Positions 1 through 59,317 of a DNA stretch of 59,317 nucleotides are shown one piece after another. A model generated the notes under the pieces. It was not told the DNA's origin and searched no databases. It saw only the letters and a list, made by a program, of their open reading frames with translations. Position numbers and translations under genes: made by a program. The DNA is from Flavobacteriaceae bacterium (GTDB taxonomy: Bacteria; Bacteroidota; Bacteroidia; Flavobacteriales; Flavobacteriaceae). The stretch is from assembly GCA_947461425.1 (NCBI GenBank), contig CANHKZ010000002.1:1-59317 (forward strand), written 5' to 3'. Numbering within the stretch: position 1 is the stretch's first letter; every line of letters starts with the position of its first letter.

Positions 1-13
1 AAAACCATACAAC

Positions 14-99
14 GCTCGGATGGTGAAATTGGTAGACACGCTGGACTTAAAATCCAGTGAACAGCAATGTTCGTGCGGGTTCAAGTCCCGCTCTGAGTA
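14..99 (+). tRNA. tRNA-Leu (anticodon TAA)
   Basis: Cloverleaf-like sequence GCTCGGA...GACTTAAAATCC...GGTTCAAGTCCC...TCTGAGTA; acceptor arms pair, TAA anticodon, long variable arm typical of tRNA-Leu. Confidence 0.93.
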
Positions 100-101
100 C
101 T

Positions 102-130
102 AAAGCCTCTTCAATTGAAGAGGTTTTTTT
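102..130 (+). terminator. Rho-independent terminator after tRNA-Leu
   Basis: aagcctcttcaattgaagaggtttttttg hairpin followed by T-tract. Confidence 0.8.
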
Positions 131-177
131 GTTTTTACAGAAAAAAATGAGCGCTAATTTTTAGCGTGATCAAGAAT

Positions 178-525
178 ATGGGAACTTTTGTAATTACAAA
201 ACGGTTTAACGACGAATACAAATTTGTATTTGCTTCTAGAAAAGGGAAAACTATTTTCACCAGTTTGAGTTACGAACTTAAATTTGAAGGAGAACAAGCA
301 ATAGAAAAGTTTAAATCCAATACTAACCTAGCTACCTTCTTAAAGTTTAAATCAACTAAAGGAAACTATTATTTTAAGGTATTGTTAGATGGAGTTAACT
401 TTGCTACAAGTAGAAAGTACACTACAGAACTTAGACTTAACAAAGGGATTAACGAAATTGTAAAGTATGCCTCAATTTCAGAAGTATTGGACTTTTCAGC
501 TAATGATGTTATTTTTACTGATTAA
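178..525 (+). CDS. DUF1508/YegP-family protein
   Basis: ORF; two YegP-like repeats (FVITKRFNDEYKFVFASRKGKTIFTS / FLKFKSTKGNYYFKVLLDGVNFATS); ATG at 178 preferred over GTG at 166. Confidence 0.65.
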   Translation: MGTFVITKRFNDEYKFVFASRKGKTIFTSLSYELKFEGEQAIEKFKSNTNLATFLKFKSTKGNYYFKVLLDGVNFATSRKYTTELRLNKGINEIVKYASISEVLDFSANDVIFTD

Positions 526-578
526 CAATTTAGAATTAATCAATAGTTAGCATAAAGGAATTGGTTTAAGAATAAAAA

Positions 579-606
579 AAGCCGTTACACCAAGTGTACG
601 GCTTAT
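579..606. terminator. Bidirectional terminator hairpin
   Basis: aaaaaaagccgttacaccaagtgtacggcttatttttt between a plus-strand and a minus-strand gene, both 3' ends facing. Confidence 0.75.
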
Positions 607-627
607 TTTTTTCTCTGTAGTAATTGA

Positions 628-804
628 TTACTTTACAGCAGCAGTATCAACAGCAGCAGTATCAACAGCAGCAGTATCAACAGCAGTAGTGTCCATAGCA
701 GTAGTATCTACAGCAGGAGCTTCTTCAGCAGGAGCTTCAGCTTTCTTACAAGATACAACAGTTAATACAGCAACAACAGCTAAACTTAAAAATACTTTTT
801 TCAT
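628..804 (-). CDS. Small alanine/threonine-rich lipoprotein with VDTAA repeats (58 aa)
   Basis: Not in ORF track; reverse strand reads MKKVFLSLAVVAVLTVVSCKKAEAPAEEAPAVDTTAMDTTAVDTAAVDTAAVDTAAVK*, signal peptide plus lipobox-like VVSC. Confidence 0.8.
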   Translation of the reverse strand: MKKVFLSLAVVAVLTVVSCKKAEAPAEEAPAVDTTAMDTTAVDTAAVDTAAVDTAAVK

Positions 805-974
805 CTTAATTTATTATAAAAGGTTAATTATTAATTCATGGCAAAGATATAAATTTTTTAATATGTAAAATATTTTTTCATTTTTTTTTTAAATAATATT
901 TGACAATTTCTCTTCTTTTTTAAAAAAAATGGTCGAAAATCACCAAACGATTCCAATTTACACCAAAAATAGCA

Positions 975-2201
975 CTACATTTTTTTCATAATAGCGGTGA
1001 CTGCACCTGTATTGTTTTGAACAAAAATAGCGCTGATTGCTCCTTTTGATTTCCGAACCTCTTCATTGTCAATTAATTCATTAAATACTAATTCTAAACT
1101 TTCCACAGAACTAACAGAAATACATCCTCCTAGATGAACCAATTCAATAGCTTCTGCAAAATGAGAATAATTCGGCCCAATTACTATAGGAATGCCAAAA
1201 GTAGCAGGTTCTAGTATATTGTGTATACCAGACTGACCAAAACCACCTCCAACATATGCAATATCTGCATAACTATAAATCTTGGTTAAAATTCCAATAG
1301 TATCAATAATTAATACTTCGTAATCAGCTAGGTCTTTGTTTTCTTTTTCTGAATACAATAGCACTTTTTTATTACAATTGTTTTTTAATTGTTGAATTTG
1401 TTCAGATTTAATATTGTGAGGTGCAATTATATATTTACACTCTGACCACTTATAATTTATGAAATTCATAAGTAATTCCTCGTCTTTAGGCCATGAACTA
1501 CCTATTACTATAGTTGTTTTGTTGTCTTTAAATTTGTCAATACAATCCAATGTATTGTCTCTTTCTAAAATACTTGCTACCCTATCAAAACGTGTATCTC
1601 CGGAAATAAGCGCGTTTTTTTTCCCTATTTGATGTAGTAATTTTAATGATTTTTCGTTTTGAACAAAGAAATAACTAAAGCTGTCTAAGGCTTTTCTGTA
1701 GAATCCGCCATACCATTTAAAAAAAGTTTGTTTTTCTCTAAAAATCCCTGAAATTAAAAAGACTGGAATTTTATTTTCCTTTAGTTTAAACAAGTAATTA
1801 GGCCAAAATTCATATTTGATAAAGAAAACTATATCAGGATGTACTGTATCGATGAATTTTTGAGCGTTTTTTAAAGTATCTAAAGGCAAATAAACGGTTG
1901 CATCGGCTATTGTATTGTTTTTTCTCACTTCATAACCGGATGGAGAAAAAAAGCTAACTATAATTTTGTGAAAGGGGTATTTTTTTTTGATTTTTTCAAT
2001 TACGGGTAATCCCTGCTCGTATTCTCCCAATGATGCAGCATGAAACCAAATAGTTTTGTCAGTGGGCTTTATTTTTATTTTTAAGATAGGAAAGACCTCT
2101 TTTCTTCCCGCTACGAAAAGTTGTATTTTAGAATTAAATAGCGCAATAATTTGTAAAACGACTGCAGCTATCGAAATAAGTATATTGTAAATAAAATGCA
2201 T
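975..2201 (-). CDS. kdtA: 3-deoxy-D-manno-octulosonic acid (Kdo) transferase
   Basis: ORF with IWFHAASLGEYEQ, YEFWPNYLF, YVGGGFGQSGIHNILEPATFGIPIVIGPNY motifs of WaaA/KdtA. Confidence 0.92.
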   Translation of the reverse strand: MHFIYNILISIAAVVLQIIALFNSKIQLFVAGRKEVFPILKIKIKPTDKTIWFHAASLGEYEQGLPVIEKIKKKYPFHKIIVSFFSPSGYEVRKNNTIADATVYLPLDTLKNAQKFIDTVHPDIVFFIKYEFWPNYLFKLKENKIPVFLISGIFREKQTFFKWYGGFYRKALDSFSYFFVQNEKSLKLLHQIGKKNALISGDTRFDRVASILERDNTLDCIDKFKDNKTTIVIGSSWPKDEELLMNFINYKWSECKYIIAPHNIKSEQIQQLKNNCNKKVLLYSEKENKDLADYEVLIIDTIGILTKIYSYADIAYVGGGFGQSGIHNILEPATFGIPIVIGPNYSHFAEAIELVHLGGCISVSSVESLELVFNELIDNEEVRKSKGAISAIFVQNNTGAVTAIMKKM

Positions 2202-2333
2202 ACCAATTATTTTGGAGCTAAAATACAGTTTCTTTATTTTATTTTGATTGGTTAGAACTCATTAAATCCCTATTTTTGTTTTCGTTTTACAAAGTGACTC
2301 AGTTTAAATTGGATTTTTTGATAAAAAAAGCAA

Positions 2334-3467
2334 ATGAAAAAAATACAAATGGTTGACTTGAAAAGTCAATATAACGCAATAAAAGAAACAGTTGACACTT
2401 CAATTCAAGAAGTTTTAGATACCAATACTTACATAAATGGACCACAAGTTCATTTGTTCCAAAAATCTTTGGAAGAATATCTAGGTGTTAAACATGTTAT
2501 TCCATGTGCAAATGGCACAGATGCTTTGCAAGTTGCGATGATGGGGCTGGGATTACAACCTGGTGACGAGGTTATTACCGCTGACTTTACATTTGCAGCA
2601 ACTGTTGAAGTAATAGCTTTATTACAATTGACACCAGTTTTGGTAGATGTGGATATCTACAATATGAATATTGCAATCGATAAAATCAGAAAAGCAATTA
2701 CACCAAAAACAAAAGCAATTGTTCCTGTTCATTTGTTTGGACGTGCGTCAAATATGGAGGCAATTATGGCTTTAGCCAAAGAACATAATTTGTATGTAAT
2801 TGAAGATAATGCGCAAGCGATTGGAGCGAATTGTAAATTTTCGGACGGAACTAAAAAGAAAGCTGGAACAATAGGTCATGTAGGGGCAACATCTTTCTTT
2901 CCCTCTAAAAATTTAGGTTGTTATGGAGATGGAGGGGCAATTTTCACAAATGACGATGAATTAGCACATACTCTAAGAGGAATTGTAAATCACGGAATGT
3001 ATGAAAGATACCATCATGATGTGGTAGGAGTTAACTCTCGATTGGATAGTATTCAAGCTGCTGTATTGAATGCTAAATTACCATTATTAGACCAATACAA
3101 TAAAGCGAGACAAAATGCCGCCAGAAAATACTCCACAGCATTAGAAGGACATAAAAATATTATTGCGCCAAGTATTTGTGACATTTGTGATTGTCATGTT
3201 TTTCATCAATATACCCTACGAATAATTGATGCCGATAGAAATGGATTGATGCAACATTTGTTAGATAAGGGAATTCCGTGTGCTATATACTACCCAATTC
3301 CGCTACACAGCCAAAAAGCATATGCTGACGCACGTTATCAAGAAGAAGATTTTCCAGTTACGAATCAATTGGTTCAAGAAGTGATTTCATTACCAATGCA
3401 CACAGAATTGGATGATGAACAAATCCAATTTATAACAGATAGTATTTTAGAATTCTTAAATAAATAA
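2334..3467 (+). CDS. DegT/DnrJ/EryC1/StrS family aminotransferase
   Basis: ORF with ANGTDALQVAM, EDNAQAIGA, SFFPSKNLGCYGDGGAI motifs. Confidence 0.92.
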   Translation: MKKIQMVDLKSQYNAIKETVDTSIQEVLDTNTYINGPQVHLFQKSLEEYLGVKHVIPCANGTDALQVAMMGLGLQPGDEVITADFTFAATVEVIALLQLTPVLVDVDIYNMNIAIDKIRKAITPKTKAIVPVHLFGRASNMEAIMALAKEHNLYVIEDNAQAIGANCKFSDGTKKKAGTIGHVGATSFFPSKNLGCYGDGGAIFTNDDELAHTLRGIVNHGMYERYHHDVVGVNSRLDSIQAAVLNAKLPLLDQYNKARQNAARKYSTALEGHKNIIAPSICDICDCHVFHQYTLRIIDADRNGLMQHLLDKGIPCAIYYPIPLHSQKAYADARYQEEDFPVTNQLVQEVISLPMHTELDDEQIQFITDSILEFLNK

Positions 3468-3489
3468 ATGGTTACACCTTAAAATAAAA

Positions 3490-4503
3490 ATGAAAATACT
3501 TGTAACAGGAGGGTTGGGTTTTATTGGTTCGCATACTGTTGTAGAACTACAAAATGAAGGTTTTGAGGTAGTAATTATAGATAATCTATCCAATACCTCT
3601 TTGTCTGTTTTAGACGGGATAAAAAATATAACTGGGAAAATGCCTGTATTTGAAAACTTGGATTTACGCGACAAACAGAAAGTACAAGATTTTTTTAAAA
3701 GGCATATGAATATTGATGGTGTGATTCATTTTGCTGCTTCAAAAGCCGTTGGAGAAAGTGTTGAAAAGCCATTATCGTATTATGAAAATAACATCAATAC
3801 ATTGGTCTATGTTTTGCAAGAATTAGAACAAAAACCAACTGCTAATTTTATTTTTAGTTCCTCTTGTACCGTATATGGTCAAGCCGAAACCATGCCTATT
3901 ACTGAAGATTCTTCCGTTCAAGTGGCGCTGTCGCCTTATGGCAACACCAAACAAATGGGAGAAGAAATTATTACCGATACCACTAAAGTAACTAATATCA
4001 ATGCTATTTTATTGCGTTATTTTAACCCGATAGGATCGCATCCTTCAGCCGAGATAGGGGAGTTGCCATTAGGAGTACCGCAAAATTTAGTGCCTTTTAT
4101 AACACAAACCGGAATTGGGTTGCGTCAAGAATTATCGGTATATGGAGATGATTATCCAACACCTGACGGAACGGCAATTCGCGATTATATTCACGTAGTT
4201 GATTTGGCCAAAGCCCATGTTATTGCAATGCAACGCTTGCTAGAAAAGAGAAACCTTTCTAAAGTTGAAACTTTTAATCTAGGAACGGGAACAGGCAGCT
4301 CTGTTTTAGAAGTAATTCATGCTTTTGAAAAAGTAAGCGGACAAAAGTTACCTTATAAAATTGTTGCAAAAAGAGAAGGAGATATTACTGTGGCGTACGC
4401 CAATACTCATAAAGCGAATACTGTTTTAGGATGGAAAGCCCAATCAACACTTGAAGAAGCAATGGCTAGCGCCTGGAAATGGGAACAGAAAATTAGAAGT
4501 TAA
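3490..4503 (+). CDS. galE: UDP-glucose 4-epimerase
   Basis: MKILVTGGLGFIGSHTVVEL, SSSCTVYG, SPYGNTKQMGE, RDYIHVVDLAKAH. Confidence 0.93.
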   Translation: MKILVTGGLGFIGSHTVVELQNEGFEVVIIDNLSNTSLSVLDGIKNITGKMPVFENLDLRDKQKVQDFFKRHMNIDGVIHFAASKAVGESVEKPLSYYENNINTLVYVLQELEQKPTANFIFSSSCTVYGQAETMPITEDSSVQVALSPYGNTKQMGEEIITDTTKVTNINAILLRYFNPIGSHPSAEIGELPLGVPQNLVPFITQTGIGLRQELSVYGDDYPTPDGTAIRDYIHVVDLAKAHVIAMQRLLEKRNLSKVETFNLGTGTGSSVLEVIHAFEKVSGQKLPYKIVAKREGDITVAYANTHKANTVLGWKAQSTLEEAMASAWKWEQKIRS

Positions 4504-5177
4504 TTTATTTTTAATAAAACATCCGGGTCTGGACAATTAGCACTGTAAAAATCCAACATCTTTGAGCTGCAAACACCAGGGTAATCTCCAAACTTATTTT
4601 CCATATCAATAATTATCTGAAAATGTAAATGGGGAGCATAATCTCCGTTGATTGGTGGTAAACCCAAATTTCCAATTTGCTCACCTTTACATACAGTATT
4701 TCCAATTTGTTTGTCTATTAAACTTTCTTCGCTTAAATGGCCATAAAGCGTGTGAAAAATAAAATCTTTTATTTGGTGTTGAATAATAATCGTTGGACCA
4801 TAATCACCCAAAGCAGTATTGTTTTGCAAACTGTGAATAGTGCCATTTAACGCTGCATGAACGCTAGCCGAATTATTGATCCAGAGATCCAAACCAATGT
4901 GAATATTGCGTTCGTCTGAATTTTCAGCATTAAATACACTACTTCTTTTGTATAAGTTTCTTTTTTCAATATACCCACCAAAAGCAATTTTTCCTTTATT
5001 AAAATCCAAATGATTTTGGATAAAAACGCTATAATCTTCAGCTGAATCTAATTTTGAAATATTAATATTTTGGTTTGAAACGGACAAATCAAGTGGGACA
5101 TATTCAGAATATGGAATGTTGGGTGCAATCACTTTTGAAGATTCAATTTGGTTCAATAATTCTAAAAGATTAGCCAT
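4500..5177 (-). CDS. M23-family peptidoglycan DD-metallopeptidase-like protein (no obvious signal peptide)
   Basis: HIGLDLW and HLHFQ motifs, LytM-like. Confidence 0.8.
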   Translation of the reverse strand: MANLLELLNQIESSKVIAPNIPYSEYVPLDLSVSNQNINISKLDSAEDYSVFIQNHLDFNKGKIAFGGYIEKRNLYKRSSVFNAENSDERNIHIGLDLWINNSASVHAALNGTIHSLQNNTALGDYGPTIIIQHQIKDFIFHTLYGHLSEESLIDKQIGNTVCKGEQIGNLGLPPINGDYAPHLHFQIIIDMENKFGDYPGVCSSKMLDFYSANCPDPDVLLKIN

Positions 5178-5205
5178 ATTTTTCGGTTTGATTTCAAATA
5201 TAAAA

Positions 5206-5236
5206 AATCCTCATAAACAAATTGTCAATGAGGATT
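5206..5236 (-). terminator. Terminator downstream of fabD
   Basis: aatcctcat...atgaggatt hairpin; minus strand runs into a U-tract. Confidence 0.65.
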
Positions 5237-5257
5237 GAATATATTATAATGAATGTA

Positions 5258-6130
5258 TTATGCAGAAATTGTAACCGCTTCTTTATTAATTTTGTTTACC
5301 AATCCAACCAATACTTTTCCTGGCCCAACTTCCGTAAAACTAGTAGCGCCATCCTGAATCATTTGATTTACAGATTGTGTCCATTTTACTGGGGCTGTTA
5401 ATTGAATAATCAGATTTTTCTTGATCTCATCTGGGTCGGAAACAGCAGTCGCCGTTACATTTTGATATACTGGACAAATTGGTGTTGAAAAAGTAGTTGC
5501 TTCAATAGCTGCAGCTAATTCTTCTCTTGCGGGTTCCATCATTGGCGAGTGAAAAGCACCTCCAACAGGCAAAATTAAAGCGCGTTTGGCTCCAGCCTCT
5601 TTCATTTTTTCACAAGCCAATTCTACGGCTTTGTATTCGCCAGAGATTACTAACTGACCCGGACAATTATAATTTGCTGCCACAACAACACCGTCAATAG
5701 AAGCGCAAATGTCTTCTACTATTGTATCTTCTAAATTTAAAACTGCCGCCATAGTTGAAGCAGTAATTTCGCAGGCTTTTTGCATAGCTAAAGCGCGCTT
5801 CGATACTAATTGTAATCCGTCTTCGAAAGACAGCGTTCCGTTGGCAACTAAAGCAGAAAATTCTCCTAAAGAGTGACCAGCCACCATTTCTGGTTGAAAG
5901 TAAGCTAAAGTTTTAGCTAAAATAACCGAATGTAAAAAAACGGCAGGTTGCGTTACTTTTGTTTCTTTTAATTCTTCGGCAGTTCCTTCAAACATAATAT
6001 CAGTAATTCGAAATCCTAAAATGACATTGGCTTTTTCGAAAAGTTCTTTTGCCAAAGGGGAATTCTCGTATAATTCTTTACCCATTCCGGTAAATTGTGC
6101 TCCTTGTCCAGGAAATACATATGCTTTCAT
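5258..6130 (-). CDS. fabD: Malonyl-CoA:ACP transacylase
   Basis: YVFPGQGAQFTGMGKELY, AGHSLGEFSAL, GAFHSPMM. Confidence 0.95.
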   Translation of the reverse strand: MKAYVFPGQGAQFTGMGKELYENSPLAKELFEKANVILGFRITDIMFEGTAEELKETKVTQPAVFLHSVILAKTLAYFQPEMVAGHSLGEFSALVANGTLSFEDGLQLVSKRALAMQKACEITASTMAAVLNLEDTIVEDICASIDGVVVAANYNCPGQLVISGEYKAVELACEKMKEAGAKRALILPVGGAFHSPMMEPAREELAAAIEATTFSTPICPVYQNVTATAVSDPDEIKKNLIIQLTAPVKWTQSVNQMIQDGATSFTEVGPGKVLVGLVNKINKEAVTISA

Positions 6131-6193
6131 AACGTTTATTTCAAGTTTAGTGTTGTGTACTTTAGTTGAATCACAAAAGTACTATTTTTGATT

Positions 6194-6910
6194 TTATTGC
6201 TCCATCGGAATTTCCATCACTAAAAATCGAGAATCTAAATTGGCTTTGATTTCGACTTCATTGGTTTCCCAAATTCCTATGGCATCTCTTTTTTCTAGTT
6301 TTTCTCCGTTTACTTCAATTTCACCTTCGATATTCATGATATAGAATCCATTACCTTCTTTTTTTTGAGCTAATTTTTTAGAAAAATCTGCATCAAAATC
6401 ACTCAAATAAAACCAAGCGTCTTGATGAATCCAAACTCCTTCGTCAGCTGAATTTGGGGATAGAATTTGAGCAAAATTATTTTTTTGCTTTGTAATATCT
6501 AAAGTAATTTGTTGGTATCTCGGTTCCACATTTCTCTGTTTTGGAAATAACCAAATCTGAAATAATTTTGTCCGTAAGTCTGCATTTGGATTGAATTCAC
6601 TATGCTGAATTCCAGTACCGGCACTCATTACTTGAACCTCTCCCGTTTTGATAATAGATTCATTTCCCATACTGTCTTTATGAGCCAAATCGCCTTCTAG
6701 TGGAATCGTAATAATTTCCATATTGTCATGTGGATGTGTTCCAAAGCCCATTCCAGCAGCAACTGTATCGTCATTAAAAACGCGAAGCGTTCCAAATTGA
6801 ATTCGTTCTGGATTGTACCAACTTGCAAAACTAAAACTGTGGTAAGCATTTAACCAGCCATGATCAGCGTGTCCTCTTGAATTTGCTTTGTGAAAAACTG
6901 TAGTTGCCAT
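6194..6910 (-). CDS. Pirin family protein
   Basis: SRGHADHGWLNAYHSFSFASWYNPER, HPHDNMEIITIPLEG, QHSEFNP. Confidence 0.93.
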   Translation of the reverse strand: MATTVFHKANSRGHADHGWLNAYHSFSFASWYNPERIQFGTLRVFNDDTVAAGMGFGTHPHDNMEIITIPLEGDLAHKDSMGNESIIKTGEVQVMSAGTGIQHSEFNPNADLRTKLFQIWLFPKQRNVEPRYQQITLDITKQKNNFAQILSPNSADEGVWIHQDAWFYLSDFDADFSKKLAQKKEGNGFYIMNIEGEIEVNGEKLEKRDAIGIWETNEVEIKANLDSRFLVMEIPMEQ

Positions 6911-7132
6911 TGGTATAGATGAATTTGTGATTAGAGTACAAATTTAAGTTGAATTAACAGATTAGTACTTTAAGGTAAAGTAAGAATTTATCGTTCGGTG
7001 ATTAATACTTTAGTGTTTATAAAATAATACTAAAAAAAACAATTATTATTTTTTCGGCTTTATACAAAAAGTCCTTGTCTTTATGCAGAAATAGTTAGGT
7101 GTTTTAGTATTTTTTTTATATTAAAATACAAA

Positions 7133-7453
7133 TTATTTTTTTTCTGGTAATAATTTAAAAGAAGTGGCTTTGAAACGATTGTCCACGATTGTACCAACCA
7201 CTTCGGCTTTTCTAACGGTGGCACAAAAACCATCGCCAGCGTGTGCGTCGCCATGTGAATCAATTGAAGTTCCATCTACAAAATAAGTTTTTCCGTCAAT
7301 GCGAACGGCTAAATCGCAGTCGTGTCCTTTCATTTTGAATTGGCACTGACCGCAAGCTGCTTCAACGATTTGAGATTTAGATTGTTCTTTTTTGTCTTGC
7401 GCATTTATTAATGCTACAGAAAACAGAAATAATAACGAAGCTATTTTTTTCAT
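7133..7453 (-). CDS. DUF6370-like secreted/periplasmic protein
   Basis: Signal peptide plus EAACGQCQFKMKGHDCDLAVRIDGKTYFVDG. Confidence 0.7.
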   Translation of the reverse strand: MKKIASLLFLFSVALINAQDKKEQSKSQIVEAACGQCQFKMKGHDCDLAVRIDGKTYFVDGTSIDSHGDAHAGDGFCATVRKAEVVGTIVDNRFKATSFKLLPEKK

Positions 7454-7469
7454 CTTTTAATAATTATTT

Positions 7470-8660
7470 TTATTCAGATACTGCTAATTTTATTCTTCTT
7501 AATGCTTCCGTTAATAACTCTTCGCTGGTTGCATAAGAAAAACGGATACAATTTGGATTTCCAAAAGCATCACCAGTAACGGTTGCTACATTGGCTTCGC
7601 CTAATAGGTACATTGAAAAATCATTGGCATCCTTAATAAATGTTCCTTTTAATGTTTTTCCGAAGAAAGAAGATACGTCTGGGAACACATAAAAAGCGCC
7701 TTCCGGAACGTTAATTTTGATTCCAGGAATATCTTGAAGCAATCCTACTACTAAATCTCTGCGGCTTTTGAAAGCGGCAACCATTTCGTTAAGGACGCTT
7801 GGATCAGCATCGACAGCAGTAATTGCAGCGCGTTGTGCAATTGAATTGGCTCCTGAAGTTACTTGGCCTTGTATTTTTGTACAAGCTTTTGCAATAAATT
7901 CTGGTCCACCAATGTAACCAATTCTCCATCCGGTCATTGCGAAAGCTTTTGCTAATCCATTTACTGTAATGGTTTTTTCTAACATTCCAGGGATTGAACC
8001 TATACTGCAGAAAGTGCCAGAGAAATTGATGTGCTCATAGATTTCGTCGGCAACAACATAAACGTGAGGATGTTTTTCTAAAACTTTGGCCAAAGCAGTT
8101 AATTCTTCTCTATTATAAACAGAGCCACTTGGATTGCAAGGGGAACTGAACCACATCATTTTTGTTTTTGGTGTGATGGCTGCTTCTAATTGTTCTGGTG
8201 TGATTTTGAAATCACTATCTATAGTTGTTGGAACTTCAACAGGAATTCCACCTGATAATTTTACTATTTCGAAATAAGAAACCCAATACGGAGCAGGTAA
8301 AATCACTTCGTCTCCATCGTTTAGCATTACTTGAGCAATATTGTATAAGGATTGTTTTGCGCCTGTTGAAACGACGATTTGTGACGGTTTGTAATCTAAT
8401 CCGTTGTCTCTTTTGAATTTTCTGCAAATGGCTTCTTTCAGTTCTCCATAACCTTCGACTGGAGAATAAGTGCTGTAGTTTTCGTCAATAGCTCGTTTTG
8501 CTGCATCTTTAACGAAATCTGGGGTATTGAAATCGGGTTCACCTAAACTTAAACTGATGATATCTTTTCCTTGTGCTTTTAATTCTCTGGCTAAAGCAGC
8601 CATGGCTAAGGTTTGTGAAGTTGCTAAGTTGTTAATTCTGTCTGAAAGTACGTTGCTCAT
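7470..8660 (-). CDS. Pyridoxal phosphate-dependent aminotransferase (aspartate aminotransferase-like)
   Basis: LSLGEPDFNTPDFVKDAA, GAKQSLYNIAQVMLNDGDEVI, SSPCNPSGSVY, NGLAKAFAMTGWRIGY. Confidence 0.92.
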   Translation of the reverse strand: MSNVLSDRINNLATSQTLAMAALARELKAQGKDIISLSLGEPDFNTPDFVKDAAKRAIDENYSTYSPVEGYGELKEAICRKFKRDNGLDYKPSQIVVSTGAKQSLYNIAQVMLNDGDEVILPAPYWVSYFEIVKLSGGIPVEVPTTIDSDFKITPEQLEAAITPKTKMMWFSSPCNPSGSVYNREELTALAKVLEKHPHVYVVADEIYEHINFSGTFCSIGSIPGMLEKTITVNGLAKAFAMTGWRIGYIGGPEFIAKACTKIQGQVTSGANSIAQRAAITAVDADPSVLNEMVAAFKSRRDLVVGLLQDIPGIKINVPEGAFYVFPDVSSFFGKTLKGTFIKDANDFSMYLLGEANVATVTGDAFGNPNCIRFSYATSEELLTEALRRIKLAVSE

Positions 8661-8723
8661 TTTAAATCGTGTTGAATTGTCTAATCCGTAGTTGTCGAAT
8701 TGGGTATAGTTAGTTTTTGTGTT

Positions 8724-9821
8724 TTATGCGCTTAATTCAGGGTTCATTCCTAAATTTTTTAAATGCGTAAAATGCGAATAAATAGCTGCTCTTGTAGTTT
8801 TAAACTCATGATACGGTAGGTTGCATTCTTTAGCAGTTTGTTTTACAAACTCAGCAATTTTATTATAGTGAATATGAGAAATATTAGGAAAAATATGATG
8901 TTCAATTTGGTGATTTAAACCACCTGTATAGTAATTAATTAGCCAGTTTTTTGGAGCAAAATTAGCCGTTGTATATAATTGATGGATTGCCCAAGTATTT
9001 TCAATTTCTCCTTCGTCATTTGGGATTGGATTTGCAGTTTCGTCAACTACATGTGCCAATTGGAATACAACGCTTAAAATCAATCCTGCGGTGTAGTGCA
9101 TTACCAAAAAACCGAGTATAACTTTCCACCAAGTGATTCCTAAAACCATAGGAATTACCAACCAAATAGAAAAATAAATAACTTTAGTAACGATTAAGGT
9201 TGTCCAACGGATGACTGGTTTTTTGAATTCGCCATACGATAAATTGCGTTTCAAATAGCGTTTCATTTGAAGAAAATCGGTTGTGATAGACCAATTGAAA
9301 GTCAATAAACCGTAAAGAAAAACAGAGTAATAATGTTGAAATTTGTGATAACTATACCATTTTGCAGTTTTTGAGAAACGCAAGATTCGACCTGCTTCAA
9401 GGTCTTCGTCATGTCCTAAAATATTGGTATACGTATGATGCAACACATTATGTTGCACTTGCCAGTTATACACATTTCCAGCTAAGATATAAATACTACC
9501 TCCCATAAATTTGTTTACCCAAGATTTATTTGAGTATGCACCATGATTGCCATCGTGCATTACATTCATTCCAACGCCTGCCATTCCAACGCCTATAATT
9601 AGATTCAATAACAAATACGTCCAAAAAGGCATTTCAAGTGCTAATAAAAAAAAGTAAGGCGTTAAGAAAATAGAAAACATTACGATTGTTTTCAAATGCA
9701 ATTTCCAATTTCCTGTTTTATTAAGGTTGTTTTCTTTGAAATAATTATTGACACGAGAATTTAAAATTCTAAAAAATTTTAAATCGTCTTGTTTAGCAAA
9801 AGTGGGTGCGTTTGAATCCAT
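8724..9821 (-). CDS. Fatty acid desaturase (acyl-CoA desaturase type)
   Basis: Three histidine boxes HDGNHG, HNVLHH, HQIEHH with multiple TM segments. Confidence 0.92.
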   Translation of the reverse strand: MDSNAPTFAKQDDLKFFRILNSRVNNYFKENNLNKTGNWKLHLKTIVMFSIFLTPYFFLLALEMPFWTYLLLNLIIGVGMAGVGMNVMHDGNHGAYSNKSWVNKFMGGSIYILAGNVYNWQVQHNVLHHTYTNILGHDEDLEAGRILRFSKTAKWYSYHKFQHYYSVFLYGLLTFNWSITTDFLQMKRYLKRNLSYGEFKKPVIRWTTLIVTKVIYFSIWLVIPMVLGITWWKVILGFLVMHYTAGLILSVVFQLAHVVDETANPIPNDEGEIENTWAIHQLYTTANFAPKNWLINYYTGGLNHQIEHHIFPNISHIHYNKIAEFVKQTAKECNLPYHEFKTTRAAIYSHFTHLKNLGMNPELSA

Positions 9822-9904
9822 ACATTACATAATTAAGTAACAAAGATAATTATTATAAATTTTCAATCTGCACATTTGCGCTACAATTTCCAATCTAAAA
9901 ATAT

Positions 9905-9912
9905 TACTTTTG
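9905..9912 (+). promoter_or_regulatory. Bacteroidota -7 element (TACTTTTG) upstream of rsmG
   Basis: Matches TAnnTTTG 17 nt before the ATG. Confidence 0.5.
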
Positions 9913-9928
9913 TTAAAAATTTTTAAAA

Positions 9929-10558
9929 ATGGAAGAAATTCTGAATCATTTTCCTAATATAACTGAAGTTCAAAAAAATCAATTTGAACAATTGGATTTT
10001 TTATACCATGATTGGAATGAAAAAATAAACGTTATTTCCCGAAAAGATATTGATGCTTTATACACGAAACATATTTTGCATTCTCTTGGGATCGCAAAAA
10101 TTCAGTCTTTTGTTCCCGGTACTTTTATTTTGGATGTAGGAACCGGCGGTGGGTTTCCAGGTATTCCGTTGGCGATTTTGTTTCCAGAAACAAGGTTCTA
10201 TTTGATTGATGTCATTGCCAAAAAAATAAAAGTTGTTCAGGCTGTTGCGGAGTCTTTGGGCTTGAAAAATGTGAAAGCAGAACAAATTCGTGCCGAAAAT
10301 GTAAAAGGCGATTTCGATTTTATAGTTAGTCGAGCGGTAACTAATATGCCCGATTTTGTTTCTTGGGTAAAAACCAAAATCAAAAAACAACACAAACACG
10401 AATTAAAAAACGGGATATTATATCTTAAAGGTGGTGACTTGACTGAAGAATTAGCAGCTTTTCCAAAAGCGACTTTGTACAATCTAGCTGATTTCTTTGA
10501 AGATGAATTTTTTGAAACTAAGAAAGTAGTGCATTTGCCTTTGAAATTTACGATTTAA
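9929..10558 (+). CDS. rsmG: 16S rRNA (guanine527-N7)-methyltransferase
   Basis: LDVGTGGGFPGIPLAILFPET, VSRAVTNMPDFVSW. Confidence 0.93.
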   Translation: MEEILNHFPNITEVQKNQFEQLDFLYHDWNEKINVISRKDIDALYTKHILHSLGIAKIQSFVPGTFILDVGTGGGFPGIPLAILFPETRFYLIDVIAKKIKVVQAVAESLGLKNVKAEQIRAENVKGDFDFIVSRAVTNMPDFVSWVKTKIKKQHKHELKNGILYLKGGDLTEELAAFPKATLYNLADFFEDEFFETKKVVHLPLKFTI

Positions 10559-10592
10559 GATATACGATTTACGATTGTAAATTGTTAAAAAT

Positions 10593-10629
10593 AAAACCCA
10601 CAAACTGAATTTCAGTTTGTGGGTTTTTT
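10593..10629. terminator. Bidirectional terminator between rsmG and pruA
   Basis: Perfect inverted repeat aaaacccacaaactgaa/ttcagtttgtgggtttt. Confidence 0.85.
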
Positions 10630-10659
10630 TATATCGTACCTCGTACTTTATAAATTGTC

Positions 10660-12285
10660 TTATCCTAAAAATGGATACCTATAATCTTCTGGAGCAACCA
10701 ATGTTTCTTTAATAGTTCGTGGCGAAGCCCAACGCAATAAATTCAATGCAGATCCTGCTTTGTCATTCGTGCCCGAAGCTCTCGCACCACCAAAAGGTTG
10801 TTGTCCTACCACAGCTCCCGTTGGCTTGTCATTGATATAGAAATTTCCTGCGGCATTTTGAAGCGCTACAGTAGCTTGCTCAATAGCATAACGATCGGTA
10901 CTGAAAACAGCGCCTGTTAAAGCATATTCAGAAGTAGTGTCAACTAATTGTAAAGTTTCTGACCATTTTGCATCTTCATACACATAAATGGTGATCACTG
11001 GACCGAACAATTCGGTTTCCATTGTCGTGTATTTTGGATTGGTCGTTACAATAACCGTTGGTTCAATAAAATACCCTTTTGATTTATCGTAATTTCCTCC
11101 GACGATAATTTCAGCATCTGCATCTTTTTTAGCTTGGTCAATATAACTCGCTAATTTGTCAAATGAACCTTCATGTATTACCGCTGTGATAAAGTTTGAG
11201 AAGTCTTCTGGAGATCCCATTTTCATAGATTTTGTATCGGTAATTATTTGTTCTTTAACTGCTGGCCATAAACTTTTTGGAATATATGCTCTAGAGGCTG
11301 CAGAACATTTTTGTCCTTGGAACTCAAAAGCACCCCGAACAATTCCCGTAGCAACTTGTTTTACCTTTGCCGAAGGATGTGCAATAATAAAATCTTTTCC
11401 TCCTGTTTCCCCGACAATTCTTGGATAGGTTTTGTAATGGTGAATGTTAGTTCCAATTTTAGCCCAAATGTCTTTAAATACATGAGTCGATCCTGTAAAG
11501 TGAACGCCTGCAAAATCGCGACTTGCTAAAACGGTATCGGTTATCATCAAAGCATCTCCAAAAACGACATTGATTACACCATCTGGCAAACCTGCTTCTT
11601 TGAAAATATCAATAATAATTTTGGCAGAGAAAACTTGACTATCACTAGGTTTCCAAACGACAACATTTCCCATCATGGCAGCACTTGCAGGTAAATTAGC
11701 TGCAATAGCTGTGAAATTAAAAGGCGTAATAGCATAGATGAAGCCTTCAAGTGGTCTATATTCTAAACGATTCCAAACAGACGAATCTGATGTAGGTTGG
11801 TCACTATATATTTGGGACATGAATTCTACATTGAAACGCAAAAAGTCAATCAACTCGCAAGATGCGTCAATTTCAGCTTGATGAATTGTTTTAGATTGCG
11901 CTATCATGGTTGCAGCATTGATTTTAGCTCTATAAGGTCCGGCTATCAATTCGGCCGCTTTTAAGAAAATAGCAGCACGTTGTTCCCACGCCATATTTGC
12001 CCATGCTTGTCTTGATTCCAATGCATTTGCGATGGCTTTTTCTATATGCGATTTTTCAGCTAAATGATAGATTCCCACGATATGTTTGTGATCGTGTGGA
12101 GCCGACATCGTTCGGGTATTTCCGGTTCTAATTTCTTCACTTCCAATTGATAATGGTACATCAATAGTCGTATTCCACATGGTTTTGTAAGCGTCAAGCA
12201 CCGCGGTCTTTTCTGCTGAATTAGGTGCGTAAGTTTTAACGGGTTCATTTACCGCTTTGGGTACTTTAAAAAATCCTTTTAACAT
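10660..12285 (-). CDS. pruA: 1-pyrroline-5-carboxylate dehydrogenase
   Basis: ALDH fold: GETGGKDFIIAHPSA, FEFQGQKCSAASRAYIP, ELFGPVITIYVY; start MLKGFFKVPKAVNEPVK preferred. Confidence 0.92.
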   Translation of the reverse strand: MLKGFFKVPKAVNEPVKTYAPNSAEKTAVLDAYKTMWNTTIDVPLSIGSEEIRTGNTRTMSAPHDHKHIVGIYHLAEKSHIEKAIANALESRQAWANMAWEQRAAIFLKAAELIAGPYRAKINAATMIAQSKTIHQAEIDASCELIDFLRFNVEFMSQIYSDQPTSDSSVWNRLEYRPLEGFIYAITPFNFTAIAANLPASAAMMGNVVVWKPSDSQVFSAKIIIDIFKEAGLPDGVINVVFGDALMITDTVLASRDFAGVHFTGSTHVFKDIWAKIGTNIHHYKTYPRIVGETGGKDFIIAHPSAKVKQVATGIVRGAFEFQGQKCSAASRAYIPKSLWPAVKEQIITDTKSMKMGSPEDFSNFITAVIHEGSFDKLASYIDQAKKDADAEIIVGGNYDKSKGYFIEPTVIVTTNPKYTTMETELFGPVITIYVYEDAKWSETLQLVDTTSEYALTGAVFSTDRYAIEQATVALQNAAGNFYINDKPTGAVVGQQPFGGARASGTNDKAGSALNLLRWASPRTIKETLVAPEDYRYPFLG

Positions 12286-12456
12286 AGTAATTGTATTAAA
12301 AAATCTATGGATGAAATAGATTTGAATTAGCAAAAATTGATAGAATTATTGTAAAATTTACGAATAATCTAAACGCATACAAAAGTACAAAGGATAATTT
12401 AAAATAGACAGGAATTAAACGGAATAAATTAAAATTTATTCAAAAGAAAGACTGTA

Positions 12457-12843
12457 TTAATTTAGTGCAAAAGGAGCGCTAAGTCTAAATGAAGGAACAA
12501 TTACTTTGAAATTTTTAGTTGTTGTAAAGTTGATCATGTTAAAATGTCCTTTCATAGCACCATGAGGTGAAGAAAGTAGACAACCCGAACTATAAGTATA
12601 AAATTCTCCTGGTTTTAAAACAGGTTTTTTCCCAATAACTCCCTCGCCATCAACTATTTCTAATTCGTTTAACGAATCAAAAATTTCCCAATGGCGCGAA
12701 ATTAATTGTACCGAGTCTTTACTGTGATTTTCGATTTTTATTTGGTAACTAAAAGCAAAATGGATTCGGTAGTTTTTGAAGTAAGTACCTTCAAAACTAG
12801 TCAAAACGGAAATTTTAATGCCTCTTGTTATTTGAGAAACCAT
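12457..12843 (-). CDS. apaG: ApaG family protein
   Basis: IENHSKDSVQLISRHWEIFDS, GVIGKKPVLKPGEFYTYSSG, MKGHF; start at MVSQITRG preferred. Confidence 0.9.
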   Translation of the reverse strand: MVSQITRGIKISVLTSFEGTYFKNYRIHFAFSYQIKIENHSKDSVQLISRHWEIFDSLNELEIVDGEGVIGKKPVLKPGEFYTYSSGCLLSSPHGAMKGHFNMINFTTTKNFKVIVPSFRLSAPFALN

Positions 12844-12915
12844 AGTTAATTTTAAAATACTCATCAAAATTACAAAAAAATGAATTCTATTTTACATTTA
12901 ACAATAAAATGTTTA

Positions 12916-14169
12916 TTAATTGATAATGTTCAAAGAGGATGCAGTTCCTTTTCCAATTACTCTAACGTATCGATCAGTATTCTCTTTGTAATAAACTAAA
13001 ACGGTGTATTCATTTTCAGTTTGAAAAAAATTTCCGTCAATAGCTTTTTCTGAATCAATTGTGCCATTGGGTTGAACGGCAACATATTCATAATTGGTAA
13101 ATCCTTGTTTGATTAAAATAGCTTTTTCATAAACTCCCTTTTCAGAATTGAAGTCCATTTTGTTTTCGGGTGTAAAAGCATAGTTGTTAAATAATCCAGT
13201 TACATAAACTGATCCGTCTGAGCTTCTATGATTAGGTGCTGAAAGACTAAAATAAATCCAAGAGTAATCTGCTTCAATTTCACTATTTTCAGAGAATAAT
13301 CTTCGAACTACAAAGTTTCCATTTGTATCTTGCCAATTGTAATAAGTTGAACTTCCGCGCGCTTCATTGGTAAATAAATAGGAAGTGTAAATTTCTTTTT
13401 GACTATCAACTCGAGCAATTGCATTACTGGCTACTCTGATTTCTTTATTGTCAAAATATAAATATTCATTACCAGCCCAAAATTGTGTTTGCGTATCATA
13501 TTTATAGATTAAATCATTTCCAATTGTAAATTGAGGTTTAACATTAGTAATAGCAGTTTGAAATTTACCATTTTGAAGCACTAGTGTTTTTACATTTTTT
13601 AATGCATTTTGGAAATTAATTTCTTTTGATTTTATAGTAAATTCCAAATTGTGTTTGGAATCTAAATGGTCTATTGTTCGTGCTCTTTTTACTTGAATAA
13701 GTACGGTAGCCAAATCCTCATACACTATGAATTTTCTGGAGAAAACAACTTCCTTTTCTTCATTCATTATTTTCAATATATAATTACCACTGATTTTTAT
13801 TTTTGTATTCACATTTGGCAAGTCTAATTTGAAATGGGTGTAAAGTTGTAAGCAATTAAATGAATTGGATGTGTTTAAAATTCGTTGATTATCAAATCCC
13901 ATCAAGTATTCATTTTTTTGTAAATTGGAAGGAATCCAGTCATAATCACAATGAACAACTTCATAAAAATAGGAAGTATCATTTCCGAAAAGATCATCAA
14001 ATTGTAGTTGAAATTCATTGCCTAATTGAAATATGGGTACAAGGTTTTGATTATTCTGTACAAAAGAAACAGTCTTAATATTGTAGGGAGGCGTAATTTC
14101 TTTTTCTACTTGGGCTTTAGCCAAACTAAAAGCTAAAAGAAGTATAATTTTTAACAAATGACGTTGCAT
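12916..14169 (-). CDS. DUF5103 / type IX secretion system plug-like protein
   Basis: Signal peptide; length and segments (YFYEVVHCDYDW, SNLQKNEYLMGFDN, GLFNNY) resemble the DUF5103/T9SS plug family. Confidence 0.75.
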   Translation of the reverse strand: MQRHLLKIILLLAFSLAKAQVEKEITPPYNIKTVSFVQNNQNLVPIFQLGNEFQLQFDDLFGNDTSYFYEVVHCDYDWIPSNLQKNEYLMGFDNQRILNTSNSFNCLQLYTHFKLDLPNVNTKIKISGNYILKIMNEEKEVVFSRKFIVYEDLATVLIQVKRARTIDHLDSKHNLEFTIKSKEINFQNALKNVKTLVLQNGKFQTAITNVKPQFTIGNDLIYKYDTQTQFWAGNEYLYFDNKEIRVASNAIARVDSQKEIYTSYLFTNEARGSSTYYNWQDTNGNFVVRRLFSENSEIEADYSWIYFSLSAPNHRSSDGSVYVTGLFNNYAFTPENKMDFNSEKGVYEKAILIKQGFTNYEYVAVQPNGTIDSEKAIDGNFFQTENEYTVLVYYKENTDRYVRVIGKGTASSLNIIN

Positions 14170-14217
14170 AATTGATTGATTTACGAATTATAAATATAAG
14201 CAATTAGTGGCTTTTGA

Positions 14218-14988
14218 TTATTTTAAACAAACTGGGATAATTTCGCCAGAAGCCAAACAAAATTTTGTTACTAATTCAGGACTTATTTTTTTGGTGTAAT
14301 CTTCTTCAATTACAGTAAATCCTATACTTCGTAATTTATCAAAATAATCACGTCCATACACTCTGACGTGATCGTATTGTCCGAAAATTTCAGCACGTTC
14401 TTTTTCGTCAGTTATAGAATCATCAGAATAAGTAGCGGCTCTGTTCAAGTCCTGTGGAATTTGAAGAACGGCCATTCCTCCGGGTTTTAAAACGCGATAT
14501 AATTCTTGCATAGCTTTAGTATCATCTGGAATGTGTTCCAAGACGTGGTTGCAAAGGATCATGTCATATTGATTGTCTTTAAAAGGCAAGTTGCAAATAT
14601 CCGCTTTTACATCAGCTAAAGGTGAAAATAAATCGGTAGTTGTGTATTGAATATTTTTTTGCTTTTTAAAACGCTTATAAAATTCTTGTTCTGGGGCAAA
14701 ATGCAACACGTTTTTTTTCTCTTTTGCAGTAAAAAAATCCGTTTCATTTTGTAAATACAACCATAATAAACGATGTCTTTCTAATGAAAGTGTACTTGGA
14801 GAAAGCACGTTGTTTCTTTGGGTACCATAGCCATAGGGTAAAAACATTCGGAAACTTTTCCCATCAATAGGATCAGTAAATGTATTTCCTTTTAATAAAA
14901 AAGCTAAAATAGGTTGTGCCACAATACTTAGCCGAATTAAGATAGGGCGAGGTATGGTATTAAGAATGAATTTGAATAGTTTTTTCAT
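14218..14988 (-). CDS. Class I SAM-dependent methyltransferase
   Basis: VLHFAPEQEFYKRF, CNHVLEHIPDDTKAMQELYRVLKPGG. Confidence 0.88.
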   Translation of the reverse strand: MKKLFKFILNTIPRPILIRLSIVAQPILAFLLKGNTFTDPIDGKSFRMFLPYGYGTQRNNVLSPSTLSLERHRLLWLYLQNETDFFTAKEKKNVLHFAPEQEFYKRFKKQKNIQYTTTDLFSPLADVKADICNLPFKDNQYDMILCNHVLEHIPDDTKAMQELYRVLKPGGMAVLQIPQDLNRAATYSDDSITDEKERAEIFGQYDHVRVYGRDYFDKLRSIGFTVIEEDYTKKISPELVTKFCLASGEIIPVCLK

Positions 14989-15806
14989 TATATATTTAAT
15001 GGATTTTGTCTAAACTCATCTTCCTCATTACTCACAATACCCATAGCATCATAGATGTATTTGAAAGTCGAAAGCAATTCGGGTTTTCCGTCTACAAGTG
15101 CAACATCGTGTTCAAAATGCGCTGAAGGCTTATTATCAGCCGTGGTAATTGTCCAACCGTCTTTGTGTTGTTTGATATTCTTGGTGCCGAGATTAATCAT
15201 CGGTTCAATAGCCACTACCATTCCTTCTACAAATAATTTTCCACGGCCTTTTTTACCATAGTTGGGCATTTCAGGTTCTTCATGCATTTTTTCACCTAAT
15301 CCATGACCCACTAATTCACGAACCACTCCATAGCCATGCGCTTCAGTATATTTTTGAATTGCATTTCCCACATCTTCCACGCGATTCCCTGCTTTAAATT
15401 CGCGAATTCCTACATAAAGGGATTCTTTAGTAATTTGAAGTAATTTTTTGGTTTCAGGAGCTACTTCGCCTATTTCAAATGTGTAGGCGTGATCGCCGTG
15501 AAAACCATTTTTAAAAGCACCACAATCTACCGAAATAATATCGCCACTTTGCAATGGGGTATTGTTTGGAATACCATGAACAACTTGAGTGTTTGGACTC
15601 ATGCAAAGTGAGTTAGGGAATCCATATAATCCTAAAAAACTGGGTAAAGCTCCATGATCTCTGATAAATTCTTCAGCTAGTTTGTCTAGATATAAAGTGG
15701 TTACCCCTTCTTTGATTTCAGAGGCAATCATTCCTAAGGTTTTAGATACAATTAAGGCACTTTCCCGCATTAATTCTATTTGTTCCTTTGATTTAACTAT
15801 AATCAT
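14988..15806 (-). CDS. map: Methionine aminopeptidase type I
   Basis: SVDCGAFKNGFHGDHAYTFEIG, GHGLGEKMHEEPEMPNYG, GMVVAIEPM. Confidence 0.95.
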   Translation of the reverse strand: MIIVKSKEQIELMRESALIVSKTLGMIASEIKEGVTTLYLDKLAEEFIRDHGALPSFLGLYGFPNSLCMSPNTQVVHGIPNNTPLQSGDIISVDCGAFKNGFHGDHAYTFEIGEVAPETKKLLQITKESLYVGIREFKAGNRVEDVGNAIQKYTEAHGYGVVRELVGHGLGEKMHEEPEMPNYGKKGRGKLFVEGMVVAIEPMINLGTKNIKQHKDGWTITTADNKPSAHFEHDVALVDGKPELLSTFKYIYDAMGIVSNEEDEFRQNPLNI

Positions 15807-15824
15807 ATCATAAAAATAAGGTTA

Positions 15825-15832
15825 CAAAAGTA
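15825..15832 (-). promoter_or_regulatory. Bacteroidota -7 element (TACTTTTG) upstream of map
   Basis: caaaagta on plus strand = TACTTTTG on minus strand, ~19 nt upstream of the map ATG. Confidence 0.45.
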
Positions 15833-15838
15833 ACACTA

Positions 15839-17227
15839 TTAATCCGGATTTGCCATTATCCTAAATAATTCAGCATTTGAGTTATAAAAACGATTTTCTA
15901 GATTTAATTGCGATAGTTGTGCAATGACTAAATTATTTTCTCTTGTATTTAAAAGAAAAATAGAGCTCTCGCCAAAAGAAAATAATCGTTCTTCAGATCG
16001 AAGCATTATACTATTATCTTTTACTAAGTCAGTGATAATTTTCCGTTGTCTATCAATTGATTTTATTTCTGTTTGTTGTGCATTTATTTTGTTCTTGAGT
16101 TGAACTCTTTCTAGTTCTAGAGACAGTTTTGCATCCTGAATTTTGAATTTTGCTATTTGTAAAGCACCTCTTTCTTTTCTCAGAAAAATGGGAAAGTTAA
16201 AATTCATTCCTATCTTATAATTATTAAAATTAGTAGAATTCCAATAATTAGGTTCTGATAAATAATGATAACCAAGGTCAATTTTTGGTAATAAACTGTT
16301 TGCTTTTAACTTTCTTTCTACTTCTAAAATATCAAGTTTGTTTTGGATAGCGTTTATTTTTGGATGATTTTCAATTGAAATCGTACTAACTAAAAGCTCA
16401 TTAATTTTTAATGTTTCTTCTATAGATTTATCAAGATTAAATTCAGGAATAATAATATCTTGTAATTCAAATGGAATGTTATTATCTAGCCATAAATAGT
16501 TTGACAATTCTAATTTTGCTTTGATTAATTTTAATTGTGATTCTTCAAGGTTTAATTTTCTATTTTTTAAAACAATTCCTGCCTCAACGCTATCAATTTG
16601 AGGTTTGTCTCCATTTTGAATTAAACTTGTAATTCCTTTAAATCTAATTTCAGCATTATTTAAATATTCTCTATAAAGTTGTACTTCATTGTAATTTCTT
16701 TTCCAGTTGAAATAGGCTAATGAAGCATTGTAAAGCACTTCAATTGCTTGGAGTCTTCTTTCAGCTTGACTTAATTGAATTTGAATTTTTGCTTTTCTTA
16801 GGTCAGCCATTCTCTGGTTAATAAACAATCCTTGTCCCAAAGGGATGTTGATGCCTAAAGAAGTTAATCCCTGATTTGGTAAAACATGCTCTGGATTTAC
16901 AAATATACCTTCGCTATTATCAAAACCTGCTTTTATTTCAATTCCATACCAAGTAGGAATTTTAAAACTACTATTTAAAATTGAAAAATAGTCCTGGTCT
17001 TTGTATTGTTTTTTATCAAAATCAACTTCAATTTTTGGGTCAAACCCGCCTCTTGCCATCATTAAATTAGCTTGAGCCATGTTAATTTCAAGATTAGCAC
17101 TTTTAGCCAATGGATGAAATTTTTTTACATAGCCTAAGAATTCATTATAGCTAAGTTCTTTCAAGTTTTGATCTTGTGCCCATCCAATATTTGCGGTTAG
17201 GAATAAGATTAAAATTAATTGTTTCAT
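15839..17227 (-). CDS. TolC family outer membrane efflux protein
   Basis: Signal peptide, long coiled-coil repeats, position next to HlyD and ABC genes. Confidence 0.88.
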   Translation of the reverse strand: MKQLILILFLTANIGWAQDQNLKELSYNEFLGYVKKFHPLAKSANLEINMAQANLMMARGGFDPKIEVDFDKKQYKDQDYFSILNSSFKIPTWYGIEIKAGFDNSEGIFVNPEHVLPNQGLTSLGINIPLGQGLFINQRMADLRKAKIQIQLSQAERRLQAIEVLYNASLAYFNWKRNYNEVQLYREYLNNAEIRFKGITSLIQNGDKPQIDSVEAGIVLKNRKLNLEESQLKLIKAKLELSNYLWLDNNIPFELQDIIIPEFNLDKSIEETLKINELLVSTISIENHPKINAIQNKLDILEVERKLKANSLLPKIDLGYHYLSEPNYWNSTNFNNYKIGMNFNFPIFLRKERGALQIAKFKIQDAKLSLELERVQLKNKINAQQTEIKSIDRQRKIITDLVKDNSIMLRSEERLFSFGESSIFLLNTRENNLVIAQLSQLNLENRFYNSNAELFRIMANPD

Positions 17228-17239
17228 GTATATGAAATT

Positions 17240-18586
17240 TTATTTTTTATCTTTTGTGTTTCCCTCTTTGGGTTGGTAATAATTAGGTGGAAATCCATTT
17301 AATTGTCGCCATAATTCAAACCAAATAGGCACATTATCTAATAAAGCTAGAGTTTGAGCCCCAGAACCCATACTAATCTGTTTTGGCCAAGCCTCTTCTT
17401 CTTGGTCTGGAGCAATTAAAACTCTAAATTTTCCATTTGTACTAATAAAATTTTCCACCGCTACAATTTTCCCGCCAAAAGTTCCATAACTTAAGTTAGG
17501 CCACCCAGAGAAAACTATGGTTGGCCATCCATCAAACCAAATACGTACTTTTTCACCTTTGTGAACTAATGGTAAATCATTCGGACTTACAAACGTTTCT
17601 ACTGCGATATCATATTTTGAAGGCATGATACTTACAATTTGAGTTCCTTCTTTGATGATTTCTCCTAGACCAGATTGAATTGCTCTGTTGACATACCCAC
17701 TTTGTGGTGCTTTAATAAAGTACATTTCATTACGAATCGTATAATTTACATATTGATTTTGAAGCTTATTTACTTGAGCTTCTGTATCATATTGATTACT
17801 TAATGCTGTAAATTGATCACTTCTTGCCTTTGAACCTTTTTCAGTATATTCAGCAATAATTCTATTTATTTCCACCTTAGTATTGATAAACTCATTTTTG
17901 CTTGTGAGTAATTTATTTTCTTGTGTTATAATTTTAGCTTCCGCTTCTTGTAATTTCAATCTTTTTTCTTCCACATCAGTTAAGGGTTTCAAACCCTCTT
18001 TATTCAGTGTTACAGAACGATTAAACTGGGTTATGGCAATTTTTATTTGGGTTTTAACTGCTTCTAAATCCATGCTGTCACTTTTTACTTTTAAAAGTGA
18101 TTGACGAATTTTATTTTTTGCTTGTTCTAGTTTTAGTTTTTTTTCATTTTCAATAGCATCAATTTGGCTTGTAAGGACATTTACCTTTCCATCATATGAT
18201 GACATCGCCATTTTTTTTGCGTCTACTTGATTTTTGATATTTTTTATCAAATTAGGATCAATGTAGTCTTCTTTTATCTCAGAAATAAATAAAATTGTAT
18301 CTCCTTTTTTAACATAGTCACCCTCTTTTACATACCATTTTTCGATTCTACCAGCAATAGCTGAATGAATAGTTTGTGGTCTTTGATCCGGTTTCAATGT
18401 AGTTACTGCTCCTGAACCCGAAATGTTCTGAGTCCAAGGAAGGAATAGAATTACTAATCCTATTAATGAGACATACAAAATTATTTTGTTTAGTATTTTA
18501 TAATGTGGACGATTAGCCAAATTTTTAACTGTACTAAACTGGTCGATATTTTCCTCTATTGGATTTTTTTTAGAAATATTAAGCAT
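17240..18586 (-). CDS. HlyD family secretion/periplasmic adaptor protein
   Basis: Single N-terminal TM, biotinyl-lipoyl-like segment (IAGRIEKWYVKEGDYVKKGDTILFI), coiled-coil hairpin. Confidence 0.9.
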   Translation of the reverse strand: MLNISKKNPIEENIDQFSTVKNLANRPHYKILNKIILYVSLIGLVILFLPWTQNISGSGAVTTLKPDQRPQTIHSAIAGRIEKWYVKEGDYVKKGDTILFISEIKEDYIDPNLIKNIKNQVDAKKMAMSSYDGKVNVLTSQIDAIENEKKLKLEQAKNKIRQSLLKVKSDSMDLEAVKTQIKIAITQFNRSVTLNKEGLKPLTDVEEKRLKLQEAEAKIITQENKLLTSKNEFINTKVEINRIIAEYTEKGSKARSDQFTALSNQYDTEAQVNKLQNQYVNYTIRNEMYFIKAPQSGYVNRAIQSGLGEIIKEGTQIVSIMPSKYDIAVETFVSPNDLPLVHKGEKVRIWFDGWPTIVFSGWPNLSYGTFGGKIVAVENFISTNGKFRVLIAPDQEEEAWPKQISMGSGAQTLALLDNVPIWFELWRQLNGFPPNYYQPKEGNTKDKK

Positions 18587-18591
18587 AGATA

Positions 18592-20256
18592 TTATTTTTT
18601 CGAATCATTAATTATTTTACCATCTTCCATTGTAATCTTTCTAGAGCATTTTTTTTGCCAATAGTTATTTTTTGAAGATATAATAATGGTCCATTTGTTA
18701 GCTGAATCAGTTAAAAAGTCTATAATTTCATGAGTAGCTTTCTCATCCATTTTGTCTAACGGATCCTCTAAAAATAAAATTTTAGGTTTGTTAATTATAC
18801 TTCTCGCTAATAATATTTTTTGGGCATTTGATGACGATAGTTGTCTACCATCAGGATAAATTCTAGTTTCTAAACCTTCAGGTAAAGTTTTTATAAAAGA
18901 ATCCAATTTCACGCATTCAATTGCCCATTTTATATCTTCATTTGATATATCGGGGTTGTTTAGTGTTATGTTATCTAAAATACTACCATCAAAAGGAGTT
19001 TCTCCCTGAGTGATTATACTTATCTGAGAACGATAGTGATTTAGATCAATTTTTCGGTAGGTATCATCGTTGATAAAAATAGATCCAGATGTTGGCTCCA
19101 TTATGCCGGATAAAATTCTCATAAGAGTTGTTTTTCCTGACCCATTATTTCCTTCTAAAAATATCTTTTCTGAAGGTTCGATTAACAAATTCACATTAGA
19201 CAAAATTTCATCTGTAGAATCAGGAAATTTGAATGTAAGATTATCTGTTGTTAATGCTATATTGGTAAAACAAAAATCAGATTTTACATCATTAAATCCT
19301 TCCATTTTAAGATCAACAATCTGTCCAATTTTTTCTACAGAAGTCAATACATCATACAAGCTTTCTAATCCAACAATAATTTTCTCTACTGAGTTTATCA
19401 CCAATAAAATGATGATTTCAGCAGCAACAAATTGTCCAATGTTCATTTTCTGATTTAACACTAAAAATCCTCCAATTAATAACAAACTAGCTGTTATAAT
19501 TACTTTAAAGATGATAAGGTGTGTGTATTGTTGTTTAATTACCTTAAAATGTTTTTCTCTGTAATGAACATACTCTGCAACTAAACTATTATTTTTTTCA
19601 AGTGCAAAAGAAAAGTTTTCTTGCTTTTTGAAACTGAAATTATTTCTAGCTATTTCTTGAAGCCAACTCACCACTTTATACTTGTATTTGGATTCCTTCA
19701 TACTTGATGACAAACCTGGATAGTAGGAAAATTTGAAGATAAGATAGAGTAAAATTAACAGTAAAACTCCAAAAAAGATGAAGAAAGGATGGTAAAGGGA
19801 TAATAAAATAATACCAAATATAATTTGTAACAAAGCCGTTGAAAAATCAATTAATAGTTTTGAAGTTCCTTTTTGGATCGTTAATGTGTCAAAAAAACGA
19901 TTGGCTAATTCTGGTGGATATTGATTATAAATCTCTTCAAATTTTATTTTTGGTAAGCGATAACTAAATTCAAACGAAGAACGAACGAATATTTTTTGTT
20001 GTAAATTTTCAGTTATTCGCAATTGCATTAGGGACAAAACACCAACAAGTGCTACCCCAATAACTACAATTATTACTAATACAATCCATGAAATACTTAC
20101 TCTTCCTGCTTGGATTAAATTAATAATAGCTTGAATTCCTAAGGGCAATGAAAGACTTACTAAACCTGAAAATATGGCATAAAAAAATATTTGAGAGATA
20201 TCTTTTTTATCTACTTGTAGTAAATTATAAAATCGTTGTAATGGTGTTGGACTCAT
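18592..20256 (-). CDS. ABC transporter, fused TM + ATP-binding domain with non-canonical catalytic motifs
   Basis: TM exporter fold; Walker A GNNGSGKTT; signature LSSSNAQ; Walker B ILFLED; no canonical H-loop histidine (IIISSKNN). Confidence 0.9.
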   Translation of the reverse strand: MSPTPLQRFYNLLQVDKKDISQIFFYAIFSGLVSLSLPLGIQAIINLIQAGRVSISWIVLVIIVVIGVALVGVLSLMQLRITENLQQKIFVRSSFEFSYRLPKIKFEEIYNQYPPELANRFFDTLTIQKGTSKLLIDFSTALLQIIFGIILLSLYHPFFIFFGVLLLILLYLIFKFSYYPGLSSSMKESKYKYKVVSWLQEIARNNFSFKKQENFSFALEKNNSLVAEYVHYREKHFKVIKQQYTHLIIFKVIITASLLLIGGFLVLNQKMNIGQFVAAEIIILLVINSVEKIIVGLESLYDVLTSVEKIGQIVDLKMEGFNDVKSDFCFTNIALTTDNLTFKFPDSTDEILSNVNLLIEPSEKIFLEGNNGSGKTTLMRILSGIMEPTSGSIFINDDTYRKIDLNHYRSQISIITQGETPFDGSILDNITLNNPDISNEDIKWAIECVKLDSFIKTLPEGLETRIYPDGRQLSSSNAQKILLARSIINKPKILFLEDPLDKMDEKATHEIIDFLTDSANKWTIIISSKNNYWQKKCSRKITMEDGKIINDSKK

Positions 20257-20262
20257 AATTTT

Positions 20263-20934
20263 TTATTTTAATGTTTTTTCAACTAAATCAATGTAAAAAT
20301 CAGTAACAGTTTTGTTATCGTTGCAATCAGTAATTGTTTTTAAATGGTCTTTTAAAAATTGTTGATGAAGCGCTCCCTCCACAATAGATGAAGCAAGACT
20401 CTTTTTGAATTCATAGCTCGGTTTTACTTCATTTATTATATCGATAATACGATTAATGATTCGTTTATACACTAAAAAAAAACCTTCTTTATTTTCTTCA
20501 TCAACCTCTTTAGTTAGTAAAGTCTTAGTGAATTCTTGAATGATAATTTTATTTAATATTGATTCATTTATATGCAAAGTGGTAGTGTCATCCTCTACTT
20601 TTTCTGTTACAACTTTGATTGCTTTTTTGAGTTTTTCCATAGAATTTTCAATGTTGCTAGTACTAAATACTAATTTATATTCTATCCATCCCCAATACCA
20701 AGATGATAAATACAACATTAGTTTGTGTTTGCTTTCAAAATAACGATATATGGAACTCTCATTAGAGTTTATTTTTTCACCTAACTTTTTAAAGGTGAAG
20801 TTTTCAAAACCAATTTCGTCGATTAACACTATACTTTGTTCAATAATTTTCTTTCCAAGTTCAGATGTCTCGGGATTTTTTACGTATAATTTGTTATTAA
20901 CGGAAATGATTATATTTGAAAGTATACTCTGCAT
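20263..20934 (-). CDS. TetR/AcrR family transcriptional regulator
   Basis: ENFTFKKLGEKINSNESSIYRYFESKHKLMLYL helix-turn-helix. Confidence 0.88.
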   Translation of the reverse strand: MQSILSNIIISVNNKLYVKNPETSELGKKIIEQSIVLIDEIGFENFTFKKLGEKINSNESSIYRYFESKHKLMLYLSSWYWGWIEYKLVFSTSNIENSMEKLKKAIKVVTEKVEDDTTTLHINESILNKIIIQEFTKTLLTKEVDEENKEGFFLVYKRIINRIIDIINEVKPSYEFKKSLASSIVEGALHQQFLKDHLKTITDCNDNKTVTDFYIDLVEKTLK

Positions 20935-20936
20935 AA

Positions 20937-21647
20937 TTAGTCGTGTATTACTGGTGAAAAATCATTTTTATTTGTCAAATCCAGGTTGTAAAGTACTGCT
21001 ATATTTAGAAAATCTCTACCTGTTTCGTCATTTATTTTATAATCAAATTGATGGATGTAGCCTGATTGCACTGCAATTTTATTGGTTAATTCATATCCAA
21101 TACCTAAGAAAATTCGGTTTCTTTCAAAGTAAGGTTCGTTATCTGTAAAAAAAATCTCATTCCAAGCTGTAAAATAATAGGTTTTTGGAATAATTTTTTT
21201 GTTGTTAATTGGAATTACTGTTCCTATTCTATATCTAAATCTATTTCTAAAACCATTTGACGTAAAACGTTGTTCAGCTCGATATCGATGTTCTATGGTG
21301 GCTAAGCGAAATTCATTTTTTAAATTCAATTGTAACCAACTTCGAACTTCACTATTTTGCATGGGCAACTCAAAATTTCCTCCTTCGCTATAGGTATTGT
21401 ATGAACCAAGTCCAGTAGTCATTGCAAAATTATTATTTAATTTATAGGAGACTCCTCCTTTGTACTCATAGTAATGAAATTGATTATAGAAAGACAAGCT
21501 CCTTAACTGGGTTTCAAAAAACACATTCCATTTAGGGCTAGTTTTGAATGTAAAATTTAACACATTCCAACTCCCAAGTTCATTTTGAGAGTGGATTGTT
21601 CCAAAAACCATAACAAATAAAAGAGAAATGTATCCTTTCAATTTCAT
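20937..21647 (-). CDS. DUF2490 family outer-membrane barrel-like protein
   Basis: Signal peptide; ELGSWNVLNFTFKTSPKWNVFFETQLR, RYRAEQRF, YFTAWNEIFF typical of DUF2490. Confidence 0.8.
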   Translation of the reverse strand: MKLKGYISLLFVMVFGTIHSQNELGSWNVLNFTFKTSPKWNVFFETQLRSLSFYNQFHYYEYKGGVSYKLNNNFAMTTGLGSYNTYSEGGNFELPMQNSEVRSWLQLNLKNEFRLATIEHRYRAEQRFTSNGFRNRFRYRIGTVIPINNKKIIPKTYYFTAWNEIFFTDNEPYFERNRIFLGIGYELTNKIAVQSGYIHQFDYKINDETGRDFLNIAVLYNLDLTNKNDFSPVIHD

Positions 21648-21654
21648 AAACTGA

Positions 21655-22350
21655 TTATTCTTTTTTTGGTGTTGTTTTCATTTGAATTATGTCTACTACA
21701 AATGCAAATGCCATTGAAAAATATATATATCCTTTCGGTATTTCAAAATGCAAACCTTCTGCTATTAAAGATACTCCAATCATCATCAGGAAACATAAAG
21801 CTAAGATTTTAAAAGACGGGTGTTTGTAAATAAATTCACTAATTGGTTTTGATGCAAATAACATTATAATTACTGTTACAATTACAGCAGTGTACATTAC
21901 CCAAAGTTCATTTACCATTCCAACAGCCGTGATTATTGAATCTACTGAAAACACTAAATCTAAAAGAATTACCTCGCCAAGTAACTTGCTAAATTTTCTA
22001 ACTTTAGTATTGTTTTCTGTATTTGAGTTTGCAGCTTCTGTTTTGTGATAAATTTCTTTAGTACTTTTGTAAATTAAAAAGAGACCTCCTAGAATTAAAA
22101 TGATTCCTTTCCCTGTAAATTCGGTGTTAAGAATAGAAAATAAGGTTGTGTCAAGTTTTAAAATCCAAGAAATAAATCCTAGTAAAATCAATCTCATTAT
22201 CATAGCGAGTACCATTCCCCAATACCTTAGTTTATTTCTTTGTTCTTCAGGAAGTTTGTCAGCTAGTATAGATATAAAAATAATGTTGTCAATTCCTAGA
22301 ATTACTTCTAGTGCAATCAATGAAATTAAAGGGATTATTGCATCTAACAT
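21655..22350 (-). CDS. TerC family integral membrane protein
   Basis: ALEVILGIDNIIFISIL and VILLDLVFSVDSIITAVGMV motifs. Confidence 0.92.
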   Translation of the reverse strand: MLDAIIPLISLIALEVILGIDNIIFISILADKLPEEQRNKLRYWGMVLAMIMRLILLGFISWILKLDTTLFSILNTEFTGKGIILILGGLFLIYKSTKEIYHKTEAANSNTENNTKVRKFSKLLGEVILLDLVFSVDSIITAVGMVNELWVMYTAVIVTVIIMLFASKPISEFIYKHPSFKILALCFLMMIGVSLIAEGLHFEIPKGYIYFSMAFAFVVDIIQMKTTPKKE

Positions 22351-22360
22351 AGTTTGTATA

Positions 22361-22993
22361 TTAAAAATTTATTTTAAAACCGAAGTTAATATTTTGAACT
22401 TCTTGAATTTCAGGTTTAATTTTATTATTACTTAAATCAAGAAATTTGAGATGATTTAATGGTTCAAGTCTTGGGATTTCTATAAATTTATTTTGGTTAA
22501 GGTATAGAAATTCCAAATTTTTAAAAAGCAACATTTCAACTGGTAGCGAGGACAGATTATCGTTTTCTAGATGTATAGATTTTAAATTGGGTAATTTTGC
22601 AAGTATCTTTAAAGTTTTTGGTAAATCCATTCTTTTTTCTTCATTTAAATAGATTTCTTCCAAATTTGTTAAATTAGAAAACTCTTCTGGCAACTGAATA
22701 AAATCGTTACCACTCAAATCTATCTGTTTTAAGCTTTTTAATTTTGTTATTTCAATGGGAATTTCTTTTAAATGATCATTTTTCAAATTAATATATTCTA
22801 AATTGATGAACTTTAACCAATCGCCTTTAGAAAGTTTAATTTTTTGGTTTTTCAAGTTCAAGCGGTATACATTTTCAGGGTTTTGTAGTGCTTCGCTAAG
22901 CGTTGTAAACTCTTTATTTCTATCTATAGTTTGGCTATACATTGTATAAGAAAAAATCAGCAGCAGTATAATTATGGATAAGATTTTTTTCAT
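22361..22993 (-). CDS. Secreted leucine-rich-repeat protein
   Basis: Signal peptide plus LRR units (LKQIDLSGNDFIQLPEEFSNLTNLEEIYLN; LEFLYLNQNKFIEIP). Confidence 0.88.
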   Translation of the reverse strand: MKKILSIIILLLIFSYTMYSQTIDRNKEFTTLSEALQNPENVYRLNLKNQKIKLSKGDWLKFINLEYINLKNDHLKEIPIEITKLKSLKQIDLSGNDFIQLPEEFSNLTNLEEIYLNEEKRMDLPKTLKILAKLPNLKSIHLENDNLSSLPVEMLLFKNLEFLYLNQNKFIEIPRLEPLNHLKFLDLSNNKIKPEIQEVQNINFGFKINF

Positions 22994-23031
22994 AATGATT
23001 ACATTTTTGATTTTTATAACAAAAATAATTG

Positions 23032-23039
23032 CAAATATA
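23032..23039 (-). promoter_or_regulatory. Candidate -7 element (TATATTTG) for the LRR-TerC-...-TolC unit
   Basis: caaatata on plus strand = TATATTTG on minus strand, ~39 nt upstream of the LRR ATG. Confidence 0.5.
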
Positions 23040-23054
23040 ATAGTATTACTATTA
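23038..23054. promoter_or_regulatory. Candidate operator: perfect 17-nt palindrome TAATAGTATTACTATTA
   Basis: Perfect inverted repeat (odd centre) abutting the -7 element, in the expected spacer/-33 region. Confidence 0.5.
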
Positions 23055-23084
23055 ATAATGAAATTTTAACTTTTATTTATAAAA

Positions 23085-23113
23085 AAAGCTGCTCTAATTT
23101 GAGCAGCTTTTAG
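23085..23113 (-). terminator. Terminator downstream of gpmI
   Basis: aaagctgctctaatttgagcagctttt hairpin with A/T tracts. Confidence 0.8.
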
Positions 23114-23131
23114 AAGTAATAATTAACTATT

Positions 23132-24649
23132 TTACAACAAAGAATGACTTGTCATAGCATCTGGCTGAGCTACGCCCATTAATTCTAGTATAGTTGGCGC
23201 AATGTCACCTAATACTCCATCATTAATTTTTTTCAAATCTTTGTCCACTAAAATAATAGGAACAGGATTCGTTGTATGTGCTGTATTTGGCGACCCATCA
23301 GGATTAATCATCGTTTCGCAATTGCCATGATCAGCAATAATGATTGTTGTATAATCATTGGATAGAGCCGCTTCTACTACTTCTTTTACACAAATATCTA
23401 CTGCCTCACAAGCTTTAATTGCCGCTTCCATAATTCCAGTGTGTCCTACCATGTCTCCGTTAGCAAAGTTCAAACAAACAAAATCTACCTCACCTTTATT
23501 CAATTCAAGGACCAAAGCATCTTTCAGTTCGAAAGCGCTCATTTCAGGTTGTAAATCGTAAGTGGCTACTTTAGGAGAGTTTCTTAAGATTCGTGTTTCG
23601 CCTTCAAAAGGTGTTTCTCTACCGCCTGAAAAGAAAAACGTCACATGTGGGTATTTCTCTGTTTCGGCAATACGGATTTGTTTCTTATTGGCTTTTTCTA
23701 AAACTTCACCCAAAGTTTCTGTAATGTTGTCTTTATTGTAAACCACTTTTACATTTTGGTAGGTTTCGTCATAATTAGTTAGCGTTACATAATACAAATT
23801 CAATTTGTGCATGTTTTGTTCGTGGAAATCTTGTTGCGAAAGTACTTCGGTTAATTCACGACCTCTATCGGTTCTAAAATTGAAGAAAATAACCACATCG
23901 TTCTCTTCAATAATTGCTAAAGGATTTCCATTATTATCTATTTGAACTAAAGGATGAATGAACTCATCGGTAACATTATTTTCATAACTTGAAGCAATAG
24001 AAGCAACAAGGTCTTTTGTAGCTATTCCTGTTCCGTGAACAACTAGATTATAAGCTAATTTTACTCTTTCCCAGCGCTTGTCACGATCCATGGCATAATA
24101 TCGTCCAATCACAGAAGCGATTTTTACAGGAGTATTTGAAATATAATTTTCTAAATCTTGAATGTATTTTTTTCCTGATTTTGGATCCACATCACGACCA
24201 TCTGTAAAAGCATGTATAAATACTTTGTTTAATCCGTATTCTTGTGATGCATCTATCAGACCTCTTAAGTGCGAAGTGTGCGAGTGAACACCGCCATCTG
24301 AAACTAAACCTAAAAAGTGCACTTTTTTATCATTTGCTTTGGCATAATTAAAAGCATCAATCAAAACCTTTTCTTTGGCTAGTGTTTTATTGGCTACAGC
24401 CAAATTAATCTTTGCCAAATCTTGATAGACAATTCGTCCAGCACCCAAATTCATGTGACCTACTTCAGAATTTCCCATTTGACCATCAGGTAAACCAACG
24501 TTTAAACCGTCAGTTCGCAATTGTGCACTCGGATATTTAGTATATAAACTAGTAATAAAAGGGACATTGGCATTGTCAATTGCAGATACTTTCGGGTCTG
24601 GAGATTTTCCCCAACCGTCCAAAATCATAAGGATTACTTTCTTGTTCAT
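23132..24649 (-). CDS. gpmI: 2,3-bisphosphoglycerate-independent phosphoglycerate mutase
   Basis: MILDGWG, GNSEVGHMNLGAGRIVYQDL, IADHGNCE; start at MNKKVILMILDGWG preferred. Confidence 0.95.
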   Translation of the reverse strand: MNKKVILMILDGWGKSPDPKVSAIDNANVPFITSLYTKYPSAQLRTDGLNVGLPDGQMGNSEVGHMNLGAGRIVYQDLAKINLAVANKTLAKEKVLIDAFNYAKANDKKVHFLGLVSDGGVHSHTSHLRGLIDASQEYGLNKVFIHAFTDGRDVDPKSGKKYIQDLENYISNTPVKIASVIGRYYAMDRDKRWERVKLAYNLVVHGTGIATKDLVASIASSYENNVTDEFIHPLVQIDNNGNPLAIIEENDVVIFFNFRTDRGRELTEVLSQQDFHEQNMHKLNLYYVTLTNYDETYQNVKVVYNKDNITETLGEVLEKANKKQIRIAETEKYPHVTFFFSGGRETPFEGETRILRNSPKVATYDLQPEMSAFELKDALVLELNKGEVDFVCLNFANGDMVGHTGIMEAAIKACEAVDICVKEVVEAALSNDYTTIIIADHGNCETMINPDGSPNTAHTTNPVPIILVDKDLKKINDGVLGDIAPTILELMGVAQPDAMTSHSLL

Positions 24650-24779
24650 GAGAATTTTATTTTTACACAAAGATAAGTCATTTCTAAAAATCTTAGAAGC
24701 TATCTAATTCATAATATTCTAAAGTAACAAAAGCCTAACAAAACAATTTCATTTTGTTTGAAATAGATAGTAAACGGAC

Positions 24780-27197
24780 TTACAACGTTTTTAATTTTTT
24801 CAAAGAATTGTAGTCAATAAAGTAACGAACACTAACTGATAAAACATGATCTAAATTCTCTTTATCAATCACGTTACGGATGTTTGTTTCCAAATCTCTT
24901 TTGAATTCATTTTCAAATAATGCAGCATTATTTCGATATAAAATTGAAATTTGACTTCCGGGTGCAAACCACCAGGAATAAGATAAATCCAGATTCCACG
25001 CATTAAAATTAGAATTAGCATCTTCAATAAAATTTGACGTTGCTAGTAATGTTCCGTCATTTTGAAGGCTGTAATATTGATTGTAGATCGCATAACTTAA
25101 ATAATGACGTAGTGAAAGATTGAAATTCATATCACTATTAATGGTAAACTTACCTTGCAATGTGTTGACATAGGTGGTGCGATCTCTTCGTCCCATAAAA
25201 ATTTCATTTGAAACGCTGTTGTTTCCTACATAGCCCAAATTGTTATTTTGTTGACTAAAATCAAGGGTATAATTTAAAGAAAATTGATCAGAAAAACGGT
25301 ATCTGGGTGAAATTGACAATCCATATCCTACTCGACCTTTTTCATTTGCAATCCCATATGACGGATTAAATTCGAAGGCAAAACGATTGTTGTAATTGGA
25401 AGAGTAATAAAAATAGGTATTAATTACTTCTGGAATTTCAAGGAATCGAGATTGGTTTTGTGTACGGGGTTCGTAAAAATCATAGGTTTTTATTGGTCTC
25501 GTATTAAATCCACCACCATAATAATTATTTTTTTTAGTCATGGAATTGATATTCAAATTGACCATTCCCTGTTGGATTCGACCTGATCTATTGTCAAATT
25601 CTGAATAGGCATTGACATTAAGATTGAACATGTTAAAAGATTTGGTAGGTTTTAAAATACGGTAACTCCAGTTGGAATAAACACTATGGTAATTACTTTG
25701 AAACTGTATACCCATATCGTCTTTGTCAAAATCTCTTGAAATATATTCAGCGCCACCTCCAAATTGGATTTTTCCACTAGTCTCTCCAAAATTGATACTT
25801 GAACTAAATCCTTGTTTGTTATCTACACCAAGACCATTTACAATACTATATTTATAATCTCCGGATAGATTATAGGTATTTTCCTTCGTATTCAAATTAA
25901 ATAAAAGAGCAGAAACATTTCCATCACGTCCATTTCCATTTCGAGTTACATTGGTATTCACGAATGAAACCGACGAATTAGTTCCAAAACGCTGGTCTAA
26001 AACCAAAACGTTATAATTTGCCAAAGGTTCTATTAGGGCTTTTCGTGTTGCTTTAGTTACATCATTAGTAATTGTAGCTTCCGTTTTTTCTGTAACAGCA
26101 TTTAATACCCCAATACCTAATCCATTTTTGGTTCTTCCTGAGATTTTTAAGGCATTTAGTAAATTTACTTTGGCGGGATATTCTGAAAATGATTCGTTTG
26201 AAAATAATTCGGTATTCATAGTTGGGCTTCCGCCAATTCTTCGGGAATAAAACAAATCACCTTTGCTAAACAATTCAGTGCCTTCAGTAAAAAACGGACG
26301 ATTTTCGTTGAATTGTTGTTCAAAGGGTCCAAGATTCAAAATGACATTATCAAATGCTGCTTGCCCAAAGTCTGGAACTAAAATGGCATCTAAAGTAAAT
26401 GCATCATTAATGCCATATTTAATGTCAACACCGCCTTTTAAATCTCCTTTTGTTTTTTGATAAGCATTCGAATTCAAATAAAATGAAGAATATGGAATTA
26501 AGAATAAACGGGTGGGAGTTGTTATATTTTCAATTCCATTCAATACGCCTTCTTGGTTACCTCTAGAATTGATTTTATTGTCAATCAAATTCCAAGAATA
26601 AAACGTACGAGCACGTCTAAAATCTCGTACAAAATTAATTCCCCAAGTTTGTTTTTTCTCCGTCGAAAAACGAAGCGCAGCATACGGAATTCGAATTTCA
26701 GCAGTCCAACCAAAATCAGTAATTTGTGTTTTACTTTCCCAAATAGCATTCCAAGAAGAGTCTTCGCCGTTATTTTCAGTAAAAAGAAAATCCTCTTGCA
26801 CCCCAGCAGCACTTATTAGAAAACTAAATTCTTGTTGGCCATCATTGTAACCATTTATAAATATACCTATTCTATCTGCAGTTCCTGAATTATCCCGCTG
26901 ACTTAACTCTTTCATTATTTTACCAGGTTCTTCATCGTACATAGTAGCCGCAAAATAAACAGCTTCATTGTCATATACAACACGGATTTCTGTTCGATTA
27001 TTTTTAGGTTCAGGTGTACCGTTATCAGGCATCCACATGACAAAATCTTTTGCTACATCTGCTTTTAACCAACCTCCTTCATCAAATTTTCCATCAATTA
27101 TTATTTTTTGGGTTGTCAATTGAGTGGTTAACGTTTTTTTTTGGCTGAATCCTAAACAAAAGAAAAAAACAAAAATAAAATTGAAAATGGATTTCAT
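24780..27197 (-). CDS. DUF5916 / carbohydrate-binding family 9-like outer-membrane protein
   Basis: Signal peptide; IIDGKFDEGGWLKADVAKDFVMWMPDNG, CBM9-like N-term and barrel C-term; start at MKSIFNF preferred. Confidence 0.85.
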   Translation of the reverse strand: MKSIFNFIFVFFFCLGFSQKKTLTTQLTTQKIIIDGKFDEGGWLKADVAKDFVMWMPDNGTPEPKNNRTEIRVVYDNEAVYFAATMYDEEPGKIMKELSQRDNSGTADRIGIFINGYNDGQQEFSFLISAAGVQEDFLFTENNGEDSSWNAIWESKTQITDFGWTAEIRIPYAALRFSTEKKQTWGINFVRDFRRARTFYSWNLIDNKINSRGNQEGVLNGIENITTPTRLFLIPYSSFYLNSNAYQKTKGDLKGGVDIKYGINDAFTLDAILVPDFGQAAFDNVILNLGPFEQQFNENRPFFTEGTELFSKGDLFYSRRIGGSPTMNTELFSNESFSEYPAKVNLLNALKISGRTKNGLGIGVLNAVTEKTEATITNDVTKATRKALIEPLANYNVLVLDQRFGTNSSVSFVNTNVTRNGNGRDGNVSALLFNLNTKENTYNLSGDYKYSIVNGLGVDNKQGFSSSINFGETSGKIQFGGGAEYISRDFDKDDMGIQFQSNYHSVYSNWSYRILKPTKSFNMFNLNVNAYSEFDNRSGRIQQGMVNLNINSMTKKNNYYGGGFNTRPIKTYDFYEPRTQNQSRFLEIPEVINTYFYYSSNYNNRFAFEFNPSYGIANEKGRVGYGLSISPRYRFSDQFSLNYTLDFSQQNNNLGYVGNNSVSNEIFMGRRDRTTYVNTLQGKFTINSDMNFNLSLRHYLSYAIYNQYYSLQNDGTLLATSNFIEDANSNFNAWNLDLSYSWWFAPGSQISILYRNNAALFENEFKRDLETNIRNVIDKENLDHVLSVSVRYFIDYNSLKKLKTL

Positions 27198-27423
27198 AAA
27201 ATAAGGTTTCAGTAGAATAATTACAATATAGACAACGAAGTTGAAGTAAAAAAAATTGAATAACATACATTAGTAGGTTTTTTCAATTATTTGTTACAAA
27301 AATAGCGCAACGTATTTAAGAGTAATACTGTTAAAACTTTTTTTTATGTTAAATTTATAGTAAATAACTGGATTGTAATTAATTAAGCTTTTTTTTATTC
27401 TACTTTTGTATTTCTCAAATTAA

Positions 27424-28131
27424 TTGAAATCAAACCAATTCAAAATGGTATTAAAAGTTCTTACAATTGCCCTTTTATTCTTCACATCAGTCTTTTTTAT
27501 TTCAAATCCAAAATCGAATGCTATAATCAATCGATCTCCCAATTTGGAAACAGAAACTAGAATAGTGTATGCTAATTTGCAAACTAATAATTTTGTACCA
27601 CCTCAAATTCAATCTTTTTCAGAGGCTTTAATAGGCTTTTATAAATTGAAAGAAAAAGGAATAATCAAAAAAAACATTCTTACTTTAATTGATTTTAGTT
27701 TGTCTTCGAATGTGAAACGTCTATGGGTAATTGACCTAACAACAAATACTATTTTGGTTCAATCACTTGTAGCACACGGACGAAATACTGGTGAGGAATT
27801 TGCAAATTCGTTCTCAAATAACGCCCAATCTTTCAAAAGTAGTATTGGTTTTTATGCAACTGCAGAAGTATATTCAGGTAAACATGGACTTTCACTTCGA
27901 TTAGATGGTCTTGAAAAAGGAATTAATGATAATGCAAGAAATAGGGGTGTGGTAATGCATGCCGCTGATTATGTGTCTGCTTCTTTTATAAAAAATAACA
28001 AACGATTGGGACGAAGTCAAGGGTGTCTAGCTGTTCCAATTGGTCTTTCTAAAGAGATTATTACAATTATTAAAGACAAATCGTGTCTATTTATTTACCA
28101 TCCAAAATCCTTTTCTTCTCTGTCTTCTTAG
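27424..28131 (+). CDS. Murein L,D-transpeptidase catalytic-domain family protein
   Basis: GVVMHAADYVS, RLGRSQGCLAVP (SxGC active site). Confidence 0.88.
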   Translation: MKSNQFKMVLKVLTIALLFFTSVFFISNPKSNAIINRSPNLETETRIVYANLQTNNFVPPQIQSFSEALIGFYKLKEKGIIKKNILTLIDFSLSSNVKRLWVIDLTTNTILVQSLVAHGRNTGEEFANSFSNNAQSFKSSIGFYATAEVYSGKHGLSLRLDGLEKGINDNARNRGVVMHAADYVSASFIKNNKRLGRSQGCLAVPIGLSKEIITIIKDKSCLFIYHPKSFSSLSS

Positions 28132-28568
28132 ATTTGTTTGTACATTAAATAGTGAGGTCCTACACCTTTAATTTCAAACTCAATACCTCTTGATTCATAA
28201 CCCATTTTTTTGTAAAATCCAATGGCAGAGGAACGAGCGTTGAACCAAATTAAAGTGGCTTTTTGAGTGAAACAAAAGTTTTCTACTTCGCTAACAAGCG
28301 CTTCTCCAATTCCTTGTTTTTGATATGCAGTTAGAACAGCCATACCTCTTATTTGGAAAGATTTTTGTTTCAAAAAAGTAGTATTTCCAATTTTAAATAA
28401 TGAGATTACTCCAACGAGTTGCTCATTAGAAAAAGCGCCAAAATGAAGCGTTGATGGTAAATCATCCCCATCAAAATGACAACTTCCAATTGGTTTTCCA
28501 ACTCTCAAAACAGAATGTCTAACGGGATAAGTGTCAATGGAAGTGATTTTTAGTATGCAATACTTCAT
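28128..28568 (-). CDS. GNAT family N-acetyltransferase
   Basis: IRGMAVLTAYQKQGIGEALVSEVENF, AIGFYKKMGYESRG. Confidence 0.9.
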   Translation of the reverse strand: MKYCILKITSIDTYPVRHSVLRVGKPIGSCHFDGDDLPSTLHFGAFSNEQLVGVISLFKIGNTTFLKQKSFQIRGMAVLTAYQKQGIGEALVSEVENFCFTQKATLIWFNARSSAIGFYKKMGYESRGIEFEIKGVGPHYLMYKQI

Positions 28569-28717
28569 TATTTGATCTTGAATTTATTTACAAATTAAGG
28601 AGATAATAATTTCATACTAAAATATTTATGAAATTATTGTCCGAGTTTATTGGGAAAAGTAAATGGATAGTTTGGTATTTTTTTAAAAAAAACTTGCAAT
28701 GATGAAAACTTATTATT

Positions 28718-28725
28718 TATATTTG
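28718..28725 (+). promoter_or_regulatory. Bacteroidota promoter for tRNA-Gly (-7 TATATTTG; TTG at 28694-28696)
   Basis: TTG-N21-TAnnTTTG arrangement just before the tRNA. Confidence 0.6.
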
Positions 28726-28737
28726 CACCTCATTAAT

Positions 28738-28810
<73 letters not shown>

Positions 28811-28812
28811 CT

Positions 28813-28841
28813 AAAGCCTCAAATCTAATTTGAGGTTTTTT
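28813..28841 (+). terminator. Terminator after tRNA-Gly copy 1
   Basis: aaagcctcaaatctaatttgaggtttttt hairpin plus T-tract. Confidence 0.7.
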
Positions 28842-28856
28842 ATTTATTGTTTTTAT

Positions 28857-28929
<73 letters not shown>

Positions 28930-28932
28930 CTT

Positions 28933-28963
28933 TAAAGCCGAAACTTTTGTTTCGGCTTTTTTA
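28933..28963 (+). terminator. Terminator after tRNA-Gly copy 2
   Basis: aaagccgaaacttttgtttcggctttttt. Confidence 0.75.
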
Positions 28964-29668
28964 TTTTATAAAACCTAAATCGGAACCGCTTTCTAATTCT
29001 TCGGGTGTTTTGTTTTGTCTAAATAGTCGCGCTTTGAGATTGCCTTTTAAAACGATTGTGTCTCCTTTTATATCAAGCCAACTTCCTTCTCGAAGTCCTA
29101 GAACTGGTATGAAATTGAATGAATGAAATTCATTGATTCGATCTTCTCGGGTTTCTCCCATGTGAGTGTCAAGTCCTTCAGAATCTATAAAATGCGGATT
29201 CAAATTAAACGGAATCATACCTAAAGTTTGAAAACTGGGAGGGTAAACGATGGGCATGTCATTAGTAGTTTGCATCGTCAATCCCGCAATATTGCTACCA
29301 GCACTAGTACCTAAATAAGGAGTGCCACTTTTTATTTTTTTTGCTAAAACTTCCATCACTTGATTTTTGTACAATTGGCTAACCAAAACAAATGTATTAC
29401 CACCACCGGTAAAAATTCCTTCTGCATTTTGAATAGCTTTTGCAGGACTTTCAAATTCATGAATCCCCTTTACAGCAATATTTATTTTGGCGAAAGCCAA
29501 TGCAACCTTTGCAGTATACTCCTCATTGGTCATTCCGCCAGAACGAGCATAAGAAATGAAAAGAATAGTTTTGCAATCTTTAAAATGCTTTTGTAACTCA
29601 GGCAATAAGTAGTCTAAAAAATCACTTCCATAAAGAGTAGAAGTACTGGCTAGAAGGATATTTTTCAA
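28961..29668 (-). CDS. pepE: Dipeptidase PepE-like, peptidase S51
   Basis: GIFTGGGNTFVLV, YLGTSAGSNIAGLTMQTTNDMPI. Confidence 0.9.
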   Translation of the reverse strand: MKNILLASTSTLYGSDFLDYLLPELQKHFKDCKTILFISYARSGGMTNEEYTAKVALAFAKINIAVKGIHEFESPAKAIQNAEGIFTGGGNTFVLVSQLYKNQVMEVLAKKIKSGTPYLGTSAGSNIAGLTMQTTNDMPIVYPPSFQTLGMIPFNLNPHFIDSEGLDTHMGETREDRINEFHSFNFIPVLGLREGSWLDIKGDTIVLKGNLKARLFRQNKTPEELESGSDLGFIK

Positions 29669-29793
29669 GTTGTAGTAATTTATGATTTAATGTAAAGGTA
29701 AAGAAACCAATTTTTTAATTAACAAATTTTTACCAACACATTAGTAATTAATTTTAAGGAACTAAGAGTACTTTTGTAAATTATTCAAATGAA

Positions 29794-30546
29794 TTGAATA
29801 GTGATTATATGGTGCGATTGATTTATATCTTAATGTTTGGTTTGATTGCCAATACGTATTCTCAAGAAAGTATTAGTTTTCAATGTCATGGTAAAGTGAC
29901 TAATGAATTGAATACGGTTGACGGAATTTATGTTGTTAATTTGAAAACAGAAAACACTTCCATTACTGATAAAGAAGGCTATTTTACTATAGCTGGTAAT
30001 GTAGGTGATACCTTGTTTTTTTCTTCATTTCAATTAAAGTCTAGAAAGATCGTCTTAACTCAAGAAAACTTAAAAGGCAAGTTGTTATTTGTTACTATGC
30101 TGCCCATCTTGAATGAATTGAAAGAGGTTGTTATAAAACAGCCAGTGGTTTCCGCAGAGTCTTTGGGTATAATTCCCTATGGTCAGAAAAAGTATACTCC
30201 AGCCGAACGTAAATTAGCCACTGCATCCTCTGGAAGATTGAATCCAATGGGATTGGATCCGTTATTAAATTATTTATCAGGCAGAACAGCCATGTTGAAA
30301 AAAGAATTGGAAGTGGAAAAAAAAGAAAGGTATTTAGTTCAGCTAGAGAACTTGTTTGATAAAAAACATTTTGTGAACATACTGCAAATTCCTTCTATAC
30401 ACGTTAAAGGCTTTATGTATTTTGCAGTAGACAATCCAAAATTCACAAGAGTTTTAAAAACTAAAAACCGAACGGCTACAGAGTTTTTATTGGCTGAATT
30501 GGCTACGCAATACATTGAAATTATTAGTCCAAAAGAAGAGAATTAA
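29794..30546 (+). CDS. Carboxypeptidase-like regulatory domain-containing secreted protein
   Basis: Signal peptide, GKVTNELNTVDGIYVVNLKTENTSITDKEGYFTI (CarboxypepD_reg-like). Confidence 0.75.
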   Translation: MNSDYMVRLIYILMFGLIANTYSQESISFQCHGKVTNELNTVDGIYVVNLKTENTSITDKEGYFTIAGNVGDTLFFSSFQLKSRKIVLTQENLKGKLLFVTMLPILNELKEVVIKQPVVSAESLGIIPYGQKKYTPAERKLATASSGRLNPMGLDPLLNYLSGRTAMLKKELEVEKKERYLVQLENLFDKKHFVNILQIPSIHVKGFMYFAVDNPKFTRVLKTKNRTATEFLLAELATQYIEIISPKEEN

Positions 30547-30602
30547 ATTCTTTTATAGATTGATTTTTAGAATAGTTTCAAAAGAATTCCTATTTTTGAA
30601 CG

Positions 30603-31106
30603 ATGAAGAAAATCTTTTTTATGACCTTTTTAGGTCTTTTATTATTAAGTGTCTCGGCTTTTGAAGTTCATAAGTTTTATATGGCTATTTTTCAGGTCAA
30701 TTATGTGCCTGAAAAGAAGATGGTCCAAATCACCTCTCGTATTTTTGTCGATGACTTGAATTTGGCTATTGAAAAAAAATTTGGCAAAAAAGTCTTTTTA
30801 GGTTCAGAGAAAGAGTCTTCAGAAGATCAACAAATGCTAAAAAAATATTTCACTGATAATTTGACGATTACAATAAATGGAGAACTGCAACCCGTTATTT
30901 TTTTAAGCAAAGAATTGGATGGTGATATTTTGGTTTGTTACAGCAGAATTGTATCAGTTGCTAAACTTCAGTCAGCTGAAATCACCAATACATTGCTTAC
31001 ACATTGGAATTCAGAACAACAAAATATTTTGCATTTCAACGCATTTGGTAAAAAAGAAACGTTTCTTTTTACCCCTTCACATAAAACAGAAATGTTAAAA
31101 TTCTAA
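30603..31106 (+). CDS. DUF6702-like secreted protein
   Basis: Signal peptide, HKFYMAIFQVNYVPEKKMVQITSRIFVDDLNLAIEKKFGKK. Confidence 0.7.
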   Translation: MKKIFFMTFLGLLLLSVSAFEVHKFYMAIFQVNYVPEKKMVQITSRIFVDDLNLAIEKKFGKKVFLGSEKESSEDQQMLKKYFTDNLTITINGELQPVIFLSKELDGDILVCYSRIVSVAKLQSAEITNTLLTHWNSEQQNILHFNAFGKKETFLFTPSHKTEMLKF

Positions 31107-31162
31107 TTTTCACGAATCATTTTATATAAATTAACTATTTTCACAAGCTAAAATTTCTCAAA

Positions 31163-33406
31163 ATGAAAAAAATCGCATTATTATTACTTTTACCAGTAAT
31201 AACATTGGCTCAGGAGAAGCCAGCTGCCGTAGCTCCGAAACAAACTGGAAAGTACGACACGAATAAATTCAGTCAAATGTATGATTTGTTGGCTACGCCT
31301 AATATGTACCGTTCAGCTTCAGGCGCACCAGGACCAGCATATTATCAGCAACAAGCAGATTACAAGATTGATATTGAATTAGACGACAAAAATTCAAAAT
31401 TGATGGGTTCTGAAACAGTTACTTATACTAATAATTCGCCAGATACTTTAGAGTATTTATGGGTACAATTGGATCAAAATCAACAAGCTAAAACTTCTCA
31501 AACACCTTTAGTGGAAAGTCAAAAAATTGATCAGGTTTTGCCAGCTGAAAAGTTTGCTGCTGACTATTTGAAAGAAAAGGCTGATCGCGGATTTCATATT
31601 GAATATGTAAAAGACATAAAAGGTGCTCCTTTATCGTACACCATCAATCAAACGATGATGCGTATCAATTTGCCTGTACCAATGAAACCAGGTTCAACAT
31701 TTACTTTTTCTACAAAATGGTGGTATAACATCAACAATTATAGAAAAGAAGGAGGTCGATCTGGCTACGAGGCATTTGATAAAGACAGTAACAAAATTTA
31801 TGTAATTGCACAGTTTTATCCAAGAATGGCGGTTTACAATGACGTAGAAGGATGGCAAAACATGCAATTCTGGGGAACTGGCGAGTTTGCCTTGCCTTTT
31901 GGAAACTTTGATGTGAATATCACCGTTCCAGCTGACCATATTATTGAAGCAACGGGTGAATTAACAAATCCTGCTGAAATATTTACTCCAGTACAAATGC
32001 AACGCTATGTATTGGCTCAAAAAACGTTTGACAAGCCAGTTGTAATTGTTACACAAGATGAAGCAACCGCTGCTGAAAAAGGTTTTTCAGACAAGAAAAA
32101 AACGTGGAAATTTAGCGCTAAAAACGTGAGAGATTTTGGAATTGCCTCTTCTAGAAAGTTTATTTTTGATGCCATGGCAGTAAAATTAAGTACTAAAACC
32201 GTGATGGCTACTTCAGTTTATCCAAAAGAAGCAAATCCGCTTTGGGGAGAAACTTCTACACGTACTGTAGCACATACTTTGAAAAGCTATTCGTCTCATA
32301 CATTTGATTACCCTTATCCAAAAGCGGTTTCTGTTTCGGCAGAAGATCAAGGAATGGAATACCCAATGATTTGTTGGAATTTTGGAAGACCTGATGAGAA
32401 TGGTGTGACAAGTGAGCAAGTTAAAAACGGAATGATAGGAGTTGTTATTCATGAAGTAGGACATAACTTTTTTCCAATGATTGTTAATTCAGATGAACGT
32501 CAATGGTCATGGATGGACGAAGGGTTGAACACGTTTATGCAATATATGGCAGAACAAGAAATGGGTACTAATTTCCCATCAAGACGTGGTCCAGCAAAAA
32601 ATATTGTTCCTTACATGAGTGGTGATCAAAAATTCTTAGAGCCAATTATGTCTAATTCTGAAACTATTTATCAATTTGGTAATAATGCTTATGGAAAACC
32701 AGCAACTGGATTAAATATTTTGAGAGAAACCATTATGGGTCGTGAATTGTTTGATCATGCTTTTAAAGTGTACGCTAACCGATGGAAATTCAAACACCCA
32801 ACTCCAGAAGACTTTTTTAGAACAATGGAAGATGCTTCTGCTTTTGATTTGGATTGGTTTGTTAGAGGTTGGTTTTATTCTACAGATTTCGTAGATATAG
32901 GTGTAGAAGACGTAAAACAATATTATGTTTCTGAAACGGCAACTTCTGATTTAAAAGATGTAAAGGTAAGACGAGGCCGTTTTGGTTCGGAAAAAGGACC
33001 ATTTGTATATTTAGTTTCAGGTCAAAATGCAGAGATGAATCCAAAGGATAAGAAAGCATTGAAAATTCAAGACGTTAAATTGCTTTCGGATTATGTAGAT
33101 CAAAATCTATCTACCGAAGAAAAAGCCAATTTGAAAGCTCCTAACTATTTTTACGAAGTAACTTTCAATAAACCAGGCGGAATGTTAATGCCAATTTTAG
33201 TGGAATTGACTTACGAAGACGATACAAAAGAAAGTTTCAAATATCCTGCTCAGATTTGGAGAAAAGGTAACGATACGGCTCGAAAAGTATATGCTACACA
33301 AAAAGCGGTCAAAAAAATTCAAATTGATCCAAAATTAGAAACAGCGGATATTGATGTAACAAATAACACTTGGCCAAAACAAGAAGTCAAATCAAAATTT
33401 GAATAA
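31163..33406 (+). CDS. M1 family metallopeptidase
   Basis: Signal peptide; HEVGHNFFPMIVNSDERQWSWMDEGLNTFMQ (HExxH). Confidence 0.92.
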   Translation: MKKIALLLLLPVITLAQEKPAAVAPKQTGKYDTNKFSQMYDLLATPNMYRSASGAPGPAYYQQQADYKIDIELDDKNSKLMGSETVTYTNNSPDTLEYLWVQLDQNQQAKTSQTPLVESQKIDQVLPAEKFAADYLKEKADRGFHIEYVKDIKGAPLSYTINQTMMRINLPVPMKPGSTFTFSTKWWYNINNYRKEGGRSGYEAFDKDSNKIYVIAQFYPRMAVYNDVEGWQNMQFWGTGEFALPFGNFDVNITVPADHIIEATGELTNPAEIFTPVQMQRYVLAQKTFDKPVVIVTQDEATAAEKGFSDKKKTWKFSAKNVRDFGIASSRKFIFDAMAVKLSTKTVMATSVYPKEANPLWGETSTRTVAHTLKSYSSHTFDYPYPKAVSVSAEDQGMEYPMICWNFGRPDENGVTSEQVKNGMIGVVIHEVGHNFFPMIVNSDERQWSWMDEGLNTFMQYMAEQEMGTNFPSRRGPAKNIVPYMSGDQKFLEPIMSNSETIYQFGNNAYGKPATGLNILRETIMGRELFDHAFKVYANRWKFKHPTPEDFFRTMEDASAFDLDWFVRGWFYSTDFVDIGVEDVKQYYVSETATSDLKDVKVRRGRFGSEKGPFVYLVSGQNAEMNPKDKKALKIQDVKLLSDYVDQNLSTEEKANLKAPNYFYEVTFNKPGGMLMPILVELTYEDDTKESFKYPAQIWRKGNDTARKVYATQKAVKKIQIDPKLETADIDVTNNTWPKQEVKSKFE

Positions 33407-33414
33407 GTTTTCAT

Positions 33415-33442
33415 AAAGGCTCCAATTGGAGCCTTTATTTTT
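33415..33442 (+). terminator. Terminator after M1 peptidase
   Basis: aaaggctccaattggagcctttatttttttt. Confidence 0.8.
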
Positions 33443-33512
33443 TTTATGATAATTTTAAAATAGTAGGTCTTGAATTTTGGTATCTTTGTGATCAAGAAAA
33501 AAATAGATAATT

Positions 33513-33905
33513 ATGTTTGGTATAGGTGGAGGCGAATTAATTTTCATCATGTTTATTGTCCTAATGTTATTTGGTTCTGATAAAGTTCCTGAAATTGCAA
33601 GAACATTAGGCAAAACAATGGCGCAAATTAAAAACGCTACGAACGATATAAAATCAGAAATTCAAAAAGGAGCCGAAGCAAATGGATTGGACAAACAATC
33701 ATTAGCCGATTTGACTGGAAATATTTCTGCTGAAATTGAAAAAGCCAAAGGTAATTTATTAGGGGATCCTTCTGCCATAACTGATTTTCCTGAAGTGGTA
33801 ACTTCTGAAATCAATAAAGTGCAACAAGGACTTTCGATTGAGGAAAACACAACTAAAACCATCGCCGTTGAAGAAGTAGATGGCCCTATAAAGCGTCAAG
33901 GATAA
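33513..33905 (+). CDS. tatA: Sec-independent translocase TatA/TatE family
   Basis: FGIGGGELIFIMFIVLMLFGSDKVPEIARTLGKTMAQIKNA. Confidence 0.9.
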   Translation: MFGIGGGELIFIMFIVLMLFGSDKVPEIARTLGKTMAQIKNATNDIKSEIQKGAEANGLDKQSLADLTGNISAEIEKAKGNLLGDPSAITDFPEVVTSEINKVQQGLSIEENTTKTIAVEEVDGPIKRQG

Positions 33906-34462
33906 TGTTGGAAAAGGTTTTGACTTTAGATTCTCAGTTATTGATTTTTCTGAACGGTTTAGGTTCGGAGAATTATGACGGGCTTTGGCTGTTTATTACC
34001 AAACAATCCAATTGGACACTTGTTTTTTTAATTGTGTTGTATTTGGTTTATAAAAAAATAGGCATAAAATCAACGCTCTATTTATTGGTTTTTGTTTCAC
34101 TTTTATTAGTTGTGACAGATCAAACTACCAATCTGTTTAAAGTTACTTTTCAGCGATTACGACCCTGTAATAATCCGGATATTAATACCATTATTCGAAT
34201 TGTAAAGCCAAGTAATTCCTTTAGCTTTTTTTCTGGGCATGCAGCCAATTCTATGGCGACAATGACTTTTTTATTCTTGATTTTGAAAAAGTATTACGGC
34301 TATGCTTTTCTAGTATTTTTATTTCCTTTGATTTTTGCCTATAGCCGAATTTACTTAGGCTTGCATTATCCGTTGGATATTTTGACAGGTTATTTGTTTG
34401 GGGCTACTTTTGGTTTTGTAACCTACAAACTGTATCAAAAATACATTCTAAAGGACTCTTGA
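33905..34462 (+). CDS. Phosphatase PAP2 family protein
   Basis: FQRLRPCNNP, SFSFFSGHAANS, YSRIYLGLHYPLDIL. Confidence 0.92.
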   Translation: MLEKVLTLDSQLLIFLNGLGSENYDGLWLFITKQSNWTLVFLIVLYLVYKKIGIKSTLYLLVFVSLLLVVTDQTTNLFKVTFQRLRPCNNPDINTIIRIVKPSNSFSFFSGHAANSMATMTFLFLILKKYYGYAFLVFLFPLIFAYSRIYLGLHYPLDILTGYLFGATFGFVTYKLYQKYILKDS

Positions 34463-35089
34463 AACAGTTAATCCATCTCTAATTGGTAATAAAACCGTTT
34501 CTACTCTAGTGTCATTTTTTAGCAATTGATTATATTCTAAGAGGACTTTGGTGCTCCAATCATTATTTTGAAGTGGTTCTAAAATTTTTCCGCTCCACAA
34601 CACATTGTCTGATAAAATGATGCCTCCTTTATTCATTTTAGGAACGATCATTTCAAAATAATGAATATAATTTTCTTTGTCGGCATCAATAAAGACTAAA
34701 TCAAATTGCAGGTCAAGACTTGGAATAATGTTTATGGCTTCTCCCAAATGCTGCACGATTTGAGTTCCCCAAGGCGATTTGTCAAAATACTTTCGTTGAA
34801 AATCAACTAATTCCTCTTTGATATCGATGGTGTGTAATTGTCCTTTATCTTGCATGCCCTCACACAAACACAAAGCCGAATAGCCCGTGTAGGTGCCAAT
34901 TTCAAGAATGTTTACAGGTCGAATCAATTTAGACAACATACTCAAAACACGTCCCTGAAAATGGCCGCTTAACATTCTGGGCAACAAAATCTTTTGATAG
35001 GTTTCTTTGTTTAAATCCGCTAAATGTTGCGGTTCGTTTTCAGAATGGTGTTCGATATAATCTTCGAGTTCTTGAGAAATGAAGTGCAT
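34448..35089 (-). CDS. O-methyltransferase
   Basis: ILEIGTYTGYSALCLCEGM, LVFIDADKENYIHYFE, GGIILSDNVLWSG. Confidence 0.92.
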   Translation of the reverse strand: MHFISQELEDYIEHHSENEPQHLADLNKETYQKILLPRMLSGHFQGRVLSMLSKLIRPVNILEIGTYTGYSALCLCEGMQDKGQLHTIDIKEELVDFQRKYFDKSPWGTQIVQHLGEAINIIPSLDLQFDLVFIDADKENYIHYFEMIVPKMNKGGIILSDNVLWSGKILEPLQNNDWSTKVLLEYNQLLKNDTRVETVLLPIRDGLTVSRVL

Positions 35090-35195
35090 TGGATATTTTT
35101 TTCAATTGGTGCAAAGTTATTAAATTATCAAAACACAGGTGAGCATTTATACGAATTGATGAAATTAATTAACTAATACTCCTTAAATTTGCGCC

Positions 35196-36236
35196 ATGCA
35201 AATCGAGAAAAAAGATATTCGGGCCTTATCCAAAGAACAATTGCGTGATTTTTTTATTTCCAATGGAGACAAAGCTTTTCGTGGCAACCAAGTCTATGAA
35301 TGGTTGTGGAGTAAAGGCGCACATTCTTTTGAGGATATGACTAATGTGGCAAAACCCACTCGGCAGATGCTCGAAGACCATTTTGTTATCAATCATATCA
35401 AAGTCGATACAATGCAACGTAGCGAAGACGGAACAGTTAAAAATGCCGTTCGTTTGCATGATGGATTAATTGTAGAATCGGTTTTAATTCCTACCGCAAC
35501 AAGAACTACGGCTTGTGTTTCTAGTCAGGTGGGGTGTAGTTTGGATTGTAATTTTTGTGCTACTTCACGCTTAAAGCGAATGCGTAATTTAGAACCAGGA
35601 GAAATTTACGACCAAGTAGTAGCAATTGACAGAGAAAGTCGTTTGTATTACAATCACCCACTTTCTAATATTGTTTTTATGGGAATGGGAGAGCCGTTGA
35701 TGAATTACAATAATGTCATCAAGGCAATTGATATGATTACCTCGCCAGAGGGTTTGGGAATGTCTCCCAAACGAATTATGGTTTCGACTTCAGGTGTGCC
35801 AAAGATGATTAAGAAATTAGCCGATGATGACGTTAAATTCAAATTAGCGGTTTCATTACACTCTGCCATTGACGAAATCCGTTCTCGAATTATGCCTTTT
35901 AGCGAAAATTTTCCTTTGGCTGATTTGCGTGAATCCTTGGAATATTGGTACCGAAAAACAAAAAGTAAGATTTCTTATGAATATGTAGTTTGGAAAGGAA
36001 TCAATGATGACAAAGCTTCGGTTGACGCCTTGGTCAAATTCTGTAGGTATGTTCCTTGCAAAGTAAATCTAATCGAATACAATCCAATTGATGATGGCGA
36101 ATTTCAACAAGCATCAGAAGAAGCTATTGCAGCTTACATTAAAGCATTGGAAGCTTCTGGCATTGTAGTCAAAGTAAGAAGAAGTCGCGGCAAAGATATT
36201 GATGCAGCTTGTGGACAATTGGCTAATAAATCTTAA
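35196..36236 (+). CDS. rlmN: 23S rRNA (adenine2503-C2)-methyltransferase
   Basis: Radical SAM CSLDCNFCATS, IVFMGMGEPLMNY, SLHSAIDEIRSRIMP. Confidence 0.95.
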   Translation: MQIEKKDIRALSKEQLRDFFISNGDKAFRGNQVYEWLWSKGAHSFEDMTNVAKPTRQMLEDHFVINHIKVDTMQRSEDGTVKNAVRLHDGLIVESVLIPTATRTTACVSSQVGCSLDCNFCATSRLKRMRNLEPGEIYDQVVAIDRESRLYYNHPLSNIVFMGMGEPLMNYNNVIKAIDMITSPEGLGMSPKRIMVSTSGVPKMIKKLADDDVKFKLAVSLHSAIDEIRSRIMPFSENFPLADLRESLEYWYRKTKSKISYEYVVWKGINDDKASVDALVKFCRYVPCKVNLIEYNPIDDGEFQQASEEAIAAYIKALEASGIVVKVRRSRGKDIDAACGQLANKS

Positions 36237-36301
36237 AAATCACCTTTTTTAATTAGACTTGCTAGGTTGTAAAGATATTATCTTTAGTACCTTTGATCGC
36301 A

Positions 36302-37279
36302 ATGAATATTACTTCTCAAATAAAACAGCCTATTTTGACCGAAATGGAACTTTTTGAAAAAAAGTTCTTTGAATCGATGTCTTCCAATGTGGCGTTGTTA
36401 AACAGAATTACCTATTTTATTGTCAATCGAAAAGGAAAACAAATGCGTCCGATGTTTGTTTTTTTGACAGCTAAAATGGTGTCAGATGGCAATGTTAATG
36501 AGCGAACGTATCGAGGTGCATCAGTAATCGAATTGATACATACGGCCACTTTGGTTCATGATGATGTGGTGGATGATAGTAATCGCCGACGTGGATTTTT
36601 CTCTTTAAATGCGCTTTGGAAAAATAAAATTGCGGTTTTAGTGGGTGATTATCTACTTTCTAAAGGATTGTTGCTATCTATTGATAATGGTGATTTTGAT
36701 TTATTACGGATTATATCGGTTGCCGTTCGTGAAATGAGCGAGGGCGAGTTACTTCAGATTGAAAAAGCCCGCCGATTAGATATCACAGAAGATATTTATT
36801 ACGAAATTATCCGCAAAAAAACAGCAACATTAATAGCTGCTTGTTGTGCCTTAGGAGCCCAATCAGTTATTCAAGATGGAGTGCAAGTTGACAATATGTA
36901 TCGCTTTGGAGAACTAATTGGGATGGCCTTCCAAATCAAAGATGACTTGTTTGATTACACCGAGGATGCTATTGGAAAACCTACAGGAATTGACATTAAA
37001 GAACAAAAAATGACTTTACCTTTAATTCATGTTTTGAATACGTGTACAGCTAAAGAAAAAAGTTGGTTAATCAATTCGATAAAGAACCACAATAAAGACA
37101 AGAAAATGGTTAAAGAAGTGATTACTTTTGTTAAGAGCAATAATGGTTTGATTTATGCCGAAAAAAGGATGCTTCAATTCCAACAAAAAGCATTACAGTT
37201 ATTGGCTAATTATCCTGATTCTACATACAAAGAGTCCTTAATTTTAATGGTTAATTATGTGATCGAAAGGAAAATATAA
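36302..37279 (+). CDS. Polyprenyl (octaprenyl-type) diphosphate synthase
   Basis: LIHTATLVHDDVVDDSNRRRG and IKDDLFDY Asp-rich motifs; ATG at 36302 preferred because 36293 sits inside a -7 box. Confidence 0.92.
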   Translation: MNITSQIKQPILTEMELFEKKFFESMSSNVALLNRITYFIVNRKGKQMRPMFVFLTAKMVSDGNVNERTYRGASVIELIHTATLVHDDVVDDSNRRRGFFSLNALWKNKIAVLVGDYLLSKGLLLSIDNGDFDLLRIISVAVREMSEGELLQIEKARRLDITEDIYYEIIRKKTATLIAACCALGAQSVIQDGVQVDNMYRFGELIGMAFQIKDDLFDYTEDAIGKPTGIDIKEQKMTLPLIHVLNTCTAKEKSWLINSIKNHNKDKKMVKEVITFVKSNNGLIYAEKRMLQFQQKALQLLANYPDSTYKESLILMVNYVIERKI

Positions 37280-37418
37280 TTTTTATAGAGGATTTTTATT
37301 TATTTTAGTTTCTTAAAACAGCCGAATAATTTATAATTTTTGACTACTATTTTCAAAAATTACTAATATCTTAAATTAAAGGTGAATAATTTAAAATATT
37401 AATTATTAAATTTGTCTG

Positions 37419-38198
37419 ATGAAAATTCCAAAACAAAAAATAGTACTGATAGAAGACGATGTGGCCCTAGGAAACTCTATCCTGGAATTATTGCTATTGA
37501 GTAATTTTGATGTCACTTGGTTTGAAGATAGTAGGGAGGCCTTACAATATCTCAATGAGCAAACCCCAGATTTAATTATTAGTGATCTGATGATGCCAGC
37601 AATGAACGGTGAAGAATTGTATCTTAACATTCGGAAAAATAAAAAATTTGTAACCGTACCTTTCATCATTATTACGGCTAACATTGATGATGAGGTTAAA
37701 TTGCGACAGTTGGAACATGGCGTAAATGACTATATCATGAAGCCGTTTAAAGTGAAAGAGTTGATTTTTAAAGTAAATAATGTATTAGAACTTAAAAGAA
37801 ATATTGAAAAGAACTTTGGAATTGACCCTTTCTCTAAAGTTACTATTAAATTATCTGAAAAAGATTTTCTTACCTCATTAAATGAACTTCTTTTAAAAGG
37901 GATTAAAAAAAGACCGGATTTAGATGAATTATCTAAAAAATTATTTATCAGCAAGTCTACCCTCGATAAACGAATTCGAAAACTTACCAACAAAAATATT
38001 AGTCAATACATTAGAGAATTTAAAATTCAATATGCTATGAAGTTGATTGATTTGGGTGAAAGAAATATTCAATTTCTTGTTGACGAAACTGGTTTTGCCT
38101 CTTTTTCTTATTTTTCAACTAGTTTTAAGGGCTATAGTAAATCCAGTCCTAGAGATTACATTAAATCTGTGCAAACTGCGGGTTTTAAAAAACAATAA
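37419..38198 (+). CDS. Response regulator with AraC-type HTH output domain
   Basis: LIEDDVALGNSILELLLLS, DLIISDLMMPAMNGEEL, KPFKVKELI; C-terminal LSKKLFISKSTLDKRIRKLTNKNISQYIREFKIQYAMKLI. Confidence 0.92.
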   Translation: MKIPKQKIVLIEDDVALGNSILELLLLSNFDVTWFEDSREALQYLNEQTPDLIISDLMMPAMNGEELYLNIRKNKKFVTVPFIIITANIDDEVKLRQLEHGVNDYIMKPFKVKELIFKVNNVLELKRNIEKNFGIDPFSKVTIKLSEKDFLTSLNELLLKGIKKRPDLDELSKKLFISKSTLDKRIRKLTNKNISQYIREFKIQYAMKLIDLGERNIQFLVDETGFASFSYFSTSFKGYSKSSPRDYIKSVQTAGFKKQ

Positions 38199-38728
38199 TA
38201 ATTTTATAAAATTTTGAATTAGTACTATTCTTTTCTATCGGAAAGGTAAATAGCGGATTTAATATATTTAATTGTTTACTTTTCAGGAGTTGAAAAGACA
38301 ATTTAATCGATTTAATATTTAAAATTCTTATAAATCCAAATACACTTCGCTCCCTGGAATAATTTAGACATGATTTTGAATCCTAATTATAAGAATGCTT
38401 CCTATAGCAATAGAATTATAGTAGCCTTAACTTTCTTTTTTTTGTTTTATTCGGAATTATACTTTGTAAAAATTAGTCATTACAAAACTCAACTTTCCCT
38501 ATATTTTGTAAACGTCAATATTGTGATATATAAAAGAAAATCAAAATAAAAGATGTTGCAATAAATTTTCAATAAAAAATTAAATTATGAGTATTTTTTT
38601 TTAATTTATCTATTAAAACAAATTGAAATAAAAATACTTGGCTTACCTTTGGTACAAGATTTGGGATCTTTCTTACCGGGCAGTCTGTTCAGAAGATTTA
38701 TTGGGGGCAATGAATTTATGATTACATT

Positions 38729-39169
38729 TTAGTTAAAGCAGGCTGCTTCAGGTAAGATTTTACTAGTTTCCCTTTCATAACTTTTCTCACATTTTTTTAA
38801 GTTTTTTTTAGAATTACATTCTAAATGTATTTTTCCACTATTTATCTCAATTCTCGAAAAAAGGTTTTTTATAATTCTCTTGCGCCCAAAATTGTCACCA
38901 ATTAGTTCGTCTAATTCTTCTATACTTGCTGTTAAAATCATTACGTAAATCTCTGAGAGTTTTGAGGATATGTGTTTTTTAGAAATATACCCATTCAACT
39001 TAGGAAGTATCACTTCTTATAGAACTAAGTTAGGGAAGTGTAGTGTAACTTTTTCTAATCATTCTAATCCTTCTTGGGTTTCAAATATTTGGGATCCAAC
39101 TTAGGGATCTAATTCAACAATTGCCTCACCTAATTTGATTTCATCATCAATTAGTAAGTCTTTCTTCAT
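38729..39169 (-). pseudogene. Decayed response-regulator (CheY-like receiver) gene with three in-frame stops
   Basis: One continuous frame: MKKDLLIDDEIKLGEAIVELDP*VGSQIFETQEGLE*LEKVTLHFPNLVL*EVILPKLNGY...VMILTASIEELDELIG...; stops at codons 23, 37, 51. Confidence 0.8.
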
Positions 39170-39173
39170 TTTA

Positions 39174-41498
39174 TCATGATTTCACTAATGGAAAAGACAA
39201 AGTTACTTTGGTTCCCTTACCTAATTTACTAACTACTTGAATAGTTCCTGAATTTCTTTCGGTAAATGTTTTTACAATATACAAACCAAGTCCAGTACCT
39301 TGAATGCCTTCTGTATTACTAGCTCTAAAAAAGGTATTAAATAATTTTGGCATATCTTTTTCTGGTATTCCTAATCCAAAATCAATAATTTGAATTTCGA
39401 TTTGATTGCGTTTTGAGATTAGATTTAGTTCTATAGTACTACTTCCTTCAGAATATTTAAAGGCATTATTTAATAAATTAAACAATGAATATTCCATTAA
39501 ATTTTTATCTGCAATTACATTAAAATTTGTTCCAATAAATTCAGTTTTTACTTTTCGTCCTCCTTTTTGATGGGAATAACTGGTTTCAATGACATCTAAG
39601 CAAATTTGTTTAAGGTCAAATGAAGTAGGATTAAAATTGGTTTTACCTGCATCATCTTTTGATATTGTTAAAACATCATTCATTAATTCTACAATCCGAT
39701 CAATTTCCTCAGTAATTGTGTTAATTCTTTTTTGTAATTGGGTGGAGTTTACAAAATTATGACCTTCAATGTACATTTCTATTAATTCCGCACTTGTTCT
39801 TATAGTAGTCATTGGAGTGCGAAATTCATGGGATATTGTTGAAACTAAATTAGTCCGAAGTTCATTCAATTCTCTTTCTTGTACTAATGCTTTTTCCATT
39901 GCATGCTGTACTTGTTTTTTTTGAGTAATATCTCTTGCACTTGTTTGAAAACCCACAGGTTTTTCATCAACAATTACAATGCTTCCTTTTATTTCAAACC
40001 ACACATATTCATTATTTTTATTCTTGAATCGCGCTTCAACATAGGAATCATCTGCTTTTTTAATAAAACTTTCAAAACGTTCTTGAAGATTTTCTAAATC
40101 TATTGGATGAACAAATAGCATTGGTGATTGACCAATTAGTTCCTCAGGTGTATACCCCATTAATTTATTTATTGAGGGGGAAACATATTCAAATGAAGTA
40201 TCTAAATTATGTAAACAGACTAAGTCAACAGTATTATCTGCGAGTAAGCGGTACATATTTTTAGCCTCGTTGAGTTGAATGTTTTTATTGCGGTTATTTT
40301 CATCAATTAACAATCTATTTTGTTCTTCTACATTTTTTTGTTCAGTAATATCCTGCATCGCACCAATCATACGAATTGGAGTGCCATGTTCGTCTCTAAT
40401 AATTATTGCCTTATCTAAAACGTATGCGTAAGTATTATCTGATTTGAGGTATCGGTATTCGTCATCCCATTTTAAAGCAGTACTATTAAGAATGTCTTGA
40501 TACTTTTTTAAATACCTTTTACGATCTTCTGGATGCACAAAATTTTCACAAACATTCGAATTAATGATGTTATTTTTGAAGTGGTGTCCAAAAAGTGTTG
40601 AGTATGTCTCTCCAACAAAAATTTCATCTGTTAGGATATTCCAATCCCAAAGTGCATCAGAAGTAGCTTGGCTAGCATAACTAAAACGTTCATTACTTAT
40701 TTTTAAAGCTGCCTCCGCATTTTTTTGAGCTGTAATATCTACTCCAAAGCCTACCATCATTTCTAATTTATCATCTTGATCATAAACAGGGGCAAATTTT
40801 CGAGTATAAAAATAGGATTCTTCATCGTTTTTATCAATCTCATCAATCCATTCAATTACTATATTTGATTTGGCTGCCTCTGTAAATCGCTCTCTCCGCT
40901 CTTTTGCAAATAATGGAGCTCTTCCAGTATGTTTAGCGTATTCAAAATCATCTTTTCCTATAATAAATTTATTCAGCTCCTCATTTTGAATTGCGGCGGG
41001 ATTTACATACAAATATTTATGATTACTATCAAAAACAGCTACCTCAGTGGGAAGTCGATCAAGTATTTTTTTATAAAATACTTTTTGTTCAAGTTCAATA
41101 TTTTGAATCTCTAGTTGATAAAGAGTTGCTATTTGAGAGCCAATATTAGTTGCTATTTTTAGTTGAATGGGCGTTAGCTTTTTTGGATTTAAATCCCAAA
41201 AACATAATGTGCCATCATTATTTTCATTTCCGAATGAGATTGGAATACCCATTTGAAAATTGGGATGTGTTTCTGTATGAATAGTGTTGTATTTAATAAC
41301 TTTTTCATTCAGTAATTTATGGCTTTCTGCGGTAAAATTAGAATCATCAACTGTTTTTACTAGTACTGTAAAGTTACTGTTTTCTTTTATTGACAATACA
41401 GCCAAAGGAATTTCAAATATTTCAGCTGCTAATGAAAGAATAGAAAGGCATTCCTCTTTGAATTTTTTTGAAAGGGTAATTTTGGTATTTAAGGGCAT
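39174..41498 (-). CDS. Sensor histidine kinase, GAF plus multiple PAS domains
   Basis: VSTISHEFRTPMTTIRTSAELIE (HisKA), LFNLLNNAFKYSEGS, DFGLGIPEKDMPKLF, GTGLGLYIVK; PAS repeats with ITEQKNV/ITQKKQV. Confidence 0.94.
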   Translation of the reverse strand: MPLNTKITLSKKFKEECLSILSLAAEIFEIPLAVLSIKENSNFTVLVKTVDDSNFTAESHKLLNEKVIKYNTIHTETHPNFQMGIPISFGNENNDGTLCFWDLNPKKLTPIQLKIATNIGSQIATLYQLEIQNIELEQKVFYKKILDRLPTEVAVFDSNHKYLYVNPAAIQNEELNKFIIGKDDFEYAKHTGRAPLFAKERRERFTEAAKSNIVIEWIDEIDKNDEESYFYTRKFAPVYDQDDKLEMMVGFGVDITAQKNAEAALKISNERFSYASQATSDALWDWNILTDEIFVGETYSTLFGHHFKNNIINSNVCENFVHPEDRKRYLKKYQDILNSTALKWDDEYRYLKSDNTYAYVLDKAIIIRDEHGTPIRMIGAMQDITEQKNVEEQNRLLIDENNRNKNIQLNEAKNMYRLLADNTVDLVCLHNLDTSFEYVSPSINKLMGYTPEELIGQSPMLFVHPIDLENLQERFESFIKKADDSYVEARFKNKNNEYVWFEIKGSIVIVDEKPVGFQTSARDITQKKQVQHAMEKALVQERELNELRTNLVSTISHEFRTPMTTIRTSAELIEMYIEGHNFVNSTQLQKRINTITEEIDRIVELMNDVLTISKDDAGKTNFNPTSFDLKQICLDVIETSYSHQKGGRKVKTEFIGTNFNVIADKNLMEYSLFNLLNNAFKYSEGSSTIELNLISKRNQIEIQIIDFGLGIPEKDMPKLFNTFFRASNTEGIQGTGLGLYIVKTFTERNSGTIQVVSKLGKGTKVTLSFPLVKS

Positions 41499-41737
41499 AT
41501 TTTTTAGGTATTGGGATTAAATTTTTTTAGAAGTTTGCAAATGCATTTTGGTAGCAGAAAGCAAAGCAACCTTTATTTGCATAAAAATATAAGTTTCTTT
41601 ATAAATAACACTTTATTTAGGTAAATAATTTTAAAACTTAATTTAATTTTTCTTTTCTTAGGTTTCCAATATTCATTTTCAATTCATAAATATATCGATG
41701 TGAAACTTTGTATATTTGTAACTTTACTACTATCAAA

Positions 41738-43714
41738 ATGATTTCAAAAACAACCATTGATACTGTTTATGAAACTGCCCGAGTTGAGGAGGTTATTGGC
41801 GATTTTGTTCAATTAAAACGCGCTGGTAGTAATTTTAAAGGCTTGAGTCCTTTTTCTGACGAACGATCTCCTTCTTTTATGGTTTCGCCAGTAAAACAAA
41901 TTTGGAAAGATTTTAGTTCAGGAAAAGGGGGTAATGCTATTGCCTTTATAATGGAACACGAGCATTTTTCGTATCCAGAAGCCATTCGGTATTTAGCTCG
42001 AAAATACAATATTGAAATTGAAGAAACTGAGCAATCAGACGAGGAAAAAGCGAATACCGACATCAAAGAAAGTATGTATTTGGTTTCTGAATTTGCTAAA
42101 AATTATTTTCATGATACACTACTTCATTCTGAGGAAGGAAAGGCAATTGGACTTTCGTATTTCAAAGAAAGAGGGTTTACAAATGAAACTATTGCAAAGT
42201 TTGCTTTAGGATATTCACCTGAAATTTGGGATGCCTTTACAAAAGAAGCACTTGGGAAAGGCTATAAACTAGAGTTTTTAGAAAGCACTGGTTTGACTAT
42301 TCCTAGGGAGGACAGACCATTCGATCGTTTTAAAGGACGTGTAATGTTCCCAATTCAAAGTATGTCGGGAAGGATACTTGGTTTTGGCGGACGAATCTTA
42401 TCAAACGATAAAAAAGCGGCCAAGTACCTCAATTCGCCTGAAAGTGAAATTTATCATAAAGGCAAAGTGTTGTATGGTATTTTCCAAGGAAAACAATCCA
42501 TTGCTAAATTAAATAACTGTTATTTAGTTGAAGGATATACTGATGTTATTCAGTTTAATCAAGCAGGAATTGAGAATGTCGTAGCTTCTTCAGGAACAGC
42601 ACTTACTCCAGATCAAATCCGATTGATTAATCGTTTGACAAAAAATATTACTGTTCTTTTTGATGGAGATGCCGCAGGACTTCGAGCTTCTGTTAGAGGG
42701 ATTGATTTGATTCTTGAAGAAGGGATGAATGTAAAAGTATGTGCCTTTCCCGATGGTGAAGATCCAGATAGTTTTGCCAAAAAAACTTCCTATGATGATT
42801 TAGTTGCTTATTTAGAAAATAACGCAAAAGATTTCATTCAATTCAAAGCGTCGCTTTTAATGAAAGACGCCCAAAATGATCCCGTTAAAAAAGCAGATTT
42901 GATTAGGGATATGGTGCAAAGTATTTCTAAAATTCCGGACCGAATCCAAAGAGAAATTTATATTCAGGAATGTTCCCGAATAATGGATATATCAGAACAA
43001 GTTTTGGTGAGTACTTTAGCACAACTCGTTCAAAAAGACATTGCTGAAATTGGAAAAAAACAAAAGCAAGACCAAAAAGCCTTTGAGGTTGTAAAAAATG
43101 AGTCCCCAATTCAGGCTCAAAAAATCGATATTCTATTTCATTTAGAACGAAAAATTATTGAAATTTTATTGCTTTATGGTAATAAAACTGAAGAGTTTGA
43201 AGATTTACTTTTAAAAACAAACAGTGAAGGAGAAATTGAACAAGTAGTCGAAAAGAAAGAATACAAAGTATATCAACGTATTTATTTGAGTTTACAAGAA
43301 GATGAAGTTGAGCTAGCTAATCCTTTGTTTAGAGCGATTTTCAACGATCTTATTACCTACTATTTACAAAATGAAGAGTTTGGAATTGAAAATTATTTAA
43401 AACATTTACCAATTCAATTTGCTCAAGAGGTTACTGATATTTTAATGGATGATGAGAGGGTAACACTCCATAAATGGGATGGTCAAAATATATTTGTAAA
43501 ACAAAAAACAGAATCTATAAGTCAGCATACCTCTGAAATAATTATTTCAATGCGAGAATATTTGATTAATAAGTTAATTCTCGATTTAATGCAAGAATTT
43601 GGCGAAAAGCAAGAACCTGAGCAAGAAGAATTAAAAATAATGATTAACGATTATAACAAATTGAAAGTCAACCTAACTGCTACAATCGGGAGAATTCGTT
43701 CCACTTATATATAA
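41738..43714 (+). CDS. dnaG: DNA primase
   Basis: RVEEVIGDFVQLKRAGSNFKGLSPFSDERSPSFMVSP, FKGRVMFPIQSMSGRILGFGGR, VEGYTDVIQFNQAGIENVVASSGTALT; ATG at 41738 lies downstream of TATATTTG at 41711. Confidence 0.95.
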   Translation: MISKTTIDTVYETARVEEVIGDFVQLKRAGSNFKGLSPFSDERSPSFMVSPVKQIWKDFSSGKGGNAIAFIMEHEHFSYPEAIRYLARKYNIEIEETEQSDEEKANTDIKESMYLVSEFAKNYFHDTLLHSEEGKAIGLSYFKERGFTNETIAKFALGYSPEIWDAFTKEALGKGYKLEFLESTGLTIPREDRPFDRFKGRVMFPIQSMSGRILGFGGRILSNDKKAAKYLNSPESEIYHKGKVLYGIFQGKQSIAKLNNCYLVEGYTDVIQFNQAGIENVVASSGTALTPDQIRLINRLTKNITVLFDGDAAGLRASVRGIDLILEEGMNVKVCAFPDGEDPDSFAKKTSYDDLVAYLENNAKDFIQFKASLLMKDAQNDPVKKADLIRDMVQSISKIPDRIQREIYIQECSRIMDISEQVLVSTLAQLVQKDIAEIGKKQKQDQKAFEVVKNESPIQAQKIDILFHLERKIIEILLLYGNKTEEFEDLLLKTNSEGEIEQVVEKKEYKVYQRIYLSLQEDEVELANPLFRAIFNDLITYYLQNEEFGIENYLKHLPIQFAQEVTDILMDDERVTLHKWDGQNIFVKQKTESISQHTSEIIISMREYLINKLILDLMQEFGEKQEPEQEELKIMINDYNKLKVNLTATIGRIRSTYI

Positions 43715-43715
43715 A

Positions 43716-43743
43716 AAAATGAAAGCTTTTACTTTCATTTTTT
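43716..43743. terminator. Terminator between dnaG and convergent LuxR-type regulator
   Basis: aaaaaatgaaagcttttactttcatttttt. Confidence 0.75.
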
Positions 43744-43760
43744 AATTTTGTAAGTTGCAT

Positions 43761-44390
43761 CTAAACAATCGCTAATGTTTTTGCTTTGTTAACCAAGTCT
43801 ACTAAATTTGTAACATTCAATTTAGTTAGTAAACGGAGTTTGTAAGTACTAATAGTTTTTTCGTTTAGTTTTAAAATATCAGCAATCTCATGATTCTTTT
43901 TTCCGTCGCTTAAATAACGTAATACTTCTACTTCTCGATTTGAAAGTTTGCGGTATACTCTTTCGTTTTTATTTTGTTTAGCTATCAAATCCAGGTTTTT
44001 CTTAATGGTATCATCCATAATAATTTTTCCTTGATGTACTTTAATTATAGCTTCTGCTAAATCCCCAAGTTTTGCAGTTTTATGAATAAAACCAGATGCC
44101 CCCGCTTTAATCGAATTTGGGGCATATATTTGCTCAGTAAGATTAGAGTAAATAATGATTTTTGTTTTTGGAAATTCTTTTAAAATGGATTTAACTTCAA
44201 AAATACTTGTAAGCCCATCTAATTCTAAGTCTATTAAAAGAACATCAATCTCTTTGGTTTGTAAAATCTCTCTTAACATGGAAAAGTTTCCAATATTAGC
44301 GACTATAGAGATATCCGAGTGGTCTTTAAAGTATGACTTTACTCCAAAGTGTACCACTGGAAAATTATCAGCAACACATACTGCTATCAT
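43761..44390 (-). CDS. NarL/FixJ-type response regulator with LuxR HTH
   Basis: VLLIDLELDGLTSI receiver; RKLSNREVEVLRYLSDGKKNHEIADILKLNEKTISTYKLRLLTKLNVTN. Confidence 0.93.
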   Translation of the reverse strand: MIAVCVADNFPVVHFGVKSYFKDHSDISIVANIGNFSMLREILQTKEIDVLLIDLELDGLTSIFEVKSILKEFPKTKIIIYSNLTEQIYAPNSIKAGASGFIHKTAKLGDLAEAIIKVHQGKIIMDDTIKKNLDLIAKQNKNERVYRKLSNREVEVLRYLSDGKKNHEIADILKLNEKTISTYKLRLLTKLNVTNLVDLVNKAKTLAIV

Positions 44391-44480
44391 AAAATGATTG
44401 TTTAAGAATTATTATTTGTTTTTGGAAAAGTAAAATTAATAAATAAAAACTCTTAACAATTGATAATCAGTTAAAATGTG

Positions 44481-45287
44481 TCATTTTAACGATTGTGGAA
44501 GCAGACAAACTGGAATTGGCTGCATTTTATGCTGATTAATTGTATTTAATCGCTTGTAAATTTCCATAACTTTTTGTTCTCTTTCCGTAAAAGAAGCGGC
44601 CGATTTTTCAAGCTCGTCTTGTTGCATTGCCCATTCTAATTCATCATAACTAGCACCCAACTGGTCTTCATCTGTTCGATTATCGCCAAACAGTCCATCA
44701 GTAGGCGAAGCAGTTACTATTGACTCGGGAATTTTTAAGTAGGCACCCAATGCAAAAACATCCGATTTTAATAAATCAGCGATTGGACTAATGTCAACTC
44801 CGCCATCTCCATACTTTGTATAAAAACCAACACCAAAATCTTCAACTTTATTGCCAGTTCCGGCCACTAATAAACCATAAATTCCACCGTAATAATACAG
44901 TGTAGTCATTCGGATTCGAGCACGAGTATTGGCTAAGGTTAACTGTATTTGATGTGCCTCGGAATCGTTTGGAAAGACTTCTTTGAAAGTTTCAAATACG
45001 GATGTCAGATTGGATTCGGCTCTTGCAACATTAGGGAAACGTTGCATTAATTGGTGGATGTGCTCTCTGCTTCGGGCAACATGACTTTCAGCTTGATGAA
45101 TTGGCATTTCTACGCACACAACTTTCAAACCTGTTTGTGCACAAAGGGTTGAAGTAACTGCTGAATCAACTCCTCCAGAGATTCCAACTACAAAACCATT
45201 CATTTTTGCATTTGTAGCATATGTTTTTAACCAATCAACGATGAATTCATTTACTTTTTCAGCCTGAAGTGTGTTTTTTTTAACCAT
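44481..45287 (-). CDS. nadE: NAD(+) synthase
   Basis: GFVVGISGGVDSAVTSTLCAQ, NTRARIRMTTLYYYGGIYGLLVAGTGNKVEDFGVGFYTKYGDGGVDISPIADL. Confidence 0.94.
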   Translation of the reverse strand: MVKKNTLQAEKVNEFIVDWLKTYATNAKMNGFVVGISGGVDSAVTSTLCAQTGLKVVCVEMPIHQAESHVARSREHIHQLMQRFPNVARAESNLTSVFETFKEVFPNDSEAHQIQLTLANTRARIRMTTLYYYGGIYGLLVAGTGNKVEDFGVGFYTKYGDGGVDISPIADLLKSDVFALGAYLKIPESIVTASPTDGLFGDNRTDEDQLGASYDELEWAMQQDELEKSAASFTEREQKVMEIYKRLNTINQHKMQPIPVCLLPQSLK

Positions 45288-45469
45288 AATAATTTAGGTA
45301 TTAAAATAGAGGAATGTATATTTGCAAAGTGATTTTTAAAATCTACCAAATTTCCTGAATAATTGGAAACAAATTTAATTAATAAATTATGAATTTGGTA
45401 GTATCAAATTAGTTTTTACAAAAACAGTTGGGACTAATCATACAATACAAATGCTATAAAAGAACAGAT

Positions 45470-46432
45470 ATGGTAGCTAAAAGAATTTTGTTTACAATTT
45501 CATTTTGTTTGGTTTTTTTTGGCTGTGATAAAAAAACCGCTGTAGAACAAGCTGTTGTAGCATTACCAGTGGAAATTAAGGTAGAGCGATTTGATCAATT
45601 ATTTTTTGAATCGACACCGAGTGATTTAAAAAAAATCAAGAAACAATATCCCTTTTTTTTCCCTACAGAAGTTCCAGATAGTGTTTGGGAGAATAAAATT
45701 CAAAATCCGCTTTGGCGAGAATTATATCATGAAGTACAAAAAGAGTATGAAAATATTGAACCTTTACGTTCTGAATTAACAGAATTATTTAAACACATAA
45801 AATATTATTTTCCGAAAACTAAAACCCCAAAAGCAATCACCGTAATTGGCGAAATGGATTATAATAGCAAAGCCATTTATGCAGACAGTTTAGTTATTAT
45901 TTCATTAGAATTGTACTTAGGAAAAGATCATAAATTCTATGAATTTCCCAATTATATCAAGCAAAATTTTGAGCCAAAACAAATAATACCTGATGTAGCT
46001 ACCAGTTTTTCAAGCACTAAAATAAATCTTGGTAATGATAAAACAATGTTGAGTCAAATGGTGTATTATGGAAAGCAATTGTACCTCAAAGATTTATTTT
46101 TACCAAATTATTCCGATGCTGAAAAAATGGGATATACCCAAAATGAGATTATTTGGTGTCAAGAAAATGAAGGGTATATTTGGCGTTATTTTTTAGAAAA
46201 TGAATTGTTGTTCAGTGACGAACCTAAATTGCGATCCCGCTTTATAGCTCCAGCTCCCTTTTCGAAATTTTATTTAGAAATTGACAATGAGTCTCCTGGT
46301 CAAGTTGGTGCCTGGATAGGTTGGCAAATCGTTCGCTCATTTGCTGAAAATAATGAGCTCGCGATTGCGGATATATTAAAAATGAATGCTAAAGAATTGT
46401 TTAAAAAATCAAAATATAAACCAAAGAAATAA
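45470..46432 (+). CDS. gldB: Gliding motility lipoprotein GldB
   Basis: Lipoprotein signal FLVFFGC-like (FCLVFFGC), VERFDQLFFESTPSDLKKIKKQYPFFFP, adjacent to gldC; ATG 45470 preferred. Confidence 0.9.
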   Translation: MVAKRILFTISFCLVFFGCDKKTAVEQAVVALPVEIKVERFDQLFFESTPSDLKKIKKQYPFFFPTEVPDSVWENKIQNPLWRELYHEVQKEYENIEPLRSELTELFKHIKYYFPKTKTPKAITVIGEMDYNSKAIYADSLVIISLELYLGKDHKFYEFPNYIKQNFEPKQIIPDVATSFSSTKINLGNDKTMLSQMVYYGKQLYLKDLFLPNYSDAEKMGYTQNEIIWCQENEGYIWRYFLENELLFSDEPKLRSRFIAPAPFSKFYLEIDNESPGQVGAWIGWQIVRSFAENNELAIADILKMNAKELFKKSKYKPKK

Positions 46433-46767
46433 TGTCAGCTATCCTTACTTCAGAAATTAAATTTGAAATTGAATTAGACCAAAACCGTGTTCCTGAAAAA
46501 TTATTTTGGACTGCTCAAGATGGCGGAGTAACTAAAGAAGAAGCCAAAGCGATTATGTTGTCAGTTTGGGATGGTAAGGCCAAGGAGACTATGCGGATTG
46601 ATTTGTGGACCAAAGAAATGCCAGTTGACGAAATGAAAATCTTCTTTCATCAAACTCTAGTTGCTATGGCAGATACTTTCAAACGTGCAACAGATGATGA
46701 AAAAATGGCAGATACTATGAAAGATTTTTGCGACTATTTTGCCGAGAAATTGAAGTTGACAAAATAA
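46432..46767 (+). CDS. gldC: Gliding motility protein GldC
   Basis: SEIKFEIELDQNRVPEKLFWTAQDGGV, overlapping gldB. Confidence 0.92.
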   Translation: MSAILTSEIKFEIELDQNRVPEKLFWTAQDGGVTKEEAKAIMLSVWDGKAKETMRIDLWTKEMPVDEMKIFFHQTLVAMADTFKRATDDEKMADTMKDFCDYFAEKLKLTK

Positions 46768-46789
46768 AAATAAAATAAATGAACCAAAA

Positions 46790-46820
46790 AGCCAAAACGA
46801 TTCGTTTTGTCTTTTTTGTT
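46790..46820. terminator. Terminator-like hairpin between gldC and engB
   Basis: aaaagccaaaacga/ttcgttttgtctttttt. Confidence 0.6.
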
Positions 46821-46834
46821 TTTGTTATACAGAT

Positions 46835-47455
46835 TTAAAATTCGTTTTGGTTTTTAAATACTTCTTGATTGACTTCGTCAATATAATTTAAAACGTCTTC
46901 TTTTCCTGTAAATTCTGTAGCTGAAGTTACAAAGTATTGTGGCATTTCAGCCCAATTATTGGCAAACATTTTCTTTTTATAAGCTGCTACATGAGAATCG
47001 ATTTTTACTTTACTTATTTTGTCTGCTTTGGTAAAAATGATACAAAAAGGTATTTCACTTTCTCCCATATACGACATGAATTCAATATCGATATTTTGTG
47101 CTTCATGACGGATGTCTATCAACACAAAAGCACAAACTAATTGTTCCCGAGTTTCAAAATAATCGGTTATGAATTGCTGGAATATCGACTTTGTTTTTTT
47201 AGAAACTTTGGCATATCCATAACCAGGTAAATCAACCAAAAACCAATTTTTGTTTATCAAAAAGTGGTTAATTAATTGTGTTTTACCAGGTCTTCCTGAG
47301 GTTTTAGCTAAACTTTTATGATTAGTCAACATATTGATAAGAGAGGATTTCCCTACGTTAGAACGACCAATAAAGGCATATTCGGGTAAATAATCTTTCG
47401 GACATTTATCAACTTGTGAGTTGCTAATGATAAATTCAGCAGTAGTAATTTTCAT
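46835..47455 (-). CDS. engB: Ribosome biogenesis GTP-binding protein YihA/YsxC
   Basis: AFIGRSNVGKSSLINMLTN, TSGRPGKTQLINHF, LVDLPGYGYAKVSK, FTKADK. Confidence 0.95.
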   Translation of the reverse strand: MKITTAEFIISNSQVDKCPKDYLPEYAFIGRSNVGKSSLINMLTNHKSLAKTSGRPGKTQLINHFLINKNWFLVDLPGYGYAKVSKKTKSIFQQFITDYFETREQLVCAFVLIDIRHEAQNIDIEFMSYMGESEIPFCIIFTKADKISKVKIDSHVAAYKKKMFANNWAEMPQYFVTSATEFTGKEDVLNYIDEVNQEVFKNQNEF

Positions 47456-47475
47456 ATAATATTTATTATACTGTT

Positions 47476-48249
47476 TTAAGAAATGGGTTGGTACACATTA
47501 GTTAACCAATCTTCTAAAACGCTATTGAATTCCTCAGGGTGTTCCATCATAGCAGCATGCCCACATTTGTCAATCCAGTATAAAGTTGAATTAGGCAATA
47601 GTCGGTTGAATTCATTTGCTACCTCTGGGGGTGTAACTTTATCATTTCGTCCCCAAATGATACAGGTTGGGACGTTCATTTTTGGAAGATCTTTTGCCAT
47701 ATTGTGTCGAATGGCACTTTTAGCAATAGTGAGCGTCTTGATTAATTTCATTCGGTCATTTACAGTCGCATAAACCTCTTCTACTAGTTCTGGTGTGGCT
47801 ACTTTAGGATCATAAAAAACATCCTCAGCTTTTTTCTTTATGTACTCGTAATCACCTCTTTTAGGATAACTATCACCCATGGCACTTTCATATAAACCAG
47901 AGCTTCCAGTAATCACTAAACCAGCTACTTTTTCAGGATACATTTTGGTATGATACAAAGCTATATGACCTCCAAGCGAATTACCCAATAAAATTACGCT
48001 ATCCAATCCTTTAAATGTAATAAAATCTTTTACGTATTTGGCAAATGCTTTAACATTAGTCCTCAAAAGGCTTTGCGTATAAATTGGTAAATCAGGAATG
48101 ATTATTTTGTAACCTTTGTTTGCGAAATAATTAGCAACTCCATCAAAATTACTTAAGCCTCCCATTAGTCCATGTAAGATAATAATTGGAGTTCCCTCAC
48201 CGTCTTCAAAATAACTGTATTTACCTTCTTTTTTATAGTGTTGTTCCAT
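47476..48249 (-). CDS. Alpha/beta hydrolase
   Basis: LHGLMGGLSNF, LLGNSLGGHIALYH, GHAAMMEHPEEF. Confidence 0.92.
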   Translation of the reverse strand: MEQHYKKEGKYSYFEDGEGTPIIILHGLMGGLSNFDGVANYFANKGYKIIIPDLPIYTQSLLRTNVKAFAKYVKDFITFKGLDSVILLGNSLGGHIALYHTKMYPEKVAGLVITGSSGLYESAMGDSYPKRGDYEYIKKKAEDVFYDPKVATPELVEEVYATVNDRMKLIKTLTIAKSAIRHNMAKDLPKMNVPTCIIWGRNDKVTPPEVANEFNRLLPNSTLYWIDKCGHAAMMEHPEEFNSVLEDWLTNVYQPIS

Positions 48250-48461
48250 TTTTCGGATCCCTATTTTTCAATTTTGACAAATATAGGATTTAATACAGAA
48301 ATATTAATTTCTGAAGCTCTTTTTTAATTATTTAATCCTTTTTTCTTATAAAAAGGACTTATTTTTTAATTCTTGCGGCTGGTTTAAGACTCTTTTATAA
48401 ACAGGTTTAAATTAGTTTTTAAACCGTTGATTCTCTAAAAAATAAGGCTTTTAGGCCCAAA

Positions 48462-48507
48462 GTGGGTAAACTTATTAACAAAGTGGTATATTGTGGTAAA
48501 ATGTGGT
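48462..48507 (+). promoter_or_regulatory. Candidate MraZ-binding box: GTGGT direct repeats at 10-bp spacing
   Basis: GTGGTatattGTGGTaaaatGTGGTaaaat (48483, 48493, 48503) plus an upstream GTGGG at 48462. Confidence 0.65.
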
Positions 48508-48518
48508 AAAATATTTTA

Positions 48519-48526
48519 TATTTTTG
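48519..48526 (+). promoter_or_regulatory. -7 element (TATTTTTG) upstream of mraZ
   Basis: Matches TAnnTTTG just downstream of the repeat box. Confidence 0.45.
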
Positions 48527-48551
48527 CTAAGAATCATTTAAATCTAATTTT

Positions 48552-49025
48552 TTGAACACAATTGTAGGAACATATGAATGTAAAGTTGATGCTAAAGGGA
48601 GGGTATTGTTACCATCTCCTTTGAAAAAGCAATTAGCTTCTTCATTGCAAGAAGGTTTTGTATTGAAGCGTTCCGTTTTTCAGCCTTGTTTGGAATTGTA
48701 TCCAATGCAGGAGTGGAATTTAATGATGCAAAAAATCAACAAGTTGAACCGTTTTGTAAAAAAGAATAATGATTTTATTCGTCGTTTTACCGCGGGTGTA
48801 AAGGTGGTCGAAATTGATGCTTTAGGACGATTATTAGTGCCTAAAGATTTAGTAGGATTTTCAAGTATTACTAAAGATGTTGTTTTTTCTTCAGCAGTTA
48901 ATATTGTTGAAATTTGGGATAAAGACTTGTATGAAAAATCAATAAATGGAGAAGATATTGATTTTGCTGATTTGGCTGAAGATGTTATGGGTAATGTAAA
49001 TGATGATTACAATGGAATATCATAA
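48552..49025 (+). CDS. mraZ: Division/cell wall cluster transcriptional repressor MraZ (apparent TTG start)
   Basis: NTIVGTYECKVDAKGRVLLPSPLKKQL, second AbrB-like repeat VVEIDALGRLLVPKDL; first codon TTG. Confidence 0.93.
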   Translation: MNTIVGTYECKVDAKGRVLLPSPLKKQLASSLQEGFVLKRSVFQPCLELYPMQEWNLMMQKINKLNRFVKKNNDFIRRFTAGVKVVEIDALGRLLVPKDLVGFSSITKDVVFSSAVNIVEIWDKDLYEKSINGEDIDFADLAEDVMGNVNDDYNGIS

Positions 49026-49908
49026 TCCGGTTTTGTTGCATGAGTCGGTAGACGGTTTGAATATTAAACCAGACGGTATTTATGTAGATGTCACTTTTGG
49101 AGGCGGCGGTCATTCAAAAGAGATTTTAAATCGACTTGGTCCCAATGGAAAGTTATTTGCCTTTGATCAGGATGAAGATGCTTTGGCGAATACTTTAGAA
49201 GACAATCGCTTTGTTTTAATCAATGAAAATTTCAGATTTATCAAACGTTTTTTACGCTTTCATAATGTTAAATCTGTTGACGGAATATTGGGGGACCTCG
49301 GAGTTTCTTCACATCAATTTGATGTAGCCGAAAGAGGTTTTTCAACTCGGTTTGATGCCGAATTGGATATGAGAATGAGTCAAAAAAATGATTTAAGCGC
49401 ATACAGAGTTGTTAATGAGTATGACGAAGAGAGTTTAAGAAGGGTTTTTTTGGATTATGGTGAGTTGAAAAATGCACCCGCAATTGCTAGAGTGATTTTG
49501 GAAGCAAGAGAAAAAATGCCTATTAGAAATACAGAGCAATTAAAGCAAGTGTTGAGTCGTTTTTTACCAGCGCACAAAAGCCATAAAATTTTAGCTCAAA
49601 TGTACCAAGCAATTCGAATTGAGGTGAATTTAGAGATGGATGTTCTAAAAGAATTTCTAGAGCAGTCTTTGGAAATATTGAATGTAGAAGGACGTTTAAG
49701 TGTCATTTCGTACCACTCTCTTGAAGACCGATTGGTGAAGCGTTTTGTTAAAAACGGAATGTTTGAGGGTGAGCCAGAACGGGATTTTTTCGGAAATTTT
49801 TCTGTTCCTTTTAAAACTATTGGAAAACTAATTGTTCCTAATGAAGAAGAAATTAGAGAAAATAATAGGGCGCGAAGTGCTAAATTAAGAATTGCCGAAA
49901 AAATATAA
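49012..49908 (+). CDS. rsmH: 16S rRNA (cytosine1402-N4)-methyltransferase
   Basis: MEYHNPVLLHESVDGL, VDVTFGGGGHSKEIL, LGVSSHQFD, YHSLEDRLVKRF. Confidence 0.95.
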   Translation: MEYHNPVLLHESVDGLNIKPDGIYVDVTFGGGGHSKEILNRLGPNGKLFAFDQDEDALANTLEDNRFVLINENFRFIKRFLRFHNVKSVDGILGDLGVSSHQFDVAERGFSTRFDAELDMRMSQKNDLSAYRVVNEYDEESLRRVFLDYGELKNAPAIARVILEAREKMPIRNTEQLKQVLSRFLPAHKSHKILAQMYQAIRIEVNLEMDVLKEFLEQSLEILNVEGRLSVISYHSLEDRLVKRFVKNGMFEGEPERDFFGNFSVPFKTIGKLIVPNEEEIRENNRARSAKLRIAEKI

Positions 49909-49917
49909 TACTAGAAT

Positions 49918-50265
49918 ATGAAAAATGGTGTTTATGGCATATTAAAAGCGCGATTTCTTCTTGATGAAGATGCAATAAAAAACTGGCGGTTTATAGTGTT
50001 TATAATTTTCTTGGTTATTGTTATGATTTACAATACGCAAAGTTACGAGAAAAAAGTATTCCGTATCTCAGAGCTTACCAATGAAGTAAAAGAATTGCGT
50101 TCTGAATTTGTAGACAGACGTTCTGAATTAATGAAGTTAAAAATGGAGTCAACCGTTGCAAGACAAATGGAAGCCAGGCAAATACTTCCATCAACAGTGC
50201 CTCCTATTAAAATTAAAGTAGTTAAAGAAGTAGAAAAAGGTTTTTTTGATAATTTATGGCAATAG
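49918..50265 (+). CDS. FtsL-like cell division protein
   Basis: Single TM, short coiled coil, position between rsmH and ftsI. Confidence 0.8.
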   Translation: MKNGVYGILKARFLLDEDAIKNWRFIVFIIFLVIVMIYNTQSYEKKVFRISELTNEVKELRSEFVDRRSELMKLKMESTVARQMEARQILPSTVPPIKIKVVKEVEKGFFDNLWQ

Positions 50266-52256
50266 AAGATAAACATATTTCGTATCGAATTTATCTCGTG
50301 GCTTTCGCTATGTTTTTGATGGCGGTTGCTATTGTCTTCAAATTAACAAATATTCAGTGGGTTCAAGGAGATTATTATCGAAAAAAAGCCAAAGAAAAAA
50401 CCGTTCAAAATTTTAAGATTCATGCCAATAAAGGTAATATTTATTCGTCAGACGGAAGTTTGTTGGCTACTTCAATTCCAAATTATGAAATTCGTTTTGA
50501 TGCTTATGTCCCAAAATCAGAATTATTCACAAGTACGGTAGACTCTTTGTCAGATTCATTAGCTTATTTACTTGGAAAACCATCAAATTATTATGAAAAA
50601 GCTTTGCGTAAAGCCAGAGCCTCAAACAACAGGTATTTTTTAATAGCTCGTGGTTTGAGTTATACCGATTATGTTAAAATAAAAGGTTTTCCATTATTTA
50701 AGGAAGGAGCAAATAAAGGCGGAATTATTGTTAAGCCTGAACCTGTTCGGGAATATCCTATTGGTAGAATTGCTGAAAGAACGATCGGGTATGAAAGAAT
50801 GAGGCCAGACAGTACTCCTGATGGAAAAGGAATTGAATGGGCATATAGGAACTACTTAAATGGTAAAGATGGGAAGATTTTAAAACAAAAAATTGCGAAA
50901 GGGCAGTGGAAGCCAATTCGAGATTTTAACGAAGTTGACCCTGTAGATGGATATGATGTTATTTCGACTATAGATGTTTTTATTCAAGATATAGCACATC
51001 ATGCTCTATTAAAGCAATTGGAAGAGTATGAAGCAGAACACGGTTGTGTGGTGGTAATGGAAACCAAAACAGGTCATATTAAAGCAATATCAAACTTAGG
51101 AAGACTAAGTGATGGAAGCTATAACGAAACTCAAAATTTTGCTATTATTGAAGCACATGATCCTGGATCCACATTCAAATTAGTTGATTTGATGGCCGTT
51201 TTGGAAGACAAAGTAGCTGATACGAGTACCGTTTTTGATGCCAAAGGCGGAGTAATAACTTACTTTGGGCAAAATGTAGAAGATTCTCACAAAGGAATGG
51301 GAAGAGTTTCTTTAGGACATGGATTTGAAGTTTCTTCAAACACAATAATGGTGCAATCGGTTTACAACAATTACAAAAATAATCCTTCAAAATTTATAAA
51401 ACATATTGAAGATTGGGGATTAGATAAAAAAATCGGTTTAGAATTAAAAGGAGAAGCAACACCAATAATTCCGAAACCAGGACAAGCTAGATGGTCCAAA
51501 ATTTCACTCCCATGGATGGCTTTTGGATATGGAATTAACATCACACCCATGCAAACGCTGACTTTTTATAATTCGGTAGCAAACAATGGTGTGATGGTAA
51601 AGCCGCAATTAGTATCAGAAATTAAAAAATGGAATACCACAATTAAAAAATTTGATACTCAGGTAATGAATCCCAGAGTTTGTTCACCTGAAACATTAAA
51701 AAAAGTACGTGCCTTGTTAGAAAACGTTGTTAAACGCGGAACTGCAAAATCCTTGTTTACTAAAGAGTTTCCGATGGCAGGAAAAACTGGAACTGCACAG
51801 ATGAATTACGGTAATAAATCTGGTTCAGGTATGTACTATGCATCTTCATTTGTAGGTTATTTTCCTGCAAACAAGCCACAATACACCTGTATAGTAATGG
51901 TTCATAGGCCAAACACAGCCCATAACAATTACTATGGAGCTGATGTTGCGGGACCCGTTTTTAAGCGAATTGCTCAAAAAATATTTACAGATGCACCCTC
52001 AACTAATACCATAAAAAAAATAGATAAAAGAATTCAAAAACAAGAATTGGATTATGCTGTCTTTAATAAAATTTCTCAAAAACGCCAAAACACAATTCCT
52101 AATGTAAGGGGAATGTCTGGAATGGATGCGCTGGCTTTATTAGAAAATATGGGGATCAGAGTTAAAATGAAAGGTTTTGGAAAAGTCAAAAAACAATCCT
52201 TACAAGCAGGACAAAATATAGCAAAGAACACAATTATAGTATTAGAATTATCGTGA
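50256..52256 (+). CDS. ftsI: Penicillin-binding protein FtsI-like, transpeptidase with C-terminal PASTA domain
   Basis: DPGSTFKL (SxxK), SSN, KTGTAQ motifs; C-terminal IPNVRGMSGMDALALLENMGIRV PASTA. Confidence 0.93.
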   Translation: MAIEDKHISYRIYLVAFAMFLMAVAIVFKLTNIQWVQGDYYRKKAKEKTVQNFKIHANKGNIYSSDGSLLATSIPNYEIRFDAYVPKSELFTSTVDSLSDSLAYLLGKPSNYYEKALRKARASNNRYFLIARGLSYTDYVKIKGFPLFKEGANKGGIIVKPEPVREYPIGRIAERTIGYERMRPDSTPDGKGIEWAYRNYLNGKDGKILKQKIAKGQWKPIRDFNEVDPVDGYDVISTIDVFIQDIAHHALLKQLEEYEAEHGCVVVMETKTGHIKAISNLGRLSDGSYNETQNFAIIEAHDPGSTFKLVDLMAVLEDKVADTSTVFDAKGGVITYFGQNVEDSHKGMGRVSLGHGFEVSSNTIMVQSVYNNYKNNPSKFIKHIEDWGLDKKIGLELKGEATPIIPKPGQARWSKISLPWMAFGYGINITPMQTLTFYNSVANNGVMVKPQLVSEIKKWNTTIKKFDTQVMNPRVCSPETLKKVRALLENVVKRGTAKSLFTKEFPMAGKTGTAQMNYGNKSGSGMYYASSFVGYFPANKPQYTCIVMVHRPNTAHNNYYGADVAGPVFKRIAQKIFTDAPSTNTIKKIDKRIQKQELDYAVFNKISQKRQNTIPNVRGMSGMDALALLENMGIRVKMKGFGKVKKQSLQAGQNIAKNTIIVLELS

Positions 52257-53716
52257 GCATCCTTAAAGATATAATATACAAAGTAGCTATTGACTCCATA
52301 AAGGGTTCGACAGATATTGGTATTGGTAAAATTGATTTTGATTCAAGAAAAATTGAAAAGAATGATCTTTTTGTTGCCATTCGCGGCACCCTTTCTGATG
52401 GTCACGATTATATTCCAAAAGCAATCGAGTTAGGTGCTTCATCAATCATTTGCGAAATTCTTCCCAATCAATTAGAAACAGGAGTAACTTATATCCAGGT
52501 GAAAGATACCAACGCTGCTTTGGCAGTTGTAGCCGCAAATTATTATGGAAACCCATCTCAAAAATTACGATTAGTCGGAGTAACAGGTACAAATGGTAAG
52601 ACTACTATTGCCTCATTATTATACCAATTGTATAAAAAAGCAGGATATAAAGTAGGCTTGCTATCCACAGTAAAAATTTTAGTTGATGACGTGGAATTCA
52701 AAGCGACACATACCACTCCAGATTCGCTAACAATTAATCGGTATTTAGCCAATATGGTTGAGACGGGTGTTTCCTATTGTTTTATGGAAGTAAGTTCACA
52801 CGGTATTCATCAAAAACGAACTGACTCCTTGCATTTTGCAGGGGGGATATTTACCAATTTATCTCACGATCATTTGGATTATCATGCCACATTTTCAGAA
52901 TACCGTGATGTTAAAAAATCTTTTTTTGATAATCTACCTAAATCGGCTTTTGTATTATCAAATATTGACGATAAAAACGGTGCTGTTGTATTGCAAAATA
53001 CAGTGGCAAAAAAGTGTACCTACGCATTAAAATCCTATGCAGACTATAAAGCACAAATTTTAGAGAGTCAGTTATCTGGTTTATTATTAAAAATAAATGG
53101 TAATGAGGTTTGGGTAAAATTGATTGGAACTTTTAACGCTTATAATTTATTAGCTATATATGGAACAGCTATTGAATTAGGCATGGAAAGTCTAGAAGCA
53201 CTTCGATTATTGTCAGAGTTGGAAAGTGTTTCTGGTCGTTTTCAATATCTAGTGTCAACTTCAAATGTCACAGCAATTGTTGATTATGCGCATACGCCAG
53301 ATGCATTAGATAATGTGTTAAAAACGATTAATGATATCCGTACTAAAAATGAACAATTAATAACTGTTGTGGGTTGTGGTGGAAATCGCGACAAAACAAA
53401 ACGTCCTATTATGGCTGGTATTGCATCTGACTTAAGTGACAAAGCAATATTTACATCGGATAATCCGAGAAATGAAGATGCAGAAGTTATTATTAGTGAA
53501 ATGGAAGCGGGAGTTGCTCCTATTAATTTTAAAAGAACGCTATCAATTATTGATAGAAAAAACGCCATAAAAACTGCCTGTCAATTGGCTCAGCCCAACG
53601 ATATTATTTTAATTGCTGGCAAAGGTCATGAAACATATCAAGAAATTAATGGAGTGCGTCATGATTTTGATGACATGAAAATTGTAAAAGAACTATTAGA
53701 ACAACTCCATAAATAG
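52253..53716 (+). CDS. murE: UDP-N-acetylmuramoyl-tripeptide synthetase MurE
   Basis: GVTGTNGKTTIASLLYQL, THTTPDSLTINRYLA, DYAHTPDALDNVL, SDNPRNED. Confidence 0.94.
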   Translation: MSILKDIIYKVAIDSIKGSTDIGIGKIDFDSRKIEKNDLFVAIRGTLSDGHDYIPKAIELGASSIICEILPNQLETGVTYIQVKDTNAALAVVAANYYGNPSQKLRLVGVTGTNGKTTIASLLYQLYKKAGYKVGLLSTVKILVDDVEFKATHTTPDSLTINRYLANMVETGVSYCFMEVSSHGIHQKRTDSLHFAGGIFTNLSHDHLDYHATFSEYRDVKKSFFDNLPKSAFVLSNIDDKNGAVVLQNTVAKKCTYALKSYADYKAQILESQLSGLLLKINGNEVWVKLIGTFNAYNLLAIYGTAIELGMESLEALRLLSELESVSGRFQYLVSTSNVTAIVDYAHTPDALDNVLKTINDIRTKNEQLITVVGCGGNRDKTKRPIMAGIASDLSDKAIFTSDNPRNEDAEVIISEMEAGVAPINFKRTLSIIDRKNAIKTACQLAQPNDIILIAGKGHETYQEINGVRHDFDDMKIVKELLEQLHK

Positions 53717-53722
53717 ATAATT

Positions 53723-54952
53723 ATGCTGTACTACTTATTTGAATATTTAGATAAAATTTTAAATGTATCTGGAGCTGGAGTTTTCCAATACATCACCTTT
53801 AGATCAGGTTTGGCATTTTTGCTTTCGTTGTTGTTATCTACAATTTACGGAAAGCGAATTATCAATTTCTTACGCAATCAACAAGTAGGAGAAACGGTTC
53901 GGGAACTAGGTTTGGCAGGACAAAACGAAAAAGCGGGAACACCAACTATGGGTGGTTTAATTATCATATTTGCCACCTTGTTACCAGTCTTTTTATTTGC
54001 CAAATTACATAATATTTATATAGTACTACTTATTGTAACTACTTTATGGATGGGTATAATTGGCTTTATTGACGATTATATTAAAATTTTCAAGAAAGAT
54101 AAACAAGGTTTAAAAGGAATTTTTAAAGTGTTTGGACAAGTTGGATTGGGAGTAATAGTAGGTTCAGTTCTTTATTTTAGTCCTGCAGTTACTGTTTTAG
54201 AAAACGCATCCAATTCACCAGTAATAAAACAAACTTCGGCAACTTCATTAACACAAGCGCCAGTTGAAATAAAATCGACTGCAACAACGATTCCGTTTTT
54301 TAAGAATAATGAATTTGATTATGCTGAGGTTTTAGCGTGGACGGGTGAAGGATATCAAAATTGGGCATGGTTAATTTTTATTCCAGTGGTCATTTTTATT
54401 ATCACGGCCGTTTCAAATGGAGCTAATTTGACAGACGGTATAGATGGTTTAGCTGCGGGGACTTCAGCAGTTTCAGTACTAGCATTAGGAATTTTTACTT
54501 TCTTATCAGGAAATATTATTTTCTCCAATTATTTGAATATCATGTATATCCCAAATTCCGGAGAAATGACCGTTTTCATTGCCGCATTTGTTGGAGCATT
54601 GATTGGGTTTCTTTGGTACAATTCGTATCCAGCTTCCGTTTTTATGGGTGATACAGGAAGTTTAACAATTGGTGGAATCATTGCAGTATTAGCAATTGCC
54701 GTTCGTAAAGAAATGTTAATCCCGTTGTTGTGTGGAATTTTCCTTGTAGAAAATTTATCGGTAGTAGTACAAGTGGCCTATTTTAAGTATACAAAAAAGC
54801 GTTTTGGCGAGGGGCGAAGAATATTTTTAATGTCTCCATTACATCATCATTATCAGAAAAAAGGATATCACGAAAGTAAGATTGTTACTCGTTTTTGGAT
54901 TGTATCCATTATGCTAGCCATTTTGTCAATTGTTACTTTAAAACTGAGATAG
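53723..54952 (+). CDS. mraY: Phospho-N-acetylmuramoyl-pentapeptide transferase
   Basis: [59 protein letters not shown]. Confidence 0.95.
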
Positions 54953-54953
54953 T

Positions 54954-55400
54954 AATTAATTAAAAATTAGAGATTAAAAATTAAAAATTCCGCGATATGA
55001 AAGAGAATATCATTCAACAGAAATCTTTCCTTTTTGCAGTCAGAATAGTTAATTTATATAAACATTTAATCACGAGTAAAAAGGAGTTTGTTTTAAGTAA
55101 ACAAATATTAAGAAGCGGAACATCCATTGGATCCAATATAGAAGAATCTATTGGAGGTCGTTCAGATAAAGAGTTCTTATTCAAGTTGGAAATTTCATAT
55201 AAAGAAGCTCGTGAAACAATTTACTGGCTAAAACTTTTGAAAGAAACAGAATATATTTCTACCGCTGAGTTTGAAAGTATTTTTAGTGAAGCAGAAGAAA
55301 TATGTAAAATATTGGCAAAAATAATAATAACCCTAAAAGGCAAGAATTAGATTATTATTAGTGCGATTTTAATTTTTTAATTCTCAATTTTTAATTTAAA
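54954..55400. mobile_element. Candidate mobile cassette: four-helix-bundle gene bounded by imperfect inverted repeats
   Basis: Left arm aattaattaaaaattagagattaaaaattaaaaattccgc (54954-54993) matches reverse complement of right arm gcgattttaattttttaattctcaatttttaattt (55363-55398). Confidence 0.5.
54997..55350 (+). CDS. Four helix bundle protein (23S rRNA-intervening-sequence/IVP type)
   Basis: KSFLFAVRIVNLYKHLITSKKEFVLSKQILRSGTSIGSNIEESIGGRSDKEFLFKLEISYKEARETIYWLKLL. Confidence 0.93.
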   Translation: MKENIIQQKSFLFAVRIVNLYKHLITSKKEFVLSKQILRSGTSIGSNIEESIGGRSDKEFLFKLEISYKEARETIYWLKLLKETEYISTAEFESIFSEAEEICKILAKIIITLKGKN

Positions 55401-55402
55401 AG

Positions 55403-56740
55403 ATGATGCGATTAGTTGTTTTAGGAGGAGGAGAAAGTGGGGTTGGTACAGCTATCCTAGGAAAGAAAAAAGGATATGCCGTTTTTGTATCTGATTTTGG
55501 TAAAATAAAAAAAAATTACAAAGAAGTTCTAAACTATAACGGTATTGCTTGGGAAGAAGAAAAGCATACAGAATCGTTGATTTTAAATGCTGATGTGGTG
55601 ATGAAAAGTCCGGGAATTCCTGAAAAATCACCAATTGTAAAAAAGCTCATTGAAAAAGGCGTCAAGGTAATTTCAGAAATTGAGTTTACCGCTCCTTTTA
55701 CTAAAGCGATTACAATAGGAATTACAGGAAGTAACGGTAAAACAACCACTACAATGTTGACTTACCATTTGCTTAAATCAGCTGGGTTGAATGTCGGATT
55801 GGGAGGGAACATCGGAAAAAGTTTTGCTTGGCAGGTTGCTGATAATGATTTTGATTCGTACGTTTTAGAGTTGAGCAGTTTTCAATTGGACGGAATTATA
55901 GATTACAAACCGCATATTGCCATCATAACAAATATTAGTCCAGATCATTTGGATCGTTACGATTATAAGTATGAAAATTATATCGAATCAAAGTTTAGAA
56001 TAACCATGAATCAAACGAAAGACGATTATTTGATTTATGATGCTGATGATAAAGCAATAACAAACTGGTTACAAAATAACACAACAAAAGCAACATTAAT
56101 TCCTTTTTCATTGAACCAAGTTTTCACTGAAGGGGCTTATTTAAAAGATAATAAAATCGAAGTAAAGATGATGAATCAAGAAGAATTTTCAATGGAAACC
56201 GAAACAATTGCTTTAGAAGGCAAACACAATATGAAAAATGCAATGGCAGCTACCTCTGTGGCTAAGTTGATGCAAATCAGAAATGCAACTATTAGAGAGA
56301 GTTTGTCTAATTTTCAAGGAGTGGAGCACCGTTTAGAAAAAGTATTGAAAATCCAAAATGTACAATACATCAACGACTCTAAGGCAACCAATGTAAATGC
56401 TTCTTTCTTTGCATTAGACAGTATGACTTCGCCAACAGTTTGGATAGTTGGAGGAGTTGATAAAGGAAATGATTACAATGAATTGTTGCCACTAGTAAAC
56501 GAAAAAGTAAAAGGAATTATTTGTTTGGGTGTTGACAATAAAAAAATTATTGATGCTTTTGGCAATGTTGTTGACGAAATGATTGAGGTAGATAATATGC
56601 CAGACGCGGTTAGAATGGCCCAGCGTATGACACAAAAAGGCGATACGGTATTGTTGTCACCAGCCTGTGCAAGTTTCGATTTGTTCGAAAACTATGAAGA
56701 CAGAGGCAAACAATTCAAACAAGCGGTTTACAATTTATAA
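55403..56740 (+). CDS. murD: UDP-N-acetylmuramoylalanine-D-glutamate ligase
   Basis: GGGESGVGTAIL, GITGSNGKTTTTMLTYH, VLELSSFQLD, VQYINDSKATN. Confidence 0.95.
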   Translation: MMRLVVLGGGESGVGTAILGKKKGYAVFVSDFGKIKKNYKEVLNYNGIAWEEEKHTESLILNADVVMKSPGIPEKSPIVKKLIEKGVKVISEIEFTAPFTKAITIGITGSNGKTTTTMLTYHLLKSAGLNVGLGGNIGKSFAWQVADNDFDSYVLELSSFQLDGIIDYKPHIAIITNISPDHLDRYDYKYENYIESKFRITMNQTKDDYLIYDADDKAITNWLQNNTTKATLIPFSLNQVFTEGAYLKDNKIEVKMMNQEEFSMETETIALEGKHNMKNAMAATSVAKLMQIRNATIRESLSNFQGVEHRLEKVLKIQNVQYINDSKATNVNASFFALDSMTSPTVWIVGGVDKGNDYNELLPLVNEKVKGIICLGVDNKKIIDAFGNVVDEMIEVDNMPDAVRMAQRMTQKGDTVLLSPACASFDLFENYEDRGKQFKQAVYNL

Positions 56741-56773
56741 TACAATTTAGTAATTCATTATACGACAACTGCT

Positions 56774-58075
56774 ATGAAAATGAAACAGCTACTAAGCAAT
56801 TTAAAAGGAGATAAGGTAATTTGGTCATTTTTGGCTTTATTGGCTTTGTTTTCTTTTATGCCTGTTTTTAGTGCCAGTACTAATTTAGCCTTTGGTCGTG
56901 ACGGCGATGGAAATACGCTGGGATATTTGGTTAAACATTTGGCTCATTTAGGAATGGGTTTTACAATTATTTATTTTGTTCACAAAGTACCGTACCATTA
57001 CTTTAGAGTGCTTTCGCGAATTGGTTTGCCAATTGTATGGGGATTACTAACACTTACCCTTTTAAAAGGAACTAATATCGGTGGTGCTAACGCCAGTCGA
57101 TGGTTGCAATTACCATTTATAGGAATTTCATTCCAAACATCGTCTTTTGCAGCGATCATCTTATATATTTATGTTGCACGTTATTTGTCCAAGACTAGAG
57201 AAAAACCAGTTACTTTTAAAGCCTCTTTCGTTGAGTTGTGGATTCCCGTATTCATCACTTTGGCGTTGATATTACCTGCTAATTTTTCTACAACCGCCTT
57301 AATGTTTGTTATGGTTGTGATGATAGCTTTTGTAGGTCAATACCAACTTAAATACATAGGCTATATTATAGCAATGGCCATAACAGGATTGCTGATTTTT
57401 TTCATTTTGTCAAAAGCTTTTCCAGATTCAAAATTCTTTAGTAGGGTAGATACATGGATTAGTAGAATTGAAAATTACGGAACAGATAAAGTGGGTGAAG
57501 ACGAATACCAAATTAACGCAGCCAAAACGGCTATCGCATCGGGTAATTTCACAGGGGTTGGTCCTGGGAAAAGTGTCCAAAGACATTTTTTACCTCAATC
57601 CTCATCCGATTTTATTTATGCAATTATTGTAGAAGAATACGGACTGGTTGGCGGACTTGTAGTTTTGGGATTATATCTTTTACTCCTTTTCCGATTTGTA
57701 ATTGCAGCCCATAAAACAAATACCCTTTTCGGAAAATTAGTCGTCATTAGTTTAGGTTTTCCTCTAATATTTCAGGCACTTATAAATATGGCAGTTGCAG
57801 TGGAGTTGTTGCCCGTTACAGGACAAACATTGCCGTTAATTAGTAGTGGAGGAAGCTCTATTTGGATGACCTGTTTTGCACTTGGTATTATAATCAATGT
57901 AACTAAGAAAGAAGAAGAAATTGAACAAGAACAGAAGGAAGCTGCAAAACGAGAAGAAGCGCTCCAAAAATTAATAGATCAACAATTAGAACTAGACGAG
58001 CAACCGAAAGAGATTACCAATTATTCCATTCAAGATAGTTCGAAAAACCCATTAAATGCAGTGTTAAATAAATAA
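56774..58075 (+). CDS. ftsW: FtsW/RodA/SpoVE family cell-cycle protein
   Basis: Multi-[59 protein letters not shown]. Confidence 0.95.
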
Positions 58076-58085
58076 CGAATTAACC

Positions 58086-59174
58086 ATGAGAACATATAAA
58101 TTCATACTAAGCGGAGGAGGAACAGGAGGTCATATTTACCCTGCAATTGCTATCGCTAATGAATTGAAATCTCGTTTTCCAGATGCCGATATTCTTTTTG
58201 TTGGCGCTAAGGATAAAATGGAAATGCAGAAAGTTCCTCAGGCGGGATATCGAATTAAAGGCCTTTGGATTGCTGGTTTGCAAAGGCGGTTGACTTTTAA
58301 TAACGCCTTGTTTCCTGTAAAGCTAGTAAGCAGTTTGTTGCATTCACGACATATTATCAAACAATTTAAACCGGATGTTGTAATTGGAACTGGCGGTTTT
58401 GCCAGTGGCCCTTTATTACAAATGGCAAACAGCGCTAGAATTCCTACGGTCATTCAGGAACAAAATTCCTATCCCGGAATCACTAATAAATTATTGAGTA
58501 AAAAAGCTAATACCATATGTGTTGCTTACAAAAATTTAGAGCGCTTTTTTCCAAAAGAAAAAATAGTTGTAACGGGCAATCCAGTACGACAGGATTTGAT
58601 TGATGTGGAAAGCAAAAGGGCAGAAGGTTTAGCCCATTACAATTTAGATCCTAATAAAAAAACCATTCTGGTTTTAGGGGGTAGTTTAGGCGCACGACGA
58701 GTAAATCAATTGATCGAAAAAGAACTGGATTTTTTCGCTTCACAAAATGTACAACTGCTTTGGCAATGTGGAAAATTATATTTCGACGAATATCGAAAAT
58801 ACAATAACAAAAACGTACAAGTGATGGCTTTTATTGAGCGAATGGATTTGGTATATGCTTCGGCTGATATAGTTATTTCAAGAGCAGGTGCCTCCTCTGT
58901 TTCGGAATTATGCATCGTAGGTAAACCGGTTGTTTTTATTCCGTCACCAAATGTAGCAGAAGATCATCAAGCTAAAAATGCAAAATCAGTTGCTGATAGC
59001 AAAGGGGCTATTTTGATTCGCGAAAGTGAGTTGGACAGCACTTTTGAAACGATTTTTTCAGACTTGATTTCCAACGAAAAGCAACAACACGAATTAAGTC
59101 AGAATATTAAAAAATTGGCTTTGCCAAACGCCACAAAAGCGATTGTAGAAGAGATAATAAAATTAATTAAATAA
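58086..59174 (+). CDS. murG: UDP-N-acetylglucosamine transferase MurG
   Basis: [57 protein letters not shown]. Confidence 0.95.
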
Positions 59175-59205
59175 AGAAAACGCAACACTTTATTGTTTTG
59201 TTGCA

Positions 59206-59317
59206 TGAAAGAAATGAACTTAAATCAAATACATAACGTCTTTTTTATAGGAATCGGAGGCATCGGGATGAGTGCTCTAGCACGTTATTTCAAAACTTTA
59301 GGGAAAAACGTTACAGG
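59206..59317 (+). CDS. murC: UDP-N-acetylmuramate-L-alanine ligase, 5' end only (truncated by window)
   Basis: Not in ORF track; reads MKEMNLNQIHNVFFIGIGGIGMSALARYFKTLGKNVT at the window edge, right after murG. Confidence 0.88.

What the first reader, a model, noticed from the sequence alone, without database searches (positions are those of the whole stretch)
15839..22993. Seven-gene unit coupling LRR protein, TerC, DUF2490 barrel, TetR and a TolC-HlyD-ABC export system
Seven consecutive minus-strand genes are separated by only ~2-12 nt: secreted LRR, TerC, DUF2490, TetR, ABC, HlyD, TolC. TolC/HlyD/ABC form a type I secretion/efflux-like trio. TerC-family proteins are linked to metal (Mn) export and to metalation of exported proteins in Bacillus. 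The combination suggests a regulated envelope export system with a metal-handling step and an LRR surface/periplasmic component; I do not know this exact combination as a described system. The function is inference.
Basis: partly seen in the sequence, partly recalled or inferred. Interest (0 to 1): 0.68.

Follow-up and report, generated by a model that had tools for sequence, protein, structure and literature searches.

The report
TetR-controlled exporter with dead ATPase
The seven genes form one switchable operon in a freshwater Flavobacterium, and its export pump belongs to a widespread family whose ATP-burning motor has lost the residues needed to hydrolyse ATP, so how it is powered is an open question.

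Summary
The seven co-directional genes are exactly where stated, 2–12 nt apart. F. ammonificans GENT11 has the same order. The conserved core is TetR-ABC-HlyD-TolC (Bacteroidota-wide). LRR, TerC and DUF2490 are a variable block: 15 of 55 TetR-bearing Flavobacterium loci carry such genes, none of 40 loci sampled from the wider family does. They are nevertheless part of the unit. A 17-bp palindrome, TAATAGTAWTACTATTA, fused to a -7 box, precedes the first gene whether that is TetR, LRR, TerC, DUF2490, a lipoprotein or a carbonic anhydrase (54/55 TetR loci versus 2/22 scored as lacking TetR).

The unexpected part is the ABC protein. Its "LSSSNAQ" is a ruined signature motif. Catalytic Glu and LSGGQ are gone in 86/86 clade members, the H-loop His in 85/86, while the membrane domain, HlyD and TolC stay conserved. 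NBD identity is 44% against 69% for the TMD; ordinary exporters from the same bacteria show 75% against 68%. I read this as a TetR-repressed trans-envelope conduit whose ABC subunit binds ATP as a gate or assembly part but hardly hydrolyses it, co-expressed with variable envelope-stress cargo. The regulation is well supported; loss of ATPase is inferred from sequence; substrate and energy source are unknown.

The parts
23038..23054 (-). TetR operator candidate, 17-bp palindrome TAATAGTAATACTATTA; on the minus strand it runs straight into TATTTGC, giving a Bacteroidota -7 box TATATTTG (23039-23032)
   Evidence: Exact match; 2 matches with up to 2 mismatches in the window against 0.04 expected. 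Conserved upstream of the first gene of the unit in 54/55 TetR loci of the genus, 31/34 of the family, and most TetR loci of a second family
23081..23110 (-). hairpin plus T-run separating iPGM from the unit (AAAGCTGCTC-AAATTA-GAGCAGCTTT-TTTT)
   Evidence: read directly from sequence; not listed by the pattern scan
22361..22993 (-). secreted LRR protein, 210 aa; first gene of the unit here
   Evidence: Pfam LRR_8 9e-17; fast evolving, dN 0.161 to F. ammonificans
21655..22350 (-). TerC family protein, 231 aa, nearest NCBIfam model YkoY/MeeY (98 bits, below its 138.5 cut-off); second TerC of the genome
   Evidence: Pfam TerC 2e-48, TIGR03716; other copy at G000:C32
20937..21647 (-). DUF2490 outer-membrane beta-barrel, 236 aa
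   Evidence: Pfam 1e-39; predicted barrel pLDDT 80, best fold hit LpxR E 4e-4, also NanC
20263..20934 (-). TetR-family repressor, presumed to bind the 23038-23054 palindrome
   Evidence: TetR_N; presence of the gene and of the operator go together, 54/55 against 2/22
18592..20256 (-). ABC exporter, 554 aa, no N-terminal C39/CLD domain; intact Walker A but 'ED' for the Walker B/catalytic 'DE', signature LSSSNAQ for LSGGQ, H-loop SK for xH
   Evidence: fold is a type I exporter (TM287/288, PCAT1, HlyB)
17240..18586 (-). HlyD-type periplasmic adaptor, 448 aa
   Evidence: HlyD_3 1e-10, TIGR01843 2e-27
15839..17227 (-). TolC-type outer-membrane factor, 462 aa
   Evidence: OEP 5e-41
14988..15806 (-). 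map (methionine aminopeptidase), 32 nt downstream; housekeeping neighbour, possibly read through
   Evidence: Peptidase_M24 2e-47; syntenic boundary in most Flavobacterium loci

Best explanation
The seven genes are one TetR-repressed transcription unit. Its conserved engine is TetR-ABC-HlyD-TolC, a trans-envelope conduit found across Bacteroidota. TetR binds a 17-bp palindrome overlapping the promoter; when an unknown ligand releases it, the conduit is made. In some Flavobacterium species the slot between operator and TetR carries cargo genes (LRR, TerC, DUF2490 barrel, carbonic anhydrase, c37 lipoprotein, Fic, small MscS) that are then induced with it, as an envelope-stress response. The ABC subunit is a former type I exporter that kept its membrane domain and usually its ATP-binding Walker A, but lost catalytic Glu, H-loop His and LSGGQ. 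It therefore most likely binds ATP for assembly or gating and does not pump by cycles of hydrolysis; transport would be driven by a gradient, by the substrate, or by an unidentified partner. Shown by sequence: operon, shared operator, motif loss with conserved TMD. Inferred: repression, ATPase deficiency, gating role, stress function.
For: Gaps of 2-12 nt and an identical order in F. ammonificans. The operator sits before the first gene whatever it is: TetR in 39 loci, LRR in 10, TerC, DUF2490 and c37 once each, carbonic anhydrase twice; 2 of 200 shuffled upstream regions had such a site. Blocks that lie away from TetR lack the operator (L180, L182). In a second family, carbonic anhydrase-LRR-DUF2490b or c37-LRR-DUF2490b is divergent from TetR-ABC, and LRR is divergent from a stand-alone TetR, with operators near TetR. 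Motifs: 0/86 clade members keep the DE pair while 10/10 outgroup relatives do, and the split has 100% support on a TMD-only tree; 15 further phylum members and the second family agree. TMD/NBD identity is 69/44% against 68/75% in ordinary exporters. Purifying selection persists, NBD dN/dS about 0.09. The fold is a type I exporter.
Against: No expression, binding or ATPase data exist here. Walker A is intact in most members and the NBD is under purifying selection, so some nucleotide chemistry may remain. A non-canonical NBD can still hydrolyse slowly, and Asp/Glu at the Walker B positions could partly substitute. The cargo block is patchy (at least 10 gains or losses on the ABC tree), so its functional tie may be regulatory only. 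TetR and its operator are missing in F. johnsoniae-type loci that keep ABC-HlyD-TolC, so the repressor is not essential to the conduit. That TetR recognises the palindrome is deduced from co-occurrence.
Confidence: 0.62

Rival explanations
1. An ordinary TetR-regulated tripartite efflux or type I secretion pump whose NBD is unusual in sequence but still hydrolyses ATP, as a homodimer with alternative catalytic residues.
For: Walker A kept in 81/86; NBD under purifying selection; complete HlyD and TolC partners; exporter fold.
Against: Catalytic Glu and LSGGQ absent in 86/86, H-loop His in 85/86, and the replacements vary freely between lineages; the NBD is the least constrained part; some members lost Walker A as well while the operon survives.
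Confidence: 0.25
2. The protein is the degenerate half of a heterodimeric exporter and works with a catalytically normal ABC encoded elsewhere.
For: Degenerate-site heterodimers such as TmrAB and TM287/288 exist and are among the closest folds (PMC8277102).
Against: No second ABC of this family in most genomes: after the orthologue the next hits fall from about E 1e-180 to about 1e-30; no partner gene in the operon. In known heterodimers one subunit keeps LSGGQ for the active site, whereas this one has lost it, so both composite sites would be impaired (established knowledge).
Confidence: 0.1
3. LRR, TerC and DUF2490 are chance neighbours that landed in a slot between iPGM and TetR, with no functional tie.
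For: Absent from the unit in 40 loci sampled across Flavobacteriaceae; patchy within the genus; the slot also receives unrelated genes such as an acetyl-CoA hydrolase-like gene in reverse orientation.
Against: They sit downstream of the TetR operator and a few nt from TetR; close TerC orthologues lie next to TetR in 10 of 12 genomes, one of them at a different chromosomal site (L181); LRR and DUF2490b recur with TetR and operator in another family.
Confidence: 0.15

Closest known systems
HlyB-HlyD-TolC type I secretion system
   Same: Same three components in one operon, type I ABC exporter fold (8dck, 7sgr among fold hits); best family model is a type I secretion permease/ATPase (TIGR03375, below cut-off)
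   Different: No C39/CLD domain, no adjacent substrate gene, NBD lacks catalytic Glu, H-loop His and LSGGQ, TetR repressor at the front
Heterodimeric exporters with one degenerate site (TM287/288, TmrAB, BmrCD)
   Same: Fold; Walker B and H-loop changes resemble their degenerate site
   Different: Here only one ABC gene per system, and the signature is lost in the same chain; no canonical partner found
TetR-family local repressors of tripartite pumps (AcrR-AcrAB-TolC type; own knowledge)
   Same: Repressor gene beside pump genes, palindromic operator overlapping the promoter
   Different: ABC-type instead of RND inner-membrane protein, cargo genes between operator and repressor gene, operator conserved across two families
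TerC proteins MeeY/YkoY of Bacillus subtilis and the pump SwrC (PMC12096827, PMC10550928)
   Same: TerC protein beside an export pump; MeeY enables surfactin export through SwrC
   Different: Gram-negative ABC/HlyD/TolC setting, no surfactin, TerC present in few species; model score below the YkoY cut-off
DUF2490 putative porin family TC 1.B.81 (PMC4827864)
   Same: Pfam match and predicted small outer-membrane barrel
   Different: Function not established there either; here recurrently linked to TetR operator, LRR and carbonic anhydrase

Membership tests
Type I secretion system | ABC + HlyD adaptor + TolC in one operon | tested here: met
Type I secretion system | ABC with functional ATPase motifs (Walker A/B, catalytic Glu, H-loop, LSGGQ) | tested here: not met
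   only Walker A is intact
Type I secretion system | linked secreted substrate (RTX or GG-leader protein) | tested here: not met
   no constant neighbour beyond TetR/HlyD/TolC in 40 + 80 loci; an unlinked substrate is not excluded
Type I secretion system | exports a protein or peptide in one step | not testable with these tools
   needs secretome or transport assay
Heterodimeric degenerate-site ABC exporter | paired canonical ABC subunit of the same family | tested here: not met
   no close second copy, none in operon
Type I ABC exporter superfamily | six-helix TMD plus NBD fold | tested here: met
   model pLDDT 78, top hits TM287/288, PCAT1, TmrAB, PrtD, HlyB at TM 0.58-0.78
TetR local repressor with palindromic operator | TetR HTH domain and conserved palindrome at the promoter of its own unit | tested here: met
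   54/55 TetR loci against 2/22
TetR local repressor with palindromic operator | protein binds the palindrome and is released by a ligand | not testable with these tools
   needs EMSA and inducer screen
TerC YkoY/MeeY subfamily | score above the YkoY model cut-off | tested here: not met
   98 bits against 138.5; the general TerC Pfam domain is met
DUF2490 | Pfam PF10677 above gathering score | tested here: met
   136.7 bits against 29.8

The most novel reading that the evidence does not exclude
A phylum-wide family of trans-envelope ABC-HlyD-TolC assemblies has abandoned ATP hydrolysis and works as an ATP-gated or ATP-independent channel (comparable to CFTR among ABC proteins), used as a chassis onto whose TetR-controlled promoter different species load different envelope-stress genes.
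Probability: 0.4. Interest if true: 0.85.

Novelty: new variant of a known kind. Interest (0 to 1): 0.64.

Why it matters
ABC exporters are defined by ATP-driven transport. A family present in roughly half or more of Flavobacteriaceae (and in 63 of 248 sampled genomes of the phylum, counting canonical relatives) that conserves the membrane path, adaptor and outer-membrane channel but has lost the hydrolysis residues would be either a non-pumping ABC conduit or a pump powered in an undescribed way. The conserved operator gives a direct handle: it makes induction, inducer identity and substrate testable. It also ties poorly understood families (DUF2490, a TerC paralogue, secreted LRR, periplasmic carbonic anhydrase) to one regulator.

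Tried and rejected
1) A wider regulon from the palindrome: at up to 2 mismatches, 12 genomes gave no more sites than the reversed control pattern, and the second window site at 27317 is not conserved in relatives, so it was rejected. 2) TerC as an obligatory part: only 3 of 300 other family genomes carry a close relative, none beside export genes. 3) Neutral decay of the ABC NBD: rejected, because ORFs are intact, dN/dS is about 0.09, and LSSSNAQ-type motifs are held across many Flavobacterium species. 4) Literature on ATPase-dead Bacteroidota exporters: nothing found with the terms tried; absence in an open-access library is weak evidence. 5) DUF2490 function by fold: only a general barrel match. 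6) Sigma-70 promoter scan: uninformative, 74 found against 66 by chance.
Full report
OBSERVATION. The window lies in a Flavobacterium genome; the nearest named relative by the ABC protein is F. ammonificans GENT11, 95% identical. GENT11 carries the same seven genes in the same order.

In 151 Flavobacteriaceae genomes the ABC protein has a sharply separated orthologue group (44-63% identity; next hits about 24%). In 40 loci from that search, ABC-HlyD-TolC are contiguous, TetR precedes them in 34, and none has LRR, TerC or DUF2490 in the unit. Within Flavobacterium the unit usually lies between iPGM and map, and a variable block occurs directly upstream of TetR. The fullest form is lipoprotein c37-DUF2490b-Fic-small MscS-LRR-TerC-DUF2490a (L164/L273; domains). 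Other forms are LRR-TerC-DUF2490a (window), LRR-TerC, LRR alone, TerC alone, DUF2490a alone, and carbonic anhydrase-DUF2490b with LRR. In total 15 of 55 TetR-bearing named loci have at least one such gene; presence needs at least 10 changes on the ABC tree. Close TerC orthologues (74% or more) are next to TetR in 10 of 12 genomes, once at a different chromosomal site (L181). Outside the genus close TerC relatives are rare and not linked.

OPERATOR. Upstream of LRR in the window is TAATAGTAATACTATTA (23038-23054), fused to TATTTGC so that a Bacteroidota -7 box (TAnnTTTG; own knowledge) overlaps its end. The same palindrome plus box lies mostly 15-60 nt upstream of the first gene of the unit in other species, whichever gene that is: TetR 39, LRR 10, and TerC, DUF2490a and c37 once each; two more sites precede carbonic anhydrase. 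54 of 55 TetR-bearing loci have a site with at most 2 mismatches, against 2 of 22 loci scored as lacking TetR; one of those two (L331) still has a TetR reading frame by the site, and the other (L292) retains a site in the iPGM-ABC gap. Shuffled upstream sequence gives 2 of 200. Some loci carry a second site in front of LRR (L273, L276, L301). Blocks located away from TetR (L180, L182) have no site. In the wider family 31 of 34 TetR loci have it. In a second family of the same order it occurs at most TetR-ABC loci and not where TetR is replaced; there carbonic anhydrase-LRR-DUF2490b (G431) or c37-LRR-DUF2490b (G761) is divergent from TetR-ABC, and in G661 an LRR gene is divergent from a stand-alone TetR homologue with a 3-mismatch site nearby. 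LRR, DUF2490b, carbonic anhydrase and c37 are thus repeatedly placed under this regulator; TerC and DUF2490a only within Flavobacterium. Genome-wide, the pattern at 2 mismatches is not above the control, so I claim no further regulon.

THE ABC PROTEIN. The window protein has Walker A GNNGSGKTT, but 'LFLEDPLD' where DE is expected, LSSSNAQ for LSGGQ, and SSKN where AH(R) is expected. Across 86 members of the clade no sequence has the DE pair or an LSGGQ-like signature, and one (L042) has a His at the H-loop; five lack an intact Walker A (L068-L071, L246). Ten more distant relatives (L234-L243; eight of them 716-832 aa, the others 692 and 583 aa) keep DE in 10/10 and the H-loop His in 9/10; the two groups are separated with 100% support on a tree made from TMD columns only. 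Fifteen further phylum members and the sequences from the second family agree. Conservation is inverted: TMD 69%, NBD 44% mean pairwise identity in 41 family sequences (112/316 against 17/218 near-invariant columns), compared with 68% and 75% in 20 ordinary exporters from the same bacteria. Between the window and F. ammonificans dN/dS is about 0.04 for TMD and 0.09 for NBD, so the NBD is constrained and not a pseudogene. AlphaFold gives a type I exporter fold, with TM287/288, PCAT1, TmrAB, PrtD and HlyB as nearest solved structures. No second close family member was seen in the family genomes to supply a canonical partner. Because the signature is lost in the same chain, a heterodimer with a normal ABC would also have both composite sites impaired (established knowledge of NBD dimers).

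MECHANISM. Shown by sequence: one tightly spaced unit with its own promoter-operator; operator and TetR gene co-occurring; loss of hydrolysis motifs with conservation of TMD, HlyD and TolC. Inferred: TetR represses the unit; the ABC protein binds ATP for assembly or gating and does not pump by hydrolysis; cargo genes serve envelope, ion or pH stress. TerC could help an exporter as MeeY does for SwrC in B. subtilis (PMC12096827), but in most species the system exists without TerC.

KNOWN OR NOT. Each component family is known. I found no description of this TetR-ABC-HlyD-TolC family, of its ATPase-motif loss, or of the operator in the open-access library. DUF2490 is listed only as a putative porin family of unknown function (PMC4827864). 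I file it as a new variant of a known kind: it is built like a type I secretion/tripartite exporter but fails a defining test of one, functional ATPase motifs.

LIMITS. No experiment supports binding, expression or transport. The TetR-operator pairing rests on co-occurrence. Genome samples are one per species. ORFs in relatives were called mechanically, so some TetR starts are misplaced.

Noticed in passing
L344:7488-7892 (F. johnsoniae) and L328-L350: In F. johnsoniae-type species TetR and its operator are gone and a 129-151 aa small protein precedes ABC-HlyD-TolC about 100 nt upstream.
   Followed up: partly
L369 (G661), operator at 2191: An LRR gene divergent from a stand-alone TetR homologue with a variant of the same palindrome (3 mismatches), unlinked to the ABC operon of that genome.
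   Followed up: partly
L168:11789-12541 (-): ORF that looks like a deletion fusion: N-terminus of a periplasmic carbonic anhydrase joined to a DUF2490 barrel.
   Followed up: no
L314:7034-7219 and L316:7114-7299: 62-aa LRR remnants upstream of TetR, apparently decaying cargo genes.
   Followed up: no
L182 (G157:C12) and L180 (G235:C63): The cargo block (with TerC and DUF2490) away from the ABC unit, without the operator.
   Followed up: partly
27317-27333: Second operator-like palindrome (2 mismatches) in a divergent intergenic region; not conserved in relatives, so probably chance.
   Followed up: yes
L164:3840-5114, L277:5908-7230, L302:4399-5673: An acetyl-CoA hydrolase/transferase-like gene in reverse orientation sits either between iPGM and TetR or between TolC and map in many species, marking the locus as an insertion hot spot.
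   Followed up: no
L234-L242: More distant relatives of the ABC protein, 692-832 aa, have extra N-terminal sequence without a Pfam match but keep the canonical Walker B/catalytic DE; likely the ancestral NBD state.
   Followed up: partly
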